This document shows, in pieces, positions 1 to 64,000 of a stretch of 64,000 nucleotides of DNA; the first letter of the stretch is position 1; every line of letters begins with the position of its first letter. The DNA comes from Armatimonadota bacterium (lineage in GTDB: Bacteria > Sysuimicrobiota > Sysuimicrobiia > Sysuimicrobiales > Humicultoraceae): assembly GCA_031459855.1 (NCBI GenBank), contig JAVKHP010000001.1:1160059-1224058 (forward strand), read 5' to 3'. The notes under the pieces are model-generated. The model was not told where the DNA came from, did no database searches, and worked only from the letters and a program-made list of their open reading frames with translations. The translations under genes were made by a program, and so were the position numbers.

Positions 1-1
1 C

Positions 2-1234
2 AAGCGCGGGCTGGATCCCGGCGCGATCGACGCGGTGCTCGAGGCCGACCGCCGGCGCCGGGAGCTGCTGGCGCAGATCGAGACGCTGCGCGCCGAGCAG
101 AACCGCGCCTCGGCCGAGGTGCCGCGCCTGACGGGCGAGGCGCGCCAGGCGCGCATTGCGACGCTGCGGGACCTGGCCGAGCGGCTGCGGGCGCTGGAGC
201 CGGCCCTGGAGCGCGCCGAAGCCGACCTCGACCGCCTGCTGCGGGCCCTGCCCAACCAGCCCGACGACAGCGTGCCCGACGGGCTGGACGCCTCGGCCAA
301 CGTGGTGGTGCGCACCTGGGGCGAGCCGCCGCGGTTCGACTTCCCGCCGGCCGACCACGTCGACCTGGGCGCCCGCCTGGACATCCTGGACTTCGAGCGC
401 GGGGCCAGGGCGGCGGGCTCGCGTTTCTATTACCTGAAGGGCGACGGCGTGCTCCTGGAACTGGCGCTGGTGCGCCTCGCCGTGGACCTGCTGCTGGCCG
501 AGGGCTTCGTGGTGATGGAACCGCCCATGCTGGTGCGCACCGGTGTCATCACGGGGGCCTGGGGCGGGGTGACCTTCGACCCGCAGCAGACCTACAAGGT
601 GGAAACCGACGACCTGGCCCTGATCGGCACCAGCGAGCAGTCCCTGGCCGCCTACCACATGGACGAGATCCTGGACGGGGCCCGCCTGCCCCTGCGCTAC
701 GGAGGGCTGTCGTGGTGCTTCCGCCGGGAGGCGGGGTCCTACGGTCGCGACGTCCGCGGGCTGTACCGGGTCCATCAGTTCTTCAAGGTCGAAATGTTTT
801 CGTTCGCCCATCCCGCGCGCTCGGCGGACGAGCACGAGTACCTGGTCAGCCTGGAGGAACGCTACGTGCGCGCCCTGGGCCTGCCCCACCGCGTGGTGCT
901 GTTGTGCGGCGGCGACCTGGGGCTGGCCATGGCCAAGACCTACGACGTCGAGACGTGGATGCCCGGCCGCGGCGGGTGGGGTGAGACACACTCGTGCAGC
1001 AACGCCCACGACTTCCAGGCGCGCCGGCTGGGTATCAAGTACCGTGAGGGCCCGCGGGGGTCCGCGGAGTTCGTCCACACCCTGAACGGGACGCTGGTGG
1101 CGACCAGCCGGATGCTGATCGCGCTCCTGGAGAACTACCAGCAGGCCGACGGCTCGGTGCGCGTGCCGGAGGTCTTGCAGCCCTACCTCGGCGGTCGCAC
1201 CGTGCTTCGCCCCCCGTCCCCGGTCGCCCCGTGA
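2..1234 (+). CDS. serS: seryl-tRNA synthetase, 5' end cut by the window edge
   Basis: Cytoplasmic class II aminoacyl-tRNA synthetase that charges tRNA-Ser with serine. The reading frame is open from base 2 and already reads as SerS (KRGLDPGAIDAVLEADRR), so the true start lies upstream and about 15-20 residues are missing. Visible residues 10-90 form the long charged antiparallel coiled-coil arm that grips tRNA-Ser. TSEQS at about residue 210 belongs to the serine/ATP site. FRREAGSYGRDVRGLYRVHQ is motif 2, and GTLVATSRMLIALLENYQ near the C-terminus is motif 3 with the ATP-binding Arg. About 410 residues are visible, normal for the family once the missing start is added. The stop overlaps the next gene by 4 bases, so the two are probably translationally coupled. 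Identity is secure. Confidence 0.97.
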   Translation, partial: KRGLDPGAIDAVLEADRRRRELLAQIETLRAEQNRASAEVPRLTGEARQARIATLRDLAERLRALEPALERAEADLDRLLRALPNQPDDSVPDGLDASANVVVRTWGEPPRFDFPPADHVDLGARLDILDFERGARAAGSRFYYLKGDGVLLELALVRLAVDLLLAEGFVVMEPPMLVRTGVITGAWGGVTFDPQQTYKVETDDLALIGTSEQSLAAYHMDEILDGARLPLRYGGLSWCFRREAGSYGRDVRGLYRVHQFFKVEMFSFAHPARSADEHEYLVSLEERYVRALGLPHRVVLLCGGDLGLAMAKTYDVETWMPGRGGWGETHSCSNAHDFQARRLGIKYREGPRGSAEFVHTLNGTLVATSRMLIALLENYQQADGSVRVPEVLQPYLGGRTVLRPPSPVAP

Positions 1235-1509
1235 TCGCCCTGCTCGCCGGCGTGGCGCTGGTGGGCGGGTTCGTCCTGGCAGCGCGCGGCGGCCGGGGTA
1301 CGCCCGTCCGTTGGCTCGCGTGGGCGGGGGTCGCTGTGGGCGGCGCGGGCGCCTTCTACTGGGACCACCCGCCGTTCGTCTACCTGGCCGACCTGCTCGG
1401 GTACTACTACGCCCTGGTGATGCTGGTGGTCTTCTACGCCTCTGCGGGCGTGCTGGTGGGCGCTGTCTACCGGTACCTCGCGCGCTCCCCCGGCCCCCTG
1501 CGGCGCTAG
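1231..1509 (+). CDS. small three-helix membrane protein, unknown function
   Basis: 92-residue protein starting at a GTG that overlaps the serS stop (GTGA), an arrangement typical of coupled translation. Three hydrophobic stretches are visible, at about residues 1-18, 26-43 and 53-80, joined by short basic loops (AARGGRG, RYLARSPG). The middle loop has an aromatic-rich WDHPPFVYLADLLGYYY segment. No family is recognised. The chain is short and GC-rich open frames are common here, so it is called on its start overlap and clear membrane-protein composition. Confidence 0.55.
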   Translation: MIALLAGVALVGGFVLAARGGRGTPVRWLAWAGVAVGGAGAFYWDHPPFVYLADLLGYYYALVMLVVFYASAGVLVGAVYRYLARSPGPLRR

Positions 1510-1565
1510 GCGATGACGAGTACGCGGTCGAATCTGAGCTTGTTCTAGTACGAAGACACGGCATT

Positions 1566-1584
1566 CCACGCGGGGGCCGCGTGG
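1566..1584. terminator. perfect 8-bp GC hairpin after the serS pair
   Basis: CCACGCGG, loop GGG, CCGCGTGG lies about 55 bases after the membrane-protein stop and before the convergent helicase gene. There is no T-run, so it is only a possible terminator. Confidence 0.35.
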
Positions 1585-1718
1585 CACTTCTATGAGCTCT
1601 GCCGGACTGTCATCCAACTACACGGGCAAGCAAGCGCGTGATCGAGCGGATGCGCTGAGAGAAGATCGCGACCGAGACACCGGGAATTTAGAGAGTCCGT
1701 GTGTCTGCGCGTCTTCAG

Positions 1719-3920
1719 CTATGGACACTTGATCAACTGTAGCAACCCCGAGGCGTGGTTGCGTACTGCGCTCAGCGTCAGACGGTAAGCAGCCCGCATC
1801 ATGGCTGTGTACAAAATACGCCGGGCCCGCTCGAGCTGCTCCGGGTTGTAATCCCGTGATGGTAACCGGCGCTCAGTCACTCCGACGATAAACACCACCG
1901 GAAACTCGATGCCCTTTGCACTGAAAGTGGTGATGAGTTTCACGCTGGGCTCAAAGATATCGATGGATCTGCGACCGTCTGCCTTTTCGTAATGTTCAGA
2001 AGGGATTCCCCGGGCCTTGAGTTCCCGGGCCGCCCGGTTGAGCAACGCGCGTTCCTGGGCAAATACCGCGATGGCCGACGCCGGCGTACCTTCTTGAATG
2101 AGGGTAAAGATACGCTCGGCGATCTCCTTCAGTTCGGCGGTCTCGTCGTCGGCCAGCACCACCTCTGGCGGAGGACCCTCAAGCTCAATCGCCTCGGGCT
2201 CCACTAGGTCCTCGGCGAGGTTGCGGCGAAGCCCGGCCAGAAGCGGGGTCGCTGCCTTTACGATGGCGCGGGTGGTCCGGTAGCAGCGGCGCAGCACGGT
2301 CACGTGTCCGCCGGTTACCCGAAGACCAGTGTCCGCCCAGCGGAAGCTGGAGCGGTAGACGTTCTGGGCAGCGTCGCCCAGCACCATGAGGTTTCGGTCG
2401 GAGCCTTTCTGCACTCGCAACAGTACACGAAAGACCACTGGTAAAAGGTCCTGGGCCTCATCCACCACGACGGCGTCGTAAAGTGGCCAGTCCGGGTGAG
2501 ATGCCTGCAGGGATTGCAATAGATGGAGCGGCAGCCACTCCCACAACGCTCGTCCTTCTCGCGCGGCCTGCGCCTCAAATCGTTTGAACAGCCGCCATAG
2601 GTAGCGCCGCTCGTCCGGCAAGAGGGGAACGCCCCGCCCCAAGCGCTGGGTCTGCTCAGGGTCAACGTAAGCTGCCTCGCCAGGCACTGCTCGGCCGTAC
2701 ATGACCTCGGCGAACTCTTCAAGAATATAATAATTTTCCAGCCGCGCCACGCGCTGGGTCGGCGGAGGCAAGGCAGGATCCTCCCGCAGCGCTTGAAGCA
2801 TCGAGACAAATTCGTTGCGGCCTGCGAGATTGGGCCTGGGACCGACAAGGTAGCGACTCTGGAGTTCGCTAAGCCACTGGTAGGCCGTCTTGACGGTCAC
2901 GCCCAAATCCTCGGGGAGGTTGCCGAGAGTATCCTTGAGCATCTGGTAAGCGGAGTCCCTCAGCACCCGGTTGTAGCACAGGAAGAGGATGCGAAGCGAT
3001 CTTGGCGCTCCCATAAGCAAATGTTCTATCCGCCGGATTCCCACTACAGTCTTGCCTGTGCCGGCTGCCCCCTTCACGATAATGAGGCCCGCATCTTCCC
3101 GCTCAATAAGACGACGCTGCTCGTCACTCACCTGTGACAGGAACTTATGGAGAGGCAGGCGCAGGTAACCCGAGAGCTGTTCGACGGATAGCACTGTGAG
3201 GCCGGCAGCTGGTCCCACTTCATCTGAAGGCAGCGCTTCGTTCGTACGCCCCACGGCGGGCAACGGAACGGGAATCGGAGCCGATGGGAGACGGCCCTGG
3301 TAAAGGGTCTCCAAGGCATCGGCCACTGGCTCCTCGAGACCCACTTCCACGAGGGGCGTCCGGCTGGAGGCCTCCAGGACCGCCGGGATGAGTTCCACGG
3401 GAACGCCATGGTAACGCAAGTCGTTCTCCGTAAGGTACTCGCCATAAGTGCCTGGTCGAGCTCCTTGCCGCCGCCAGGGAGAGTCGCGACGGGCGCCGAC
3501 CAGTGGGGAAGAGACACGGGCCGGATCGGGAGCGCTCGGACGTTCCGGCTGCGCGGGGCCTGCCGTAATCTCCTGGACGACTTGTTCGTGGCTGATATCT
3601 CTGTCGTACTTCTCAGCCCACTTGTTAACGGAGTGATCGCCTAGGGTGAGCAGCAGGGAATCGCCCGGACGCCCGTCCACGGGCAGGTCAATGAGACGGT
3701 CCGACCTTGACACGCGAGTATGGAAGATCCGGTGCTTTGGGTTGTGGAGTGGGCTGCGCTGCAAGGTGGTGTAGTCCGTCAGCAGGCCCCGTAACACCCG
3801 ATCCACCGCTCCACGCCTGCGAGGCTTGTCGGTCAGGTAGCGTTGCAGGGCGCGGTGGAACCGCTTGGTAAGCAGCAGCCTGTCAAAGCGCATTGGAGAG
3901 GAAGCAGGCGGCTTGGTCAT
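1719..3920 (-). CDS. UvrD/Rep-like superfamily 1 helicase with RelE/ParE-like N-terminal domain
   Basis: 733 residues. The helicase core carries the full SF1 motif series: Walker A GAAGTGKT (about residue 285), Walker B VVVDEAQDL, motif III LMVLGDAAQNVY, motif IV RRCYRTTRAI, motif V TTFSAKGIEFPVVFIVG and motif VI RRILYTAMMRAAYRL. It should be an ATP-driven 3'-5' translocase acting on DNA. The first ~110 residues (LLLTKRFHRALQRYL, then RIFHTRVSRSDRLIDLP and LLTLGDHSVNKWAEKYD) resemble the RelE/ParE toxin fold found at the N-terminus of a subgroup of such helicases. A linker of about 150 residues without recognised motifs follows. Base composition is visibly less GC-rich than flanking genes, suggesting transfer. 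It runs in the same direction as the DUF488/dual-OB cassette upstream, separated by about 290 bases. Confidence 0.9.
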   Translation of the reverse strand: MTKPPASSPMRFDRLLLTKRFHRALQRYLTDKPRRRGAVDRVLRGLLTDYTTLQRSPLHNPKHRIFHTRVSRSDRLIDLPVDGRPGDSLLLTLGDHSVNKWAEKYDRDISHEQVVQEITAGPAQPERPSAPDPARVSSPLVGARRDSPWRRQGARPGTYGEYLTENDLRYHGVPVELIPAVLEASSRTPLVEVGLEEPVADALETLYQGRLPSAPIPVPLPAVGRTNEALPSDEVGPAAGLTVLSVEQLSGYLRLPLHKFLSQVSDEQRRLIEREDAGLIIVKGAAGTGKTVVGIRRIEHLLMGAPRSLRILFLCYNRVLRDSAYQMLKDTLGNLPEDLGVTVKTAYQWLSELQSRYLVGPRPNLAGRNEFVSMLQALREDPALPPPTQRVARLENYYILEEFAEVMYGRAVPGEAAYVDPEQTQRLGRGVPLLPDERRYLWRLFKRFEAQAAREGRALWEWLPLHLLQSLQASHPDWPLYDAVVVDEAQDLLPVVFRVLLRVQKGSDRNLMVLGDAAQNVYRSSFRWADTGLRVTGGHVTVLRRCYRTTRAIVKAATPLLAGLRRNLAEDLVEPEAIELEGPPPEVVLADDETAELKEIAERIFTLIQEGTPASAIAVFAQERALLNRAARELKARGIPSEHYEKADGRRSIDIFEPSVKLITTFSAKGIEFPVVFIVGVTERRLPSRDYNPEQLERARRILYTAMMRAAYRLTLSAVRNHASGLLQLIKCP

Positions 3921-4206
3921 CGATCCCCGCTACCGACGTGGTCTTGAACATCTTGAGTGGCGTACGATTTCCGTCGGGAAAGCGTGTGAGCAACTTCTAA
4001 AAGGGGAATCTAGCCATCGGCCCTCGGGGCATCGGCCAGCTGCGGGGCCAGAAGCGCCTCGCGGCTCTAATGAGCGTAAGCGGGCGCTGCTCCTGCAAGC
4101 GAATAGTCTAAGATGTGGGTGGTTGGGCGATGGCTGAAATAGCAAACACGGTACTCGAACTTGAAACCTTAGACCCGCATGTAACGAATTCACTGCTCCA
4201 TTTGGA

Positions 4207-4637
4207 CTACAGGTGAACGATATCAACATCCTTCCACCTGTCTCTTAGGTACTCTGCAACTAGGCGACGATGGCAACGTTCAGGCTTGTGTTCGCTGCAA
4301 AGAAGACAAGCGTCCTCGAGTACCGGGCGCGGGAGGGTTTCCTCAATCCTGCGGTCGTGCATCAACTGAAGGAACCGTTGTTCATAGAGAGCCCAGTCGA
4401 TGCGTCGCTTCTTGTACGCATGGAAAATCTCTTGAGTCGGTGCTAGTTCCGATCTGTGCTCATAACCTATTCCGCAAATGACTCTCAAGAAATACTCCAA
4501 ATCTCCCTTTTTTGCGAATCCTGCGAGCTGGGAAGCATTGTTTAACCGCACGTCAACAACTTTCTTAACGCCCGCCCGCGTCAATCGCGAGAAAAACGAC
4601 TCGGCCGTCGTTCTCGTGAACCCGATTGTGTAGAGCT

Positions 4638-4641
<4 letters not shown>
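4207..4641 (-). CDS. DUF488 family protein (short copy)
   Basis: 144-residue DUF488 protein. It begins with the family signature (K-L-Y-T-I-G-F-T), continues with VVDVRLNN near residue 30 and ends with the Cys-rich CLLCSEHKPERCHRR motif at about residues 110-125, where Cys and His-Arg residues are conserved in the family. The biochemical role of DUF488 is not settled; members are small cytosolic proteins often found in accessory islands. The start overlaps the stop of the next DUF488 gene (ATGA), so the two form an operon. It is a divergent paralog of its neighbour, not a recent duplicate: matching is confined to the signature ends. Base composition is lower in GC than the chromosome around it. 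Confidence 0.88.
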
Positions 4642-6783
<2,142 letters not shown>

Positions 6784-8154
6784 ATGTCGGAGGAAGTGAG
6801 CCGGAGAGAGTTCCTGAAGTCCCTGGGCGTGACCGTAGGGGCCGCGGCGGTCGGCGGCCTCGCCGGGCAGGCCCTCCAGCCGGCGCCGGTCGAGGCGCAG
6901 GCACCACCGCGCGGGCGCATCCCCGACACGCCCTACAAGACCGGGCACATGACGTTCCTCTCGGGCCCAGCCGCGGTGCTCGGTGAGCAGTCGCGCAAGG
7001 GCCACCTGCTCGCCGCCGAGGAGATCAACGCCAGGGGCGGGTTGCTCGGCAAGCGCAAGATCGAGACGATCTTCGCCGACGAGGCCGCCGGCACCGACGC
7101 CAACGTGAAGGAACTCAAGCGGATGAAGCTGGAGGCGAAGATCGACTGCTTCACGGGCGTCATCTCCAGCGGCAACACCCCGGCCCTGGGACCCGTCGCC
7201 GAGGACCTGAAGGTGCTGACGCTCTTCACCGACGGCTGCACCGACTTCCTGTTCGACAAGGCGGTGCCCAACCCGAAGTACATCTTTCGCCTCACCAACA
7301 TCCAGTCGGCTGACGGGGTGATGTGCGCCCTCGCGGTCGCCCAGGCCTGGCCCGAGGTGCGCAAGATCGCCCACATCCACCCCGACTACTCGTACGGGCG
7401 CAACGCCTTCGACCACTTCACGGTGGCGATCCAGAAGCTGCTGCCGGGTACCGAGGTCGTCTCCGAGGCCTGGCCGAAGCTCGGCACCACCGACTTCACG
7501 GCCCACATCACCAAGACCCTGTCGGCCAAGCCCGACCTGCTGGTTTCAGCGGTCTGGGGCGGCGACTACATCGCCTTCTACAAGCAGGCGCTGGGCTACG
7601 GGCTCTTCAAACAGATGAAGTTCGCCAGCACCATCGCCTTCGGCGTGGCGCCGCACGCCATCGGGAAGGACCACCCGGAGGGCATCGTGGCCGGTGTGCA
7701 CGCCAACTACTACTGGACGTTCCCCCCGGGCAACAAGTGGCCGCTCAACAACCTGTTCGTGCGCAAGTTCTTCAACCGGTGGAAGGAGTACCCCAACTTC
7801 GAGGCCGAGGGCGCCTACGTGGCGCTGTACATGCTGAAGGAGGCCGTCGAGAAGGCCAACCGCCTGGTGGGCGGGTGGCCCGACGACGAGGCGATCATCG
7901 CCATGCTCGAGGGCATGATGTACCCCGGCCCGGCCGGGTACTACTACATCCGCCCCGACAACCACCAAGCTTATAAGGACGCCATGACGGGGTTCGCCAA
8001 GAACGACCCCAACTACCCGTTCCTCATCCTCGACCCGAGCACGGTCATCACCGTGCCGATCCGCAACATCACCGCGCCGCCGGGCTACCCGCGGGGCGAG
8101 CCCACCACCACGTACAAGTGGATTCAGGAGACCTGGCCGCGCGTGCGTGGGTGA
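6784..8154 (+). CDS. branched-chain amino-acid-type ABC substrate-binding protein (Tat-exported)
   Basis: 456 residues from ATG 6784, chosen because GGGAGGGGAG sits just upstream and because it places the twin-arginine signal SRREFLKSLG at residues 6-15, followed by a hydrophobic Ala/Gly-rich stretch ending near VEAQA. The mature protein reads as a LivJ/AmiC-like type I periplasmic-binding fold: GPAAVLGEQSRKGHLLAAEE (binding of solute between two lobes), IETIFADEAAG, GVISSGNTPALGPVAEDL, IHPDYSYGRNA. It would capture an amino acid, amide or aromatic acid outside the membrane. No permease or ATPase genes adjoin it. The LivFGMH set at 21-24.7 kb lacks its own binding protein and could be the partner, which is inference. 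Confidence 0.93.
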   Translation: MSEEVSRREFLKSLGVTVGAAAVGGLAGQALQPAPVEAQAPPRGRIPDTPYKTGHMTFLSGPAAVLGEQSRKGHLLAAEEINARGGLLGKRKIETIFADEAAGTDANVKELKRMKLEAKIDCFTGVISSGNTPALGPVAEDLKVLTLFTDGCTDFLFDKAVPNPKYIFRLTNIQSADGVMCALAVAQAWPEVRKIAHIHPDYSYGRNAFDHFTVAIQKLLPGTEVVSEAWPKLGTTDFTAHITKTLSAKPDLLVSAVWGGDYIAFYKQALGYGLFKQMKFASTIAFGVAPHAIGKDHPEGIVAGVHANYYWTFPPGNKWPLNNLFVRKFFNRWKEYPNFEAEGAYVALYMLKEAVEKANRLVGGWPDDEAIIAMLEGMMYPGPAGYYYIRPDNHQAYKDAMTGFAKNDPNYPFLILDPSTVITVPIRNITAPPGYPRGEPTTTYKWIQETWPRVRG

Positions 8155-8173
8155 GGGCGGCAGGGCTGCGTGC

Positions 8174-8204
8174 GGGGGCAGCGCCCCGTCGGGGCGCTGC
8201 CCCC
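8174..8204 (+). terminator. perfect 14-bp GC hairpin after the binding-protein gene
   Basis: A 14-base stem GGGGGCAGCGCCCC pairs exactly with its complement around a 3-base loop (GTC), starting 20 bases after the stop at 8154. It is followed by GTGTCC and has no T-run, so it is an unusual rho-independent-like stem. A hairpin of identical architecture follows the cold-shock gene at 60970-61000. Confidence 0.7.
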
Positions 8205-8335
8205 GTGTCCGTACGCCGTACCGCCATCACGTGCAGGCCCCTGCGACACCCCAGGACCCGCGCCACCCGACGCGCTCCACCACCCTCGTGACGGGCACAC
8301 TCGCAGGCGGCGTTCTCTGGCGCGCGCGCCGCCGG

Positions 8336-10717
8336 ATGCGCTGGCGGATGCGTTGCCTCGTCGCCCTCACCCTGCTGCTGGCTGCGGGTGTGGGCCCCGT
8401 GCAGGCGGGCCACGAGCTCGCCTACTCGCCGGCGTTCTACCCGCACGAGATCCACATCGAGCCTGCAGGCGCCGATGCCGCCGCGCGGCTGCGGCGTGGC
8501 GAGCTGCACGCGCTCGTGGGCCTCGACCCGTTCGCGCCGGGCCCGCTGCCAACCGACGTGGCGGCGGTCGCGTCGCTGGGCGCCTATGTGGTGGTCGTCG
8601 CCGACGGCCCAACGCTGGCTGGCGCTTCGCGCGACGCCCGCTGCCGCGCGCTGGAGGGCGCGCTGCGCGCGCTGGCCCGCGCGCCCCGCTTCCACGTCCA
8701 CCCGTATCCCGTGACCCCGTTCCACGAGGACTACCTGTACCACGCCGACCTTGCCCGGGCCGCGCGGGTGCGGTACGCGGCGGCTGGTGGAGACGCCCGT
8801 GCGCCGCGCCTGCGCGCGCGGGACGCGCGGGCGGCCGCGCTGCTCGAGGGTGCTGGTGTGGCAGCTCTCCGCCAGGTTGAGACGGCACCGGCCCGCGGGG
8901 GCACAGGAACAGCACGCGGCACCCCGGGGCCTCCTGGGGCGGCTGTTCGGACCCCCTGGGACGTGACGGTCGAGGTGGTGCCGATCGAGCAGCTGCTCGC
9001 CCGGTGGGCGACGCGGCCGGACGGCGGCCAAGGGCCGCCGTGGGTGCGGGAAGGCTGGTTCCACGCGGTGCTGGTCCTGCGCGGCCATCTGACCGACGCC
9101 GAAGGCCAGGCCGTCGACGCTCTGGTGGCGCGCCGTGCGACAGGTACACCGCGCCGGCTGGAGGAGCGCGTGGCGCTGGAGCGCGAGGTCCCGGCGCGCC
9201 TGGCCGAGGCCTGCCGCGCGGCGGTCGCCGGGTACGTGCTACGCCGCGAGCCCTACACCACCGAGTTCACCGCCGGCGTCGAGAACGTGGCGTTCGATGC
9301 CCACGCGGGGCTGAACGCTCCGATCTTCATCCGCACGGTGAAGCTCAAGGACTTCCCCTGGAACGGCGTGTTGCGCCTGGCCGTCGCGGGCGTGCCGCAG
9401 GCGCCGTGGAACCCGCTGGGCGGCTTCACCGATCCCTTCGGCCGCCTGCTGTGGGCCGCGGTCGGTGATCCGGCGCTGCTCACGGCGCCCTACGGTGCCG
9501 GCATGGTGCCCAACCGCGTCGTGCCGCGATCGGCGCCCCCGCCGGGGATCGCGGACCGCCTGCGTCGGTGGGTGGCCCAGCTGGCAGGCGGTACCGTCCT
9601 CTTGCCCCGTGATACCCTGGCGCCTGACGCCAGCGGCCGGTGGCGTCCGGTGGGTTGGCGCGCGGCGGCGCAGGCCCGCGTGGTATATACGGTACGTACC
9701 TCGGCGTTCCACGATGGCACGATGATGACCGCGGCCGATGTGCTGTACCCCTACCTCCTGGCGTTCCGGTGGGGCGCGGCCGGCCCGGCCCACGACCCGC
9801 GCCTGGCAGAGGCCACGGCGCTGGTGCGGGCGCACCTGGCCGGGGTGCGCGTGGCGCGCATCGAGGAGACGACGCTCGTTCTGGGCGACCTGCGGCTGCG
9901 GTGGCGCGACCCGGTCGTCGAGGTCTACCTGCGCGGCAACCTGCCCAATGCGCACTACCTCGCGGCCCTGGCACCGCCGTGGAGCACCGTTCCCTGGCAC
10001 CTCATGTACGTGATGGAGGAAGCCGTCCGCCGCGGCCTGGCGGCCTGGTCGGTCGACGAGGCGCGCCGGGACGGGGTGCCACCGCTGGACCTGGTGCGCG
10101 ACCCTGCGCTCCTCTCGCGCCTGCGCGCGCTCGTCGCCGAGTTCGAAGCCCGTGCCGCCATTCCCCCGGGGCTCGAGGCGTACGTGACGCCGCAGGAGGC
10201 ACGGCTGCGCTGGCGGGCGCTGGGGCGCTTCGCCGCCCGCACCGGCCATCTGCTGGTGACCGCCGGTCCCTACCGACTCGCACGCTGGGACGGGCAGCGT
10301 GCCACGCTGGCGGTGTTCCGCGACCTCACCTACCCGTTGGTGATCGGCGCCTTCGACCGTTATGCGCTTCCCCGGCCCGCGCACGTCGTCGCCCTGCGGG
10401 TCGCAGACGGCCAGCTGCGCGTGCGGATCGAGGTCGAGCTCAAGGAGCGCGTGCAACGCGACTACCAGGTCACGCGCGAGGCGCTGCGCGACGACATGCT
10501 GCAGGGGACGCCCCGCGTGCGGCCGGTCTGCCGCTTCATCGTCGTTGACCCCGCCGGACGCGTGCTGCAGGTCGGGGAGGCGGCCTACGCCGGCGGCGGC
10601 GAGTTCGCTGCGCCGCTGCGGACGTCCGGGCCGGCCACGGTGCTGGTCGCCGCATACCAGGACGAGAACTTCGCAGCACCGCAGATCCACACGCTGGCAC
10701 TGCCGGGCACGCGATGA
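8336..10717 (+). CDS. large exported protein with family-5 solute-binding-like core
   Basis: About 793 residues from ATG 8336 (a second ATG at 8348 is equally good; an in-frame GTG lies at 8288). RMRCLVALTLLLAAGVGPVQA is a clear Sec signal with cleavage expected after VQA-G. The central part contains YTVRTSAFHDGTMMTAADV, close to the FHDG...TAxDV signature of oligopeptide/dipeptide-binding proteins (SBP_bac_5), and TGHLLVTAGPYRLARWDGQR near residue 640 fits the same fold. The N-terminal 250 residues and the C-terminal beta-rich 120 residues are not recognised. No transporter genes flank it. It is followed, with a 4-base overlap, by the CopC-CopD gene, so it is probably co-translated and may work in the same cell-surface or metal-related process. 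Confidence 0.72.
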   Translation: MRWRMRCLVALTLLLAAGVGPVQAGHELAYSPAFYPHEIHIEPAGADAAARLRRGELHALVGLDPFAPGPLPTDVAAVASLGAYVVVVADGPTLAGASRDARCRALEGALRALARAPRFHVHPYPVTPFHEDYLYHADLARAARVRYAAAGGDARAPRLRARDARAAALLEGAGVAALRQVETAPARGGTGTARGTPGPPGAAVRTPWDVTVEVVPIEQLLARWATRPDGGQGPPWVREGWFHAVLVLRGHLTDAEGQAVDALVARRATGTPRRLEERVALEREVPARLAEACRAAVAGYVLRREPYTTEFTAGVENVAFDAHAGLNAPIFIRTVKLKDFPWNGVLRLAVAGVPQAPWNPLGGFTDPFGRLLWAAVGDPALLTAPYGAGMVPNRVVPRSAPPPGIADRLRRWVAQLAGGTVLLPRDTLAPDASGRWRPVGWRAAAQARVVYTVRTSAFHDGTMMTAADVLYPYLLAFRWGAAGPAHDPRLAEATALVRAHLAGVRVARIEETTLVLGDLRLRWRDPVVEVYLRGNLPNAHYLAALAPPWSTVPWHLMYVMEEAVRRGLAAWSVDEARRDGVPPLDLVRDPALLSRLRALVAEFEARAAIPPGLEAYVTPQEARLRWRALGRFAARTGHLLVTAGPYRLARWDGQRATLAVFRDLTYPLVIGAFDRYALPRPAHVVALRVADGQLRVRIEVELKERVQRDYQVTREALRDDMLQGTPRVRPVCRFIVVDPAGRVLQVGEAAYAGGGEFAAPLRTSGPATVLVAAYQDENFAAPQIHTLALPGTR

Positions 10718-13119
10718 CGGTGCGAGGTCGCAGCGCCGGGCGAACGCGGAGTGCGGGCTCGCGGGCCCGCTGCCCGGCAGGCCGTAGGATGCGCAGCAGG
10801 TTCGGCGGCAGCTTCCGGGGCGGCCGTTGGAAGGTGATGTCGCTGCCCGTTCGTATGGACCGCACGACGCGCGCGACGGACGCGACCGTTCGCGTTGCGT
10901 GTGCGGCGGTGCTCGTGCTGCTCGCGGGTGTCTTGTGGCCCCTTCCGGCCCGCGCCCATGCGGTGCTCGACCGCGCGCTGCCCGCGCCCGGCGCCAGCGT
11001 GGGCACGCCGCCAGCCGAGGTCGTGCTGGTCTTCAGCGAGCCGATCGACGCTCGGTTCAGCGCCGTCGTCGTGCGCGACGCCAGGGGCGCGCAGGTCTCA
11101 GGGCCGGTGCACGCCGGCGACGACGGCAGGACGCTGATCGCGTCCCTGCCGTCCCTCCCCACCGGCGTCTTCACCGTGCGCTGGCGCGTGCTCTCGGCGG
11201 TCGATGGCCACGTCACCAGCGGGGTCTACCTCTTCGGCGTGGGCGAGAGCCCGGCTCCCGACCGCGGTGCCGCGCAGCCCCGTCCCGAGCTCGACCGTGT
11301 GCTGGCACGCTGGCTCGCGCTGGCGGCGGCGCTGGTGCTCGCGGGCGCGGTCTACGCCCGGCTCCTTGCGTTCGAGCCCGTCGCGCGCCGTCTGGCACCA
11401 CCCGCGGGCGACCTGCTGCGCGCGCGACTGCGTGCCGTGACGCGTGCCGCCGGTAGCGGCGTCGCGGTGGTCCTGGCCGCCGACCTCCTCCATCAGGCGC
11501 ACTTGGTGGCCGCAAGCGGCGGTGCCGGCGCAGCGTTCCTGTGGGACAGCCGCACCGGGCAGGTAGCCTTCCTGGGTATCGTCGCTGCGGTGGTGACGGC
11601 TGCGCTGGCAGGGCGACCAGGTGGGTCCGGGGGGCGTTTGCCCAGCAGCCGCTCGCCCGGCGACTCCGCCTCTCAAGCGAGGCGGCACCCGCACACCCGG
11701 GGCATCCAGGGACGCGACGCCCTGGCGGCCGCCACCGCCAGTGCGATGCTGCTGGCCTTCACCCTGACCGCGCACGCACCACCTGCCGGCCCGCTCGCCA
11801 TGGTGGCAGACTGGCTGCACCTCGCCGGCGCCGCGGCCTGGCTGGGTGGGCTCGCCGTGCTGGTGCTCGTCGTCCGAGGTCTCGACGATACCGCGCGGGC
11901 CGACGTCGCCCGGCTCGTGGTGCGTCCCCTCTCGCGCCTGGCGGCTGCCGGTCTGCTGGTCACCGCGGCCACCGGACTCTACGCAGCCTGGCTCCAGGTG
12001 CCGGCGCTGCGGGCGCTGGTGACGACGACCTACGGGCTCGCCCTGCACGTCAAACTGCTGTTGCTGCTTCCGCTGCTGGCCTTCGCCGCGGTGAACCGCT
12101 TCCTGCTGCGGCCGCAGCTGGAACGCCAGGCGCACCCGGGGCTGACGCGGCGGTTCGTGCGTTCGGTGACCGGCGAGGTCGGCGTGGCGACGGCCATCGT
12201 GCTGGCGGCCGGCGTGCTGACCACGACGCCGCCGGCACGAAGCACCTACGGCGCCAGCGCGCAGACCGCGACGTTGCTCGTGGGCCTTGCGGGCGACACG
12301 AAGGTGCAGCTCGTCGTCGACCCTGCCCGCCCCGGCCGCAACCGCTACGAGGTCACCTTCGATGCGTTGTCTAACGCCGCGCAGGACGGACGCGTGCTGC
12401 TGCGGTTCGTGAAGCTCGACGAAGACCTCACGCCCACGGCCGTCGTCCTGACCCCTGCCGGTGGCGGGCGGTTCGAGGCACAGGGCGATCACCTCGCGGC
12501 CGCCGGCTGGTGGGAGGTCGAGGTCGTGCTCCGCCGTCGTGGTGTGCCCGACGTCTCCACGTTCTTCGCCCTCGACCTCGGCAACGGGCTGCCGGCGCAA
12601 CGCGACCCCGAGGCGCTCCACCTGCTGCAGGAGGCGCGCGAGGCACCGCTGGGCGCCTGGCGCGAGTGGGAGCAGGTCACCGACGGCGCCGGCAGCCTCG
12701 TCATCACCCAATACCGATTGGCGCCACCCGACCGGCTGCACCTGCGCGCCCGCTACGCCCTGGCACCCACCGGCGCTGTCGGCCAGACCGAGGTCGTCGT
12801 CATCGGCGACCAGCGGTACGAGCGCCGCGACGGCGGGCCCTGGGTGCACACCACCCTCCGCCAGCCCGTGATCGCCGAAGGGCACCGCGTCTACCTCAAG
12901 CTCGCCGAGCACGTCGCCCTGGGGCGCGCGGGGCGCTGCGACGACGAGCCCTGCCGCGTGGTGCTGTGGACCAACCCCGGCGGCAGCCCGGCGTTCGCCG
13001 CCTGGATCGGCCAGCGCACCCTGCGGGTGCACCGCCTGTACATGCGCGCGCCGGCGCACTACATGACCGTGCGGCCGTCACCGCCCGACGCGCGTGTGGT
13101 CATCACGGCCCCGCGGTAG
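10714..13119 (+). CDS. CopC-CopD fusion with C-terminal extension, copper handling
   Basis: 801 residues from the ATG overlapping the previous stop (ATGA). The first ~40 residues are Arg/Gly-rich, so ATG 10837 or 10855 just before the hydrophobic signal (VRVACAAVLVLLAGVLWPL) may be the true start. After the signal comes a CopC domain: the mature N-terminal His (RAHAVLDRALPAPGASV), SEPIDARFSAVVV and VDGHVTSGVYLFGVG supply typical copper ligands. CopD follows with about eight membrane helices (LHLAGAAAWLGGLAVLVLVV and others) and ends near residue 520. The remaining ~280 residues are extracytoplasmic: a YtkA-like beta domain (LAGDTKVQLVVDPARPGRN) and a last domain with two Cys (GRCDDEPCRVVLW) of unknown type. 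Likely role is copper uptake or periplasmic copper delivery. Confidence 0.88.
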   Translation: MTVRGRSAGRTRSAGSRARCPAGRRMRSRFGGSFRGGRWKVMSLPVRMDRTTRATDATVRVACAAVLVLLAGVLWPLPARAHAVLDRALPAPGASVGTPPAEVVLVFSEPIDARFSAVVVRDARGAQVSGPVHAGDDGRTLIASLPSLPTGVFTVRWRVLSAVDGHVTSGVYLFGVGESPAPDRGAAQPRPELDRVLARWLALAAALVLAGAVYARLLAFEPVARRLAPPAGDLLRARLRAVTRAAGSGVAVVLAADLLHQAHLVAASGGAGAAFLWDSRTGQVAFLGIVAAVVTAALAGRPGGSGGRLPSSRSPGDSASQARRHPHTRGIQGRDALAAATASAMLLAFTLTAHAPPAGPLAMVADWLHLAGAAAWLGGLAVLVLVVRGLDDTARADVARLVVRPLSRLAAAGLLVTAATGLYAAWLQVPALRALVTTTYGLALHVKLLLLLPLLAFAAVNRFLLRPQLERQAHPGLTRRFVRSVTGEVGVATAIVLAAGVLTTTPPARSTYGASAQTATLLVGLAGDTKVQLVVDPARPGRNRYEVTFDALSNAAQDGRVLLRFVKLDEDLTPTAVVLTPAGGGRFEAQGDHLAAAGWWEVEVVLRRRGVPDVSTFFALDLGNGLPAQRDPEALHLLQEAREAPLGAWREWEQVTDGAGSLVITQYRLAPPDRLHLRARYALAPTGAVGQTEVVVIGDQRYERRDGGPWVHTTLRQPVIAEGHRVYLKLAEHVALGRAGRCDDEPCRVVLWTNPGGSPAFAAWIGQRTLRVHRLYMRAPAHYMTVRPSPPDARVVITAPR

Positions 13120-13159
13120 GGGATGGCGTGCGGGAAGGCCATTCTCTGAGGAGAGAGCG

Positions 13160-13828
13160 ATGAAGGTCGTCGGGGCAGACGCCGCGCGGGGAGGCTGGCT
13201 CGCGGTGTGCCTTACTGATGGGAAGTATGCAGAGACCAGCTTCTTTAAAGCATTTGGCGCCTTGCTCGACGCTTTTCCTCAAGCGGCGGTCGTTGCGGTC
13301 GATATCCCCGTCGGGCTGCCGCGTGGCGTCCGCCGGGCGGACGAAGAAGCCCGCAAGAGGCTCGGCTCCCAGGCTCGCAGCGTCTTGCCCACGCCGCCCC
13401 GTCCCGCACTGCACGAGCGGAATTTTCGCAAAGCCTACGCGATCGCCAGAGCATTGGATGGTCGTCTCACGAAGCAAAGCCACGCCCTCAGTGCGAGGAT
13501 CGTCGAAGTCGAACGCTACGCTGTCAGGAACTCCCGTATCGTCGAAGTCCACCCCGAAGTGTCGTTTTGGGCGATGAACGGGCAGCAGCCGCTGGCCTTC
13601 CCAAAGAGAACGTGGAACGGCCTCATGCTCAGGCTCGACCTGCTGCGGAAGCACGGAATAGAGCTTCCGTCGCAGATTAGCGGGACAGGTCCCGCTTCTG
13701 CGGCCGACGTCGTGGATGCTGCCGCGGCTGCCTGGTCCGCGTGGCGGGTGGCCCGGGGCGAGGCGCGGTGCCTCCCAGATCCGCCACCAGATCGCACCAG
13801 CACCGACGGTGGGGCGATCTGGTACTGA
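13160..13828 (+). CDS. DUF429 family protein (RNase H-like fold, predicted nuclease)
   Basis: 222 residues from ATG 13160, preceded by GAGGAGAGAG. The opening VVGADAARGGWLAVCL and later VVAVDIPVGLP place acidic residues on the first and fourth strands of an RNase H-like fold, as in DUF429. VEVHPEVSFWAMNG at about residues 130-145 is the family's conserved His-Pro-Glu block, and AADVVDAAAAAWSAW closes the domain with a conserved Asp. The molecular substrate is not known; the family is described as predicted nucleases. Base composition is less GC-rich than the preceding gene, so it probably marks the left edge of a second accessory island. An unusual inverted repeat (AGCGGGAC AG GTCCCGCT) lies inside the gene near 13678. 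Confidence 0.85.
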   Translation: MKVVGADAARGGWLAVCLTDGKYAETSFFKAFGALLDAFPQAAVVAVDIPVGLPRGVRRADEEARKRLGSQARSVLPTPPRPALHERNFRKAYAIARALDGRLTKQSHALSARIVEVERYAVRNSRIVEVHPEVSFWAMNGQQPLAFPKRTWNGLMLRLDLLRKHGIELPSQISGTGPASAADVVDAAAAAWSAWRVARGEARCLPDPPPDRTSTDGGAIWY

Positions 13829-13898
13829 TCACGCCGCGGTCGACGCCGACGATGCTGAGCCACATCCGATGCGCATCTCCCAGGCCTGGGACGCTTCC

Positions 13899-15134
13899 TC
13901 ACAGTACCCTCCACCACGGAGCGGCGAGCACGCCGGGTGCCAGCCACTCGAGGGTATTCCCGGCGTGCAGCAGGAGCCCGGCACGAGCCCGGTCGCCGTA
14001 CTCCGCACGAAACATACGTAGGATGGTGGCGTCCGGCACCCGCGGGCGGGCGGTGACCTTGACCTCTATCGGCAGCAGCTGGTCGCCGGACTCGATCACG
14101 AAGTCCACTTCCTGGCCGGCGGCCGTGCGCCAGTAGTAGACTTCTGCACGTTCCAAGCGTGCGTCGCGCCAGGCAATGAGGTCCGTGAGCACCAGGTTCT
14201 CGAGGTGAGCGCCCGTCGGCTCTTCCAGTCCCGCCAGGTGCAGCGCCAGGCCGGTATCGGCCCAGTAGAGCTTCGCGGCCTTGATGAGCCGCTTGGTCCG
14301 GCTTCCGGCGTATGCCGGAAGGCGCAATGCAAGGTACGAGGTCTCGAGCAGGTTCAACCAGCGGTGCACCGTGGGCTGTGAAAGCCCGATATCCCGGGCG
14401 AGCTCGGTCTGGTTGAGAAGCTGGCCCAGCCGGAGGCAGGCCGCGCGCATGAGCCGACGGAAGTCCGGCAGTGCGCTGATGGCCGCCAGGTCCTGGAGGT
14501 CCCGCTCCAGGTAGGTGCGCACGTAACCGTCGAACCAGATGCGGCGCTCTGCGGCGCTCCTCGTGTGCAGCGCAGGCGTGGGGAAGCCACCCCGGCGTGC
14601 CAGAGCCTTCCAGTCCGCCAGTTCCGCCTCGCCTTCTCGCAGTAGGTCGGTCCACTCTTTTTCCGGTGTCTTCAGCAGATCTTCCCACCGTCCGCACGCG
14701 CCGAGTCCGAGCTGCTCCCGCCGGGTCATGGGCCAGAGCGTCAAGTACGTTGCGCGGCCGGCTAGCGATTCGGACACGCGGCGCATCAGGAGCAGATTGG
14801 CAGAGCCCGTGAGGAGGAACCGGCCGGGCGTCGGCTCGCGGTCGACGGCCCGCTTGACCGCCAGGAGGAGCTCGGGCGCCCGCTGCACTTCATCGAGGGT
14901 GACCGCCTCGCGGCCTCCCACGAGCACCTCCGGGTCGCGACGGGCGGCGTCGAGGACGTCCAGGTCGTCGAGGGACCGGTAGCGGCGGCGGCCAGGCACC
15001 AGGAACTGGGCCAGCGTGCTCTTGCCCGTCTGGCGCGCCCCGGTCACCACCACGACGGGCATTACCCCAAGGTACCGGGTGAGAGCAGGGCTGACCGCAC
15101 GGGGCAAAGCTTTCACGGAATGAATGATAATCAT
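13899..15134 (-). CDS. AAA ATPase with C-terminal DUF4143 domain
   Basis: 411 residues. Walker A is VVVTGARQTGKSTL at about residues 28-41, Walker B is REAVTLDEVQRAPELL near 95-110, and RFLLTGSANLLLMRRV is the sensor region of the AAA_14 family. The C-terminal half is DUF4143 (GLSQPTVHRWLNLLETSYLA winged helix, then WRTAAGQEVDFVIESG and LLPIEVK, a PD-(D/E)XK-like core with D, E and K). These stand-alone ATPases are widespread and often accessory; some are linked to mobile or toxin-antitoxin-like loci, but their role is unclear. The ATG at 15134 lies inside a 17-bp palindrome (15121-15137), hinting at autoregulation. A broken paralog is present at 17505-18648. Confidence 0.92.
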   Translation of the reverse strand: MIIIHSVKALPRAVSPALTRYLGVMPVVVVTGARQTGKSTLAQFLVPGRRRYRSLDDLDVLDAARRDPEVLVGGREAVTLDEVQRAPELLLAVKRAVDREPTPGRFLLTGSANLLLMRRVSESLAGRATYLTLWPMTRREQLGLGACGRWEDLLKTPEKEWTDLLREGEAELADWKALARRGGFPTPALHTRSAAERRIWFDGYVRTYLERDLQDLAAISALPDFRRLMRAACLRLGQLLNQTELARDIGLSQPTVHRWLNLLETSYLALRLPAYAGSRTKRLIKAAKLYWADTGLALHLAGLEEPTGAHLENLVLTDLIAWRDARLERAEVYYWRTAAGQEVDFVIESGDQLLPIEVKVTARPRVPDATILRMFRAEYGDRARAGLLLHAGNTLEWLAPGVLAAPWWRVL

Positions 15135-15137
15135 TCA
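15121..15137. promoter_or_regulatory. 17-bp palindrome over the ATPase start codon (Fur-box-like)
   Basis: TGAATGATAATCATTCA is symmetric at every position except the centre. It encodes the first residues of the AAA/DUF4143 protein (MIIIHS) and contains its ATG on the minus strand. The AT-rich core GATAATC resembles 7-1-7 Fur/Zur-type operators. In this GC-rich setting it stands out. Operator function is inference; an alternative is an RNA hairpin sequestering the start codon. Confidence 0.5.
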
Positions 15138-15332
15138 CGACACGAATGGCAACCTCATAGCGGGGGCCTTAGCTCGTGGAAGCAGCTCGGTCAGGTTGTG
15201 GTTCACGCTGGTTGTCCCGAAGTCCGGCTTGCGTCGGAGGAGCGGCGTGCGTCTCCCGGTCCATGGGCTCGTGGCCCAGGAGGCTTTCCACCTCCGTGAC
15301 GGTGGTCCGGGACGAGGCGGCGCTACAACCAC

Positions 15333-15485
15333 TTACCTCTGCAGCAGCCGCTCAAGTCGGTTGCGCTCGGCCCTGCTCAGCGAGCGTGGTCTCCATTTGA
15401 GAGGATGCTTCAAGGCGTCGTCGAGTGATCTGCGGTCGCCCGCGACCCGCCGCCGGGCATCCAGCCGATCTCTTGTGAGGCGCAT
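15333..15485 (-). CDS. possible 50-residue basic protein after the PLD gene
   Basis: Short frame starting at ATG 15485 with a strongly helical, charged C-terminus (RSLSRAERNRLERLLQR) and LDDALKHPLKWRPR in the middle. It lies in exactly the same frame as the upstream PLD-type nuclease: that gene's TAG at 15528-15530 is followed by 14 sense codons and then this ATG. It may be a separate small protein, a readthrough extension or the tail of a gene broken by a nonsense change. No good ribosome-binding site is visible. The remaining sequence to 15138 holds no convincing gene. Confidence 0.25.
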   Translation of the reverse strand: MRLTRDRLDARRRVAGDRRSLDDALKHPLKWRPRSLSRAERNRLERLLQR

Positions 15486-15527
15486 GTCCCGAGGGGAAGG
15501 TCGACGCAGACGATAGACCGCCAGCCG

Positions 15528-16331
15528 CTAGCGACGTTCGCGGAACCGCGCTCCGAGGTCCACCGGCTGCACCACACGGTATGGCCCTTCAAAGGAGCCA
15601 AGGGGCCTGTGTTTCTCTGAACGCCACCAGCAAAAGCACCAGTCTCCTCCTCTGGCGCGACGGTAGATATCCGCCCCACACTGGAAATACCACACCAACT
15701 CCCTCTCGTCCGGGATCCCGTGTTCTTGGACGAGCCGCCGTGCCTCCTGGCGTGCACGCCGCCGTTCCGCCGGAGTCTCCTCGTGGTCTTGGCCTGTAGG
15801 GAGCAGCCAAACCCGATCTGCCAGGTGGGCCGACCGGGCCTTCTTGGGTCGCACGGGGCGACGTGGCACCCGGCGGGGCTCCCGTCGGGCCCGGGCTCTC
15901 AGAACCTCTTCTGACAGGGGCGTGGCGTCATTCAACAGGCGTCTAACGTAGCGTCGCACGGACTCCACTTCTTTACGTGCTCTGACAACCACGGCAGCCT
16001 CTTCCAAACGGTGGCGGGACTCCTCCGACAAATTCATGGATCCGATGACGGCCCGCTTATCGAAGAGCAGCACCTTGGCATGGAGGCTGGAATACTCACT
16101 GACCCGGATGCCCTTACGCAGTAGCCTCAGGGCGCCACGGGCATACGAGGCCCCTTCCCGTACCTGCGCTTCGCTCAGATCGGCAACCAGGGTGACGTCG
16201 CGCGGCCATTTGAACAAGCGGTCCGACCGTGCCCCCACGAAGGCCACGGCTGCCGTGAGCGAGCGGCTGCCATGTGCGAGCCGGTCGATCTCCTCCCAGA
16301 GACGCTCGCCGTATAGGAGCCGTGCCACCAT
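15528..16331 (-). CDS. phospholipase D-like nuclease, single HKD motif
   Basis: 267 residues. ATG 16331 is chosen because GGAAGGGAGGGGAG lies just upstream; the open frame extends further but without a start signal. The PLD signature is SLHAKVLLFDKRAVIGSMNLSEES at about residues 80-105 (H, K, D/S-N arrangement). One HKD copy means the enzyme would act as a homodimer, like Nuc-type endonucleases. The N-terminus (LLYGERLWEEIDRLA...AVAFVGARSD) fits the PLDc_2 fold. The C-terminal ~110 residues are highly basic (RARARREPRRVPRRPVRPKK) and end in a Trp/Cys-rich segment (GGDWCFCWWRSEKHRP), probably a DNA-binding tail. It is the last gene of a three-gene unit with two resolvase-related nucleases, 17 bases after the previous stop. 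Confidence 0.85.
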   Translation of the reverse strand: MVARLLYGERLWEEIDRLAHGSRSLTAAVAFVGARSDRLFKWPRDVTLVADLSEAQVREGASYARGALRLLRKGIRVSEYSSLHAKVLLFDKRAVIGSMNLSEESRHRLEEAAVVVRARKEVESVRRYVRRLLNDATPLSEEVLRARARREPRRVPRRPVRPKKARSAHLADRVWLLPTGQDHEETPAERRRARQEARRLVQEHGIPDERELVWYFQCGADIYRRARGGDWCFCWWRSEKHRPLGSFEGPYRVVQPVDLGARFRERR

Positions 16332-16348
16332 CTCCCCTCCCTTCCTCG

Positions 16349-16870
16349 TCACGGCGCGTTGCCGCGCCAGGGCACCACGGTTCCATCCTCCTGTACTCGG
16401 AGCGCAAGCCACTCCACGTCGCCCTGCCGGATTACCCGTTCGATGGAGCGCTGGAGCCGCTCCCGCACACGGTCCCGTGCCGGCAGGTCCAACAGCACCA
16501 CCGATCGGAGTCGCGTGCGAGTGCTCAGGCCGTCAAAGACGACGTAGTCCACGGGGTCAAGCAACGGGCGCGCGTCTTTCGGGTAGTACCCGTGCGCAGT
16601 GAACAGGGGGTCGCAGGAGCGCAGCCGGCGTCGCAACCGGCGACTCGCCTCCTGCCTCGAGCGCTCCCGCAGCCTGCGAAGCTCCTCTTCAAGGCGTAGC
16701 TGGATCCGTTCGAGGCGGTCTTCTTCCACACGGAGCCGGTCGAAGGGGGTTGGGCGAGGCTCCCTCCACCGGTACAGGCGGGCTTCTGAGAGCCGGAAGA
16801 GGTCGCCGCAACAGGGACACTGGCAGAGGATCTCCTGAAAGGCCAGCAGGTGGCTTACCCGATCCATCAC
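16349..16870 (-). CDS. Holliday-resolvase-related endonuclease paralog, degenerate active site
   Basis: 173 residues. GTG 16870 overlaps the upstream stop; the ATG at 16867 is also possible. A zinc-knuckle-like CQCPCCGDLFRLSEARLY opens the protein. A basic coiled coil of about 60 residues (RVEEDRLERIQLRLEEEL...) follows, then HGYYPKDARPLLDPVDYVVFDGL, all as in the family of endonucleases related to archaeal Holliday-junction resolvases (Endonuc_Holl, PF10107). The Asp of the core is kept (DPVDYVVFDG), but the strand that should carry Glu-x-Lys reads SVVLLDLPARDR, so the catalytic pair is lost. It ends with QGDVEWLALRV like its neighbour. It could be a structural partner of the intact paralog encoded directly upstream. 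Confidence 0.8.
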   Translation of the reverse strand: MMDRVSHLLAFQEILCQCPCCGDLFRLSEARLYRWREPRPTPFDRLRVEEDRLERIQLRLEEELRRLRERSRQEASRRLRRRLRSCDPLFTAHGYYPKDARPLLDPVDYVVFDGLSTRTRLRSVVLLDLPARDRVRERLQRSIERVIRQGDVEWLALRVQEDGTVVPWRGNAP

Positions 16871-17373
16871 TCCGCCTCCTGTGCCGTCCGGTCGACCACC
16901 CGGAATTCCACCTTGCCGCCCTGCACGGCGTGCTCCACCATGCGCTGGCGCGCGTTGAGTCCTGCGCCTCCTGTCTTCACCTCGACGAACCGGATCGCTT
17001 CTACGCGTCCCCGAGAAAGCCCGGGGAAGACCAGGAAGTCGACGGGATCACCCATGGGACGCCATTCGCGATGGGGAACGTCCTTCTGCCGGACAGGGAC
17101 CACCACTTCCAGGAGCTGCCCGGCCTGCGTGGCGATACTGCTCCGACCCGGGGCGGCCCGCGCCTGTTCTCGCCTTCGGGTGATCTCGTGTCTCCACGAC
17201 CGCAGCTCCTCCTCCCAGTGCCGCAGCGCCTGCCCGGCAGCGTCGGGGTAGGGACCGCGAGCAGGGAAGAGCAGCGCCTGTCGCAACGAGAAGTTACGCC
17301 GGCAGCGGGGGCAGACGGACCTCAGGCCCGGCTCGGACTGCAACGCGCGGATCGTTCGCTCCACGGTGTTCAC
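16867..17373 (-). CDS. Holliday-resolvase-related endonuclease, intact ExK motif
   Basis: About 168 residues from GTG 17373, which has AGGAGG six bases upstream; a second GTG lies one codon earlier. The protein has a CPRCRRNFSLRQALLF zinc-knuckle-like start, a basic helical stretch (HWEEELRSWRHEITRRREQA), then DPVDFLVFPGLSRGRVEAIRFVEVKTG, a PD-(D/E)XK core with the Asp, Glu and Lys in place, followed by LNARQRMVEHAVQGGKVEFRVV as in archaeal-type resolvase relatives. It should bind DNA and cut it with Mg2+. It is the first gene of the nuclease unit and overlaps the next gene by 4 bases. The two paralogs are clearly divergent in sequence. Confidence 0.82.
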   Translation of the reverse strand: MNTVERTIRALQSEPGLRSVCPRCRRNFSLRQALLFPARGPYPDAAGQALRHWEEELRSWRHEITRRREQARAAPGRSSIATQAGQLLEVVVPVRQKDVPHREWRPMGDPVDFLVFPGLSRGRVEAIRFVEVKTGGAGLNARQRMVEHAVQGGKVEFRVVDRTAQEAE

Positions 17374-17441
17374 CACTCGCCTCCTGGTCGCCCATGAGCA
17401 CGGGCAAATGCAACGCCCTATCCTTGCCCACTTCGCCCGAT

Positions 17442-17480
17442 AGCCATAAGGCATGGCGCCATTGGGATTGCCTCATGGCT
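17442..17480. promoter_or_regulatory. interrupted palindrome upstream of the nuclease operon
   Basis: AGCCAT-aa-GGCA at 17442-17453 pairs with TGCC-tc-ATGGCT at 17469-17480 across a 15-base centre. It sits in the 130-base gap between the broken ATPase and the nuclease start, about 70 bases upstream of that start. It could be an operator or an RNA stem; there is no direct evidence for either. Confidence 0.3.
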
Positions 17481-17486
17481 CCAGCG

Positions 17487-17502
17487 ACGCCCGCCGGGGC
17501 GT
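17487..17502 (-). terminator. short hairpin after the broken ATPase
   Basis: ACGCCC, loop GCCG, GGGCGT directly follows the ATPase stop (minus strand). The stem is only 6 bp and has no T-run, so confidence is low. Confidence 0.3.
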
Positions 17503-17504
17503 TC

Positions 17505-18648
17505 TTACCCCTCGTGGTGCGAAGCCATCACGCTGCCATCGGTAAGCATCCACTGATAGGCCGGCCAGCAAGTGATGTCCTTGGGCGGATCGGGTAGCGT
17601 ACCGTCTCTCGTGGGCGTCAGCAACCACCGTTTGGCCTGCGGTCGATGGCGCCCCGCTTCCCGAAGTGCCCGTATCTCCCGCGCGGCGGTATCGGGATCG
17701 GAGGCATCGGCACACACCTGCAGCAAATGCTCTGTGCCATCCGGTGCGCGCGCCAGGAAATCCACCTCGTGGCCTTCAGGAGTGCGGACATAGGTCACCT
17801 CAGCCCGCCGTCGCTCCAGCTCGATCAGTACCGCCGTCTCGAGGACGTGCCCCAGATTTCCTCGTCCAGAGCGATCGAACACCCGGATAAGGCCCGGATC
17901 TACCGGATAGACCTTGCGTGGATTGACCATGCGCTGGCGTGCGGAGTCTGCCTCCATCCATACGGTGCGCACCAGGAAGCAGTCTTCGAGGTAGCCCAGC
18001 AGGTGATGGAGGGTGTCCCGGGAGACTGCGATACCCTGGCTCTTCAACACGCCGTGAAACCGTTCGACGCTGAACGAGCTCGCCGCATTCGCCAGAAGAT
18101 GACGAACCAGCCACCGGAGGGCCACGACGTTGCTCACGTTATGGCGCTCGACCACGTCCCGCAGGATGGCGACGTCCACGTAGTCCCGGAGCAGCTGATG
18201 CCAACTTGGCGGATGATCCGGTCACGACCACCTCGGCCGTCCCGCTGTCCAGCAGGCGGCGCACGAAGCGCTCCCAGCCTGGCACGACTTGGATCTCGTC
18301 GAAGCACCAGAGGACCTTGCCGAGTTTGGCCGCGTCGGGCACGCGGCGCCCGTACTCCTCCAGTAGAAATCCAAGCTGCGTCCCTTTCAGTCCCGCCAAC
18401 CGCTCGTCTTCGAAATTCAGGCAGGGCACCAGAACCCGGGCGCCCCCAGCCGCCAGCCGCTCACGGCGCAACTGGTGGACGAATGTGGTCTTGCCCGCCC
18501 GGCGCACTCCCGGAATGGCGGTGACCTTCCCGGGAAGCTGTACCGTTCCGTAGACGCGGCGCGGAGTGCCCTCGGGCACAGGACCTCCGGGGAAGTTTGC
18601 CGGGGGTTCCGTCAACGCCTCCCGGACGGGTCCGGCGAGCGCGGCCAT
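17505..18648 (-). pseudogene. broken AAA/DUF4143 ATPase (internal deletion plus frameshift)
   Basis: Two frames together make most of a second AAA/DUF4143 ATPase. The upstream piece (18648 to about 18190) has Walker A (AIPGVRRAGKTTF), Walker B (KVLWCFDEIQVVPGWERFVR) and the sensor VVVTGSSAKLA. The downstream piece (from about 18205 in another frame) resumes at LLRDYVDVAILRDVVERH, with the winged-helix and DUF4143 nuclease-like end (RTPEGHEVDFLARAPDG). In intact relatives about 60-70 residues separate SSAKL from the DVVERH block; here they are nearly fused and out of frame. The simplest reading is an internal deletion of roughly 200 bp. The first piece then reads into a short Arg-rich tail and the second has an internal ATG at 18179. 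It is a different subfamily from the intact ATPase at 13899-15134. Confidence 0.85.
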
Positions 18649-18660
18649 CGAGGAAGTGGC

Positions 18661-18745
18661 CCTCCTTCCAAGGAGGAGGGTGATGGGCTTTTTTCTCCTT
18701 CTCTGAAGGAGAACAGACCATGTTTTTCTCCTCCGTGCAAGGACA
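18661..18745. repeat. cluster of three short hairpin repeats before the broken ATPase
   Basis: Three related units follow one another at spacings of about 30-36 bases: CCTCCTTCCAAGGAGG, TCTCCTTCTCTGAAGGAGA and CTCCTCCGTGCAAGGA. The first two are hairpins in themselves, and the units are separated by T-rich runs (GGGCTTTTTT, CATGTTTTT). They occupy the upstream region of the broken ATPase and end at the acyl-CoA synthetase stop. They could be a miniature repeat family or tandem terminator-like stems; the T-runs give a rho-independent look on the plus strand. Confidence 0.55.
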
Positions 18746-18747
18746 AG

Positions 18748-20439
18748 TTAACACTTCGATCCTCCCCGCCGTGCCGCCTCCCGCGCCCGCAACTCCGCCC
18801 GGCGGATCTTCCCGGTGGTCGTCAGGGGCAGGGCGTCGATGAACTCGATCTCGCGCGGGTACGCGTAGGCGGCCAGGCGGGTCTTCACGTGCTGCTGGAT
18901 CGCCGCGGCCAGGTCGGGTGAGGGCACATATCCGGCCCGCAGCGTTACGAAGGCCTTGACGATCTGGCCGCGCACGGGGTCGGGTGCGCCGATCACCGCG
19001 CATTCGGCCACCGCAGGGTGGGTGAGCAGGCTGCTCTCGACCTCGGCGGGCCCGATGCGGTAGGCGCCGCTCTTGATCACGTCGTCGGTGCGTCCTTCGA
19101 AGTAGAAGTAGCCGTCCTCGTCGCATCGGGCCAGGTCGCCGGTGCGCAGCCACACGCTCTGGTACTTGGCGGCGGTGGCCTGCGGGTTGCGCCAGTAGCC
19201 CAGGAAGACGACGGGGTCGCCGGGGCCGCGTACTGCGATCTCGCCAGCTTCGCCGGGCGGGGCGGGGGTGCCGTCGTCGCGTAGCACGACCACGTCGTGG
19301 CCCGGGAACGCCCTGCCCAGGGAGCCCGGGCGCACGGGATACAGGCGCGAGCAGTTGCCGCAGACCAGGTTCGCCTCGGTCTGGCCGTAGATCTCGTGGA
19401 GCAGGACCCCAGGCAGATGGCGGTCGCGCCACTCGAGGATCACCGGGTTGACGGGTTCGCCCCCGCTCATGATCGCCCGCAGCCGCAGGTCGCCAGCCGG
19501 CGGCGGCACCTGCATGCACATCTTCAGGGCGGTGGGCGGCAGGAACGCGTGCGTGACGCCATAGGCGGCCATCAGCCGGAACGCGCGCTCGGGATCGAAC
19601 TTCGTCGTCTCGAACGCCACCACGGGGCCGCCAAATCGCAGCGCCGGGAAGAGCAGGTCGTAGGCGCCGCCGATCCAGGCCCAGTCGGCGGGCGTCCAGT
19701 ACACTTCCCCGCCCTGGGGCACGAAGTCGAAGTACAGTTGCACGGAGGGCACGTGCCCCAGCAGCACGCGATGGCCGTGCACCGCGCCCTTGGGTGGGCC
19801 GGTGGTGCCCGACGTGTAGATGATGAGCGCGGGATCGTCGGGCCCTGTGGCCTCCGGCGTGAACGTGCTCGCCGCTGGGGCGAGCAACACGCGCCACGGC
19901 GCGTAGCGGCAGGCGCCGACGCGGCCGCCCTCGGGCAGCTCGGGCAGCTGCGCGTCGTGGACGACGACGACCAGCTGCAGGTCCGGCGTCTGGTCGTGCA
20001 GGCCCGCCAGCACGGGCACCACGCGTGGGTCGGCCACAGCCACCCGGCAGCCGCTGTCGGCGAGCCGGTAGGCCAGCGCATCGGGCCCGAACTGGCGTGT
20101 GAGCGGCACGGCCACCGCGCCCAGCCAGTAGATAGCGATGTGCGCGGCGGCGGTTTCGGGGCGCTGGTGCAAGATAACCGCCACGCGATCGCCGCGCTGC
20201 ACGCCGTGGGCGCGCAGGGCGTTGGCCAGGCGCGCGGCCTGCGCGCGCAGGTCGCCGTAGGTCACGGTGGCGCGCGCGCCGGCGTCGGACTCGTAGTGGA
20301 TGGCGATCCGGTCCGGCGCGGTCTGCGCCCACCGGTCGCACACGTCGACGCCGATGTTATAGGCGGTGGGAATCTCCCAGCGGAAGGCCCGGCGGGCCTC
20401 CTCGTAGGGCCGCCCGACGAAGTGCTCGTAGCGGATCAC
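18748..20439 (-). CDS. AMP-forming acyl-CoA synthetase (acetyl/medium-chain type)
   Basis: 563 residues from GTG 20439, four bases after the previous stop. The start was chosen because the chain then begins with VIRYEHFVGRPYEEARRAF and WEIPTAYNIGVDVCDRW, the usual N-terminus of acyl-CoA synthetases of the AcsM type. The AMP-binding signature is LIIYTSGTTGPPKGAVHGH at about residue 205, followed by HEIYGQTEANLVCGN (A5 motif), WLRTGDLARCDEDGYFYFEGRTDD (A7-A8 hinge) and TTTGKIRRAELR, whose Lys is the adenylation lysine. It activates a carboxylic acid with ATP and CoA in the cytoplasm. It is read with a membrane protein and the LivFGMH transporter upstream, so the imported substrate may be an acid that it activates; this link is inference. 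Confidence 0.93.
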   Translation of the reverse strand: MIRYEHFVGRPYEEARRAFRWEIPTAYNIGVDVCDRWAQTAPDRIAIHYESDAGARATVTYGDLRAQAARLANALRAHGVQRGDRVAVILHQRPETAAAHIAIYWLGAVAVPLTRQFGPDALAYRLADSGCRVAVADPRVVPVLAGLHDQTPDLQLVVVVHDAQLPELPEGGRVGACRYAPWRVLLAPAASTFTPEATGPDDPALIIYTSGTTGPPKGAVHGHRVLLGHVPSVQLYFDFVPQGGEVYWTPADWAWIGGAYDLLFPALRFGGPVVAFETTKFDPERAFRLMAAYGVTHAFLPPTALKMCMQVPPPAGDLRLRAIMSGGEPVNPVILEWRDRHLPGVLLHEIYGQTEANLVCGNCSRLYPVRPGSLGRAFPGHDVVVLRDDGTPAPPGEAGEIAVRGPGDPVVFLGYWRNPQATAAKYQSVWLRTGDLARCDEDGYFYFEGRTDDVIKSGAYRIGPAEVESSLLTHPAVAECAVIGAPDPVRGQIVKAFVTLRAGYVPSPDLAAAIQQHVKTRLAAYAYPREIEFIDALPLTTTGKIRRAELRAREAARRGGSKC

Positions 20440-20443
20440 GACC

Positions 20444-21235
20444 TCAGACGCGCATCGGGGTGGACGGAGTGGAGCCCGGGTCGCGCGGCGCGCCTGCGCC
20501 CGACGACCCCGACCCTGGCGCGCCTGCGCCCTGCACCCCCGACCCTGGCGTCCCCAGCGTCCCGGCCGCCACGTGCCAGGCGAGCACGGCGATGCCGGCG
20601 AGAACGCCCGCGTAGACGACAAGGGAGAGCGCCTGCGCGGTCCCGCTGAGGGTGGCCAGCGTCTGGCTCGACAGCTCCAGGCCCGAGAGCGCCAGGCCCA
20701 GCACCGGCAGCACCGGCGCTCCGCACCCGATGACGCTGCACGGCAGGGTGGAGAACCCCACGGTGGAGAGCAGGGCCCCGGCCACACCGGCGCGCCGGCC
20801 GGTGGCGGCGACCGGCACCGCGCACGCCCGCAGCCGGTCGCGCCGCGCATACCACAGCGCGAAGTACGTGGCGAAGAGCAGCGACAACACTACCCACCGC
20901 ACCACGTCGCGCACCGTGGCCGTGTACCCCCACTCGGCGTCGTCGTACGTGCCGGAGGCGATCACCCAGTAGAGCGCGGCGTTCCAGAGGAACTCGGCCT
21001 TGCGCTGCCAGGTGGCCTCGTCGGAGGCGAGCCACGCGGGCAGATTGCGCAGCCAGGGGTTGACCGAGACGTGGTCGGGCGGCTTCCGCGCCACCGTCAG
21101 CACCAGGGGCGGCAGCACCACGTTGACGAGGAACACGGCCGCCGCGACGGCGGCGAAGAGGCGGCGGCGTTCACCCACCGCGACGGCGATGCCCGTGAGC
21201 GCGCGGCGAACGGCGCGCAGGCGCTGGCGGCTCAT
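20444..21235 (-). CDS. integral membrane protein with conserved Cys pair, unknown
   Basis: 263 residues with about five hydrophobic segments: residues 28-50 (AAVAAAVFLVNVVLPPLVLTV), about 85-95, 115-130 (WVVLSLLFATYFALWYA), 150-185 and 200-225. A striking motif, STLPCSVIGCGAPVLPVLG, sits in the fourth segment with two Cys five residues apart. The last 35 residues are a Gly/Ala/Pro/Ser-rich tail that carries a 30-bp tandem repeat in the DNA (copies from 20490 and 20520). The gene lies 21 bases after livF and 4 bases before the acyl-CoA synthetase, so it is in that operon. No family is recognised; the Cys motif could serve redox or metal chemistry. Confidence 0.8.
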   Translation of the reverse strand: MSRQRLRAVRRALTGIAVAVGERRRLFAAVAAAVFLVNVVLPPLVLTVARKPPDHVSVNPWLRNLPAWLASDEATWQRKAEFLWNAALYWVIASGTYDDAEWGYTATVRDVVRWVVLSLLFATYFALWYARRDRLRACAVPVAATGRRAGVAGALLSTVGFSTLPCSVIGCGAPVLPVLGLALSGLELSSQTLATLSGTAQALSLVVYAGVLAGIAVLAWHVAAGTLGTPGSGVQGAGAPGSGSSGAGAPRDPGSTPSTPMRV

Positions 21236-21256
21236 CGGACTCCCCCCTTTTACCGG

Positions 21257-21997
21257 TCAGCCCCGGATAGTGCGCATCACCTCGTCGGCGGCCAGGGCCT
21301 GGTCGGGCGTGCCGCTGAAGATGATCTCGCCCCGGTCGATGACGTACAGGCGGTCGGCCACCTTCGCGGCCGTCATGACGTTCGACTCGGCCACCAGCAG
21401 CGAGACCCCGGCCGCCTTGATCTGCTTCACCGCATCGGCGAACCGGTGCACCACCACGGGTGCCAGCCCTTCGAACGCCTCGTCCAGCAGCAGCAGCGCC
21501 GGCGCCGTGGCCATGGCGCGGCTGATCGCCACCATCTTCTTCTCGCCGCCGCTGAGCAGCAGCCCACGCCGCTGCATCAGGCGGTCGAGCTCGGGGAACA
21601 ACGTGCGGATCAGCGCCGCGCGGTCGTCGCTTCCGTTCCCGCGGGCACCACCGTTGGGACGAGCGCCCCTGGCCATCCAGAAGCCGATGGCCAGGTGCTC
21701 GGCCACCGTCAGGTCCGGGAAGAGCCCGCAGTCCTCCGGCGCGTAGCCCAGGCCCAGGCGCGCGCGGGCGTGGGGCGGCAGCGAAGTGATCGCCCGGCCC
21801 TGGAAGGTAATCTCACCGGTGCGGATGGGGACCAGGCCCATGATGGCCTCGAGGGTGGTGGTCTTCCCCGCGCCGTTGCGGCCAACCAGGCAGACGATCT
21901 CGCTTGGGCCCACCGCGAGGCTGATCCCGCGCAGCACGTGTGCCGGTCCCCGGTAGGCGTGCAGGTTGCGCACCTCGAGCATGGTGACCTCAGGCAT
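21257..21997 (-). CDS. livF: LivF-type ABC ATPase
   Basis: 246 residues. Walker A VGRNGAGKTTT, the LivF-type IMGLVPIRTGEITFQGR and YAPEDCGLFPDLTV, signature LLSGGEKKMVAISRAM and Walker B LLLLDEAFEGLAP are all present. The Q-loop region reads APED rather than the usual VPEG, and the H-loop position is AESN where LivF normally has VEQN. The Gly/Asn insert at about residues 115-128 (GARPNGGARGNGSDDR) is not usual. With LivG it should form the cytoplasmic ATPase pair of a branched-chain amino-acid or carboxylate importer. Its ATG overlaps the livG stop. Confidence 0.93.
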   Translation of the reverse strand: MPEVTMLEVRNLHAYRGPAHVLRGISLAVGPSEIVCLVGRNGAGKTTTLEAIMGLVPIRTGEITFQGRAITSLPPHARARLGLGYAPEDCGLFPDLTVAEHLAIGFWMARGARPNGGARGNGSDDRAALIRTLFPELDRLMQRRGLLLSGGEKKMVAISRAMATAPALLLLDEAFEGLAPVVVHRFADAVKQIKAAGVSLLVAESNVMTAAKVADRLYVIDRGEIIFSGTPDQALAADEVMRTIRG

Positions 21998-22736
21998 GGC
22001 CCAGCAGCGTGGTGACCACCCGGTCGTCCGCGCGGATCTGCTCGGGCGGCCCGTCGGCCAGGATCTGGCCCTGGTGCATGACCAGGATGCGGTCGGAGTA
22101 CGTGAACACGATGTCCATGTCGTGCTCGACGATGACGGCGGTCAGCCCGCCCTCCCGGCAGACGCTCGCCACCGTGTCCATGATGCGGCCCTTCTCGCGG
22201 GTGCCCACGCCGCTGGTGGGCTCGTCCAGCAGCACGAGCTGTGGGCGCAAGGCGTAGGCCACGGCCACGTCCAGCAGCTTGCGCTCGCCCTGGGCCAGGC
22301 TGGCGGCCGGCAGATCCCACTTGGGGGCCAGCCCGAACTGCTCCAGGATCGCCATGGCCTCGTCGCGGATCGCCGTGTCGCGCTCGGCCAGGGTCGTGGC
22401 CGTGCGGATCTTGCCGTTGCGGGCGAAGAGGGCCAGGCGGACGTTGTCCAGGGCCGTCAGCTGGTCGAACAGGTTCACCAGCTGGAAGCTGCGGGCGATG
22501 CCCGCGCGGATGCGCTGTGGGACCGGCAGGTGCGTGATGTCGACGCCCTGGAAGAAGATGCGACCGCGGTCAGGCGCCAGCAGGCCGGTGATCAGGTTCA
22601 CCAGGGTGGTCTTCCCCGCGCCGTTGGCGCCGACGAGCGAGACCAGCTCCCGGGGCTGGATCGTCAGGCTGACGTCGTCCACGGCGTGCGTCTCGCCGAA
22701 GTACTTGCGCAGGTGCTCGGTCACCAGCAGCGCCAC
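21990..22736 (-). CDS. livG: LivG-type ABC ATPase
   Basis: 248 residues from GTG 22736, preceded by GGAGGGGC six bases away; the frame is open further upstream but without LivG-like residues. Motifs: Walker A VGANGAGKTTLVNLITG, Q-loop RSFQLVNLFDQLT, signature ASLAQGERKLLDVAVA (SLAQGE, the usual LivG form), Walker B LVLLDEPTSGVG and H-loop VIVEHDMDIVFTYSDR. The C-terminal stretch ends DDRVVTTLLGHA, matching the LivG C-tail. It is the second ATPase of the importer, with livF overlapping downstream and livM upstream. Confidence 0.94.
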   Translation of the reverse strand: MALLVTEHLRKYFGETHAVDDVSLTIQPRELVSLVGANGAGKTTLVNLITGLLAPDRGRIFFQGVDITHLPVPQRIRAGIARSFQLVNLFDQLTALDNVRLALFARNGKIRTATTLAERDTAIRDEAMAILEQFGLAPKWDLPAASLAQGERKLLDVAVAYALRPQLVLLDEPTSGVGTREKGRIMDTVASVCREGGLTAVIVEHDMDIVFTYSDRILVMHQGQILADGPPEQIRADDRVVTTLLGHA

Positions 22737-22810
22737 GTCAGCCCCTCCGCAGGCGCGGTGCCGACGGCCTCCGTGGGTGCCGGCGCTTCGGCTCACCAGC
22801 AGGCGCCACG

Positions 22811-23830
22811 TCAGCTCCTCCGCAGCCGGGCAGCCAGCCGGGCGCCCGCCCCGACCAGGCCGGTCGGCATGAGCAGCACCAGCAGGACCAGCACCACGCC
22901 CAGCACCGCCTGCCAGTAGGTGGCGTAGCCCACCGCGTACGCCTCCAGGTGGTTGAACACCACGGCGCCGATCAGCGGGCCGACGAAGCTCTTGAACCCG
23001 CCCAGCACCGTCATGAACACGATGCGGCCCGAGAACGGCCAGTAGAGGACGTCAGGGGTGACGTGGCCGTTGAGCGGGGCCCACAGCGCGCCCGCGATCC
23101 CGGTGAACGCCCCCGACAGCACGAACGCCACCAGCCGATAGGTGCGCACCGGCACGCCCACGAACTCGGCGCGCACCTCGTTGTCGCGGATCGCCTGGAG
23201 GGCCTTGCCAAACGGCGAATGCACCACGAGCCACAGGGCGCCCACGCACAGCGCGAAGATCGCCAGCACGTAGTAGTAGTAGGTGGTGGCGAGGAAGGTG
23301 AGCTTGTCGTCGCCGCCGCCGATCAGCCCGAACAGCAGCGTCGGCGAGGGCACGCGGATGCCGTCGGTCCCGCCGGTGATCCAGAACAGCTTGATGGCCA
23401 GGCCCCACAGCACCTGCGAGAGCGCCAGGGCCAGGATCGAGAAGAAGATGCGCGTGTACCGCACGCACACCACGCCGAACACGACGGCCACCACCAGGCT
23501 CGACAGGAAGCCGGCCGCCAGGTAGGCCTCCATCGAGGTCAGGTGCAGGTAGCGCACCAAAAAAGCGGTGGTGTAGGCGGCGGTGCCGAAGAACGCCGAG
23601 TGGCCGAACGAGAGCAGGCCCGTGTAGCCCAGCAGCAGGTTGAAGGCCAGCGCCGTGATGCCCGCGATGAGGCCGTAGGACAGCAGGATGCGCTGGAACG
23701 GCGGGACCTGGGGGATGAAGGGCAGGGCGATCAGCAGGGCCGCGAGGGCGGCCACGTAGCCGGCCCGGCCCAGGGTGCGCGCGGGCGCCGGTCGGGGAAT
23801 CGCCTCGGTGGACGCCGCCCCGCGGTTCAC
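22811..23830 (-). CDS. livM: LivM-type ABC permease
   Basis: 339 residues from GTG 23830, which overlaps the livH stop (GTGA). About ten membrane helices are visible. LIAGITALAFNLLLGYTGLLSFGHSAFFG at about residues 55-85 is the conserved LivM entry, and GKALQAIRDNEVRAEFVGV around residue 215 is the EAA-like cytoplasmic loop that touches the ATPase. FSGRIVFMTVLGGFKSFVGPLIGA is the typical C-terminal LivM signature. A Tyr-rich stretch (TTYYYYVLAIF) lies in the middle. It forms half of the inner-membrane channel with LivH. Confidence 0.94.
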   Translation of the reverse strand: MNRGAASTEAIPRPAPARTLGRAGYVAALAALLIALPFIPQVPPFQRILLSYGLIAGITALAFNLLLGYTGLLSFGHSAFFGTAAYTTAFLVRYLHLTSMEAYLAAGFLSSLVVAVVFGVVCVRYTRIFFSILALALSQVLWGLAIKLFWITGGTDGIRVPSPTLLFGLIGGGDDKLTFLATTYYYYVLAIFALCVGALWLVVHSPFGKALQAIRDNEVRAEFVGVPVRTYRLVAFVLSGAFTGIAGALWAPLNGHVTPDVLYWPFSGRIVFMTVLGGFKSFVGPLIGAVVFNHLEAYAVGYATYWQAVLGVVLVLLVLLMPTGLVGAGARLAARLRRS

Positions 23831-24717
23831 GCCCGCCGGGCCTCCCGGGTGCCGAACAGCCCGCTGGGCCGTGTGATCAGCACCACGGCCGCGATGAGGT
23901 AGAGGATGGCCAGCTCGAGCTCGGGCACGTACTGGATCGCGGCGGTCCGGACGAGCCCCACGATCACGGCGCCCACCAGGGCGCCCTCCAGGCTGCCCAG
24001 CCCACCGATGACCACGGCCACGAACGCCAGGATCAGCGCCTCCACGCCCATGCCCAGCACCGCGCCCTGGATGGGCACGATCACCGCGCCGGCCAGCCCC
24101 GCCATGAAGCAGCCCAGCACGAACGCCTGCAAGTAGATCCGCCGGACGTCGATGCCCAGGGCGGCGGCCATGCGCATGTCCTGCGAGGTGGCCCGCAGTA
24201 ACACGCCAAACCGGGTACGGTAGACGAAGGCCCACAGCAGCGCCGCGGCCACGAGCCCGACGAGGATGACCAGCAGGTTGTACGTCGGGTAGGGCGCGCC
24301 GAGCACCGTCACCGGCCGGAAGGAGGCCCACAGCGCCGTGGCCGACAGCGGCGTGGGGCCCCAGACGAAGCGCATCAGGTCCTCGAGGAGCAACAGCAGC
24401 CCGAAGGTCATCAGCAGCTGGTACTCTTCCGCCCGCCGGTACAGCGGGCGCAGGAACGCCGGCTCGATGAGCGCTCCCACCGCCGCCACCGCGGCCGCGG
24501 CCAGAGGGAGCACCGCCAGCAGCGCAGGCGCGGGCAGGCGCGCGGCCAGTCCGCCCACCAGCCAGGCCATGACGTAGGCGCCCACGGCATAGAGGCTGCC
24601 GTGGGCGAGGTTGACGATGCGCATGACCCCGTAGATCAGGCTGAGCCCTCCGGCGATCAAGAAGAGGATCGCCGCGTACAGGAGCGCGTTGAGCAGCTGG
24701 ATGACCAGAATGCTCAT
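23827..24717 (-). CDS. livH: LivH-type ABC permease
   Basis: 296 residues from ATG 24717, preceded by GGAGGCGGC. It starts like LivH (SILVIQLLNALLYAAILFLIAGGLSLIYGVMRIVNLAHGSLY). The cytoplasmic loop is FGVLLRATSQDMRMAAALGIDV, and the C-terminal signature is VIGGLGSLEGALVGAVIVGL. About eight helices. It is the first gene of the transporter block. No solute-binding protein gene is nearby; the closest candidate of the right family is at 6784-8154. Confidence 0.94.
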   Translation of the reverse strand: MSILVIQLLNALLYAAILFLIAGGLSLIYGVMRIVNLAHGSLYAVGAYVMAWLVGGLAARLPAPALLAVLPLAAAAVAAVGALIEPAFLRPLYRRAEEYQLLMTFGLLLLLEDLMRFVWGPTPLSATALWASFRPVTVLGAPYPTYNLLVILVGLVAAALLWAFVYRTRFGVLLRATSQDMRMAAALGIDVRRIYLQAFVLGCFMAGLAGAVIVPIQGAVLGMGVEALILAFVAVVIGGLGSLEGALVGAVIVGLVRTAAIQYVPELELAILYLIAAVVLITRPSGLFGTREARRA

Positions 24718-24799
24718 GCCGCCTCCGGAGCGGGGCCACCCGGCGGGTTGCTGCAGCAGATTCCCCCGCGACTCCGGGTGATCCTGCCTGTTCACCCGC

Positions 24800-25900
24800 T
24801 CAGGCCATGACCACGATCGCACGGCCCACGATCTCGCCGCGGTCGAGCGCGGCGTACGCCGCCGGCGCTTCCTCCAGGGGCACGCGCTGCGTGATGGCGC
24901 GCTGCGGTGCCACGGCGCCCGCGCGCACGAGATGCAGGAGCGCCGGCATGTCCCCCCGCACCCGGGCGCCGTACGACCCGATCAGCTGTACGCTGCGCCG
25001 CACCAGGCGCGTGATCTCCACGGGCACCGTGACGTCGCGCGGCGCGATGCCGATCACCACCACCCGGCCACCGTCCCGCACCGCCGCCAGGGCCGCGCGC
25101 ACCGTCTCGGGCCGGCCCAGGGCCTCGAACGCCACGTCGACGCCGCGGCCGCCGGTGGCCTCCCGCACCGAGGCGGCGACGTCGGTGCGCGTGGCGTTCA
25201 CCGTGTGCGTGGCGCCCAGCGCGCGTGCCGCCTCGAGCTTGTCGTCGCGCACGTCCACGGCGATGATGGGCGTGGCACCGAATGCCCGGGCCATCTGGAC
25301 CAGGTTGCTCCCCACCCCGCCCGTGGCCACGACCGCCACCGCCTCGCCCGGGCGGACCGCCGCCTGGTGGCGTACCGCGCCGTAGGCCGTCAGCAGCGCG
25401 CACCCCAGCACGCAGGCCTCGGCCAGGGGTACCTCCGGCGGCAGGGGGAAGACGTCGGTGGTGGGGACGACCGCGTACTCGGCCAGACCGCCCATGCTGT
25501 ACATGGCCAGCGGGGTGCCGTCGCCGCGGTAGAGGCGTGTGGTGCCGTCGTAGAGCACGCCGCGCACGCGGTTGAGCTCGAAGAAGGTCTCGCACAGGTC
25601 GTCGCGCCCCTGGGCGCAGAACGCGCAGGTACCGCACGGCATGATGAAGGCGCTGACCACCCGGGTGCCCACCGGCGGACCGGTGACGCCCGGCCCCAGG
25701 GCGGCCACCGTGCCCGAGATCTCGTGGCCCAGCACCGCGGGCGTGGGGAACGCGACCTCGCCCTTGATGACGTGGAGGTCGGTGTGACAGACGCCGCAGG
25801 CCGCGACCTTGACCAGGACCTCGCCGGCTTTGGGCTGGGGGAGGGGGATCTCCTCCAACCGCAGGGGCGCCCCGACCTCGGCCAGGACCACGGCGCGCAT
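24800..25900 (-). CDS. zinc-dependent alcohol dehydrogenase (MDR family)
   Basis: 366 residues. The catalytic zinc ligands are in CGVCHTDLHVIKG (Cys about residue 37) and GHEISG (His about 60); the structural zinc site is CGTCAFCAQGRDDLC at about residues 90-104. The nucleotide-binding fold begins at AVVATGGVGSNLVQMARAFGA. An insert LNRVRGVLYDGTTRLYRGDGTPLAMYSMGG is typical of class III-like or benzyl-alcohol-type members. It oxidises a primary alcohol or reduces an aldehyde with NAD(P). It sits 83 bases upstream of livH in the same direction and may be transcribed with it, giving an operon for uptake and activation of an alcohol or acid. Substrate unknown. Confidence 0.93.
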   Translation of the reverse strand: MRAVVLAEVGAPLRLEEIPLPQPKAGEVLVKVAACGVCHTDLHVIKGEVAFPTPAVLGHEISGTVAALGPGVTGPPVGTRVVSAFIMPCGTCAFCAQGRDDLCETFFELNRVRGVLYDGTTRLYRGDGTPLAMYSMGGLAEYAVVPTTDVFPLPPEVPLAEACVLGCALLTAYGAVRHQAAVRPGEAVAVVATGGVGSNLVQMARAFGATPIIAVDVRDDKLEAARALGATHTVNATRTDVAASVREATGGRGVDVAFEALGRPETVRAALAAVRDGGRVVVIGIAPRDVTVPVEITRLVRRSVQLIGSYGARVRGDMPALLHLVRAGAVAPQRAITQRVPLEEAPAAYAALDRGEIVGRAIVVMA

Positions 25901-26120
25901 CGGTACCCGAAGACTACGCCGGTTGAGGACGATTTCCTACCGTGCGGGGGCACGAGAGCCCGGCCTCTGCAGGCTATTCTGCTTGCCGCTTCCGATCTGT
26001 TACGTCGAGGTGTGAGTGTTGGTATCTTCCGGGGCGTCGGCGTGGGCCCGCCGTCGCGGACCGGCTGGCCCTGCTGCCCCCTAGGTAGCGGCAGACTCTG
26101 CTGGCCGCCAGCGCGTGCAG

Positions 26121-26591
26121 TTACTTGGAGTGCTTGTCGGCGACTTTGGTAGCGCCGTAGGCGTCGGGTTTGATCACGGCGGCGTACCCCGAGCCCGAGA
26201 CCATGCCGACGACTTCGCGCACGATCTGCCGGGTCTCACCCTGCTGCCCGACGTCCAGGTGGATCTCCACTGGCAGCTTGGAGAGGCCGTTGCGGGCCAG
26301 GGCCGCGGTGATCAGGTGCGCGATCTCCAGCGACAGCGACGTCTCGAAGAGGATGCGCTGGCGCAGGCTCTCGATCTTGCGGTTGCGGAACTTGCGGTAG
26401 AAGTACCGCCCGCCGTGCCCGACGCGGTGGATGATCACCGCGGTGACGAACGTGGTGTCGTCGGAGAGCAGGGAGTCGGTGCCGATGATCAGGTGGTAGT
26501 GCTGGTCGGGTTCGCTGCGGATGTAGCCGACCAGCTGCTGAAACATCTCCTCGAACGACATGCGCCCCGCTGAGGGGCTGACGAACTCCAT
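26121..26591 (-). CDS. YkuK-like RNase H-fold protein (DUF458)
   Basis: 156 residues from ATG 26591. GRMSFEEMFQQLVGYIRSEP and YHLIIGTDSLLSDDTTFVTAVIIHR match the YkuK family: the Gly-Thr-Asp-Ser strand carries the RNase H-like first Asp, and HGGRYFYRKF and LPVEIHLDVGQQGETRQIVREVVGMV are later family blocks. Its biochemical role is unknown; homologs in Firmicutes are of about the same length. It is cytosolic with no signal. The gene is single, separated from recR by the repeat region at 26725-26865. Confidence 0.9.
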   Translation of the reverse strand: MEFVSPSAGRMSFEEMFQQLVGYIRSEPDQHYHLIIGTDSLLSDDTTFVTAVIIHRVGHGGRYFYRKFRNRKIESLRQRILFETSLSLEIAHLITAALARNGLSKLPVEIHLDVGQQGETRQIVREVVGMVSGSGYAAVIKPDAYGATKVADKHSK

Positions 26592-26724
26592 TGCGGTCGC
26601 CTCGGTGCCAGTATACCCCTGACGCGCCCGCCGGTACAAGAACGCCACAGCGGCCGCCGACGTCGGCGGTACCGTCGGCCACGGCGTGGCGCGATGCCCC
26701 CACGCCGGGCATCTGCGCAGTCTC

Positions 26725-26865
26725 GGCGCACCGGGGCGTGGTGTGGCGAGCGGAAGTCGCCAAAGGCATGTCGCGCACGGCCCCCGGCGCGCCAGGGCGT
26801 GGTGTGGCAGGCGAAGGTCGCCAGGGGCGTGCCGCGCGCGATCCCGGCGCGCCGGGGCATGATAC
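26725..26865. repeat. 60/61-bp imperfect tandem repeat, 2.3 copies
   Basis: Unit 1 starts at 26725 (GGCGCACCGGGGCGTGGTGT), unit 2 at 26786 (GGCGCGCCAGGGCGTGGTGT) and a partial third at 26846. Most positions agree between copies. The repeat fills the gap between ykuK and recR and has no convincing gene. Confidence 0.8.
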
Positions 26866-26875
26866 CGGCGCGTCC

Positions 26876-27478
26876 CTACAGGTCGCGGCGGCCTTCCAGG
26901 GCCCGGGCCAGCGTCACCTCGTCGGCGTACTCCAGGTCGCCGCCCACCGGCAACCCGTGGGCGATGCGCGTGACCCGCACGCCCAGCGGCTTGAGCACCC
27001 GCGCCAGGTAGAGCGCGGTGGCCTCACCTTCCACCCGGGGGTTGGTGGCGATGATGACCTCCTCGATGCCGCCAGCCCGCACGCGCTCGACCAGCTGCGC
27101 GATCCGGAGATCGTCGGGGCCGATGCCGTCCAGGGGCGAGATCGCCCCGCCCAGCACGTGGTACCGCCCCCGGAACTCCCGGGTGCGCTCCAGGGCCACC
27201 ACGTCCCGGGGATCCTCGACGACGCAGAGCACCGTCTGCTGCCGCGACGGGTTGGCGCAGATGGCGCACGGGTCGACGTCGGTGATGGCAAAGCAGATGG
27301 AGCAGTGGCGCATCTTGGCCTTGACGTCGAGAATCGCCTCGGCCAGCGCGCGAGCCTCCTCGGGCGACAGGCGCAGGATGTAGAACGCCAGCCGCTGGGC
27401 CGTCTTGGGCCCCACGGTGGGCATCTTCATGAGTTCGTCGAGCAGCCGCTGCAGCGGTTCGGGGTAGTCCATGCGCAC
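26876..27478 (-). CDS. recR: recombination mediator RecR
   Basis: 200 residues. The helix-hairpin-helix is MKMPTVGPKTAQRLAFYIL (residues 17-35). The zinc finger is CSICFAITDVDPCAIC at about residues 57-72, and the Toprim domain starts at VLCVVEDPRDVVALE and includes LGGAISPLDGIGPDDL. The C-terminal Walker-B-like region is EVIIATNPRVEGEATALYL. RecR loads RecA onto SSB-coated DNA with RecF/RecO. Order dnaX-ybaB-recR is the classical conserved block and supports all three calls. An ATG two codons later (27472) is an alternative start. Confidence 0.97.
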   Translation of the reverse strand: MRMDYPEPLQRLLDELMKMPTVGPKTAQRLAFYILRLSPEEARALAEAILDVKAKMRHCSICFAITDVDPCAICANPSRQQTVLCVVEDPRDVVALERTREFRGRYHVLGGAISPLDGIGPDDLRIAQLVERVRAGGIEEVIIATNPRVEGEATALYLARVLKPLGVRVTRIAHGLPVGGDLEYADEVTLARALEGRRDL

Positions 27479-27501
27479 GCGGACGCGGGCCCGGTCCTCC
27501 T

Positions 27502-27822
27502 CTACCGCGGCCAGCCAGGCAGCCCCAGGCCGCCGGCGACTGCCTGCATACGCGCCTCGGCCAGCGCCCGGGCATTGCGCTGTGCCTGGCGCACCGCGGC
27601 CAGCACGAGGTCCTGGAGGAGTCCCACGTCGTCGGGGTCGACCGCAGCCGGATCGATGGTCAGGGCCACGAGCTCACCGTGACCGTCGGCCACAGCCTTC
27701 ACCGCGCCGCCGCCCGCCGTGGCCTCCACCCGCGCCTGGCGCAGCTCGTCCTGCACCCGTTCCATCTCGGCCTGCAGCTTCTGGACCTGCTTCATCATCT
27801 TGCCCATGTTGCCCAGTCCCAT
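27502..27822 (-). CDS. ybaB: YbaB/EbfC nucleoid-associated protein
   Basis: 106 residues from ATG 27822, with GGAGGCGG just upstream. The start MGKMMKQVQKLQAEMERVQDEL is the family's N-terminal helix. AVADGHGELVALTIDPAAV is the central beta-hairpin and LQDLVLAAVRQAQRNARALAEARM is the C-terminal helix. The protein binds DNA as a dimer. It lies between dnaX (stop 26 bases upstream) and recR (start 23 bases downstream). Confidence 0.95.
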   Translation of the reverse strand: MGLGNMGKMMKQVQKLQAEMERVQDELRQARVEATAGGGAVKAVADGHGELVALTIDPAAVDPDDVGLLQDLVLAAVRQAQRNARALAEARMQAVAGGLGLPGWPR

Positions 27823-27848
27823 CGGTCCGCCTCCGTCCGACGGCGACC

Positions 27849-29603
27849 TCACCCGATCGGCCGCTCGTCGATGATTTCGGCGCCGAACAGCTCCTGGGCG
27901 CGCGCGACCAGTGCGGCCGCGTCCGCAGCGCTGGGAGTCGCCGACGCGCTGCGAGGTGGTGCCGTGGGCGCGGGGGTCGCCACCGCGTCCTCCCCCGGCG
28001 CCGGTACGGACGCGCTGGCATCGGGCGCGGTGGTCTCGGCGTCAGGGCCGTCCACCAGCCGACACTGGAACCGGAGGGGGCTGCCCAGCACACGCTGCAG
28101 CGCTGCCTCGACCACCTCGCGGTTCTCGGGCCGCTGGAGGCTGTCGACGTGAAACTTGTAGACCGAACGCAGCGCGACGACGACGGTCTCGCCCTGGACG
28201 TCCACGGGTGTTCCCTCGATGAGCAGCGCATGGCAGAGCATCTTCCGGCGCTTGATGTCCTCGAGCACGCGCGCCCACTGCCGTCGGACGTCCTCGAGGG
28301 TGACGACACTGGGAGCGGTGTCCGGCGAGCTTGCGGCGACATGCGGCGGCGTCTCGACGGGGGACGCCGCGCGGCCGGATGAGGCCGATGGCGCACCGGC
28401 AGACGGTGCGGTGCTCGTCGGCGGTGCGGCGGCCTGGGGCTTCCCCGCGCCAGCAGCGCGCCGCCCCTCCAGGCGCTCCAGCCGGCTCAGCACCCCCTCC
28501 AGCGTGGGATCCATCTCGGGCCGGGCCAGCCGGATCACCGCGACCTCCAGCGCCAGCCGTGGTTGCGTGCTCCACCGTGCGTCGACTACGGCCTCGTTGA
28601 GCACCCGCACGGCGCGCAGCAGGTCGGGGATCGTCAGGCCGTCGGTCTGGGCGCGCAGGCGCGCCATGCGCTCCTGGGGGGCGTCGAGGATGGCGGCCGC
28701 CTCGTCGCCGCACGTCTTCACCAGCAGGAGGTCGCGCACGTACTCCAGCAACGTCCGCAGCAGCTGCCGCGGGTCCTTGCCGGCGTCGGTGGCGTCCTGC
28801 GCCAGGCGCAACGCCGAGGCCACGTCCCGGGCGATCACGGCGTCGGCCAGGGCCGCGGCCGTCTCCTCGTCGACCAGCCCCAGCACGCTGGTGACCAGAT
28901 CGCGGCCGATCGGCCCGTCGGCGTAGGCGCTGAGCTGATCGAGGATCGACTCGGCATCGCGGACCGACCCGTCGGCACTCCGCGCGATCTGGGCCAGCGC
29001 CGCGTCGTCGATCTCCAGCCGCTCCTGCTGTGCGATGGTGCGCAGCCGTCCGACGATCTCGGGAAACGAGACGCGACGGAAGTCGAACCGCTGGCAGCGC
29101 GACAGCACCGTCGGTGGGATCCGGTGGGGCTCGGTGGTCACCAGGATGAACACCGCGTGGGCCGGCGGTTCCTCCAGCGTCTTCAGCAGGGCGTTGAAGG
29201 CGCTGGTGGACAGCATGTGGACCTCGTCGATGATGTAGACCTTGTAGCGGCTCTGGGCCGGGGCGAGGACGATCTTCTCCTTGAGGTCGCGGATGTCGTC
29301 GACGCTGGTGTTGCTGGCACCGTCGATCTCGATGACGTCCATGCTGGTCCCGCGGGCGATCGCCTCGCACGCGTCACACCGGTTGCACGGCGTGGGCGTG
29401 GGCCCCTGGGCGCAGTTGAGCGCCTTGGCGAACAGGCGTGCGGTCGTGGTCTTGCCCGTCCCGCGGTGGCCGGCGAACAGGTAGGCATGGGTCGTGCGGC
29501 CGGCCCGGATCGCGTTCTGCAGGGTCCGGGTGATGCGTTCCTGGCCGACGATCTCCTCGAACGTCTGCGGCCGCCAGCGGCGATAGAGCGACACGTGGGT
29601 CAC
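27849..29603 (-). CDS. dnaX: DNA polymerase III subunit gamma/tau
   Basis: 584 residues. SLYRRWRPQTFEEIVGQE opens the AAA+ clamp-loader domain; Walker A is FAGHRGTGKTTTARLF (about residues 43-58), the zinc module is CNRCDACEAIARG with the upstream Cys of NCAQGP, Walker B is VYIIDEVHMLS, and the SRC arginine-finger motif is VLSRCQRFDF. Domain III ends near residue 360. The tail is Ala/Pro/Ser-rich and then shows a short tau-like C-terminal domain (WARVLEDIKRRKMLCHALL...) for polymerase/helicase contact. No frameshift heptamer was looked for in detail. First gene of the dnaX-ybaB-recR block. Confidence 0.96.
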   Translation of the reverse strand: MTHVSLYRRWRPQTFEEIVGQERITRTLQNAIRAGRTTHAYLFAGHRGTGKTTTARLFAKALNCAQGPTPTPCNRCDACEAIARGTSMDVIEIDGASNTSVDDIRDLKEKIVLAPAQSRYKVYIIDEVHMLSTSAFNALLKTLEEPPAHAVFILVTTEPHRIPPTVLSRCQRFDFRRVSFPEIVGRLRTIAQQERLEIDDAALAQIARSADGSVRDAESILDQLSAYADGPIGRDLVTSVLGLVDEETAAALADAVIARDVASALRLAQDATDAGKDPRQLLRTLLEYVRDLLLVKTCGDEAAAILDAPQERMARLRAQTDGLTIPDLLRAVRVLNEAVVDARWSTQPRLALEVAVIRLARPEMDPTLEGVLSRLERLEGRRAAGAGKPQAAAPPTSTAPSAGAPSASSGRAASPVETPPHVAASSPDTAPSVVTLEDVRRQWARVLEDIKRRKMLCHALLIEGTPVDVQGETVVVALRSVYKFHVDSLQRPENREVVEAALQRVLGSPLRFQCRLVDGPDAETTAPDASASVPAPGEDAVATPAPTAPPRSASATPSAADAAALVARAQELFGAEIIDERPIG

Positions 29604-29684
29604 GATGCGACACCTCGGCCCCGACTACTTCGGCGCGCGGTGGCGCCCTCCTTGCCGTGCGGCGCCGTCCCCGCTACGCTCTGG

Positions 29685-30518
29685 ATGGTGTCCGCGGCGC
29701 TCTACCCCCTGCCCAACGTGACCGCCGCCACGGCCGCGCTGCTCGCGCTGGCTGCCGGCGTGGCGCTCCCAGTCTACCTGCTCTTCTACCGTCCGGTCGG
29801 CGACGAGCGCACCTGGGGGCTGGCGGAGATCGGCGCCATCTCCATCCTCTTCATGCTGACCCTGCCCGTGGCGTTCGTGCTGGCGGGCGTCGCCGAGCCG
29901 TTCACCCTGGCGACCTTCAGCGCCGCCACCCTGCTGCAGAACGGCCTCTTCGTGGGGCTGTCGGCCTACGTCGTCGCCGTCCGGTACCGGCAGGATCTCG
30001 GCCGCCTGGGTCTGCGGGCTGCCGGCTGGCCGCAGGCCGCAGCACTTGGGGTGGCCGCCGCCCTCCTGACGGTGCCCCTGGCCATGGGCGCCGAGGACGC
30101 GGCGGTCTTCCTCCTCGGGCTCGTGGAAGGACCGGCGCAGGCCGCCGCCCGCGCGGCCGCCGAGCACCTGGACGACCCGTTGCTGCCGGTGCTGTCGACG
30201 CTGGGGGGACCGCTGGAGGCGGCGTGGTTCCTGCTGCTGGTGGTGGTGGTCGTGCCCGTGGGCGAGGAAGTGTTCTTCCGCGGCCTGGTGTACGGTGCGC
30301 TGCGGGCGCGCTGGGGGGCGCTGGCGGCCGCAGCGACGAGCGCACTGTTCTTCACGGCCGTCCACCTGCAGGTGGTGCACGCCCTGCCGATCTTCCTGCT
30401 GGGCGTGGTCCTGGCGGGGTTGTACGAACGCACCGGGACGCTGGTCCCGGCGATCGTCGCCCACGCGGCGAACAACGTCGTGGCGGTCGTGGCGCTGTGG
30501 CGGGGGTGGGGGTGGTGA
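29685..30518 (+). CDS. CPBP (CAAX/bacteriocin-type) intramembrane metalloprotease
   Basis: 277 residues from ATG 29685. Seven to eight hydrophobic helices. The metal-protease motifs are VPVGEEVFFRGLVYGALR at about residues 195-212 (EExxxR), FTAVHLQVVHALP (second His) and IVAHAANNVVAV (HxxxN) near the C-terminus. Members are putative membrane proteases linked to prenyl-protein processing, bacteriocin immunity or stress. It is divergent from dnaX and about 200 bases upstream of the NEW3 gene, with no visible link to either. Confidence 0.9.
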   Translation: MVSAALYPLPNVTAATAALLALAAGVALPVYLLFYRPVGDERTWGLAEIGAISILFMLTLPVAFVLAGVAEPFTLATFSAATLLQNGLFVGLSAYVVAVRYRQDLGRLGLRAAGWPQAAALGVAAALLTVPLAMGAEDAAVFLLGLVEGPAQAAARAAAEHLDDPLLPVLSTLGGPLEAAWFLLLVVVVVPVGEEVFFRGLVYGALRARWGALAAAATSALFFTAVHLQVVHALPIFLLGVVLAGLYERTGTLVPAIVAHAANNVVAVVALWRGWGW

Positions 30519-30632
30519 GCTTGCGCCGCCTGGCGCGTGCGGTGGTGCGGCGGCCGCAGCAGGCGCAGACGGCAGAGGCGGGGACGGTGGACTCGCGCCG
30601 CCCGGGGAGCCCTGCCGCGCGGCGCGGGCTGC

Positions 30633-30661
30633 TTGACAAGTTCAGACGCACTCCTCAATTT
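30633..30661 (+). promoter_or_regulatory. possible sigma70-type promoter before the NEW3-ABC operon
   Basis: An exact TTGACA at 30633-30638 is followed 17 bases later by CAATTT as a weak -10 box. It sits 50-80 bases upstream of the start at 30713 in a short, relatively AT-rich patch. The -10 is poor, so this is tentative. Confidence 0.35.
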
Positions 30662-30712
30662 GTAGGTTTCGGGGGACGTCCTGCACGGTCGAATGCCATG
30701 CGGAGGTGGGTC

Positions 30713-31885
30713 ATGCTGCGCCACGTGGGACTGACGGCAGCGCTGGTCTTGGCCTTGAGTCTGCCCGGAGGTGCGGCTCCGGCCCCTGCCGCGTCGCCGG
30801 GCTATCGGGGGATCTCGCTCTCCACGCAGTACCCTGCGCAGACGGTGCGATCGGGTGAGCCGGCGTCGTTGACGCTGACCGTCAAGAACTACGGCGAACC
30901 GCCCCAGGTCGTGAACCTGCGCGTGGTGGAGGTGGCACGGGGCTGGAAGGCGGTGTTGCTGGGTGGCGGCCGGCCGGTGGACGCGGTCTACGTCGGGCCC
31001 GACCAGGAGGTCACGGTGACGCTGCGGCTGGAGCCGCCGGCGGGCGCGCGGGCCGGTACCTATCGGTTTCGGGTCGTGGCCGAGGGCCAGAGCAGCCGCG
31101 CCGACCTGCCGCTGCGGCTGACGCTGGGGCAGGTACTGCCGCCGCGGCTGAGCCTGACGCCCGAGCTGCCGGTGCTGCGCGGGCCGGCGACCTCGTCGTT
31201 CAAGTACCGCCTGACGCTGAAGAACGACAGCGACCAGGACCTGCTGGTCAGCCTGGAGGCCGACGTGCCCCGGGGCGCGCAGATCAACTTCACCCCGGCG
31301 TTCGGCACCCAGCAGGTGACCAGCCTGCCGGTGAAGGCGGGCGAGTCCAAGGACCTCGACGCCGAGGTGACGCTGCCGCGGACGACCAGCGCCGGCACGT
31401 ACCCGGTTGTCGTCCGCGCCTCTGGCGGCGGCGCGCGGGCCGAGGCGAAGTTGACGCTCGAGGTCACCGGGCGGCCCGACCTGTCCATCACCACGCCCGA
31501 GGGGCGGCTCTCGGGCAGCGCCAACGCCGGCCGCGACTCGACGGTGAAGCTGGTGATCAAGAACACCGGCAGCGCGCCGGCGCGCGACGTGGAGTTGTCG
31601 GCGTCCGAACCCAGCGGGTGGAAGGTGTCGTTCGAACCGCAGCGGATCGACCAGATCCCGGTGAATGAACAGAAGGAAGTTACCGCCACGATCCGGCCGT
31701 CGGCCAAGGCCGTGGCGGGTGACTACATGGTCACGCTGCGGGCCAGCGCCGGTGACGTGTCGACGTCGGCCGACTTCCGGGTGACCGTGCTGACCTCCAC
31801 GCTGTGGGGCATCGGCGGTATCGCGCTGGTGGCGGTGGCGCTGGCCGTGGTCGGACTGGCGGTGTCGAGGTACGGACGGCGGTGA
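30713..31885 (+). CDS. exported NEW3-domain protein, membrane-anchored at the C-terminus
   Basis: 390 residues from ATG 30713, with GGAGG six bases upstream (ATG 30698 lacks this). [24 protein letters not shown] is a Sec signal. Three or four tandem beta-sandwich repeats follow: [42 protein letters not shown] and [20 protein letters not shown] are the NPCBM-associated NEW3 pattern (COG1470). A single C-terminal helix ([21 protein letters not shown]) and short basic tail (SRYGRR) anchor it. The stop overlaps the GTG of the ABC ATPase, so it belongs with the exporter; it may present or stabilise an exported substrate at the outer face. Confidence 0.9.
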
Positions 31886-32823
31886 GCACCCCCGCGCCGG
31901 TCATCGAGACCCAGGGCCTGACCAAGCGCTACGGCGCGTTCACGGCCGTCGACAACCTCACCCTGCGCGTGTACGCCGGGGAGGTCTTCGGGCTGCTGGG
32001 GCCCAACGGGTCGGGGAAGACCACGACGATCCTCATGCTGCTGGGGCTCACCGAGCCCACCAGCGGGACGGCGCGCGTGCTGGGCGAGGACCCAGCCCGC
32101 AACCCGCTGGCGGTGAAGCGACGGGTGGGCTACCTGCCGGACTCGGTGGGTTTCTACGACGAGCTGACCGCTGTGGAGAACCTGGTCTACACCGCCCGCC
32201 TCAACGGCCTGCGCGGGCGGGAGGCCGACGAGCGCATCGACGAGGTGCTGGCCCGCATGGGCCTGGCCGACGTGGCCCACAAGCCCGTAGGCACGTTCTC
32301 GCGGGGCATGAAACAGCGCCTGGGGCTGGCGGAGATCCTGCTCAAGCGGCCCCAGGTGGCGATCCTCGACGAGCCCACGGCCGGGCTGGACCCGCACGCC
32401 GCCCACGAGTTCCTCGACCTGATCCGCGGCCTGCGGGCCGACGGGCTGACGGTGCTGCTCTCCTCCCACCTCCTCCACCAGGTGCAGGCGGTCTGCGACC
32501 GGGTCGGGTTGTTCAACAAGGGGAAGATGGTGCTGGAGGGCACGGTGGAGGAGCTGGCCCGGCGCGTGCTGGGCGGCGCCTACCGCATCAGCGTCGAGGT
32601 GACCGGCGACGACAACCTCGAGGCCGCGCTGGCCGGGCTGCCCGGCGTTGTCCGCGTGCACCGCGAGCGCCCCGGCCTCTACACCCTCGACACCCAGGCC
32701 GACCTGCGGGGTGAGGTGGCACGGCGCATCGCGAGCACCCGGGCCAACCTGCTGGGCATCACCATCGCGCAGCCGAGCCTCGACGAGGTCTACGAGAAGT
32801 ACTTCCAGGTGAGCGCGGCATGA
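31882..32823 (+). CDS. ABC-2-type exporter ATPase
   Basis: 313 residues from GTG 31882, overlapping the NEW3 stop. Motifs: [19 protein letters not shown] (Walker A), [16 protein letters not shown] (Q-loop region), [19 protein letters not shown] (signature FSRGMKQ), [15 protein letters not shown] (Walker B) and [17 protein letters not shown] (H-loop). The ~90-residue C-terminal tail ([20 protein letters not shown]) is the usual regulatory extension of drug/lipid exporters. It forms the cytoplasmic motor for the permease encoded directly downstream. Confidence 0.94.
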
Positions 32824-33797
32824 TCCGACGGGAAGGCACACCACAGCGCGAGGGCTCGCCCTGGACTGGCCTGTGGGCCGTGGTGGTCAAGGAGATGGCC
32901 GACCACCTCTCCAGCCCACGGATGCGCGTGCTGGAAGGGCTGATCCTGCTGACCGCCATCGGCACCGTCTACCTGGCCATCCAGAACATCCGCCAGACCA
33001 TCGGTGAAGACCCGTTCTTGTTCCTGCGGCTGTTCACCACGGCGACCGAGCCGCTGAACTACTCGTTCGTGGCGTTCATGGGCTTCCTGATCCCCCTGAC
33101 GGCGATTGCGCTGGGCTTCGACGCCGTCAACGGCGAGTACAACCGCCGGACGCTCTCCCGGGTGCTGGCGCAGCCCATCTACCGCGACGCCCTGCTGCTG
33201 GGCAAGTTCCTCGGGGCGCTCTTCACGCTGACCATCACCCTGCTCGGCCTGTGGCTGCTGGTGACCGGGCTGGGGATCTACCGGCTCGGGGTGATCCCCA
33301 GCGGCGAGGAGGTCGCGCGCAGCCTGCTGTTCCTGCTGGCGACCGTCGCCTACGCGGCCATCTGGCTGGCGCTGGCCATGATGTTCTCCGTGCGGTTCCG
33401 CCAGCCCGCCACCTCGGCCATGGCCGCGATGGCGATCTGGCTGTTTTTCGCGGTGTTCTGGGACATCATCGTCCGCATCGTCGCGGGCATCGTGCGGCCC
33501 GTGCAGTACGGGTTCGGGGAAGAGCAGCTGGCCCAGGCGCAGCTGCAGTTGGCCCTCTCGCGCCTGTCGCCCAACACCCTCTACGCCGAGATGATCCTGG
33601 CGTTCCTCAACCCCCAGGTGCGGGCCCTGGGGCCTGTGCTCCTGGCCCAGCTCGAGGGCGCGATCCTGGGCACGCCCCTGCCGCTCTCGCAGAGTCTGTT
33701 GCTGGTTTGGCCCCAGCTCACCGGGCTGACCGCGGCCGTGCTGATCCTCTTCGCGATCACCTACGTGAACTTCCAGCGACAGGAAGTGCGGGCGTAG
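32820..33797 (+). CDS. ABC-2-type exporter permease
   Basis: 325 residues; the ATG overlaps the ATPase stop (ATGA). Six membrane helices in ABC-2 order: [94 protein letters not shown] and a last one at about residues 290-315. [20 protein letters not shown] between helices two and three is the coupling stretch of the NosY/ABC-2 group. Together with the NEW3 protein the set resembles the membrane-protein/exporter trios found in many bacteria; substrate unknown. Confidence 0.92.
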
Positions 33798-34020
33798 CGA
33801 GCACCTCCTGCGTTCCCTGCGCCAGCTGGTGGACCGGATGCTGGCGGAGCTCGGGCCGCCGCCGGGTACCGCGCCGCATGTCCCCGCGGGGGGCACGGCG
33901 GTTCCGAGGGCGCCCCGGGGCCGCCGGTGGCCGCGCTCGTGGAAGCGCCTGGTCAACCTCCGCGCGAACCTGTTCGTCGTCGGCCGTCGTTGTCGAACGC
34001 TCCGGCACGCGATCGGCCCC

Positions 34021-34190
34021 ACGCGCTGATGCGCACGCGGGTCCGCTTATTGTGTCCGCTGCCCGCGAAGAGGTCCAGCACCACGTCGCCCGTGCGCTGA
34101 GGCCCGCACGCGGGTCTACTCATGCTGTCCGCTGCCCGCGAAGGGGTCCGACACCACGTCGCCCGCGCGCTGACGCGCGCACGCGGTGTA
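34021..34190. repeat. 73-bp imperfect tandem repeat, 2-3 copies, with methyltransferase-like motif
   Basis: GTCCGCTGCCCGCGAAG recurs at 34054 and 34127, and the flanking CGCTGA...GCACGCG block at 34025, 34095 and 34169. Read on the minus strand, each complete unit spells a class-beta DNA methyltransferase motif I (GDVVSDPFAGSG and GDVVLDLFAGSG), but the frames are broken by stops and the 73-bp period. It therefore looks like duplicated debris of a lost methyltransferase gene. The rest of the 33798-34260 gap holds a GC-rich open frame (33829-34029) without recognisable features. Confidence 0.7.
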
Positions 34191-34260
34191 CCTATTCGGC
34201 GCACTGGAGTGGGCAGCCCCGCACGGGTGTGCTAGCATTGACGATAGATCAACTAGAGGG

Positions 34261-35082
34261 ATGAACGTGTTGGAGGCCCGTGTAGACAGGCTCGAGGCGG
34301 CCCTCCAGCGACTGGCCGAGGCGCAGGCTCAGACGCAGGTGGAACTGCGCGCGCTGGCCGAGGCCCAGCGGCGGACGGAGCAACGGCTGGACACGCTGAC
34401 CGCGCGGGTGGACGCCCTGGCCGAGGCCCAGCGACAGACGGAGCAGCGGCTGGAGGCGTTGACAGCGCGGGTGGATACACTGACCGCGCGGCTGGACACG
34501 CTGACCGCGCGGGTGGATGCCCTGGCCGAGGCCCAGCGACAGACGGAGCAACGGTTGCAAGCGTTGACGGCACGGGTGGATACCCTGGCCGCACAATTGA
34601 GCGAACTGGTGGGACAGGTCTCCCGACTCGCGGGCATTCTGGGAGATGTACGCGGCAGGGTGCTGGAACTCGACTACCGAGAGAAAGCGCACAGCTACTT
34701 CTTGAGGATCCTGCGGCGCATCCAGCCGGTGACCCGGATGGAGCTGGCCGCCATGGCCGAGGACGCCGAGCAGCGCGCCCTCCTCTCACTGGACGAGCAC
34801 GCAGACCTCCTGCAGGCCGACGTGGTCGTCCGCGGGCGGCACCGCGACAGGGACGAAGAGTGCTACCTCGTCGCCGAGGTTTCCGCGGTGATGGATGCAC
34901 GCGACGTGGAACGGGCGGCGCGCCGAGCACGGCTGCTCGAGCGCATCACCGCCGTGCCGGTAGTGGCCGCGGTGGCCGGGGAGCGCGCCACGGCCGATGC
35001 CAGCCGGGAGGCGGCGGCGGCAGGGGTCTGGCTCGTGGTCGACGGGCGCGCGTTCCCGCCGGGGAGCGCCCCCGAGAGCTGA
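34261..35082 (+). CDS. coiled-coil protein with nuclease-like C-terminal domain
   Basis: 273 residues from ATG 34261. Residues 5-115 are an uninterrupted coiled coil built of near-identical heptads (LTARVDTL, LAEAQRQTEQRL), with matching 21-bp repeats in the DNA. The second half (residues 135-273) is globular: YREKAHSYFLRILRR, ADLLQADVVVRG and ECYLVAEVSAVMDARDVERAARRARLLE suggest a PD-(D/E)XK-like core similar to the coiled-coil/DUF3782-type proteins, with Asp and Glu present but Ser where Lys is expected. No partner genes are evident. Function unknown; the architecture suggests oligomerisation through the coil. Confidence 0.82.
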   Translation: MNVLEARVDRLEAALQRLAEAQAQTQVELRALAEAQRRTEQRLDTLTARVDALAEAQRQTEQRLEALTARVDTLTARLDTLTARVDALAEAQRQTEQRLQALTARVDTLAAQLSELVGQVSRLAGILGDVRGRVLELDYREKAHSYFLRILRRIQPVTRMELAAMAEDAEQRALLSLDEHADLLQADVVVRGRHRDRDEECYLVAEVSAVMDARDVERAARRARLLERITAVPVVAAVAGERATADASREAAAAGVWLVVDGRAFPPGSAPES

Positions 35083-35222
35083 CTTCGCGCAGGTCGCCAT
35101 TTGTCGTTGGTGAACTGCGGTGGCCCTCCTGGGTCAGAGGCGCCGGGGAGCGGTTTCCCGCCGAGAGCAGTCAGCGTCGCAGCGTGGTCGGATCAGGATA
35201 CGTGCAATCCGCACGCGTGGTT

Positions 35223-35765
35223 TCACTCTGCGGGTCTTGCCAGGAGCCTTGCGGCCCAGGTTCTGATGGCGTCTTCCACGCGATTCCGGTTGGCGGGCGT
35301 GAGGACCTGCACGACCGCGTCCGGATGCCGCTTGAACGCATCGGCCCAGGGGTGCGGGGCGGCGGTGATGGTGGCGAGCAGTGGTACGGACGCGCGAACG
35401 ATCTCCTCAAGGGTATGGCGGAAGGCTGCGCTCAGGAGCTCCATCTTGCCAATCTCGTCCACCACGACGATGTGCCCCCGCTCCGCTGCGTGGCGGAGGG
35501 CAGCCACACCGATCCCCTCCAGGACGGCGAGGTCCACGCCATAGCGCCCGACGCGGTGGGGTGACCGGCCGGCGAGGTCGACATGGGCGAAGACGGCGGA
35601 GCGGCCGTCCAGCGTGACAAGGCGAAACCCCGTGCGCGCTCCACCATGTCGGACCTCCTCGGTGTAGAAGCCTCCGGCGCGTCCGCCGAGCCACGTTGTC
35701 ACCCGCCGGATCAGCGTGGTCTTGCCCACGCCGGGACGGCCTGTGATCAGGAAGATGTCGGCCAA
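35223..35765 (-). CDS. THEP1-type nucleoside-triphosphatase
   Basis: 180 residues. Walker A FLITGRPGVGKTTLIRRV is at residues 5-22, GGFYTEEVRHGGARTGFRLV and YGVDLAVLEGIGVAALRHA are family blocks, and Walker B is HIVVVDEIGKMELLSAAF at about residue 100. THEP1 enzymes hydrolyse NTPs or phosphorylate nucleosides; the physiological role is uncertain. Length matches the family (about 175-190). Standing alone between the coiled-coil gene and an EthD gene. Confidence 0.93.
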   Translation of the reverse strand: MADIFLITGRPGVGKTTLIRRVTTWLGGRAGGFYTEEVRHGGARTGFRLVTLDGRSAVFAHVDLAGRSPHRVGRYGVDLAVLEGIGVAALRHAAERGHIVVVDEIGKMELLSAAFRHTLEEIVRASVPLLATITAAPHPWADAFKRHPDAVVQVLTPANRNRVEDAIRTWAARLLARPAE

Positions 35766-35841
35766 TGGGGAATGAGAGTCGAGCGGCCGCGAGGGTGGTG
35801 GGTACTCCCGAGGCCCATGGAACCGCTTGGCGATTCGCGCG

Positions 35842-36159
35842 CTAGACGATCCGGTACTCTTCGGCGAACATCGCGCCCGACTCGGCGCAGAAGTTCGAGA
35901 GGTCGAGCATCACCTCGCGGCCGGCGGGCGTGGTGAGGGCGGCTGTGAACGCCTCCTGCGAGTCGAACTCCAGTTCCGCCACCCCCTGCACCAGCGGCTC
36001 TCCCCGCGGGGCGCCCGTCACGACGTTGATGGTGTAGCGCCGCAGCCCCTGGAGCTTGTCGCGGGCCAGCGGCGCGTGCACCTCGAGCCAGTAGCGCTTG
36101 AACTGCTCGGGGCTCTGTCCGCTCTTGCCGCGCAGCCAGACCAGGACCTTGAACACCAT
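35842..36159 (-). CDS. EthD-like dimeric alpha/beta-barrel protein
   Basis: 105 residues. VFKVLVWLRGKSGQSPEQFKRYWLEVHAPLA is the EthD signature (residues 2-32), and VQGVAELEFDSQEAFTAAL is the second half of the ferredoxin-like fold, with the C-terminal FAEEYRIV strand. EthD-type proteins are often accessory to catabolic oxygenases, but no such neighbour is present. The gene is 80 bases from the THEP1 gene and in the same direction. Confidence 0.88.
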   Translation of the reverse strand: MVFKVLVWLRGKSGQSPEQFKRYWLEVHAPLARDKLQGLRRYTINVVTGAPRGEPLVQGVAELEFDSQEAFTAALTTPAGREVMLDLSNFCAESGAMFAEEYRIV

Positions 36160-36343
36160 CTCACCTCCCGCTCCGGCGGTTTCACCGGTCCCTCCGTCCC
36201 TGCTGTGGGCTCTGTCCCGTCATGCCCCAGACCGGCGGGCGATCCACCGGTCCCTGTGGCCTCGCCATCGTCTACGCCGGTGCCTCGCCCTGCCCCTGGC
36301 AGCGCCTGCGCATCGGGCCGTTGGCGGTGACCACCGGCGTCGG

Positions 36344-37159
36344 CTACGCTGGCGCCTTGCCGCGTACCTCGGCGGCACCCGCGGCGCCCATGACGTGGAA
36401 CCCGCTGTCAACGAACAGCGTGTTGCCCGTCACGGCGCGCGCCAGGTCGCTGGCGAGGAAGACCGCGGCGTCGCCGACGTCTTCCTGGGTGATGTTGCGC
36501 CGCAGCGGCGCCACCTCCGCGACGACGTCGCGGAACGCGCTCAGGCCCCGCACCGCGCTGGCGGCCAGGGTGCGCAGGGGACCGGCGGAGATGGCGTTGA
36601 CGCGGATGTTGGCCGGTCCCAGCTCGGCGGCCAGGTAGCGTACCTCGCACTCCAGCGCTGCCTTGGCGATGGCCATGACACCGTAGGAGGGCACCACCGC
36701 CGTCACCGCGTTGTAGGTCAGCGTCAGGATGGCCCCACCACCTGCGGCCTCCAGGAGCGGGCGTGCGGCACCGGCGACGCGGAGCAGCGAGTAGGCGCTG
36801 ATCTCCAAGGCCTGCGCGTAGCCCTGGCGCGAGATCTGCGTGAAGGGGCGCGCGAGCTCCTCGCGTCCGGCGAACGCCAGGCAGTGGACCAGCACGTCGA
36901 GGGCGCCCCACTGCGTCCGCAGGCCCGCGAACACCGCATCGATCTGCTCGTCGCTTTGGACGTCACATGGGAAGATGGGGAACCGCTCGACGTCGCCCAG
37001 CTCGGCCAGCAGCTCGACCAGGTTCTCCTTCAGCCGATCGTTCTGGTACGTGAAGGCCAGTTGCGCGCCCTCGCGGTGGAACGCCCGGGCGATGCCCCAG
37101 GCGATGCTGCGCTTGTTGGCGACGCCCATGATCAGGGCCCGCTTGCCGTGCAGGAGCAC
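36344..37159 (-). CDS. fabI: enoyl-ACP reductase (NADH), FabI type
   Basis: 271 residues from GTG 37159, which places LHGKRALIMGVANKRSIAWGIA, the FabI dinucleotide motif, at the N-terminus. The upstream open frame is Arg/Pro/Gly-rich and not FabI-like. Catalytic residues are the Tyr-x6-Tyr-x6-Lys pattern in LTYNAVTAVVPSYGVMAIAKAALE at about residues 145-168. GPANIRVNAISAGPLRTLAAS and ITQEDVGDAAVFLASDLARAVTGNTLFVD are typical. It performs the final reduction in each fatty-acid elongation cycle. No other fab genes adjoin. Confidence 0.95.
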   Translation of the reverse strand: MLLHGKRALIMGVANKRSIAWGIARAFHREGAQLAFTYQNDRLKENLVELLAELGDVERFPIFPCDVQSDEQIDAVFAGLRTQWGALDVLVHCLAFAGREELARPFTQISRQGYAQALEISAYSLLRVAGAARPLLEAAGGGAILTLTYNAVTAVVPSYGVMAIAKAALECEVRYLAAELGPANIRVNAISAGPLRTLAASAVRGLSAFRDVVAEVAPLRRNITQEDVGDAAVFLASDLARAVTGNTLFVDSGFHVMGAAGAAEVRGKAPA

Positions 37160-37553
37160 AGGACACCTCGCTTCGTGGGGTGCAGATTGCGTATCGGCTT
37201 CGGGGCCACCGCCCGGCGTCCCTTTTTCGGACGATACGCGCGCATCTGGGAGGGAACATCCGCAGGGTCCGGGGGGCGCCAGGGGGCGGCCCTTGTTCAG
37301 GCGTGGCGGGCGTACGGCCGGGGGGGCGCTTTTGGAGCAGCCGCCCGTCGGCCGGTGCGGCTGCGAGAGCGAGCCGCGCGGATGCCGGGTGTCGCGGCCG
37401 CCCGACCCCGGACCGCCCGGATACCGTCTGCGGCGGCTTGGGGTGGCCTGGTAGTCGTGGAGGGCTAACGCATAACCACGCAGACCCTCCGATACTGTCG
37501 GGGACGCCCGGGGTCGGCCTGGCGTTGTCCTGGCACCGGCACTCTGGCGCGAC
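37160..37553. other. GC-rich gap without a convincing gene
   Basis: About 390 bases between fabI and the DUF305 gene. Open frames on both strands are compositional. One 8-bp hairpin (GCAGCCGC at 37337-37344 with GCGGCTGC at 37357-37364) is the only structure noted. It could hold a fabI leader or promoter, but none is recognisable. Confidence 0.4.
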
Positions 37554-38144
37554 CTACTTACCGTACCACCGCCGGAGCCAGTCACGCAGCATCGCGGCCT
37601 CGCGGGTTTCGGTCTGCACGATCTGCCGGGCCATGGTCCGGACCTCGGCGCGCGAGGCCTTGGTGACCGCCAGTCGCGCCAGCGCCACGCTCTGCTCCAG
37701 GTGGGCGGCCATCAGGGGCAGGTAGACCTTCTCCAGCGCTGCCCCCTTGAGGCTGCGCACTTTCTTGACGGGCTCGGTGACGGCGTTGGCGTTGCGCCGG
37801 CCGGGCGCGGCGCCGGCAGCCTGCAGCCACGCCAGCATCTGTCGCACCTGCGCGCTCTTGCGGTCGATCACAACCTGGTTCCACTGCAGCAGCTCGGGAT
37901 GGTCGGCGTTCAGCGTCGCGGCCAGGGCGATCTCGATGGCTTCCTCGTGCACCGGGATCAGCTCGCGCAGGAAGGCCACGTCGAAGGTTGCGCCGTTGAG
38001 CGTTGCCAGTGTGGCCAGCGCCGGATGTGGGGCGGGGACAGCGCCCGGCGGCGCGGCGCCCGCAGCAGCCGAGGGGGCAGATGGCGACGCGACGAGCGCC
38101 GCGACGACAACGGTGACGAGGGCAAGCGAACCGACCACACGCAT
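37554..38144 (-). CDS. exported DUF305-like protein
   Basis: 196 residues from ATG 38144, preceded by GTGAGGTGTGCC. RVVGSLALVTVVVAALVASPSAPSAAAG is a signal peptide. The mature part contains FDVAFLRELIPVHEEAIEIALAA, the DUF305 pattern (Phe-Asp-x-x-Phe...Ile-Pro-His-His) with Val in place of the first His, and a second copy-like block LPLMAAHLEQSVALARLAVTKA before the C-terminal QTETREAAMLRDWLRRW. Helical, extracytoplasmic; possibly metal-linked as for other DUF305 proteins. Single gene. Confidence 0.8.
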   Translation of the reverse strand: MRVVGSLALVTVVVAALVASPSAPSAAAGAAPPGAVPAPHPALATLATLNGATFDVAFLRELIPVHEEAIEIALAATLNADHPELLQWNQVVIDRKSAQVRQMLAWLQAAGAAPGRRNANAVTEPVKKVRSLKGAALEKVYLPLMAAHLEQSVALARLAVTKASRAEVRTMARQIVQTETREAAMLRDWLRRWYGK

Positions 38145-38323
38145 GGCACACCTCACGGGAGAGAGTCGTCCGCCCTCCGGCAAGGCGGCACGTGCCGTGT
38201 GGAGATGTACCCACCTCGGCCGGCGGGTAGGCGGGGCCGCGCCCCCGCCTACCCGGTCCGAACACGGTACCGCGGCAGGCCGCAGGCCGCTGACGCTGCT
38301 CCTCGCTCTCCGACCCTGCCGCG

Positions 38324-39163
38324 CTACTTCTCGATCGGCACGTTTACCAGGCTGCCGTACTCGGTCCACGAGCCGTCGTAGTTGCGCACGCGAGGGTAGC
38401 CCAGCAGCTCACGCAGCACGAACCACGTGTGCGCCGACCGCTCGCCGATGCGGCAGTAGGCGATGACCTCCTTGTCGGGCGTGATGCCCTGGCCTTCGTA
38501 GAGCGCGCGTAGTTCGTCGGCCGTCTTGAAGGTGCCGTCCTCGCGGACCGCCATGCCCCAGGGAATGTTCTTGGCGCCGGGGATGTGCCCGCCGCGCTGG
38601 GCGCCTTCCTGGGGCAGGTTCTCCGGGGCCAGCAGCTCGCCCGTGTACTCCCTGGGCGAGCGCACGTCGACGAGGCCGTGGCCCGGCTGCCCGAGCCGCG
38701 CCAGCACGTAGTCGCGCAGCGCGCGGATCTCCGGGTTGGGGGCCGCCGCGCGGTACTGGGTCTGCGGGTACGATGGCACGTCCTGCACCAGCGGCCGGCC
38801 CTCGTCGATCCACTTCCTGCGGCCGCCGTTCATGATGCGCGCGGCGCGGTGCCCGTAGTACTGGAAGATCCAGTAGGCCCACGCGGCGAACCAGTTGTTG
38901 TTGTCGCCGTAGAAGACCACAGTGTGGTCGTTGCTGATGCCCGCCTCGCTCAGCAGGGCCTCGAACTGCGCCTGCGAGGGCAGGTCCCGGCGCAGCGGGT
39001 CGGTGAGGTCGACCTTCCAGTCGAGGTTCAGAGCGCCGGGGATGTGCCCCTGGTCGTAGGCGGTGCGGTCCACCGACACTTCCACGATCCGTAGGGCCGG
39101 GTCGCCCAGGTGCTCGGCGACCCAGCCGGTCTCCACCAGCACATCGGGTTTAACGTAGCCCAT
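38324..39163 (-). CDS. two-domain sulfurtransferase (rhodanese)
   Basis: 279 residues from ATG 39163, chosen for the GGGGGG run about six bases upstream (an ATG at 39169 is too close to it). The N-terminal inactive rhodanese domain carries [26 protein letters not shown] and [17 protein letters not shown]; its loop has Asp instead of Cys. The C-terminal domain has [18 protein letters not shown] and the active loop [20 protein letters not shown] with the persulfide Cys at about residue 238. It transfers sulfane sulfur from thiosulfate or mercaptopyruvate to an acceptor. It lies 57 bases after the small Sm-like gene and may share its transcript. Confidence 0.94.
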
Positions 39164-39219
39164 GCCCATCCCCCCTTTGTGTGATCTGTGCGACGGGCCC
39201 ATGTGCCGCGACGTGTGGC

Positions 39220-39438
39220 TCACCCGTCGGCAGACGCGATGGCGACGATGTGGTGGTAGTGGATCGTCTGACGCGTGCCCGGTGCCCCGTCGGGTTCGAC
39301 CGTCACCAGGGCGCCGTCGAGGGCGTCGAGCACGCCGAGCACGCGCCCCGTGACCGTCGGACCGCCCGGGGCGCCGGGCGCCAGCGTCAGTGTGGCGCGG
39401 CGTCCCACCAGCTGCTGCAGTGCGTCCCGGGTTACCAT
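39220..39438 (-). CDS. small SH3/LSm-like barrel protein
   Basis: 72 residues. [45 protein letters not shown] and [15 protein letters not shown] form the strand pattern of a small SH3/Sm-like barrel. The start overlaps the stop of the ATP-grasp gene by 7 bases, so the two are co-translated. No specific family recognised; short but consistent with a real gene. Confidence 0.7.
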
Positions 39439-40496
39439 GTGCGCCTCCCCTGCATCACCGGCACGCTGGGCGCCGCCTCGTCCGCTGCCGGTCGCGGTGC
39501 CCGGGGGCGGCCGGCGCGCGCCAGGCGTTGCTCGATGACATCGACCAGCACCGGGAAGGGATCGAACCCCACGACCCGCGGCGCGTCGGCGACGAAGTTC
39601 GACAACACGTTGATGTCGTAGTAGTAGCGCCTGCCGTCGCGCCGGCTGATCAGGTACTCGACGCCGCCCAGGTCCAGCCGGGCCGCAGCGGCGATACGCA
39701 GTACGTCGTCGATCACCTGCGCAGGCGGCCGGTAGCCTTCCACGCGCAGGTGCCTCTTCGGCAGTTCCACGGGGCAGTAGTCGAACGTCGGGGCGGTAGG
39801 CGCCGCTGGTGCATCTGCCCCCTCGGCGTGGCAGATGTCGGCCGGGCAGAGGTTGAAGCCCGCCGACGGGTCCGGGAAGACCTTGATGGCGTACAGGAAG
39901 CGGCCATCGAGCACCTCGACCCGCACGATGTGGTCGTCGGCGGGCGCGTGGTACTCCTGCACGAGGGCGATCCCGTCGATCCCCAGCGGCACCGTGCCCG
40001 CCCGCGCGGCCGCCTCCAGGTCGTCGGGTCGGTCGAACCGCTGGATGCCCGCGCCGCTGCCGCCGATGTTGGGTTTCACCAGCACTGGGAAGGTGAGCGC
40101 CCGGGCGGCCCGGACGGCCTGTGCTGCGGTGTTCACCACCTGCGTGCGGGGATGGGGCAAGCCGAGAGCCGCCAGCAACGTGATCTGTGCGGTTTTCGAG
40201 AGTTCCAGGGCAAACGCCGCCGCTCCGTTGATCACCGACACGCCCACGGCCTCCAGCCAGTGCAGGTACGCCAGTGAGGCGAAGATCGCCTGACCGTGCC
40301 CGCGCAGGTAGGCCGAGGGGCTCATGCGGTTGACGACGAGGTCATAGGGCGCCTGCCGGCTGGCAGGGTCGAACGACAGATCCGCAGCGTGGATCCGGTC
40401 GTAGGGCACGCGCCGGCGGTCGAGCTCGGCGAACAGCGGCACGAACCACTGGGGGTGCTCGTACAGGATGCCAAGGCGTGGTGCGGTGGTCCTCAT
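39432..40496 (-). CDS. RimK-type ATP-grasp protein
   Basis: 354 residues. The N-terminal Rossmann-like domain begins [22 protein letters not shown] and has [18 protein letters not shown]. The ATP-grasp fold runs from about residue 110: [20 protein letters not shown] (phosphate-binding loop), [32 protein letters not shown], and the metal-binding [28 protein letters not shown]. An insert with Cys ([13 protein letters not shown]) lies at about residues 215-230. Such enzymes form amide or ester bonds with ATP, as in RimK, LysX or peptide-modifying ligases. A 7-base overlap with the small Sm-like gene downstream is the only clue to partners. Substrate unknown. Confidence 0.9.
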
Positions 40497-40596
40497 GCTC
40501 TGTCCTCCCGTCGCCCGCGGGCGTCCAGACCCTGCCGCCCGCCCGCGGCGCTACGCGCGTGTGTTGTGGCGTCAAAGCCTGGCTAGGCCGGATGCG

Positions 40597-40640
40597 CAGG
40601 CGAAGGCGTTGCGGCCTTCGCCCGAGGACAGATGCAGTCT
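40597..40640 (-). repeat. palindromic element, copy A (inverted relative to copy B at 42160)
   Basis: On the minus strand it reads TGCATCTGTCC, then a perfect hairpin GGCGAAGGC / GCCTTCGCC (40599-40607 with 40614-40622, loop of 6). The same 11-base lead and hairpin core occur on the plus strand at 42157-42196. It sits in the leader of the ATP-grasp gene, about 100 bases upstream of its start. Confidence 0.65.
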
Positions 40641-40702
40641 CGGGGGAGAGGAACCTCTCGCAGGTGCCGCCACGTCGGCCCCATACTTGCCGTGAATAGT
40701 AG

Positions 40703-40808
40703 CACAGCGCGTCGAGCCGTTCAACCCGAAGGCACGTACAGGCGGACGCCGCGCTGACGGCGGCGGCGCTGCACCACAGCGCGTCGAGCCGTTCAACCCG
40801 AAGGCACG
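40703..40808. repeat. 34-bp direct repeat, two copies 72 bp apart
   Basis: CACAGCGCGTCGAGCCGTTC begins at 40703 and again at 40775, and the identity continues for 34 bases to the final GGCACG. The intervening 38 bases are unique. It lies in the 505-base gap between the ATP-grasp and AI-2E-type genes. That gap holds the two repeat types listed here and no convincing gene. A shorter match, GTCGAGCCGT, recurs at 42125. Confidence 0.75.
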
Positions 40809-41000
40809 GACAGGGGGCACGCGTGGTCGCGGCGTGCGGGCCCGGCCAAAGGCCGCTCCCCGGCCCGGGGCCAGCGCCGCGGCTCGATGGTCGAGCAGCC
40901 ACGTATCGACGGTCGGGCATCCACGGTCCCCGGATCGCCCGCAGCCCGCAGTGACGGCTACTCCAGGAACCACCCACGCCAGGCGACGAATCCTGGGGAC

Positions 41001-42017
41001 ATGGATCGGCGGTGGCTGCGCCTGGCGGCGTGGGGTGGCGGGATCCTGGTGCTCTGGTGGGTACTGGGACAACTGCGTACGCTCACCGGCATGGCCATCG
41101 TCGTGCTCATCATCACCTTCCCCATCTATCCCGTGGTCGATTGGCTGGAGGGTCGGGGGCTGGGACGCGCGGCCGCGGCGGCCCTGGTGCTGCTGGGCGT
41201 GCTGGCCGGGCTGACCCTCGGGCTCGCCGTGGTCATCCCCTGGCTGGTCGATCAGGTCAACGTGCTCGTCCGCGTCGCGCCGGCCGGGATCCGCGCGGTC
41301 ACCGAGTTGCTGGCGCGCTGGCAGGCGCAAGTCGCGGAGCCCACGTTCCCCCACCTGCTGCGCACGGCCTGGGAACGTGCCGGCGAGAGCGCCGTCAGCG
41401 CCGCCAACGGGCTCGCCTCGCGCCTGGTGAACACGGTGGTCGGGTGGCTGGGCCAGCTCTACCTGGTGCTGCTGCTACCGTTCGTGATCTACTTCGTGTT
41501 GCTCGACTACCGGCGCGTGCGCGCGGCGACGCTCGCGCTGCTGTCGCCGCAGGCGCGGCCCCGGGTCGAGCGCCTATTGGGGACGCTGACGCAGACGCTG
41601 CGGTGGGGGTTGTGGGCGCAGGTGGTGGTGAGCGGCATCGTGGGTGGCCTGACGGCCATCGGACTCGCGGTGCTCGGCGTGCCCGGGCCCCTGGCGATCG
41701 GGCTGTTCGCGGGGGTGGCGGAGGCGATTCCCTACATCGGCGGCTTTGCCACCTACGGGGTGGCGTTGTTGGCGGCGATCCCCCAGGGCGGCGCGGTGTG
41801 GCTGTGGGCTGTGGTGGTGGTGACCGTCGTGAAGCTGTTGTCCAACGTCCTCGTGCCGCTCGTGCTGGGGAAGTTCACCCACATCCACCCGCTGGCCATC
41901 ATCGCGGCGCTCCTGGCCCTGGCGCAGCTATTCGGTCTGGTGGGGATGTTCTTCGCCGTCCCGGTGGTGGTCATCATCCGGGAAGTGCTGGCGTGGTGGC
42001 AGGAGGCGCGCCCGTGA
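41001..42017 (+). CDS. AI-2E family transporter (PerM-like membrane protein)
   Basis: 338 residues from ATG 41001. About eight membrane helices: LAAWGGGILVLWWVLG, LTGMAIVVLIITFPIYPVVDWLE, AAALVLLGVLAGLTLGLAVVIPWLV, then a long soluble stretch (residues 90-145), LYLVLLLPFVIYFVLLDYRR, VVVSGIVGGLTAIGLAVLGVPGPLAIGLFAGVAEAIPYIG, and FGLVGMFFAVPVVVIIREVL at the end. The GLFAGVAEAIPYIG region is the AI-2E/UPF0118 signature. Members are proposed exporters or Na+/H+ antiporters; substrate unclear. The gene is flanked on both sides by inverted copies of a palindromic element. Confidence 0.93.
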   Translation: MDRRWLRLAAWGGGILVLWWVLGQLRTLTGMAIVVLIITFPIYPVVDWLEGRGLGRAAAAALVLLGVLAGLTLGLAVVIPWLVDQVNVLVRVAPAGIRAVTELLARWQAQVAEPTFPHLLRTAWERAGESAVSAANGLASRLVNTVVGWLGQLYLVLLLPFVIYFVLLDYRRVRAATLALLSPQARPRVERLLGTLTQTLRWGLWAQVVVSGIVGGLTAIGLAVLGVPGPLAIGLFAGVAEAIPYIGGFATYGVALLAAIPQGGAVWLWAVVVVTVVKLLSNVLVPLVLGKFTHIHPLAIIAALLALAQLFGLVGMFFAVPVVVIIREVLAWWQEARP

Positions 42018-42156
42018 CCCCGGTGTCCGCGACTTCAGTGCGCCCCTTGCCCTGTCACGCTGGCTATGATAGGTAAGGAGTACCCGCAGCACTGGCGGGT
42101 CGTGGTCCCGATGAACGCGATGCCGTCGAGCCGTCGTACCAGATCCAGTCGCCCGC

Positions 42157-42196
42157 GCGAGTGCATCTGTCCATCGCGAAGGCGCTAGCCTTCGCG
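42157..42196 (+). repeat. palindromic element, copy B
   Basis: TGCATCTGTCC followed by a perfect 9-bp hairpin CGCGAAGGC / GCCTTCGCG (42175-42183 and 42188-42196, loop GCTA). It is the inverted counterpart of copy A at 40597-40640. The surrounding 42018-42463 gap has no other gene; its end carries the ribosome-binding site (GGAGGGAGAG) of the binding-protein gene. Confidence 0.65.
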
Positions 42197-42463
42197 TTCC
42201 CCCACACAGCCTGATTCCACATCCGGGTGCCGGCCCGTGGGCGCGGGCCCGGAGGTCCTGACCGCAGCCGGGTCGGCAAAGGCTTCTTCGCCGGTCGCCA
42301 GCCGCTGACGGCGGTCCGGGCACACGTGCACGGGCCCGTGCGCCGGGCATGCGCCGGGGCTGCGCTGGTACCTCAGGTGCGAGGCCTCTGCCGCGAACGG
42401 CGAGTGCGTTGCAGGCGCATGAGGGTGCTGCGACACAGGAGTGACGACGCAGGAGGGAGAGCC

Positions 42464-43570
42464 ATGGACGACACGTTGGAACCGCAGGCTTGGTCCACGC
42501 CTGGCGCGGATCCGTCGTGCTGCCCGCCAGATGATGCTGAGCCGAGCGGCGGGTTCATGCCACGGCGCGAGTTCCTGGCGAAGCTGACGCAGTTCGGCCT
42601 CGCCGCAGCCGGCCTGGCCTGGCTGGCCGATCGACCCGCGGCGGCGCAGGGGCGTCGGCGCGTGCGGCTGGCGTTCTGCAGCCAGCTGCTGTGCATCATT
42701 CCCTACGAGGTCGCCCGGCGCCAGGGTTACTACGCCGAGGCCGGGCTGGACGTGGAGCTCGTCTACTTCCGCGGCGGCACCGCCGCGATGCAGGCCCTGG
42801 TGGGCGGCGCGGTCGACTACGCGGCGACGTCGTTCGACGTGGCGCTGGCCGCCGCCGGTCGCGGCGCCGACGTCGTCCGGTTCTTCACCACCGGGCGGCT
42901 GCCGCTGTTCGCGCTGGCCGTGGCCCCGCACACGGCGGAAGCGGTGCGTGGGCTGGCCGACCTGCGGGGGCGCACGGTGGGCGTCTCAGGGCTGGGCAAC
43001 GCCGACCACCTGCTGGCCGTCTACCTGCTCCGGCGTGCCGGCGTGCCGCCGACGGCCGTGCAGTTCGCGGTGCTGGGGCCCAACCTCTTCGAGGCCCTGC
43101 GCGCCGGGCACGTCGACGCCGGCATGGTGCAGGAGCCCGCGGCCACCCTGCTGGAGCAGGCCGGCGGGCGCGTGCTCGTCAACCTCATGGACCTGGCCCA
43201 GGCGCGCCGGTACCTGGGCGGCCCGTACGAGTTCATGGGCGTGGCGGTCCGCGGCGCCGAATGGCAGGAGCGTCAGGCAGAGATGCGGGCGCTGGCGCAG
43301 GCGCTGGGGCGCGCGCTCCGGTTCATCCACTATGGGACCCCGCGGCTGGTGATCGACGCACTGCCGGGCGAGCTCATCGCCGGCGGCGACCGCGCGCTGC
43401 TCGAGCAGGTGCTGGCCCGACACCGCAAGTCGCTCTACCCGCAGGACGGCCGGCTCGACCTGGACGCGGCCCGCCGGGTCGTGACGGTGCAGCAGCAGGC
43501 AGGCCAGCCAGTGACGGCGGATCTCGGGCGCCTGCTAAACCCGGCGATCGCGGGAGCGGCTGGGCGCTGA
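42464..43570 (+). CDS. NMT1/SsuA-type ABC substrate-binding protein (Tat-exported)
   Basis: 368 residues from ATG 42464, with GGAGGGAGAG upstream. The twin-arginine signal is PRREFLAKLTQFGLAAAG at about residues 32-49, after a 30-residue Pro/Asp/Cys-containing leader. The mature protein has VRLAFCSQLLCIIPYEVARRQGYYAEAGLDVELVYF, GGTAAMQALVGGAVDYAATSFD and LRGRTVGVSGLGNADHLLAVYLLRRAGV, the NMT1/NlpA-like fold of aliphatic-sulfonate, nitrate or pyrimidine-precursor binding proteins. First gene of a three-gene importer (binding protein, ATPase, permease). No TPP riboswitch is visible upstream, so a thiamine-precursor role is not supported. Ligand unknown. Confidence 0.93.
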   Translation: MDDTLEPQAWSTPGADPSCCPPDDAEPSGGFMPRREFLAKLTQFGLAAAGLAWLADRPAAAQGRRRVRLAFCSQLLCIIPYEVARRQGYYAEAGLDVELVYFRGGTAAMQALVGGAVDYAATSFDVALAAAGRGADVVRFFTTGRLPLFALAVAPHTAEAVRGLADLRGRTVGVSGLGNADHLLAVYLLRRAGVPPTAVQFAVLGPNLFEALRAGHVDAGMVQEPAATLLEQAGGRVLVNLMDLAQARRYLGGPYEFMGVAVRGAEWQERQAEMRALAQALGRALRFIHYGTPRLVIDALPGELIAGGDRALLEQVLARHRKSLYPQDGRLDLDAARRVVTVQQQAGQPVTADLGRLLNPAIAGAAGR

Positions 43571-44358
43571 TGCCGGTCGACGCCGCGCTGGAGATCGTGG
43601 GCCTCACGGTCGCCTACGGCCGCCACGAGGTGCTGCGTGACCTCACCCTGGTGGTGCGGGAGGGTGAGTTCGTCGGCCTCGTAGGCCCGTCGGGCTGCGG
43701 CAAGAGCACGCTGCTGCGCGCCGTGGCAGGGTTGGTGGTGCCGGCGGCGGGCACGATCGCGGTCTTCGGCCGTCCGGTGGCCGGCTGTATGCCCGAGGTC
43801 GGCATCCTCTTCCAGGAAGACGCGCTGCTGCCGTGGCGCACCGCGCGGGACAACGTCGCGCTGGGGCTGCGCTGCCGCGGCGTGCGACCGGACGAGGCGC
43901 GCGCCCAGGCCCAGGCGTGGCTCGAGCGCGTGGGGCTGGGGGCGTTCGCCGACCGCTTCCCCCACGAACTCTCCGGTGGCATGAAGCAGCGCGTGGCGCT
44001 GGCGCAGGTGCTCGCGCCGCGGCCCCGTGTGTTGTTGATGGACGAGCCCTTCGCCAGCCTCGACGCCATCGTGCGGACGCTGCTCCAGGCGGAGTTCGCG
44101 CGGCTGGTGCGCGACGAGCGGCTCACAGTGGTGCTGGTCACCCACGACCTGGAGGAAGCGCTGCTGCTGGCCGACCGCGTCGCGTTGCTCTCGGCGGGGC
44201 CGGGCGCGCGCCTGGTCCGGGTCTACGACGTGCCGTTTGCGCACCCGCGCGACCCGGTGCACCTGCGCGGCGCGCCGGCCTTCGGGCGCTTGGTCGAGGC
44301 GCTCTGGGAAGACCTGCGGGGTGAGGTGGGCCGAATGGGGTGGGAGGTGATGGTGTGA
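43570..44358 (+). CDS. SsuB/TauB-type ABC ATPase
   Basis: 262 residues; ATG 43570 overlaps the previous stop (TGATG). Walker A VGPSGCGKSTLLRAVAGL, Q-loop region FQEDALLPWRTARDNVALGL, signature HELSGGMKQRVALAQVLA, Walker B RVLLMDEPFASLDAIV and H-loop VLVTHDLEEALLLADRV. The PWRT motif is typical of nitrate/sulfonate/taurine importers. It is the motor of the operon; the permease gene follows after about 160 bases that contain a duplicated start region. Confidence 0.95.
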   Translation: MPVDAALEIVGLTVAYGRHEVLRDLTLVVREGEFVGLVGPSGCGKSTLLRAVAGLVVPAAGTIAVFGRPVAGCMPEVGILFQEDALLPWRTARDNVALGLRCRGVRPDEARAQAQAWLERVGLGAFADRFPHELSGGMKQRVALAQVLAPRPRVLLMDEPFASLDAIVRTLLQAEFARLVRDERLTVVLVTHDLEEALLLADRVALLSAGPGARLVRVYDVPFAHPRDPVHLRGAPAFGRLVEALWEDLRGEVGRMGWEVMV

Positions 44359-44430
44359 GCCGTGGCGCGCGACGGCGCCGGGCCGTGCGTGACGTTGACC
44401 GCGGAGAGAGGCCAAGCGTGCGGCACCGGC

Positions 44431-44537
44431 GGACGAGGCCCTGGCATGAGGCGTCTGGCGCGCTGCCTCGCGGTGGGCCATGCGGCGTGCGCTGCGGGCG
44501 AGAGGAGGCCCCGGCATGAGGCGTCTGGGCGCGCTGG
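44431..44537 (+). repeat. 70-bp duplication of the permease start region
   Basis: GAGGCCCTGGCATGAGGCGTCTGG at 44435 reappears as GAGGCCCCGGCATGAGGCGTCTGGG at 44505, so the ribosome-binding site, ATG and first codons are doubled 70 bases apart. The two ATGs (44446 and 44516) are in different frames; only the second opens the permease. Confidence 0.75.
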
Positions 44538-45322
44538 TGGTGGTTTTGGGCGCGTGGGAAGGGGTCACGCGGTTGCGATGGGTCAGCGCGCTGGTGGTCC
44601 CCCCACCGGCGGCCGTGGTGGGCGCCCTGGGAGAGCTGGCGCGAGGCGGTGCGCTCTGGGGACACGTCGGTGCAACCGTCGCAGAGGCGCTGGGCGGCCT
44701 GGGCCTGGGTGTCGCTGCGGGCGGGTTGCTGGGCCTGGCGGCGGCATTGCTGCCGCCGGTTGCGGACGTGCTGGCGCCGGTCATGGCCGTGCTGAACGCC
44801 GTGCCCCGTGTGATCCTGGCGCCGCTGCTGGTGATCTGGTTTGGCATCGGCATGGCGTCGAAGGTCGCGTTGAGCTTCCTCCTGGTGGCGGTCACGGTGT
44901 TCTTCGCCGTCTACGGGGGCATCCGCGAGACCGATCGTCGCCTGATCGAGCGCGTGCGCACGCTCGGCGGTGATGCTTGGGTGGTCATCCGCGAGGTCTA
45001 CGTGCCCTCGGTGGGCGCCTGGGTGCTCGGCAGCCTCAAGCTGGCCGTCGGCTTCGCGTTCACCGGCGCGGTGGTGGGCGAGTTCGTCGCGTCGAGCCGT
45101 GGGCTCGGCTACCTGCTGTCGTTCGCGCAGAGCACCTACAACGCCGCCCTGACCGTCGCCCTCATCGTGCTGGTCATGGCGGTGACGCTGGCGTTGTTTG
45201 CCGGGTTGGAGCGCCTGGAACGGCGGCTGCTGCGGTGGAGGACCGGCACGGTCGGCGCTGGTGGGCGGCGCCTGGGGACCGCAGCGCGCACGCCGGCGCG
45301 CGGGGAGGCGGTGGTGCCTTGA
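44516..45322 (+). CDS. SsuC/TauC-type ABC permease
   Basis: 268 residues from ATG 44516, with GAGGAGG 8 bases upstream. Six membrane helices are visible (RRLGALVVVLGAWEGVTRL, VAEALGGLGLGVAAGGLLGLAAALL, LAPVMAVLNAVPRVILAPLLVIWF and later ones). IWFGIGMASKVALSFLLVAV and the EAA-like ERVRTLGGDAWVVIREVYVPSVGAWVLGSLKLAVGFAFTGAVVGEF are the BPD_transp_1 signature of sulfonate/nitrate/taurine permeases. The C-terminus ends with a basic cytoplasmic tail. It completes the three-gene importer. Confidence 0.93.
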   Translation: MRRLGALVVVLGAWEGVTRLRWVSALVVPPPAAVVGALGELARGGALWGHVGATVAEALGGLGLGVAAGGLLGLAAALLPPVADVLAPVMAVLNAVPRVILAPLLVIWFGIGMASKVALSFLLVAVTVFFAVYGGIRETDRRLIERVRTLGGDAWVVIREVYVPSVGAWVLGSLKLAVGFAFTGAVVGEFVASSRGLGYLLSFAQSTYNAALTVALIVLVMAVTLALFAGLERLERRLLRWRTGTVGAGGRRLGTAARTPARGEAVVP

Positions 45323-45481
45323 GGGGGAGGGCGGTCGGGGCGATCCTTGGGGGCCATGCCCGGACACAGTGTAGCCGAGGCTCGATCGACCGACGGGCGA
45401 TCCTGCCGCTCATGATCCCGGCCGCGACGCGCTGTGGTGTGACGTCACGCAGCGGCCGGGGTCTCCTGCGCCGCGGGCCCG

Positions 45482-45550
45482 CTGTGGTTTTCTCCTGGTG
45501 AAGGAACCCTCTGGAGGCAGCCCGAAGGCTCTGACGGTTTCTCTCCACAG
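45482..45550 (+). ncRNA. possible structured leader RNA before the nucleoside-locus operon
   Basis: CTGTGG (45482-45487) pairs exactly with CCACAG (45545-45550). Inside, GAACC (45504-45508) can pair with GGTTT (45536-45540), and the hairpin AGCC-CGAA-GGCT (45519-45530) plus the short CCT/AGG pair fill that branch. The fold would end about 30 bases before the binding-protein start at 45581, with the ribosome-binding site (GAGGTGA) just outside. No known riboswitch class, including preQ1, fits what I can see. Pairing by chance in GC-rich DNA cannot be excluded. Confidence 0.35.
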
Positions 45551-45580
45551 GGAGGGATACAGGCACAGGGGGTGAGGTGA

Positions 45581-46849
45581 ATGTCAGTAAACTTTACGGT
45601 CACCCGCTGGCGATGGATGGTCATAGCCGCGGCCATCATGACGCTCCTTATCGTGCTGAGCTCGTGGGGTATCGCTCAACAGCGGGTGACCCTGCGGTTT
45701 TGGATGTCGGCGGATCCGGCCCTGGAGCAGGCGATGGATGCGCTGCTGCAGGCCTACATGCGGGTCAACCCCAACGTGACTGTCCAGCGCGACGCGTTCC
45801 CGTTCAACGAATACCACCAGAAGCTGACGACGGCCTTTGCTGCGGGCGATCCGCCCGACGTGTTCTGGATGGACGTGCGTACGGCCGCCTTCGCGGCACA
45901 GGGGAGCCTCGTGGTCCTCGAGCGGTTCCTGACGCCGCAGAACAAGGCCGATATTCTGGAGTCGGGGCTGATCGAGCCGGTGTGGAAAGGAAAGCTCTAC
46001 GGCATTCCCATGCACGAACTCACCGAGGGGCTCTTCGTCAATCGCACGATGTTCGAGGAAGCCGGTATTCGCATTCCGCAGCGCCTCAACGAGGCGTGGA
46101 CGTGGGACGAGTTTGTGTCGATCGCGCGGCGACTGACCAAGCGCACGGGCGATCGCACTGACGTCTGGGGCTTCGGTGTCCTGCGGCACCTGAGCGACTG
46201 GCCGATTCTGCCCATCATTTACCAGAACAATGGCGCCGTGCTCAGCCCCGATCTCAAGAAGGCCACCGGCTACCTGAACAGCCCGGCGACAGTCGAGGCG
46301 TTGCGCTGGTACCAGGACCTGTTCACGCGGCATCGGGTCATCGCGTTCGATCCAATCCCGGAGGGGTTCCCCGCGGGCAAGATCGCGATCTTCCAGGCGC
46401 CGAGCACGTACCGGGCAGTGCTGGATCGGCGGTACCCGGAGTTCAAGTACGCGGTGGTCCCGATGTTCCGCGGGAAGCGGTGCGCGGTGACAGCTGGAGG
46501 GTGGAACGTATCGATCTCGGCCAAGACCAAGCATCCCGAGCTGGCGTGGTCACTGGTGGACTGGCTTACCCGGGAACGGCACCAGGAGTGGGTGCGGACC
46601 AGCGGGTACCTTCCGGTGCGCAAATCCCTGCTCCAGCGGGACCCGCAGTTTCGTCAGTACCCTTGGAACATCTTCACTGCACAGCTTCAGAGCTGCGCGA
46701 TCCACCGCCCCCACACGCCCGCCTACAACTTCTTCTTCGACACGTTCCTGGCTATCGCCAAAGACATCGCTCTGGGGCGGGATGTGCAGAGGGTGCTGGA
46801 CGACGCGGCGGCGCGCCTGGACGCAGCCCTGGCCCGCGGCGGTCGCTAG
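45581..46849 (+). CDS. family-1 ABC substrate-binding protein (CUT1 type)
   Basis: 422 residues from ATG 45581, with GAGGTGA just upstream. An N-terminal signal or anchor (WMVIAAAIMTLLIVLSSWGIAQQ) is followed by VTLRFWMSADPALEQAMDALLQAY and a family-1 fold (YHQKLTTAFAAGDPPDVFWMD, GKLYGIPMHELTEGLFVNR, WTWDEFVSIARRLTKR, AGGWNVSISAKTKHPELAW). There is no lipoprotein Cys. Such proteins usually bind sugars, glycerol phosphate or nucleosides. It opens an operon with two permeases and then glycosidase-type enzymes, which suggests that a nucleoside or glycoside is the ligand. The ATPase gene is missing nearby. Confidence 0.93.
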   Translation: MSVNFTVTRWRWMVIAAAIMTLLIVLSSWGIAQQRVTLRFWMSADPALEQAMDALLQAYMRVNPNVTVQRDAFPFNEYHQKLTTAFAAGDPPDVFWMDVRTAAFAAQGSLVVLERFLTPQNKADILESGLIEPVWKGKLYGIPMHELTEGLFVNRTMFEEAGIRIPQRLNEAWTWDEFVSIARRLTKRTGDRTDVWGFGVLRHLSDWPILPIIYQNNGAVLSPDLKKATGYLNSPATVEALRWYQDLFTRHRVIAFDPIPEGFPAGKIAIFQAPSTYRAVLDRRYPEFKYAVVPMFRGKRCAVTAGGWNVSISAKTKHPELAWSLVDWLTRERHQEWVRTSGYLPVRKSLLQRDPQFRQYPWNIFTAQLQSCAIHRPHTPAYNFFFDTFLAIAKDIALGRDVQRVLDDAAARLDAALARGGR

Positions 46850-46933
46850 GCAGGCCGTGATCAGAGCCACGCGGCGGGTCACCCCGCGTCCCGTGGCGGA
46901 ACCCGGAACCGGATCCACCCGGCCGGGGCGTCC

Positions 46934-47857
46934 ATGAGGCGTGTCGGTCGCCCTGTCCAGGTGCCGCCTCGTGCAGCCCGTGGGTCGGGACTGGCCCGTC
47001 AGCGGTACGCCGCTGCGGCGGTCTTTCTGCTCCCGGCCACGGTCGGGATCGTATTGTTCGCGGTCCTCCCGATCCTCCAGGCGCTGCGCCTGAGCTTCTT
47101 CGACTACTCCCTACTCAACCCGCAGCTCGTCTTCGTGGGCGGGGCCAACTACGTGCGGGCGGCGCAGGATCCGGTGTTCCGCATTGCCCTGCGCAACACC
47201 CTCGTCTACGCTGGGCTGCTCGTCGTGGCGCAGACGGTGGCTGCATTGGGACTCGCGCTGGCCCTGAACCGCCCACTGCGCGGGTTGGCGTTCTTTCGAT
47301 CAGCCTTCTTCATCCCCGTGGTCACCTCGCTGGTGGTCATCAGCACGGTCTGGAAGCTGCTCTACAACTCCCAGGGGTTCATCAACAGCGTGCTGCAGGC
47401 CCTGGGCCTGCCTTCCCAGCCGTTCCTGGCCAGCGCCGACCAGGCCTTGGTGAGCCTGGTAGCCATGAGCGCGTGGAAGGAAGTGGGCTTCTACATGCTC
47501 ATCTTCCTGGCCGGCCTGCAGGCGATTCCCGCGGATCTCTACGAGAGCGCGGCCATCGACGGGGCCACGGGCTGGCAGAGCTTCTGGCAGATCACCGTAC
47601 CGCTCCTGCGGCGGGCTGCGGTCTTCGTGGTGGTGGTCGGAACGATCTCGGCCTTCAAGGTGTTCACCCCAGTCTACCTGATGACCGATGGCGGCCCTGC
47701 GGACAGCACCATGGTCTTGGTGTTCTACATCTTCCGAACCGCGTTCCGGTACTTCGAGATGGGATTTGCCGCCGCGATGTCGTTCTTGCTGCTGGTGATC
47801 GTGCTGGTCTTCACCTTGCTGCAGTTTCGGCTGCTGCGGACCACGGTGGAGTACTGA
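46934..47857 (+). CDS. CUT1-type ABC permease, MalF/UgpA subunit
   Basis: 307 residues from ATG 46934. Six helices; RQRYAAAAVFLLPATVGIVLFAVLPILQALRLSF is the usual N-terminus, and FKVFTPVYLMTDGGPADSTMVLVFYIF is the late periplasmic loop signature. The EAA loop is LYESAAIDGATGWQSFWQITVPLLRRA at about residues 205-230. Forms half of the importer channel with the following gene, which begins 3 bases after its stop. Confidence 0.95.
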   Translation: MRRVGRPVQVPPRAARGSGLARQRYAAAAVFLLPATVGIVLFAVLPILQALRLSFFDYSLLNPQLVFVGGANYVRAAQDPVFRIALRNTLVYAGLLVVAQTVAALGLALALNRPLRGLAFFRSAFFIPVVTSLVVISTVWKLLYNSQGFINSVLQALGLPSQPFLASADQALVSLVAMSAWKEVGFYMLIFLAGLQAIPADLYESAAIDGATGWQSFWQITVPLLRRAAVFVVVVGTISAFKVFTPVYLMTDGGPADSTMVLVFYIFRTAFRYFEMGFAAAMSFLLLVIVLVFTLLQFRLLRTTVEY

Positions 47858-47860
47858 GCG

Positions 47861-48781
47861 ATGCGGCGGCCTGCAGATGGCTCCCTGGTGGTGCCCGCCC
47901 GGGCGAGGCCCCGGGCGGTGGTCTCTCCCTGGGCCGTGGTCCGCCGTGCCAGCGGGCGCGTGGGCCTGTACGCGATGCTGACGGTCCTGGCGGCGATTTT
48001 CCTGGTGCCGTACCTCTGGATGGTGGCGTCCTCCCTGCGGCCGCAGGTCGAGATCTTTCGGTACGTGTCGCCGCTATCGTGGCGCACCTTCGTGCCGGAG
48101 GTGGTGACGTTCGACGCGTACCGTGAACTGTTTCGGCTGGTACCGTTCCCGTTCTCGCGCTACCTGATGAACAGCGTGATCGTGGCCACCGCGGTCACGG
48201 GTCTCAGCCTGATGGTCAACGCCATGGCGGCGTACGCCTTCGCACGCCTAGCCTTTCCCGGGCGCGATGTGCTCTTCGCGCTGTTCCTGGGCACGATGAT
48301 CGTACCCTTCGAGGTGCTCGCCATTCCCCTCTACCTGCAGGTGCGCGCGCTGGGCTGGGTCAACACGTACCAGGCGCTGATCATTCCGTGGGTTGCGAAT
48401 CCCCTGGGGATCTTCCTGCTGCGGCAGTTCTTCCAGGAGATTCCCCGGGAGTTGGAGGAGGCTGCCCGGATCGACGGGTGTTCCTATTTTGGCGCGTTCC
48501 GCCACGTCGTGCTTCCCAACGCGGTGCCTGCCCTGGTGGCGTTCGCCCTGATTCGGTTTCAGGCCAGCTGGGACGCGTTCCTGTGGCCGTTGATCGCGGC
48601 ACCGGCGGCCGAGAAGCGTGTGATCCAGGTGGCCATTGCCAGCTTCGTAACCGAGGTGCAGACACGCTGGGACCTGACGTTTGCAGCCAGCACACTGGCC
48701 ACCGTGCCCATCATCGTTGTCTTTCTCATCCTGCAGCGATACTACGTCCAGGGCGTCGTGATGAGCGGACTCAAGGGGTAG
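47861..48781 (+). CDS. CUT1-type ABC permease, MalG/UgpE subunit
   Basis: 306 residues. After a ~40-residue basic N-terminus come helices MLTVLAAIFLVPYLWMVASSL, YLMNSVIVATAVTGLSLMVNAMAAYAFARL and FALFLGTMIVPFEVLAIPLYL. The EAA loop is LEEAARIDGCSYFGAFRHVVLPNAVPALVAFALI, and FQASWDAFLWPLIA and the C-terminal LQRYYVQGVVMSGLKG are MalG/UgpE signatures. The next gene starts 75 bases later on the same strand. Confidence 0.95.
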   Translation: MRRPADGSLVVPARARPRAVVSPWAVVRRASGRVGLYAMLTVLAAIFLVPYLWMVASSLRPQVEIFRYVSPLSWRTFVPEVVTFDAYRELFRLVPFPFSRYLMNSVIVATAVTGLSLMVNAMAAYAFARLAFPGRDVLFALFLGTMIVPFEVLAIPLYLQVRALGWVNTYQALIIPWVANPLGIFLLRQFFQEIPRELEEAARIDGCSYFGAFRHVVLPNAVPALVAFALIRFQASWDAFLWPLIAAPAAEKRVIQVAIASFVTEVQTRWDLTFAASTLATVPIIVVFLILQRYYVQGVVMSGLKG

Positions 48782-48856
48782 GCACATGGGCTCCGCGAAC
48801 ATCGGCCGACGGCGTGGTGCTGTTTCTGAGGGCGCGAGGCGGAGGAGGAGGGCTGC

Positions 48857-49942
48857 ATGGAGGTACGGACGTACGAGGCGATGCTGGATGCCCTCCGGGC
48901 AATCGCGGCGTCTGCTCGTCACGTGACGATCGACCGCGCGCAGTTGGTGCGGGTTGCGGCGGTGCTTCGGGAGCGTCTTGGGGCTGACGACTTCCAGATC
49001 CGCCGCGAGCGCCCGGCCTTGGCGCCGGCGGACTGCCTGCAGTTCGCGCTGGTTGCCGGTACCCACAACTTCCTCATCTGGCAACGGATGCCTACTGGGG
49101 ACGTGGAGCCCTGGCGGGTACACGTCGACGGCGAGGAGCGCTACGGTGCCCCGGCCATCTACGCGTGCCACCTGCGAGCCCTGCGCGCCGGCAAGAACAT
49201 CCTTGACCCCAACTACCTGGTCTCGATGACACTGGCCGACATGGAGGACTACTACCGGGACGAGCGCACCGGCGCGGTAACCTTGCAATTCCTCCCGGAA
49301 CGCCTCGCTAAGTTCCATGAGGTAGGGCGGGTCCTCCGTGCCCGCTACCGCGGGTCGTTCGTGACGCTGTTCGAACGCGCCGAGGGCTGGCTGTTCCGTC
49401 CCGATGGTCAGGGGATCGTGCAACGGCTGCTCGACGACTTTCCGCTGGCGTATGGCGACTGGCCGTTCTGCAAGCTGATCATGGTGACCGTAGGGAACCT
49501 CTACGCCGACCAGGAGTGGCTGGGGCCGCCGGGCACCCCCGTGCGCACGCTGGTGGACCTGCGCGACCCCGAGCATCTGGAGGTGGGTGCCGACTACTAT
49601 CGACCTTTCTTCCTCTACCGAGTGGGGGTGTTGCGGGTGAGCGAGGCCTTGCGAGAGCATCTGCGGCAACGCGCCCTCATTCCACGCGACAGTCCCATGG
49701 AAAGGGAGTACCGGGCCTGGACGATCCTGGCCACGCGCGAACTCGCCGCACACCTGGGCGTGCTTCCGCACGCCCTGGCCACAGAGACGTGGGCCATGGG
49801 GTTCATGCGGTGCCGGCCCTGCCACCCGGGGGTGGACCCCGAGACAGTGCCGTGCGACTACCGAGGCGTCTGTCGAGCCTACACGAGCGACCCCGCGCTG
49901 ATGGAGGCGCTCTGGCCGCTGGTGCTGACCCCATGGTACTGA
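48857..49942 (+). CDS. queuosine-salvage-like protein (DUF2419/Qng1 family), paralog 1
   Basis: 361 residues from ATG 48857, preceded by GGAGGAGGAGG. ARHVTIDRAQLVRVAAVLRERL at the N-terminus, then NILDPNYLVSMTLADMEDYYRDE, LAKFHEVGRVLRARYRGSFVTLFERA, WPFCKLIMV, DPEHLEVGADYYRPFFLYRVGVLRVS and MEREYRAWTILATRELAAHLG follow in order the blocks of the queuosine-salvage glycosylase family, which releases queuine from queuosine-5'-phosphate. The similarity is by eye and distant. The C-terminus adds a Cys cluster (RCRPCHPG...PCDYRGVCRAY) that I do not recall from the family. A paralog starts 22 bases downstream. With the importer before it and a nucleoside hydrolase after it, a role in cleaving a modified nucleoside is likely. 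Confidence 0.65.
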   Translation: MEVRTYEAMLDALRAIAASARHVTIDRAQLVRVAAVLRERLGADDFQIRRERPALAPADCLQFALVAGTHNFLIWQRMPTGDVEPWRVHVDGEERYGAPAIYACHLRALRAGKNILDPNYLVSMTLADMEDYYRDERTGAVTLQFLPERLAKFHEVGRVLRARYRGSFVTLFERAEGWLFRPDGQGIVQRLLDDFPLAYGDWPFCKLIMVTVGNLYADQEWLGPPGTPVRTLVDLRDPEHLEVGADYYRPFFLYRVGVLRVSEALREHLRQRALIPRDSPMEREYRAWTILATRELAAHLGVLPHALATETWAMGFMRCRPCHPGVDPETVPCDYRGVCRAYTSDPALMEALWPLVLTPWY

Positions 49943-49963
49943 GCTGACGACTAAGGAGGCCGC

Positions 49964-51067
49964 ATGCCGTACACCTACGAGGCGATGCGTCGAGAGATCG
50001 CGGACCTGGTTGGGGCCGCAGTGCACGTGACGATCGACGACGGGGCGCTGGCCGACGTCGCCGTGGTGATGCGGCAGCAGCTGGCCACGGGCGGTACCGC
50101 GTTCCAGACCGATCCGCAGCGGTTCCCGGCCGAATCGCCGGCCGAGAACAGCCGTGACACCCTGCAGTTCTACCTCGTCTTGACGTCGCAGGAGTTCTGT
50201 ATCTGGCGGCGCCGGCCCGACGGGGCGGTGGAGGCCTGGGAGATCACCATCGGCGGGGAGCGCTTCGTAGGGGCACGTGGCATCGCGGCGGCGCACATGC
50301 GGGCCCTGCGGCGCGGCCAGCCGATCCTGGATGCGCGCTACCTGGCCGCGATGACCCTCGACGACGTGCGCAACATCTACCGTGACGAGCGAACCGGTCA
50401 GGTGACGCTGCAGCTGCTGCCGCAGCGGCTTGCCAAGTACAACGAGCTGGGCCGGGTGCTCCTGGAGCGCTACGACGGGCACGCGGCCAACCTTCTCGAG
50501 GCCGCCGACGGCTACCTGTTCCGCGGGGACGACCAGGGGCTGATCCAGCGGCTGCTGCTGGACTTTCCCACGGCGTACTTCGACTGGCCGTTCTGCAAGC
50601 TGGCGATGCTCTACCCGAAGTTCCTGAGCACGCGGGCCGTCGACGGTATTCCGACCACGCCGGGCTACCGGAGGCTCGTCCGCATCCGTGACCCCGAACA
50701 CTTCGAGATCGCCGCCGACTACTACATTCCCCTGTTCTTCATCCGCACCGGGATCTTTCGGATCAGCGCAGACCTGGCCGATCGCCTGCGTGAGCAACGC
50801 CTCATCGCCCGTGACAGCCGTATGGAGCGGGAGTACCGTGCGGCGACGGTCACCGCTGGCCGCCGGCTGGCCACAACCACCCACGCGGCGGTCAACGCGG
50901 TGGACACCGAGTGCTGGCGCATGGGGTACCTCGGCTGTCGGCCCTGTCGGGTGGGTGTCAGCGACGCTGAGCACCCGTGTGCGTACCGCGGGGTGTCCCG
51001 CGCGTTTCAGCGGGAGCACGCGCTCATGGAGCTGCGGTGGCCGCTGGTGCTGACGACGTGCTACTGA
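49964..51067 (+). CDS. queuosine-salvage-like protein (DUF2419/Qng1 family), paralog 2
   Basis: 367 residues from ATG 49964, with AAGGAGGCCGC upstream. It aligns end to end with the previous protein: YTYEAMRREIADLVGAAVHVTIDDGAL, PILDARYLAAMTLDDVRNIYRDERTG, LAKYNELGRVLLERYDGHAANLLEAADGY, WPFCKLAML, DPEHFEIAADYYIPLFFIRTGIFRIS, MEREYRAATVTAGRRLA and the Cys segment LGCRPCRVG...PCAYRGVSRAF. The shared Cys are C-x2-C plus one; paralog 1 has a fourth. Tandem divergent paralogs may form a heterodimer or act on two forms of a substrate. The call as glycosylase rests on distant similarity and context. Confidence 0.65.
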   Translation: MPYTYEAMRREIADLVGAAVHVTIDDGALADVAVVMRQQLATGGTAFQTDPQRFPAESPAENSRDTLQFYLVLTSQEFCIWRRRPDGAVEAWEITIGGERFVGARGIAAAHMRALRRGQPILDARYLAAMTLDDVRNIYRDERTGQVTLQLLPQRLAKYNELGRVLLERYDGHAANLLEAADGYLFRGDDQGLIQRLLLDFPTAYFDWPFCKLAMLYPKFLSTRAVDGIPTTPGYRRLVRIRDPEHFEIAADYYIPLFFIRTGIFRISADLADRLREQRLIARDSRMEREYRAATVTAGRRLATTTHAAVNAVDTECWRMGYLGCRPCRVGVSDAEHPCAYRGVSRAFQREHALMELRWPLVLTTCY

Positions 51068-51324
51068 CGTTGTTGCTGAGGAGGCCGCGTGGCGCGGAGA
51101 CACGGTGGGCTGGCGAGCAGCGCAGCGCGCTATCCACGTAGCGTAGACACCGTGGAGAGTACCATCGCGCAGCGAGGCGTGTCATCGCGGGGCATGACGC
51201 ACGGCGCTCTCACGCTTCCTCGCGCCAGTTTGCGCACGCTGCGCGGACGTCGTTGCCCGTGCCCGGGGCGCGGCCGTGCCTCCCTGCCGCAGCCGGAAGC
51301 ACGCAGCCACCGAGGAGGCCGGGG

Positions 51325-52263
51325 ATGCGGGTGATCATCGATACCGATCCGGGGATCGACGACACCGCGGCGATCTTCCTCGGGCTCGCCGCCGGGCTTG
51401 ACGTGGATGCGATTACCACGGTCTTTGGCAATACCGACGTCGAGCAGTGTACGCACAACGCCCTGGTCATCCTGGAAGCGGCCGGTCGGCCCGACATCCC
51501 GGTGTACCCTGGAGCGGCCCGGCCGCTGCTACGCGAGCCGACGTACGCCAGGGCGATCCACGGACAGAACGGGCTCGGCGACGTTGCGTTCCCCGCGCCA
51601 GCGCGGGCCCCCGCGGCAGCAGGCGCAGTGGAGACGCTCATCGAGCGCATCCTGCAGGCACCGGGCGAGATCACCGTGGTGGCGCTGGGGCCGCTCACGA
51701 ACGTCGCCCTGGCACTCGCCGCGGAACCCCGTGTGGCGCGGGCGGTGCGCCAGATCGTGCTCATGGGGGGCGCCGTGCTCACCTGGGGCAACGTCACGCC
51801 GGCTGCCTCGGCGAATCTCTACAACGACCCCGAGGCCGCGCGGATCGTGTACCGCTCGGGAGCACCGCTGGCCCAGGTCGGGCTCGACGTCTGCCGGCCC
51901 ACTGTGATCACTGCGGCGCACCTTGCGCGCCTGCGGCGGGCAGACAACCCGGCCGTGGGGCTGCTGCTGCAGATCACGCCGTTCATCCAGGAGGCGTACC
52001 GGCGTCGTGGGATTGCGGCGGTCGCCGGTGGCGGGGTGCAGTACAATGACGTGGTGTGCATGTCCTATGTCCTTCGCCCCGACCTGTTCCGGGTGCGACG
52101 CCTCCCCGTCGACATCGAGACCCAAGGCAGCCTGACCGCGGGGGCCACCGTGGCGGACTTCGACGGGCAGTGGGGGCGGCCCGCGAACGTGGATGTGGCG
52201 CTCGAGGTGGACGCGGGGGGCGTAGCGGACGTCTTCACGGAGACGCTGCTCGCCTGGCGCTGA
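51325..52263 (+). CDS. inosine/uridine-type nucleoside hydrolase
   Basis: 312 residues from ATG 51325, with GAGGAGGCC upstream. RVIIDTDPGIDDTAAIFLGL carries the Ca2+-binding DTDPGxDD motif. NTDVEQCTHNALVILEAAGR, TVVALGPLTNVALALAAEP, IVLMGGAVLTWGNVTPAASANLYNDPEAARIV complete the fold. Near the C-terminus the His-Asp of typical members reads YNDVVCMSYVLRP, so the usual active-site His is Asn while the metal Asp is kept. It should hydrolyse the N-glycosidic bond of a ribonucleoside. One branch of this family (QueK) is known to act on queuosine in some bacteria. The 258-base gap before it has a ribosome-binding site (51078) and a short GTG frame without recognisable product. Confidence 0.93.
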   Translation: MRVIIDTDPGIDDTAAIFLGLAAGLDVDAITTVFGNTDVEQCTHNALVILEAAGRPDIPVYPGAARPLLREPTYARAIHGQNGLGDVAFPAPARAPAAAGAVETLIERILQAPGEITVVALGPLTNVALALAAEPRVARAVRQIVLMGGAVLTWGNVTPAASANLYNDPEAARIVYRSGAPLAQVGLDVCRPTVITAAHLARLRRADNPAVGLLLQITPFIQEAYRRRGIAAVAGGGVQYNDVVCMSYVLRPDLFRVRRLPVDIETQGSLTAGATVADFDGQWGRPANVDVALEVDAGGVADVFTETLLAWR

Positions 52264-52290
52264 CACGCGGTCGACGAGGGGGGCGGATTA

Positions 52291-53091
52291 GTGCGGCTGG
52301 CAGGGAAAGTTGCCGTCGTCACCGGAGGCGCGCAGGGCATCGGACTGGCCATCGCTAGGCGGTTCGGCGCGGAAGGCGCGATGGTGGTGGTCGCCGACGT
52401 CGACGAGGAACGGGGAACCCGAGCGGCGGCGATGCTGCAGGGGCACGGAGCCCCGGCGCTGTTCGTGGCCACGGATGTTGCGTGTGCTGACCAGGTGGCC
52501 CGGCTCTTCGTCCGGACGGTGGAGGCGTTCGGCCGGGTGGACGTGCTGGTCAACAACGCAGCCCTGGCCCACGGCCCCGGAGTCGAACGCCACTTTCTGG
52601 ATACCGACGAGGCCACGTGGGACCGCGTGATGGCGGTGAACCTCAAGGGTGTGTACCTGTGCGCGTGGCACGCCGCGCGCCAGATGGTGGCGCGCCGCGC
52701 CGGGTGCATCATCAACATGAGCTCGTGCGGCGCCACGCGCGCTCATCGCCATCGAGTCGCCTACGATGCGGCCAAGGGGGCGGTCGAAGCGGCCACACGC
52801 GCCATGGCCTTGGATCTGGCACCGTGGGGCATCCGTGTCAATGCCATCGCCCCGGGCGCGATCGCCGTGGAACGACGCAGCCCCGTGGGGGCGGAAGCGC
52901 GGACGGCCGTGAGCGACGTCATCCCGTTGGCCCGCATGGGCACCGGCGCCGACGTGGCGGGCGCAGCGGTCTACCTGGCATCCGATGACGCGGCCTACGT
53001 GACCGGCACCGTCGTCACCGTCGACGGCGGGCTCTCGGCCCAACTCCGGTCACCGGCGGTCGACGTGAAGATCGTGTTCACGGGCCAGTAG
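52291..53091 (+). CDS. short-chain dehydrogenase/reductase
   Basis: 266 residues from GTG 52291. VAVVTGGAQGIGLAIARRFG is the cofactor motif, DVLVNNAALAHGP the NNAG-like motif, and IINMSSCGATRAHRHRVAYDAAKGAVEAA the catalytic Ser-Tyr-x3-Lys set. WGIRVNAIAPGAI and VTGTVVTVDGGL are usual. Classical SDRs of this kind oxidise sugars or polyols with NAD(P). It lies 27 bases after the nucleoside hydrolase, so it may handle the released sugar (inference). Last gene of the plus-strand operon. Confidence 0.94.
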   Translation: MRLAGKVAVVTGGAQGIGLAIARRFGAEGAMVVVADVDEERGTRAAAMLQGHGAPALFVATDVACADQVARLFVRTVEAFGRVDVLVNNAALAHGPGVERHFLDTDEATWDRVMAVNLKGVYLCAWHAARQMVARRAGCIINMSSCGATRAHRHRVAYDAAKGAVEAATRAMALDLAPWGIRVNAIAPGAIAVERRSPVGAEARTAVSDVIPLARMGTGADVAGAAVYLASDDAAYVTGTVVTVDGGLSAQLRSPAVDVKIVFTGQ

Positions 53092-53245
53092 CAGAAGCCA
53101 CGCATCCCAGCACCGCTGTCGGCAGCCGCTGGTCAGGCGACTGCCGCCAGCTCGGGCACGTGCTGTGGCGCCGAGCGGTTGGTCCGGTGCGCGTATCGTG
53201 TGCGCGTAGCGTGCCACCTATGTCTCGTCACGGACCATGGAGCGT

Positions 53246-53734
53246 TTACGCGATGCCAGCGTCCACGGAAGAGGTCTCATCGGTCCGGCCTGCCCAGCGC
53301 AGGAGTTCGGCAGTCGCTTCGGCGAACGAGGAGACGATCCGGCCGCGCTCGTGGATGCACTCGACGACGTAGGCGTTGACCGCACGGGCACCCGCGGCCC
53401 AGTCCCACCTGGCCACCCGCGTGTCGTGCAGGACGCCGATGATGCCCTGCTTGGGCATTCCCAGGCGCATCATGGCGTGGAAGGCGCCGATGTGGGCCGC
53501 GACGGCGTCGTCGACGCTCAGGCCGTCGAGGATGGCGACGAGGGCGTCGGCTTCGTGTAGGGCGGCGAAGTCATCAGCCACGGTACTCTCAGCGCGGTCG
53601 CCGACGGCAGGCGTCCACGTGCCCTCGACGGGAGTGTAGCACGTAATTCCCTTATCCCGGAGCACGCGTGCGCACTTGACCAGGAACTCACGAGCGTAGG
53701 GCGTAGCGATGATGCCGGTGAGGAAGACCTTCAC
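53246..53734 (-). CDS. nucleoside 2-deoxyribosyltransferase-fold protein lacking catalytic Glu
   Basis: 162 residues from GTG 53734, with GGAGGG upstream. VFLTGIIATPYAREFLVKCARVLRDKG and HEADALVAILDGLSVDDAVAAHIGAFHAMMRLG follow the PF05014 pattern, and NAYVVECI matches the C-terminal Asn segment of its neighbour. In active enzymes the segment after the Asp reads SGTxxE with Glu as the nucleophile; here the corresponding residues are DDAVAAH, so the Glu is His. It may be a partner, a regulator or an enzyme of changed chemistry. It converges on the SDR and lies 130 bases downstream of its paralog. Confidence 0.82.
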   Translation of the reverse strand: MKVFLTGIIATPYAREFLVKCARVLRDKGITCYTPVEGTWTPAVGDRAESTVADDFAALHEADALVAILDGLSVDDAVAAHIGAFHAMMRLGMPKQGIIGVLHDTRVARWDWAAGARAVNAYVVECIHERGRIVSSFAEATAELLRWAGRTDETSSVDAGIA

Positions 53735-53863
53735 GGAATCCCTCCTGCAACATGTAGGTGTGTAGTCGGCGCGGCCAGGCATGCATCGACTCGAGCTGGC
53801 AGGGCCGATCTTTCTGAGGCACGGAGAAACACAGTGGGCATGATCGGGGGCCTGGGTATCGCG

Positions 53864-54355
53864 TCAGAGGAGCAACCCCTCAGCATGCAGCTCCCGGCGC
53901 CAGACATCGAGGTGCGCAATGACTTCGTCGAGCGTACGGTAGACGGCGCCCGCGGCTTCGACGGTGCCCAGCGTGAACGCATTGATCGGCGGTGCACCAG
54001 CAGCGGCCCGCTTCCATGCACGGGCGTCGGTGAGCAGGCCGAGGATACCCTTTTTCGTCTTGTCGTGCTGCATCAGGCCGTAGAAGATGCCGATCTCAGC
54101 TGCGGTGCCGCTGCTGACGTCCGGATCATCCAGCAACGCGACGATTGCGTGGGCGTCTGCGACCATCTTGTAGTCCATCTGGAAGATTTGTGCTGGCGTG
54201 AGGACCTTGCCAGTCGCCCGGTCGATTTCATGCACGACGCCGCGCTCGTGTGGCACCAGGCATACGAAGCCCGCGTCTCGTAGGCGCTCGGCATTACGGG
54301 CGATGAAGGCGCGATGGTACGGGGTGAACAGCGGACCTGCCATGTAGATCTTCAT
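53864..54355 (-). CDS. nucleoside 2-deoxyribosyltransferase-family protein
   Basis: 163 residues from ATG 54355, with AAGGAGA upstream. KIYMAGPLFTPYHRAFIARNAERL is the nucleobase-binding N-terminus, YKMVADAHAIVALLDDPDVSSGTAAEIGIFYGL carries the SGTxxE motif with the nucleophilic Glu, and PPINAFTLGTVEAAGAVY is the C-terminal Asn region. The family covers deoxyribosyltransferases and nucleoside-monophosphate glycosidases such as RCL/DNPH1. An insert with VHEIDRATGKVLTPAQIFQ is between strands. With its Glu-less paralog it may form a complex. Divergent from the cupin gene across a 424-base gap. Confidence 0.88.
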   Translation of the reverse strand: MKIYMAGPLFTPYHRAFIARNAERLRDAGFVCLVPHERGVVHEIDRATGKVLTPAQIFQMDYKMVADAHAIVALLDDPDVSSGTAAEIGIFYGLMQHDKTKKGILGLLTDARAWKRAAAGAPPINAFTLGTVEAAGAVYRTLDEVIAHLDVWRRELHAEGLLL

Positions 54356-54778
54356 GGTGTCTCCTTGGTCGAACGCATCTGTGCAATGATTCCGGCCGGG
54401 GGCACCCGGTCCCCGCGTGCCGATGGTGGTCCCGGGTGGAGGACTGCTGGACCGCATCCCCTGGCCAGGGTCCCTCCCGTGCTCGACGCATTCGCCTACA
54501 CGATCGGTCATTCCCCCTCCGAGGGTTGGCTGCGCCGTTGCCCGAGGGTGAAGTGCGAGGGTTAGGAGGCAGCGTGTGATCGGTTGCGACTTCGTTTTGT
54601 CCTGGCCTGCAGGCGGCGCTTTCGTGGCTGCGCCGGGCTCTGGATCCTCCTGGCGGGAAGGGTGAATGCAGGCGCCGAAGGGTGGGGAACCGTCCGGGTC
54701 GGGGTAGGCGGCGCGCTGTGCACAACCCAATACCATGGGACGGTCGAATGGCGCTCACACTGTAGAGGGGGGACACAG

Positions 54779-55153
54779 ATGCCGCAGGCATCCAGGGCAA
54801 CAGCATTTCAGGTGGAGGTGGCGGAGGGGTTTGAAGGTCGGTACCAGGAAGTGGGTAGCTACACGATTGGGTTCGAAACCTACACCGCCCATGCAGATTT
54901 GACTCCCCTGTTCAAGGGACTCCCAGACGACCGCTGTCAGTGTCCGCACTGGGGCATCGTGCTGCAGGGCAAGCTCGTTTACCACTACGCTGACGGCGAC
55001 GACGTAAGCACCGCGGGAGAAGCGTACTACGCCGCTCCCGGCCACACCCCCGAGATCTTCCCGGACACCGAGGTCGTCGAGTCCAGCCCTACGGTGGAGT
55101 TGAGGAAGACGATGGACGTCGTGATGAAGAACGTTGCGGCGATGGGCGGCTAG
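54779..55153 (+). CDS. single-domain cupin protein
   Basis: 124 residues from ATG 54779, with GAGGGGGG upstream. The barrel motifs are CQCPHWGIVLQGKLVYHYADGDD (first His/Glu-type motif) and GEAYYAAPGHTPEIFPD (second). YEVGSYTIGFETYTAH precedes them. Cytosolic, metal-binding potential through His; role unknown. Its location beside the nucleoside locus, divergent from the transferase pair, is suggestive but not proof. The 424-base region before it has no gene and presumably holds both promoters. Confidence 0.87.
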   Translation: MPQASRATAFQVEVAEGFEGRYQEVGSYTIGFETYTAHADLTPLFKGLPDDRCQCPHWGIVLQGKLVYHYADGDDVSTAGEAYYAAPGHTPEIFPDTEVVESSPTVELRKTMDVVMKNVAAMGG

Positions 55154-55158
55154 GCCGG

Positions 55159-55187
55159 AAGGCCCTGGGCCTCGGGGCCGCGTTTTT
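55159..55187 (+). terminator. terminator after the cupin gene
   Basis: GGCCC (55161) pairs with GGGCC (55174-55178) around TGGGCCTC-G, followed by GCGTTTTT. It is one of the few stems here with a T-run. Confidence 0.65.
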
Positions 55188-55327
55188 CGGGTGTTCAGAG
55201 CGGGATCGTTGCCCCGACGAGGGTGCGGCCCCGGGGGCCGGTCGCACGTTGATTGCCACGGCCGGCCCGCGGTGTTAAGGTGAGAATCTGGAGGCGGCGG
55301 CTATCTGACCGCCGCGTGACGGCAGTA

Positions 55328-55403
55328 GGGCCCTTAGCTCAGCAGGCAGAGCGGCGGGCTTTTAACCCGCGCGTCGGGGGTTCGAGTCCCTCAGGGCCCA
55401 CCA
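55328..55403 (+). tRNA. tRNA-Lys (UUU)
   Basis: Acceptor stem GGGCCCT pairs with AGGGCCC, followed by discriminator A and an encoded CCA (55401-55403). The D arm, anticodon arm GCGGG-CTTTTAA-CCCGC and T arm (GGGGG-TTCGAGT-CCCTC) are all in place. The loop CTTTTAA puts anticodon TTT at 55361-55363, decoding Lys. Confidence 0.97.
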
Positions 55404-55651
55404 TCACGAGCTGCGCAGACCAGGGGCTCGATTGGGCGAGGGTTCGCAAGGTCTGCCCCTGGTGTCGCACGCACCGCGCTCGTGTGGCGTGACGGGCTGA
55501 GCGAGAGCGCAAACTCGGCAAGGCCACCTCGCTAGGCGCGCGCGTTTGCGGCGGACGTGTCGTAGCATTGACGCCCAGCGGTGCGAACACGACACGGCCA
55601 CCGCTGCTGGACGCACTGAGTACGCGGGCCCGCCCGCGCTTCACGGCTTCA

Positions 55652-55780
55652 CTAGATCTCAGCGACCTCGATGACGACGCCTGGTCGCCGGTGCCGTAAA
55701 GCGGTCAGGAGCGCCTCCTCTTGATCGGCGCCCTCCCAGACCAAGCCTCCTGGTGGTTCCCACACTTGAAACCCTGGCAT
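55652..55780 (-). CDS. small 42-residue protein, unknown
   Basis: ATG 55780 has GAGGTG seven bases upstream. The product FQVWEPPGGLVWEGADQEEA...ALRHRRPGVVIEVAEI has an amphipathic middle and no membrane segment. It is too short to recognise. It is reported because the ribosome-binding site and spacing are good; the rest of 55404-56078 holds only the small frame at 55912. Confidence 0.35.
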   Translation of the reverse strand: MPGFQVWEPPGGLVWEGADQEEALLTALRHRRPGVVIEVAEI

Positions 55781-55911
55781 GAGCGTTCACCTCGTGTTCC
55801 TGCGCCCGCTCAGCGCTGTGCTTCGACGCGGCCGTTCATGGGTCCGTGGCGCGCGTAGTTGCGAAGGGCCTGTCCGATGCGGCCGGCGCAGACGTGCACT
55901 GCCTTCGCCTC

Positions 55912-56082
55912 ATGTACGTGACCATCGGGGCAGTGGCGGTGACCGCGCTGGCCGTCTTCCTGGTCCTGGCCAACACGGCGCCGGGGAGCCTTTGCCATTC
56001 CACGGGCGGCGCGTGGGGATTTTCCCGCCGCAGATTTCGGGATGTCCCCGCTATGCTCGCACCGCGGACTGGGGTTGAATGA
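55912..56082 (+). CDS. possible small membrane protein before the ACR3-like gene
   Basis: 56-residue frame starting with a membrane helix (MYVTIGAVAVTALAVFLVLA) followed by SLCHSTGGAWGFSRRR. Its stop overlaps the start of the ACR3-like gene (ATGA), which supports coupling. No good ribosome-binding site is seen. Confidence 0.3.
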   Translation: MYVTIGAVAVTALAVFLVLANTAPGSLCHSTGGAWGFSRRRFRDVPAMLAPRTGVE

Positions 56083-57188
56083 GGATGGACCTGTACGACA
56101 GGAGGCCGCAGGTGACGCCGCCATCGCCCGCCCTGGCACTGGAGACGACGCTGGGCCGCCTCGATCGCCTGCAGCCGTTCTTGCTGCTGAGCGCCATCGC
56201 CGTAGGGTTGGCCCTGGCGGCGATGGCTCCGACGGTGGCGGCACGACTGGCCCCCGTGGTCACAGGTGGCGTATTCCTGGTCATCTACTTCATCATGCTT
56301 GGCGTGAGCGCACGAGGTGTCATGCGGGCCTTCGCGCGCTGGAAACCGGCCACGGTGGCGGTCGGGATCAATTTCGTGGTGACACCCGCGCTCGCCTGGG
56401 TGCTCGGGTATCTGTTTCTGCGCGGCGACCCGGACATTTGGGTGGGGCTCATCCTCTACCTGGTCACGCCCTGCATCGGTTGGTATCTCGTGTTCACCGA
56501 ATTGGCCAGCGGCGACGTCGAACTCGGTGTCAGCCTCTTGTTCTGGAATGTGGTGCTGCAGATCGTCCTCCTGCCAGTCTACATGGTGGTGCTCGCCGGC
56601 GCCGTCGTCCACATCGAACCCTCCGCCATCCTACGCAGCGTGCTCGTCTTCTTGGTCGTGCCGTTTCTGCTGGCGGGTGGCACACGCTGGAGCCTGGGCC
56701 GCGCCGGCATTTCCATCGAGCTTGCCAAGCAGCGCCTCAGGCTTCCCTACCTGAAAACGGGCACGCTGATGGCGGTTGTCGCCTCCATGTTTGCATCCCA
56801 GGGGTCCGTGGTGTTCGCGAATCCGGCCGTAGTGGTGAAAATGATCCTGCCGGGGCTTGGCTTTTTCGCGACGGCGTTCGGCATGAGTGTCGTGGCGGCC
56901 CGGCTCTTTGGGCTCGCGTACCATGAGTTTGCGTTGCTCGTCTTCACCACCTCGGCCCGCAACTCCGAAGCTTCCCTCGCCGTGGCGGTCACCGCGTTCG
57001 CCAGCCCGCTGGTGGCGCTCACCGTGGTGATCGGGCCGAGTATCGAGCTGCCCGTGCTGATCCTCATGCTGCACGCCGTGCTGTGGATACGACAGCAGGA
57101 ATGGTTCGTCGGGTCCCGTGTGGACAGTGCTCGACGGGCGGTGGCAGCGGACGGTCCGCTGCGCCACCGTCCGCTGCACCGACGGTAG
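56079..57188 (+). CDS. ACR3/BASS-family carrier (arsenite or organic-anion transporter)
   Basis: 369 residues with about ten helices. After a ~30-residue N-terminus, FLLLSAIAVGLALAAMAP starts the fold. GVFLVIYFIMLGVSARGVMRAFARWK, FVVTPALAWVLGYLFL and LILYLVTPCIGWYLVFTELASGDVELGVSLL carry the conserved Thr-Pro-Cys of ACR3-type arsenite exporters. TTSARNSEASLAVAVTAFASPLVAL is the ACR3/BASS discontinuous-helix signature. No arsR, arsC or As-responsive promoter is visible beside it, so a role as anion or bile-acid-type carrier remains possible. Confidence 0.88.
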   Translation: MRMDLYDRRPQVTPPSPALALETTLGRLDRLQPFLLLSAIAVGLALAAMAPTVAARLAPVVTGGVFLVIYFIMLGVSARGVMRAFARWKPATVAVGINFVVTPALAWVLGYLFLRGDPDIWVGLILYLVTPCIGWYLVFTELASGDVELGVSLLFWNVVLQIVLLPVYMVVLAGAVVHIEPSAILRSVLVFLVVPFLLAGGTRWSLGRAGISIELAKQRLRLPYLKTGTLMAVVASMFASQGSVVFANPAVVVKMILPGLGFFATAFGMSVVAARLFGLAYHEFALLVFTTSARNSEASLAVAVTAFASPLVALTVVIGPSIELPVLILMLHAVLWIRQQEWFVGSRVDSARRAVAADGPLRHRPLHRR

Positions 57189-57239
57189 GCGGACGGGCAT
57201 CGAGCATGTGATACGAGGGCGTGGACCTTCAGAGTCTCT

Positions 57240-58208
57240 TCAGGGCGCAAACGCCTCGTGGGCGTCAGAAGGTCGACTGCCGCCGACGGTGAGCCCGCCC
57301 CCCGGCACGTAGATCCATGCGCCCACAGCCGCGGCGCCGGTCCCGTGGCGCGGGGTGGGCATGGGCGCCATAGCTACCCAGCGATCTGCCTGGGGGTCGT
57401 AGGCGTCGTTGTCCGGGAAGACGCCGCCCGTCTCCTCGCCCCCGAACACGTAGATGCGCCCGCGCAGCACCGCTGCTGCCACGCCGCTGCGCGGCTTCGG
57501 GAGCGGCGCGCGCTCCTCCCATCGGTCGCGGGTGGGGTCGTAGACATGGTGGATGGCGCGGTTGTTGGCGAAGGTGTTGAAGCGGCCTCCGATGGCGTGG
57601 ATGCGCCCGTCGAGCACCACCAGGCCCAGGTGGTCGCGCGGGCCCGGAAGCGGGGCGCGGGCGTGCCAGCGGTCCGCCGTGGGGTCGTAGACCTCGTGCG
57701 TGCCGACGCTCTGCTGGTCGCGGCCGCCGACGAGGTGGAGCAGGCCGCCCAGCTCGACCGCCGAGGCCGCCCCGCGGGGCGCCGGCAGGGGCGCGATGCG
57801 CTCCCAGTGGTTTGCGGCGGCGTCGTAGACGTAGGCGTCCGCCACGGCGTTCCGGTTCTGCTCCACGAATCCGCCAAACGCCCAGATGCGTCCCCGACTG
57901 CCCACCACCGCGACGTGGTTGAGGCCTCTGGGCATCGGGGCGAGGTCGCGCCAGGCGTCCGCCTGCGGGTCGTAGGCCTGGGTGTAGGGCTGGTCGACGC
58001 GGCCATGGGCGTATCCCGCGATCACGTACACCTTGCCGTCGAGGGCCGCGACGCTGACTTCCGTGCGGGGGAATGGCAGTGAGGCCCGCCGTACCCAGCG
58101 TCCGGACGTCTCGGCGGCCGCCCCCCGCGTCGCGTGCCCCATACCGACGGCCGGGGCGACGACCGTGCCAGCCACCACCGTCAGGAACTGCCGCCGTGTG
58201 ATTTCCAT
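57240..58208 (-). CDS. exported kelch-repeat beta-propeller protein
   Basis: 322 residues. TRRQFLTVVAGTVVAPAVGMGHA is a twin-arginine signal (residues 4-26). Six kelch blades follow, each with a Gly-Gly/Gly-Xaa pair, Tyr-Asp-Pro and Trp: KVYVIAGYAHGR, IWAFGGFVEQNR, LLHLVGGRDQQS, IHAIGGRFNTF, IYVFGGEETGG, WIYVPGGGLTVGG, with YDPQADAWRDLAPMP, YDPTADRWHARAPLP and similar between them. No catalytic domain is joined. Presumably a binding or scaffold propeller outside the membrane. Its ATG is about 50 bases from the pyruvyltransferase stop and in the same direction. Confidence 0.93.
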   Translation of the reverse strand: MEITRRQFLTVVAGTVVAPAVGMGHATRGAAAETSGRWVRRASLPFPRTEVSVAALDGKVYVIAGYAHGRVDQPYTQAYDPQADAWRDLAPMPRGLNHVAVVGSRGRIWAFGGFVEQNRNAVADAYVYDAAANHWERIAPLPAPRGAASAVELGGLLHLVGGRDQQSVGTHEVYDPTADRWHARAPLPGPRDHLGLVVLDGRIHAIGGRFNTFANNRAIHHVYDPTRDRWEERAPLPKPRSGVAAAVLRGRIYVFGGEETGGVFPDNDAYDPQADRWVAMAPMPTPRHGTGAAAVGAWIYVPGGGLTVGGSRPSDAHEAFAP

Positions 58209-58254
58209 GGTCTCCTCCTCACCTCATGGCGTGCATCCCGTCAGCGCGTGGTCG

Positions 58255-59484
58255 CTACGCGAGAGGGCCCCCACGGGGCCCTGCGGCGGCCGGCGTCGAC
58301 TGCGCGAACGCCGCGGCGACGTGCAGCGCCTCGTCGAGCGTTCGGGCCCAGTGGACGAGGCGTGAGGGCTGTGTCCAGGTCCGGACGAAGCGCCGGAGCT
58401 TCCCGTAGCGGTCGTCGAGCAGCACGTGCGGTCGTTCCAGCAGCATCGCCAGGATGTGGCCGTGCAGGCGGTCGGTGACGACGACGTCGCTGTCGGCGAT
58501 CAGCCGGACGCCCCTGTGCACCAGCCACGTCGCCAGGGCGTCGTAGGCGGTGAGGCGGGCAGACACCGCGGGAGACACAAGCGGGACGTCGGCCGCTGTC
58601 CACCGGGCCATCCGCAGGCGAAGATCGGCCAGCATGATACGCGCGACGTACCGGACGAGCGCTGCCCAGTCGCGGCCCGCGATCGTGACCCAGTCGACCG
58701 CCTGCGGATGCTGTCCTCTGGTCAGTGCCGCTTCGTGGTCCCTGCGGAGCAGGAGGAGCACGCGCCGTGTAGGGGCCGGTGCTGCCAGCGGGGCGGCGGC
58801 CCCGGGCAGGGGATCGAGCGCAAACGCGGGGTCCGGACACAGGACTGCACGGACACGGAGCTCCTGGTCGACGATCCGCAGGCTCTCGGTATCCCGGACC
58901 AGCACGGTGAGGTCGGGATGCCGCCGGAGGACGGCGCCCGCGCGCTCGAGGGCCGCCCGCTGCACGAAGGTGACCGTCTGCGGCAGCAACACGATGGGGC
59001 GGTCGGGGCACGCCGCGACGACCGTCTCGCAGAACACCTCGTGGACCGGCCAGAGATCACCCAGCTTGCCACCGCCGTGGAAGAGGATGGGGGTGGCGCG
59101 CGGCAGCCTCCGCACCACGGTCGCGCTGAAGGTTCTGCGGTCGGCGGTGTAGAGCACCCGAATCCCGCATCGGTCGAGCAGCGTGCGCTCGCCGGCCCAG
59201 ATGAGGCTGTCGCCCACGTTGGTGCGGTTGGGGAAGTCGAGCAGCGCGCACGTGCGTGTAGCCCCCAGCACCGCCCGGAGGACGTCGTGCAGCGTGCCCC
59301 GCAGCGCGGCGACCAGACCCGTGCCGGCGGAGGGGACAGCGACACCCCGACCACGAAGATCCCGGAGGTGGGTAGCACGGTGGATTCCAGACGCGTGGTG
59401 CACGGACACGATCTGCCCCCTTGGGCGGACGCCCCATGCATAGGACGCCACGGGCACGGAAACGGTTTGTTCGTACCAGCGCAT
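58255..59484 (-). CDS. polysaccharide pyruvyl transferase-family protein
   Basis: 409 residues from ATG 59484; no good ribosome-binding site supports this start, and the true one may be further in. Family blocks: CALLDFPNRTNVGDSLIWAGERTLL, TPILFHGGGKLGDLWPVHE, RPIVLLPQTVTFVQRAALE, VLVRDTESLRIVD and VVVTDRLHGHILAMLLERPHVLLDDRYGKLR (the C-terminal DRLHG motif). These are CsaB/EpsI-type transferases that move pyruvyl groups onto cell-wall or exopolysaccharide sugars. No glycosyltransferase neighbours are seen. Confidence 0.9.
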   Translation of the reverse strand: MRWYEQTVSVPVASYAWGVRPRGQIVSVHHASGIHRATHLRDLRGRGVAVPSAGTGLVAALRGTLHDVLRAVLGATRTCALLDFPNRTNVGDSLIWAGERTLLDRCGIRVLYTADRRTFSATVVRRLPRATPILFHGGGKLGDLWPVHEVFCETVVAACPDRPIVLLPQTVTFVQRAALERAGAVLRRHPDLTVLVRDTESLRIVDQELRVRAVLCPDPAFALDPLPGAAAPLAAPAPTRRVLLLLRRDHEAALTRGQHPQAVDWVTIAGRDWAALVRYVARIMLADLRLRMARWTAADVPLVSPAVSARLTAYDALATWLVHRGVRLIADSDVVVTDRLHGHILAMLLERPHVLLDDRYGKLRRFVRTWTQPSRLVHWARTLDEALHVAAAFAQSTPAAAGPRGGPLA

Positions 59485-59542
59485 CGCGAGGCCGGCGCGG
59501 CAGCGTGCGTCGGGGAGCCCCCGTGCGCCGCCCGGTGAGCCC

Positions 59543-60073
59543 GTGACGGTCCACCCGCCCCGCAGCAAGGGGCAGATCGTGTTTGAGTTCGTGCGCCCGC
59601 CGGACCGGCGCGTCGCGTTCACGGCGCACCTGCTCGAGGCCACCGAGCACCTCATCGTGGTTGCCCACGACCTGGCGCCGTCGCGTCCCCTCGACTACGA
59701 TGGTGTGCCGGTGCTGGCAGCCGGGTATGGGGCCGTGTGGTTCCTGTTCAAGGACCAGCCCTTCGACGTGGGCCGGATCTACCGCCCCGATGGGACCTGG
59801 ACGGGGTACTACGTCGACGTGCTGGAGCCGGTGCGGTGGCAGGATGCGGACCCGCACACCCTGGACCCTCTCGTGGACCTCTTCCTCGACCTCTGGATCG
59901 CGCCCGACGGCAGGCACCTGGTGCTCGACGAAGACGAGTTCGCGGCGGCCGTGCGCCTGGGGCACCTGACCCCCACGCAGGCGGCCCACGCCCGCGCGGT
60001 CCTGGACGCGCTCGTGGCGGCCACCGCACGGGGCGAATTCCCGCCGGAGGTCGTGCGGACGTACGCCCTGTAA
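59543..60073 (+). CDS. DUF402 family protein
   Basis: 176 residues from GTG 59543. YDGVPVLAAGYGAVWFLFKDQPFDVGRIYRPDGTWTGYYVDVLEPV is the FomD/DUF402 core, with YYVDV followed by LVDLFLDLWIAPDGRHLVLDEDEF, the conserved Asp-Leu-x-Leu-Asp block. Some members hydrolyse nucleoside diphosphates or CMP-linked intermediates; others are of unknown role. Divergent from the pyruvyltransferase gene. Confidence 0.9.
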   Translation: MTVHPPRSKGQIVFEFVRPPDRRVAFTAHLLEATEHLIVVAHDLAPSRPLDYDGVPVLAAGYGAVWFLFKDQPFDVGRIYRPDGTWTGYYVDVLEPVRWQDADPHTLDPLVDLFLDLWIAPDGRHLVLDEDEFAAAVRLGHLTPTQAAHARAVLDALVAATARGEFPPEVVRTYAL

Positions 60074-60160
60074 CGGCCCGCGCCGGGGTGTGGTGATGCG
60101 GGCTGGGGCTACCGCCTGCTTCCGCGGCGGGCAACGGGGATGCCCCGAGGCAAAGCGCTG

Positions 60161-60273
60161 CCCGACAGCGCGGCGCAGGCCGGGCAGGCGTCTACCGTCG
60201 TCCTACGCGCACGACGCAGCGACGAGTGTACGCCCGACAGTCCGGTACAGGCCGCGCAGCCGTCTACCGGTCG
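60161..60273. repeat. 72-bp duplication at the 3' end of the SYLF gene
   Basis: CCCGACAGCGCGGCGCAGGC at 60161 reappears as CCCGACAGTCCGGTACAGGC at 60233, and both continue through GTCTACCG. The right copy contains the stop codon and last codon of the SYLF gene; the left copy is the downstream duplicate. Confidence 0.75.
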
Positions 60274-60827
60274 ATCTTCGAGATCTTCGCGCCTTCCAGC
60301 GTCAGGTTGTACATCAAGCCCTTCTGGCCGATCACGAAGCCCACGATGGGCTTGTTGGCTTTTTGCGTGTCGATCGATGCGTCGGCGCCCAGGTCGACGA
60401 GCACCACCGAGCCGTTCACGCCCACCTGCCAGCCGGTGCTGGCGCGGAAGTCGGCCAGCGCCTTGCTGTCGAGGAAGACGATGATGATGTCCTTCTTCTG
60501 GGCGCCCAGCTGTAGCCCGATGGAGGCGGCGGCCAGGCTGTAGTAGGCGACCGTGCGTCCGCCGATGCGCAGCGCGCCTTCGCCGTACTCGCCGCCGACG
60601 CCGATGCCGGCCTTGATGACGCCGGGGAAGACCAGCACGCCCTTGGCGGTCCGGAGGAACTCGCGGGCGCCCTTGACTTTCTGCATGAACTGGTCCAGCA
60701 CGGCGTCCACGCCGGCGTCGATCTCCTTCGCCGTCTTGGCGGACGCCGACGGTGCCAGCGCAAGCGTTGCTGCCATCGCGAGGACGACCGCCACCAGGAC
60801 CCTCCGACCAGCTGCGCTGCGGTCCAT
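60264..60827 (-). CDS. exported SYLF/Ysc84-domain lipid-binding protein
   Basis: 187 residues from ATG 60827, with GGAGGTGGGC upstream. GRRVLVAVVLAMAATLALAPSASA is a signal peptide. The SYLF domain runs from KTAKEIDAGVDAVLDQFMQ through GVLVFPGVIKAGIGVGGEYGEGALRIGGRTVAYYSLAAASIGLQLGAQKKD to LMYNLTLEGAKISKIDR. These proteins bind phosphoinositides or lipids and sit at the cell envelope. Its 3' end is duplicated in the intergenic region. Confidence 0.93.
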   Translation of the reverse strand: MDRSAAGRRVLVAVVLAMAATLALAPSASAKTAKEIDAGVDAVLDQFMQKVKGAREFLRTAKGVLVFPGVIKAGIGVGGEYGEGALRIGGRTVAYYSLAAASIGLQLGAQKKDIIIVFLDSKALADFRASTGWQVGVNGSVVLVDLGADASIDTQKANKPIVGFVIGQKGLMYNLTLEGAKISKIDR

Positions 60828-60969
60828 CGCCCACCTCCGTGTCGTCGCCAGGCGTCCAGGGCTGTGCCGGCGACGAAAGATGCGGTTCCGTGGAACCGTT
60901 ACCCGCCCGGCACGGAGATACCTGCTCGGGGCGCGGTGGTGCGGGCGACCGCTCGCTGCTGACAACGCC

Positions 60970-61000
60970 GCGGGCCCGGGCGCGCAGCGCCCGGGCCCGC
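60970..61000. terminator. perfect 14-bp GC hairpin downstream of the cold-shock gene
   Basis: A 14-base stem (GCGGGCCCGGGCGC) pairs exactly across a GCA loop, 70 bases after the cold-shock stop on the minus strand. Same size and loop as the hairpin at 8174-8204 and no T-run. Confidence 0.65.
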
Positions 61001-61069
61001 TAGGCTCATCATCCCGCTGACAGCCGTCCCCTTCTCCTGTCAGGCGGGAGACGGCGCGGGGCCGCCCGG

Positions 61070-61276
61070 TTAGCCGATCGGGCGCACCCGCGTGGCCTGC
61101 GGTCCCTTCTGGCCCTGGGTCTGCGTGTACTCGACCTTCTGCCCCTCGACCAGCGATCGGTAGCCGTCGCCCTCGATGCCGCTGAAGTGCACGAAGAGAT
61201 CCTTCGTGCCGTCGTCGGGTGTGATGAACCCGTAGCCCTTCTCGTTGCTGAACCACTTCACGGTGCCTGTTGCCAT
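61070..61276 (-). CDS. cold-shock domain protein
   Basis: 68 residues from ATG 61276, with AGGTGGCAGG upstream. [22 protein letters not shown] has RNP1 (KGYGFI) and [13 protein letters not shown] has RNP2 (DLFVHF). [14 protein letters not shown] closes the OB fold. Binds single-stranded RNA/DNA and prevents structure. Length and motifs are typical of CspA-type proteins. Confidence 0.95.
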
Positions 61277-61450
61277 CGTCCTGCCACCTTTGCTGCAAGC
61301 TACCACAGACGCCTTGCCCTCTGCGATGCCCGGCCATTGTCTCACGGGTTGGGCACGAGCGCAAGACCACCGGCTGGCCGCGCCACGAGGCCCGGCTGCC
61401 AGGTAACCGCAGCGGACGGGAACCTCTGGGTGCCCTCTGGGGAAGCGCCC

Positions 61451-61564
61451 GCTGCCGCGTTCCTGCCGGTGCCGACCATCGACGGCAGATGGATCGTAGT
61501 GGCACACGAACCGGGGCTGGGCTGCCGCGTTCCTGCCGGTGCCGATCACCGACGACGGATGGAG
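61451..61564. repeat. 70-bp tandem duplication upstream of the MBL gene
   Basis: GCTGCCGCGTTCCTGCCGGT starts at 61451 and 61521, with near-identity for about 44 bases each. It lies in the 411-base gap between the cold-shock and metallo-beta-lactamase genes, which has no other gene. Confidence 0.75.
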
Positions 61565-61686
61565 CAGCTGACCACGTCTCCAGGTGGCACGCGTTGCCGC
61601 GCCCGTGTCGCGCAGGCCCGCGGCGGACGCGCGCGAATATCAGCGGATGGCGCCGATTCGGCAGCGCGATGGGAGGAGGTCATCTT

Positions 61687-62460
61687 ATGCCGACGTGGCA
61701 GGTGTTCGCCTTGAGCCCGGGGGGCCGTACGGTGGACTGGTCGACGCGCCTCTACCTGCACCCGGTAGGCGAGACGACGACGTCTGCCTACTTCCTGTGG
61801 GTGCTGGAGGGCGCCGACGGTCCGGTGGTAGTGGACACGGGGTTCACGCCACGCCTGGGACGCCTCAAGGGCATTCCCGTCGACGGGCTGCGGCCGCGTG
61901 AGCAGTTGCTGGCTGCGGTGGGCGTGCAGCCCGAGCAGGTGCGCACGGTGCTGCTCACGCACCTGCACTGGGATCACTTCGACCTGGAGGGGGCGTTCCC
62001 GGCAGCCACGTTCTGGGTGCAGCGCCGTGAGGTGGAGTTCTGGACCGGCTACGGTGCCGGCGAGCCCTGGCACCAGCGTTTCCTGAGCGACCGGTTCACC
62101 GAGGAGCTGGGAGACCTGCAGGTGCACGGCCGGCTGAAGGTCGTCGAGGGCGTGCTGGAACCGCTGCCCGGTGTGCGGCTGGAGTGGGTGGGCGGGCACT
62201 CGCCGGGGATGCAGATCGTGGTGGTGGAGACCGCCAGGGGGCCGTTCGTCATCGCCAACGACGCCCTGACGACCTACCGCAACCTGCGCGACTGGATGCC
62301 CCCGGCAATTCACCTCTGCAGCGTCGCGGAGTGCCTGGACGCCATGCGGCGCATTCGAGCGCTGTGCGACGGCGACGAGAGCCGGCTGTGCCCGGGCCAC
62401 GACGGCGAGGTCTGGCGCCGCTTCCCCGAGGTGGCGCCGGGTGTGTACCGGCTGGCGTAG
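61687..62460 (+). CDS. metallo-beta-lactamase-fold hydrolase (lactonase-like)
   Basis: 257 residues from ATG 61687, with GGGAGGAGG upstream. The zinc motif is VLLTHLHWDHFDLEGAFP at about residues 92-109 (HxHxDH). GGHSPGMQIVVVET supplies the next His, IANDALTTYRN the bridging Asp and LCPGHDGEV the last His. SAYFLWVLEGADGPVVVDTGF is the typical N-terminus of AHL-lactonase/quorum-quenching-like members. Substrate not known. Single gene. Confidence 0.93.
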   Translation: MPTWQVFALSPGGRTVDWSTRLYLHPVGETTTSAYFLWVLEGADGPVVVDTGFTPRLGRLKGIPVDGLRPREQLLAAVGVQPEQVRTVLLTHLHWDHFDLEGAFPAATFWVQRREVEFWTGYGAGEPWHQRFLSDRFTEELGDLQVHGRLKVVEGVLEPLPGVRLEWVGGHSPGMQIVVVETARGPFVIANDALTTYRNLRDWMPPAIHLCSVAECLDAMRRIRALCDGDESRLCPGHDGEVWRRFPEVAPGVYRLA

Positions 62461-62603
62461 GCGGTCACGCGCAACCGCGGCCCCACCATCGCCGTCCGCG
62501 GCGCTGCGGGTGGCCCTGCCGCGCTGCCGACGGGGTGATCGCCCCCCCGGGCTACGGATAGTGTGCAGCGTGCGGTGCGGTCAGCCGTTTCCGCCGACGG
62601 GGT

Positions 62604-62700
62604 GTCGTCGCCGGGAGCTCAGGATGCGGCTCGACGAGATGCGCGAGTCACCCGGCACCGTGGCCGACAGGGTGGTCGTCGCGCGGGCTCAGGATGCGGC
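62604..62700. repeat. 68-bp duplication at the 3' end of the ligase gene
   Basis: CTCAGGATGCGGCTC occurs at 62618 and 62686, each preceded by GTCGTCG within about 15 bases. The right copy contains the ligase stop codon (TCA at 62689-62691, read TGA); the left copy is a downstream duplicate. Confidence 0.75.
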
Positions 62701-64000
62701 TCTCTTCAGGCGCTCCCGGTACATGGCGAGGAGCTCGGCCACCGTGGTGGCGTCGGTGGGGCCCTTGTCGTCCCGCACGCGCACGAACCGCGGGAACCGA
62801 ATGGCGAGCCCCGCGCCCGCCCGGACGGCTCCCCACCCCGCGGTGTGGATGGGGCTCAAGGTGATCTCCGCGCCGATCACCTCGAACACCAGCGCCGGTT
62901 CGACCCACCGGTCGGGGACCAGACGACTGTCGACCCGGGCGGGGCGCTCGGGCCGCAGGTGCGGGCGCAAGAGATCGGGCAGCGTGCGCAGGAACTCGTC
63001 GGTGAACCCCGAGCCGAGCTTGCAGACCGTGGGGAACGTGCCCGACGGCGCATCGTAGGCGGCCATGAGCAGCGCGCCGTAGGTGCCGGCGCGGCGGCCG
63101 CGCCCGTGTAGCGCCCCGACGACGACCAGGTCGACCGTGTCGGTCAGCTCGCTGCGGTACTCGCGCTTGAACTTGATCCACAGCCACCCGCGGGCGCCGG
63201 CCTGGTAGACACCGCCCGCCGCCTTGCAGATCAGGCCCTCGCAGCCATCGGCGACGGCCTGCTGGAAGAACTCCTCGAGGGCCTCCACCGACGTCACTTC
63301 GCGTCCGGTGGCGAGGTGGAACCGGTCGTTGGGGGCGATGGTCCGCTCGAGCCGCCGCCGCCGCTCACTGTACGGCTGCTCGGTTAGATCCTGGCCGTCG
63401 ACGTAGAGCAGGTCGAACGCGTACACGGCTGCAGGCAGCGCGGCCATCGCTTCCTCGATACCGTACTTGCGGCGGCGGCGCATCAGGTCCTGGAAGGGGC
63501 GCAGGTCGCCGGTGTCGGGGTCGACAGCCACGACCTCGCCCTCCAGGATGGCGTCCTTCGCCTTGACGTGACGGCGCACCAGGGCCACGACGTCGGGGTA
63601 CTGGGTGGTGATGCGTTCCAGCCGGCGCGAGTAGAGCTCGACCTGGGTGCCCTGCTTGTGGATCTGCAGCCGCTCGCCGTCGTACTTGTACTCGGCCGCG
63701 CAGCGGCCGCCGAGCTTGGCCAGGATCTCGCGGGGATCGGCGAGCCGCTCGGCCAGCATCGGGCGGATCGGCTTGCCCACCACGACATGGACCTTGCGCA
63801 CGGCAGCCAGCCCGCCCCGCGCCACCGTGGCGGCCACGTAGCCGAGGTCGGAGGTGAGGTTGTAGGCGCGCTCCAGCGCGGTGCGGGCGGGGCGGCCGCC
63901 GCCGAACACCTCCGCCAGCGCGTCCAGCACCGTCATGTCGCCGACGCCCAGGCGCAACTTGCCGGTCACGGTGCGCACCAGGTACTTGGCTTCCAGGGGT
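62689..64000 (-). CDS. ATP-dependent DNA ligase, archaeal LigI type, 5' end beyond the window
   Basis: 437 residues are visible; the frame continues to base 64000 (PLEAKYLVRTVTGKLRLG), so the N-terminal DNA-binding domain is mostly missing. Motif I with the adenylated Lys is AAEYKYDGERLQIHK. Motif III is AILEGEVVAVD, IIIa YAFDLLYVDGQ, IV CEGLICKAAGG and V WLWIKFKREY. The OB-fold domain follows and ends in FVRVRDDKGPTDATTVAELL. The enzyme seals nicks with ATP and resembles the ~580-residue archaeal/thermophile ligases rather than the short bacterial LigD-type ones. Whether the organism also has an NAD-dependent LigA cannot be seen here. Confidence 0.93.
   Translation of the reverse strand, partial: PLEAKYLVRTVTGKLRLGVGDMTVLDALAEVFGGGRPARTALERAYNLTSDLGYVAATVARGGLAAVRKVHVVVGKPIRPMLAERLADPREILAKLGGRCAAEYKYDGERLQIHKQGTQVELYSRRLERITTQYPDVVALVRRHVKAKDAILEGEVVAVDPDTGDLRPFQDLMRRRRKYGIEEAMAALPAAVYAFDLLYVDGQDLTEQPYSERRRRLERTIAPNDRFHLATGREVTSVEALEEFFQQAVADGCEGLICKAAGGVYQAGARGWLWIKFKREYRSELTDTVDLVVVGALHGRGRRAGTYGALLMAAYDAPSGTFPTVCKLGSGFTDEFLRTLPDLLRPHLRPERPARVDSRLVPDRWVEPALVFEVIGAEITLSPIHTAGWGAVRAGAGLAIRFPRFVRVRDDKGPTDATTVAELLAMYRERLKRAAS

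Follow-up and report, generated by a model that had tools for sequence, protein, structure and literature searches.

Enzymes of the Qng1 family (DUF2419, Pfam PF10343) are represented by the queuosine-5'-phosphate hydrolases of Sphaerobacter thermophilus and human (PDB 7u07, 7ugk). Asp298 and Trp302 have been named as active-site residues of the Sphaerobacter enzyme, and DUF2419 is said to resemble 8-oxoguanine DNA glycosylases (PMC11592518). The queuine-accepting TGTs typically have a pocket of the form GG[LS][AS]G (PMC11570991).

The locus presented here, in a window of 64,000 nucleotides (the whole stretch of DNA that was analyzed), places two tandem genes of this family in the company of an ABC importer and a nucleoside hydrolase. 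The seven plus-strand genes from 45581 to 53091 read as one predicted operon. They encode a CUT1-type substrate-binding protein (SBP_bac_1, PF01547, 9e-37; 45581-46849), a putative nucleoside-binding subunit; two permeases (BPD_transp_1; 46934-47857, identified by Pfam and the permease tree, and 47861-48781); Q_salvage copy 1 (48857-49942; Pfam 6e-22) and copy 2 (49964-51067; Pfam 1e-24), which are 52% identical; an inosine/uridine-type nucleoside hydrolase (PF01156, 1.8e-90; 51325-52263); and a short-chain dehydrogenase/reductase (SDR; Pfam 8e-65, of the PRK07231-type NCBIfam subfamily; 52291-53091). Thus, the importer with its two permeases, the hydrolase, and the SDR named in an earlier note on this DNA are all borne out by Pfam, and the short spacings that it reported are true within the plus-strand block, where the gaps are, from 5' to 3', 84, 3, 75, 21, 257, and 27 nt. 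Most starts in the block are preceded by a Shine-Dalgarno-like sequence; that of the hydrolase, corrected from 51253 to 51325, has GAGGAGG just before it. The GC3 of the operon is 0.84-0.89, and that of the Q_salvage pair is in line with it.

The genes beyond the SDR are of a different character. Two NDT-fold genes run on the minus strand, converging on the operon. NDT-fold protein 1 (53246-53734; PF05014/PF15891-type, with marginal Pfam scores) has His at the position of the NDT nucleophile Glu (DDAVAAHIGAF) and is probably not a standard deoxyribosyltransferase, while NDT-fold protein 2 (53864-54355; PF05014, 3.7e-14) keeps the catalytic-type Glu in SGTAAEIG, which follows the D/S-G-x-x-x-E-x-G pattern. 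The family assignment proposed for both is borne out by Pfam, only marginally so for the first, but the nucleophile is missing from the first, and the proposed total of five N-glycosidic-bond enzymes is an overcount. The small plus-strand protein at 54779-55153, previously called a cupin, had no Pfam match with the threshold relaxed to E<=5 and probably lies outside the system. Its GC3 (0.63) and that of NDT-fold protein 2 (0.77) are below that of the operon. The inclusion of these three genes in the system finds no support. The block is bordered by a tRNA-Lys gene at 55328, and an Rfam scan yielded tRNA alone above the gathering threshold, with no riboswitch found. A genomic island formed via this tRNA was considered and is unsupported, as its 3' end has no att-like repeat in the window.

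A conserved importer and hydrolase core

Permeases related to those of the window occur together with a nucleoside hydrolase in ten loci from nine genomes of the same order, and the window hydrolase is 36-50% identical to the hydrolases of these loci. Eight of the ten have the arrangement ADP_ribosyl_GH - SBP - permease - permease - IUNH (G002, G012, G013, G019, G020, G021, G030, and G033), with an ADP-ribosylglycohydrolase upstream of the SBP that is absent from the window; G027 and a second G033 locus have SBP-permease-IUNH without it. Permease 1 of the window is 48-51% identical to the permeases of nine hydrolase-bearing loci. The hydrolase is linked to all nine of the sampled permeases in this range of identity, and to 1 of the 15 below 44%. 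On the permease tree, this linkage takes 3 changes against 8.7 expected, and none of 500 shuffles came out as low. The window permease clusters there with the G030 and G033 loci (82/75 support), and the nearest relatives of the SBP (34-35% identity), likewise from G030 and G033, adjoin nucleoside hydrolases. More generally, the closest importer relatives in the order have nucleoside hydrolases, ADP-ribosylglycohydrolases, PfkB kinases, and an IF-2B-family protein as neighbors, and Pfam searches of representative loci confirmed IU_nuc_hydro, ADP_ribosyl_GH, PfkB, IF-2B, and GntR/UTRA domains.

Because related importers repeatedly adjoin nucleoside hydrolases and ADP-ribosylglycohydrolases, the conserved core supports a predicted role in nucleoside uptake and catabolism, which lends backing to the "nucleoside uptake and breakdown" of the earlier note. 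We found no paper describing this order-wide operon. The closest solved relatives of the window hydrolase are RihA/RihB-type pyrimidine/ribonucleoside hydrolases, and in QYNDV, from its active-site region, Asn takes the place of the His of RihA. Three points speak against this role: the ligand of CUT1 binding proteins is usually a sugar, the closest solved relatives of the window SBP are sugar binders, and the window block has no ribokinase. The related loci do not share the SDR; an SDR of G030 is only 29% identical and was rejected as its orthologue.

The Q_salvage pair and the queuosine route of the genome

Both copies belong to the queuosine-salvage family, as had been suggested from their sequences: they score 78.9 and 87.9 bits against the curated PF10343 cut-off of 25 and align with canonical Qng1 members at 99.8% in hhalign. 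The ADY Asp, the conserved Lys, the E..E.R motif, and the Trp are kept in both, K206 and D246 of copy 1 and K212 and D252 of copy 2 aligning with the invariant K191 and D223 of canonical Qng1, and of the 42 columns that are invariant among canonical members, each copy retains about 25. However, R192 and Q194 of the canonical KRAQ motif (G277 numbering) are changed in both, to KLIM and KLAM; the counterpart in the Qng1-family proteins of G060 and G207 is K-L-x-Q. At the position of Sphaerobacter Asp298 (D290 in G277 numbering), copy 1 has Ala308, with the Trp kept, and copy 2 keeps both active-site positions as D314 and W318. Since R192 and Q194 are changed and copy 1 lacks D290, activity of the pair is not assured, and a long branch separates the two from canonical Qng1.

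Both copies further carry a C-terminal Cys-rich insert that is absent from ordinary Qng1: C319-x2-C322-x10-C333-x5-C339 in copy 1 and C325-x2-C328-x10-C339-x5-Ser345, with Ser at the last Cys position, in copy 2. The equivalent insert of G060 and G207 has another four-Cys spacing, C-x4-C-x2-C-x5-C. The Fe-S loop of EndoIII has the spacing C-x6-C-x2-C-x5-C, which neither window copy matches. Searches of the insert against Pfam and PHROGs gave no match beyond one at chance level to a transposase in G060, and AlphaFold models of copies 1 and 2, built from two-sequence alignments, have a mean pLDDT of 35 and 38. By analogy with the related DNA-glycosylase fold, the motif probably binds a metal or an Fe-S cluster.

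Within the phylum, the pair is present in the window's genome alone (1 of 43), and the full gene set was found in no other genome among the phylum genomes and genome contigs. Scans of genome contigs and viral sequences for the paralogs also returned no match, which is weak evidence of absence given the narrow peptide patterns used. In tblastn searches with the paralogs, phages yielded no match and plasmids a single distant one, to an Azospira plasmid gene of the queuosine salvage family. The expected co-occurrence of these genes in related genomes holds for the importer and hydrolase but not for the pair, and, as no second genome with such an arrangement was found, what ties the pair to the importer is a single locus and its short gene spacings.

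The genome is a user of queuosine (Q) without de novo synthesis, as judged from its gene content: QueC is not found above cut-off, and the route consists of QPTR-QueF and QueA-TGT, that is, salvage of preQ0/preQ1. The tgt gene, sought elsewhere in the genome as the earlier note had advised, lies about 1.7 Mb from the locus and encodes a preQ1-type pocket, GGLSVG, which departs from the queuine pattern. TGTs that adjoin Qng1 genes have non-Val, queuine-like pockets (GGDLG in G230 and GGSLG in G142), and in G139 a Qng1 gene adjoins a BMP-type nucleoside ABC importer. With a preQ0/preQ1 route and a preQ1-type TGT of its own, the cell would have no direct use for free queuine. Salvage of queuosine for tRNA thus appears disfavored, and the presence of the pair in the operon does not show queuosine salvage by the cell. 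The idea that the imported ligand is queuosine or another deazapurine nucleoside is likewise left without support, the pair being unique in the phylum and the genome's own route being for preQ0/preQ1.

Proposed role and rival explanations

We favor, at a probability of roughly 60%, a nucleoside-catabolic operon that has recruited a duplicated, Cys-motif-bearing putative nucleosidase of the Qng1 family. The importer of CUT1 architecture would bring in a nucleoside, and the inosine/uridine-type hydrolase would cleave it to base and ribose. The two predicted N-ribosyl hydrolases, situated between the permeases and this hydrolase in an operon without the ADP-ribosylglycohydrolase of its relatives, would most likely act on nucleosides or nucleotides that are poor substrates of the standard hydrolase, such as 7-deazapurine or otherwise modified ones. 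Their step would be catabolic and would not supply queuosine to the tRNA of the cell itself. The analysis directly shows which genes are present, the families to which they belong, the conserved importer and hydrolase core, the lack of the pair in relatives, and the preQ1-type Q pathway; what the importer binds, what the enzymes do, and which metal is involved are what we infer here. A narrower version, in which the pair forms an undescribed Qng1 branch with a metal or Fe-S Cys motif that catabolizes a modified (e.g., 7-deazapurine) nucleoside imported by the CUT1 system and feeds no tRNA modification, is offered tentatively, at well below even odds.

Alternatively, the locus might conduct true queuosine salvage: Q or its phosphate would be imported, and the pair would free queuine, to reach tRNA via TGT or via a QueL-type lyase that regenerates preQ1. 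The Pfam scores of both copies, the dependence of a Q-using genome on salvage, and the precedent of G139 speak for this; but the Val of the TGT pocket is expected to exclude queuine (cf. PMC11570991), unlike the pockets in G230 and G142, QPTR-QueF already provides for preQ0/preQ1, tgt is distant, and two invariant Qng1 positions are changed, leaving it quite improbable. It is also unlikely that the pair no longer acts on queuosine-like compounds and consists of metal-dependent N-glycosidases or binding proteins, for instance in damaged-nucleotide clean-up, that lie in a nucleoside operon by chance. The Cys motif missing from canonical members and differently spaced in G060/G207, the absence of R192/Q194 from both copies and of D290 from copy 1, and the long branch would suit such a shift, against which stand the retained Lys, catalytic-type Asp, E..E.R, and Trp, the conserved columns, and gene neighbors that befit a nucleosidase. 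Nor do we think it probable that the locus is a patchwork, with a functional importer and hydrolase and with the Q_salvage pair, NDT pair, and small protein acquired separately and lacking a joint function. That the complete set is seen once, that 42 relatives lack the pair, that the NDT genes are on the opposite strand, that the GC3 of NDT-fold protein 2 and the small protein is off, and that a tRNA flanks the block are all consistent with a patchwork. Against it, the two Q_salvage genes are embedded in the operon: they follow permease 2, precede the hydrolase, run in the same direction as both, are set off by gaps of 75, 21, and 257 nt, and match the operon in GC3. In addition, an att-like repeat of the tRNA 3' end was not found in the window.

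If the pair does cleave modified nucleosides, a Qng1-family enzyme would, beyond recycling queuine, let bacteria feed on those derived from RNA or DNA. The order-wide operon would give a "sugar importer" family a nucleoside substrate class, and the Cys-bearing branch bears on the relation of the Qng1 family to Fe-S DNA glycosylases.

Comparison with described systems

The window copies resemble Qng1 of Sphaerobacter thermophilus and human across most of the length of PF10343, sharing the Lys, ADY Asp, E..E.R, Trp, and a C-terminal T..Y; they differ in the R192/Q194 changes, the Cys-rich insert, and, in copy 1, the lack of an Asp298 equivalent, and their genes are tandemly duplicated, away from tgt, in a genome with a preQ1-type TGT. 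With HhH-GPD DNA glycosylases (EndoIII/MutY) they share the C-terminal placement of the Cys motif or Fe-S loop and the motif end, C-x5-C in copy 1 and C-x2-C-x5-C in G060/G207, whereas the EndoIII spacing as a whole is unlike theirs. QueK-type queuosine hydrolases, which occur with QueL, fall in the same Pfam family, PF01156, as the window hydrolase, yet the latter is nearest to the RihA/RihB type and its relatives have no Q genes nearby. The BMP/PnrA-type importers (NupABC) offer a parallel in that nucleoside import is proposed to be tied to salvage enzymes, the G139 example adjoining a Qng1 gene, but they use Bmp and BPD_transp_2 in place of the CUT1-type SBP_bac_1 and BPD_transp_1. Finally, the order-wide CUT1 operon has a homologous SBP and permeases, a hydrolase 47-50% identical to that of the window in the loci with ADP_ribosyl_GH, and, in several cases, the same single-strand order, SBP-permease-permease-(...)-IUNH; in place of its ADP-ribosylglycohydrolase, IF-2B-family protein, and PfkB, the window carries the Q_salvage pair together with the SDR.

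Importer operon and its flanking genes

Seven co-directional plus-strand genes (45581-53091), each with its family confirmed with Pfam, encode in order a CUT1-type solute-binding protein, two permeases, two Q_salvage (PF10343, DUF2419/Qng1) proteins (48857-49942 and 49964-51067), an inosine/uridine-type nucleoside hydrolase (start at 51325), and an SDR, with intergenic gaps of 84, 3, 75, 21, 257, and 27 nt. Two genes for nucleoside 2-deoxyribosyltransferase-fold proteins lie on the minus strand, convergent to the operon: NDT1 (53246-53734), with a His in place of the motif Glu (DDAVAAHIG), and NDT2 (53864-54355), which keeps the Glu-bearing motif (SGTAAEIG). The earlier note's count of five N-glycosidic-bond enzymes is too generous, because NDT1 combines this His with marginal Pfam scores and both NDT genes stand outside the operon. 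Family support is good for three candidates, the Q_salvage pair and the nucleoside hydrolase; by its sequence, NDT2 is a plausible fourth and NDT1 a doubtful one. The small protein once labeled a cupin (54779-55153) has no Pfam match, and a tRNA-Lys (55328) follows it. On the operon's strand, a separate NMT1/THI5-like ABC importer (binding protein, ATPase, and permease; 42542-45322) ends 258 nt upstream.

Importer-hydrolase linkage across the order

The 43 sampled genomes of this phylum all belong to one order, and a search of 386 genomes placed the closest relatives of the binding protein in that same order; their surroundings were fetched and then searched with the window proteins. Eight loci (G002, G012, G013, G019, G020, G021, G030, and G033) combine an ADP-ribosylglycohydrolase with the binding protein, permeases, and nucleoside hydrolase, the G019 contig ending inside the hydrolase. 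Two more loci, one in G027 and a second one in G033, have a binding protein, a permease, and a nucleoside hydrolase; this second G033 locus also encodes an adenosine deaminase several genes upstream. With the short G019 fragment set aside, hydrolase identity to the window enzyme is 36-50% across these ten loci. An IF-2B-family protein is encoded upstream in G002, G013, and G021, with a GntR/UTRA regulator in G002; a PfkB kinase and a second nucleoside hydrolase follow downstream in G012, G013, and G021. The order-wide cluster of IF-2B-family protein, ADP-ribosylglycohydrolase, CUT1 importer, and nucleoside hydrolase (segments L067, L069, L070, and L072; regulator in L067, kinase and second hydrolase in the other three) could represent a pentose route from nucleosides.

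On the permease tree, hydrolase linkage is clustered: it requires 3 changes, whereas shuffling gives 8.7 on average and none of 500 shuffles came out so low. The permease of the window falls with those of the G030/G033 loci (support 82/75). All nine sampled permeases 48-51% identical to that of the window are hydrolase-linked, versus one of fifteen below 44%, at least one of these fifteen being on a 5.2-kb contig where a hydrolase could be missed. The strongest case for a nucleoside importer comes from this linkage; the closest solved relatives of the binding protein are sugar-binding proteins. The proposed tie between the importer and nucleoside breakdown is supported by recurrence in ten loci of the order, with the ligand itself a prediction. 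A second CUT1 locus in the same genome as the operon (L042:7680-13353) encodes an enzyme of the penicillin amidase family (Pfam) together with an IclR-like regulator, with a nucleoside hydrolase about 10 kb off.

Alongside the gene content and comparative linkage, which are direct observations, we infer the substrate, enzyme activity, and metal of the system. The CUT1 system would import a nucleoside, which the IU-type hydrolase would then cleave; the Q_salvage pair may hydrolyze nucleosides or nucleotides of another class, and the SDR would act on the sugar or play no part.

Queuosine supply of the genome

Queuosine salvage for tRNA is a possible but not favored role for the operon. The search for tgt suggested in the earlier note did recover the gene, adjoining queA 1.7 Mb from the operon, but its product has the pocket GGLSVG, which speaks against queuine use. 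In TGTs that insert queuine, the pocket is typically GG[LS][AS]G, and the Val of GGLAVG would be expected to keep queuine out (PMC11570991). Pocket Cys158 is Leu in this TGT (L008:9342-10643), which reads PLDHL versus AFDEC in the Zymomonas enzyme and PLDVC in two relatives. Moreover, QueF is adjacent to a QPTR transporter, and no QueC scores above the equivalog cut-off in this genome, so queuosine is most likely made from imported preQ0/preQ1; free queuine would be usable only via a QueL-type enzyme. The single weak PF06508 match covers 60 residues of another PP-loop protein.

The QueF-QPTR (PF02592) pair (L053:7814-8886; G000:C1:1729813-1730885) contains the sole QPTR among the 43 phylum genomes. 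In relatives (L058-L063), a QueT-like transporter apparently follows QueF, and QueT is Pfam-confirmed in G033. QueC exceeds the curated cut-off in none of the 43, versus TGT in 31 and QueF in 27; apparently, preQ0 salvage is phylum-wide, with one transporter swap.

Elsewhere, canonical Qng1 adjoins tgt in G230 and G142, where the TGT pockets read GGDLG and GGSLG, and a BMP-type nucleoside ABC importer in G139. At L023:2156-7222, a canonical Qng1-type gene stands directly before the genes for a Bmp-type nucleoside-binding protein, an ABC ATPase, and a BPD_transp_2 permease, a candidate queuosine importer.

The divergent Q_salvage pair

The assignment of both paralogs to the queuosine-salvage family holds: each scores well above the PF10343 cut-off, reaches an hhalign probability of 99.8% with canonical members, and matches solved Qng1 structures by sequence. 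At 52% identity, the copies form a tandem duplication. For the pair, the expected co-occurrence in related genomes was not found, its relatives being absent from the other 42 phylum genomes and present in only eight other genomes of the 386. Further genomes with this arrangement may exist, because large phyla seemingly contribute a few genomes each (as judged from the small phyla met) and the peptide patterns of the two collection-wide scans were picked automatically. A conjugative plasmid of Azospira carries a distant Q_salvage gene (L009:7854-8768) that has relatives on Variovorax plasmids; a DUF4031 gene adjoins it, and genes for a helicase and a DNA methyltransferase are close by.

Of 42 columns invariant in six canonical sequences, 26 and 24, respectively, are conserved in the two copies. 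Both retain the Lys, the Asp of ADY, E..E.R, and the Trp, with the Arg and Gln of KRAQ changed; in copy 1, Ala stands where the Sphaerobacter thermophilus enzyme has Asp298, a named active-site residue (PMC11592518). Between the Asp298 region and the C-terminal T..Y, both copies have an insert, with no comparable one in canonical members, that reads C-x2-C-x10-C-x5-C in copy 1 and has the last Cys replaced by Ser in copy 2. The nearest comparable proteins, from a two-genome phylum (G060 and G207), have C-x4-C-x2-C-x5-C at the same place and group with the window pair with weak support (60/73). In that phylum, Q_salvage genes with this motif (L019:7326-8384 and L022:484-1542) lie a few genes upstream of a pyrimidine-nucleoside phosphorylase. 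Some DNA glycosylases have a C-terminal Fe-S loop. DUF2419 itself is reported to resemble DNA glycosylases (PMC11592518). Because the Cys spacing of the insert does not match that of the EndoIII Fe-S loop, the possible analogy between the insert and the Fe-S loop of DNA glycosylases is a lead only.
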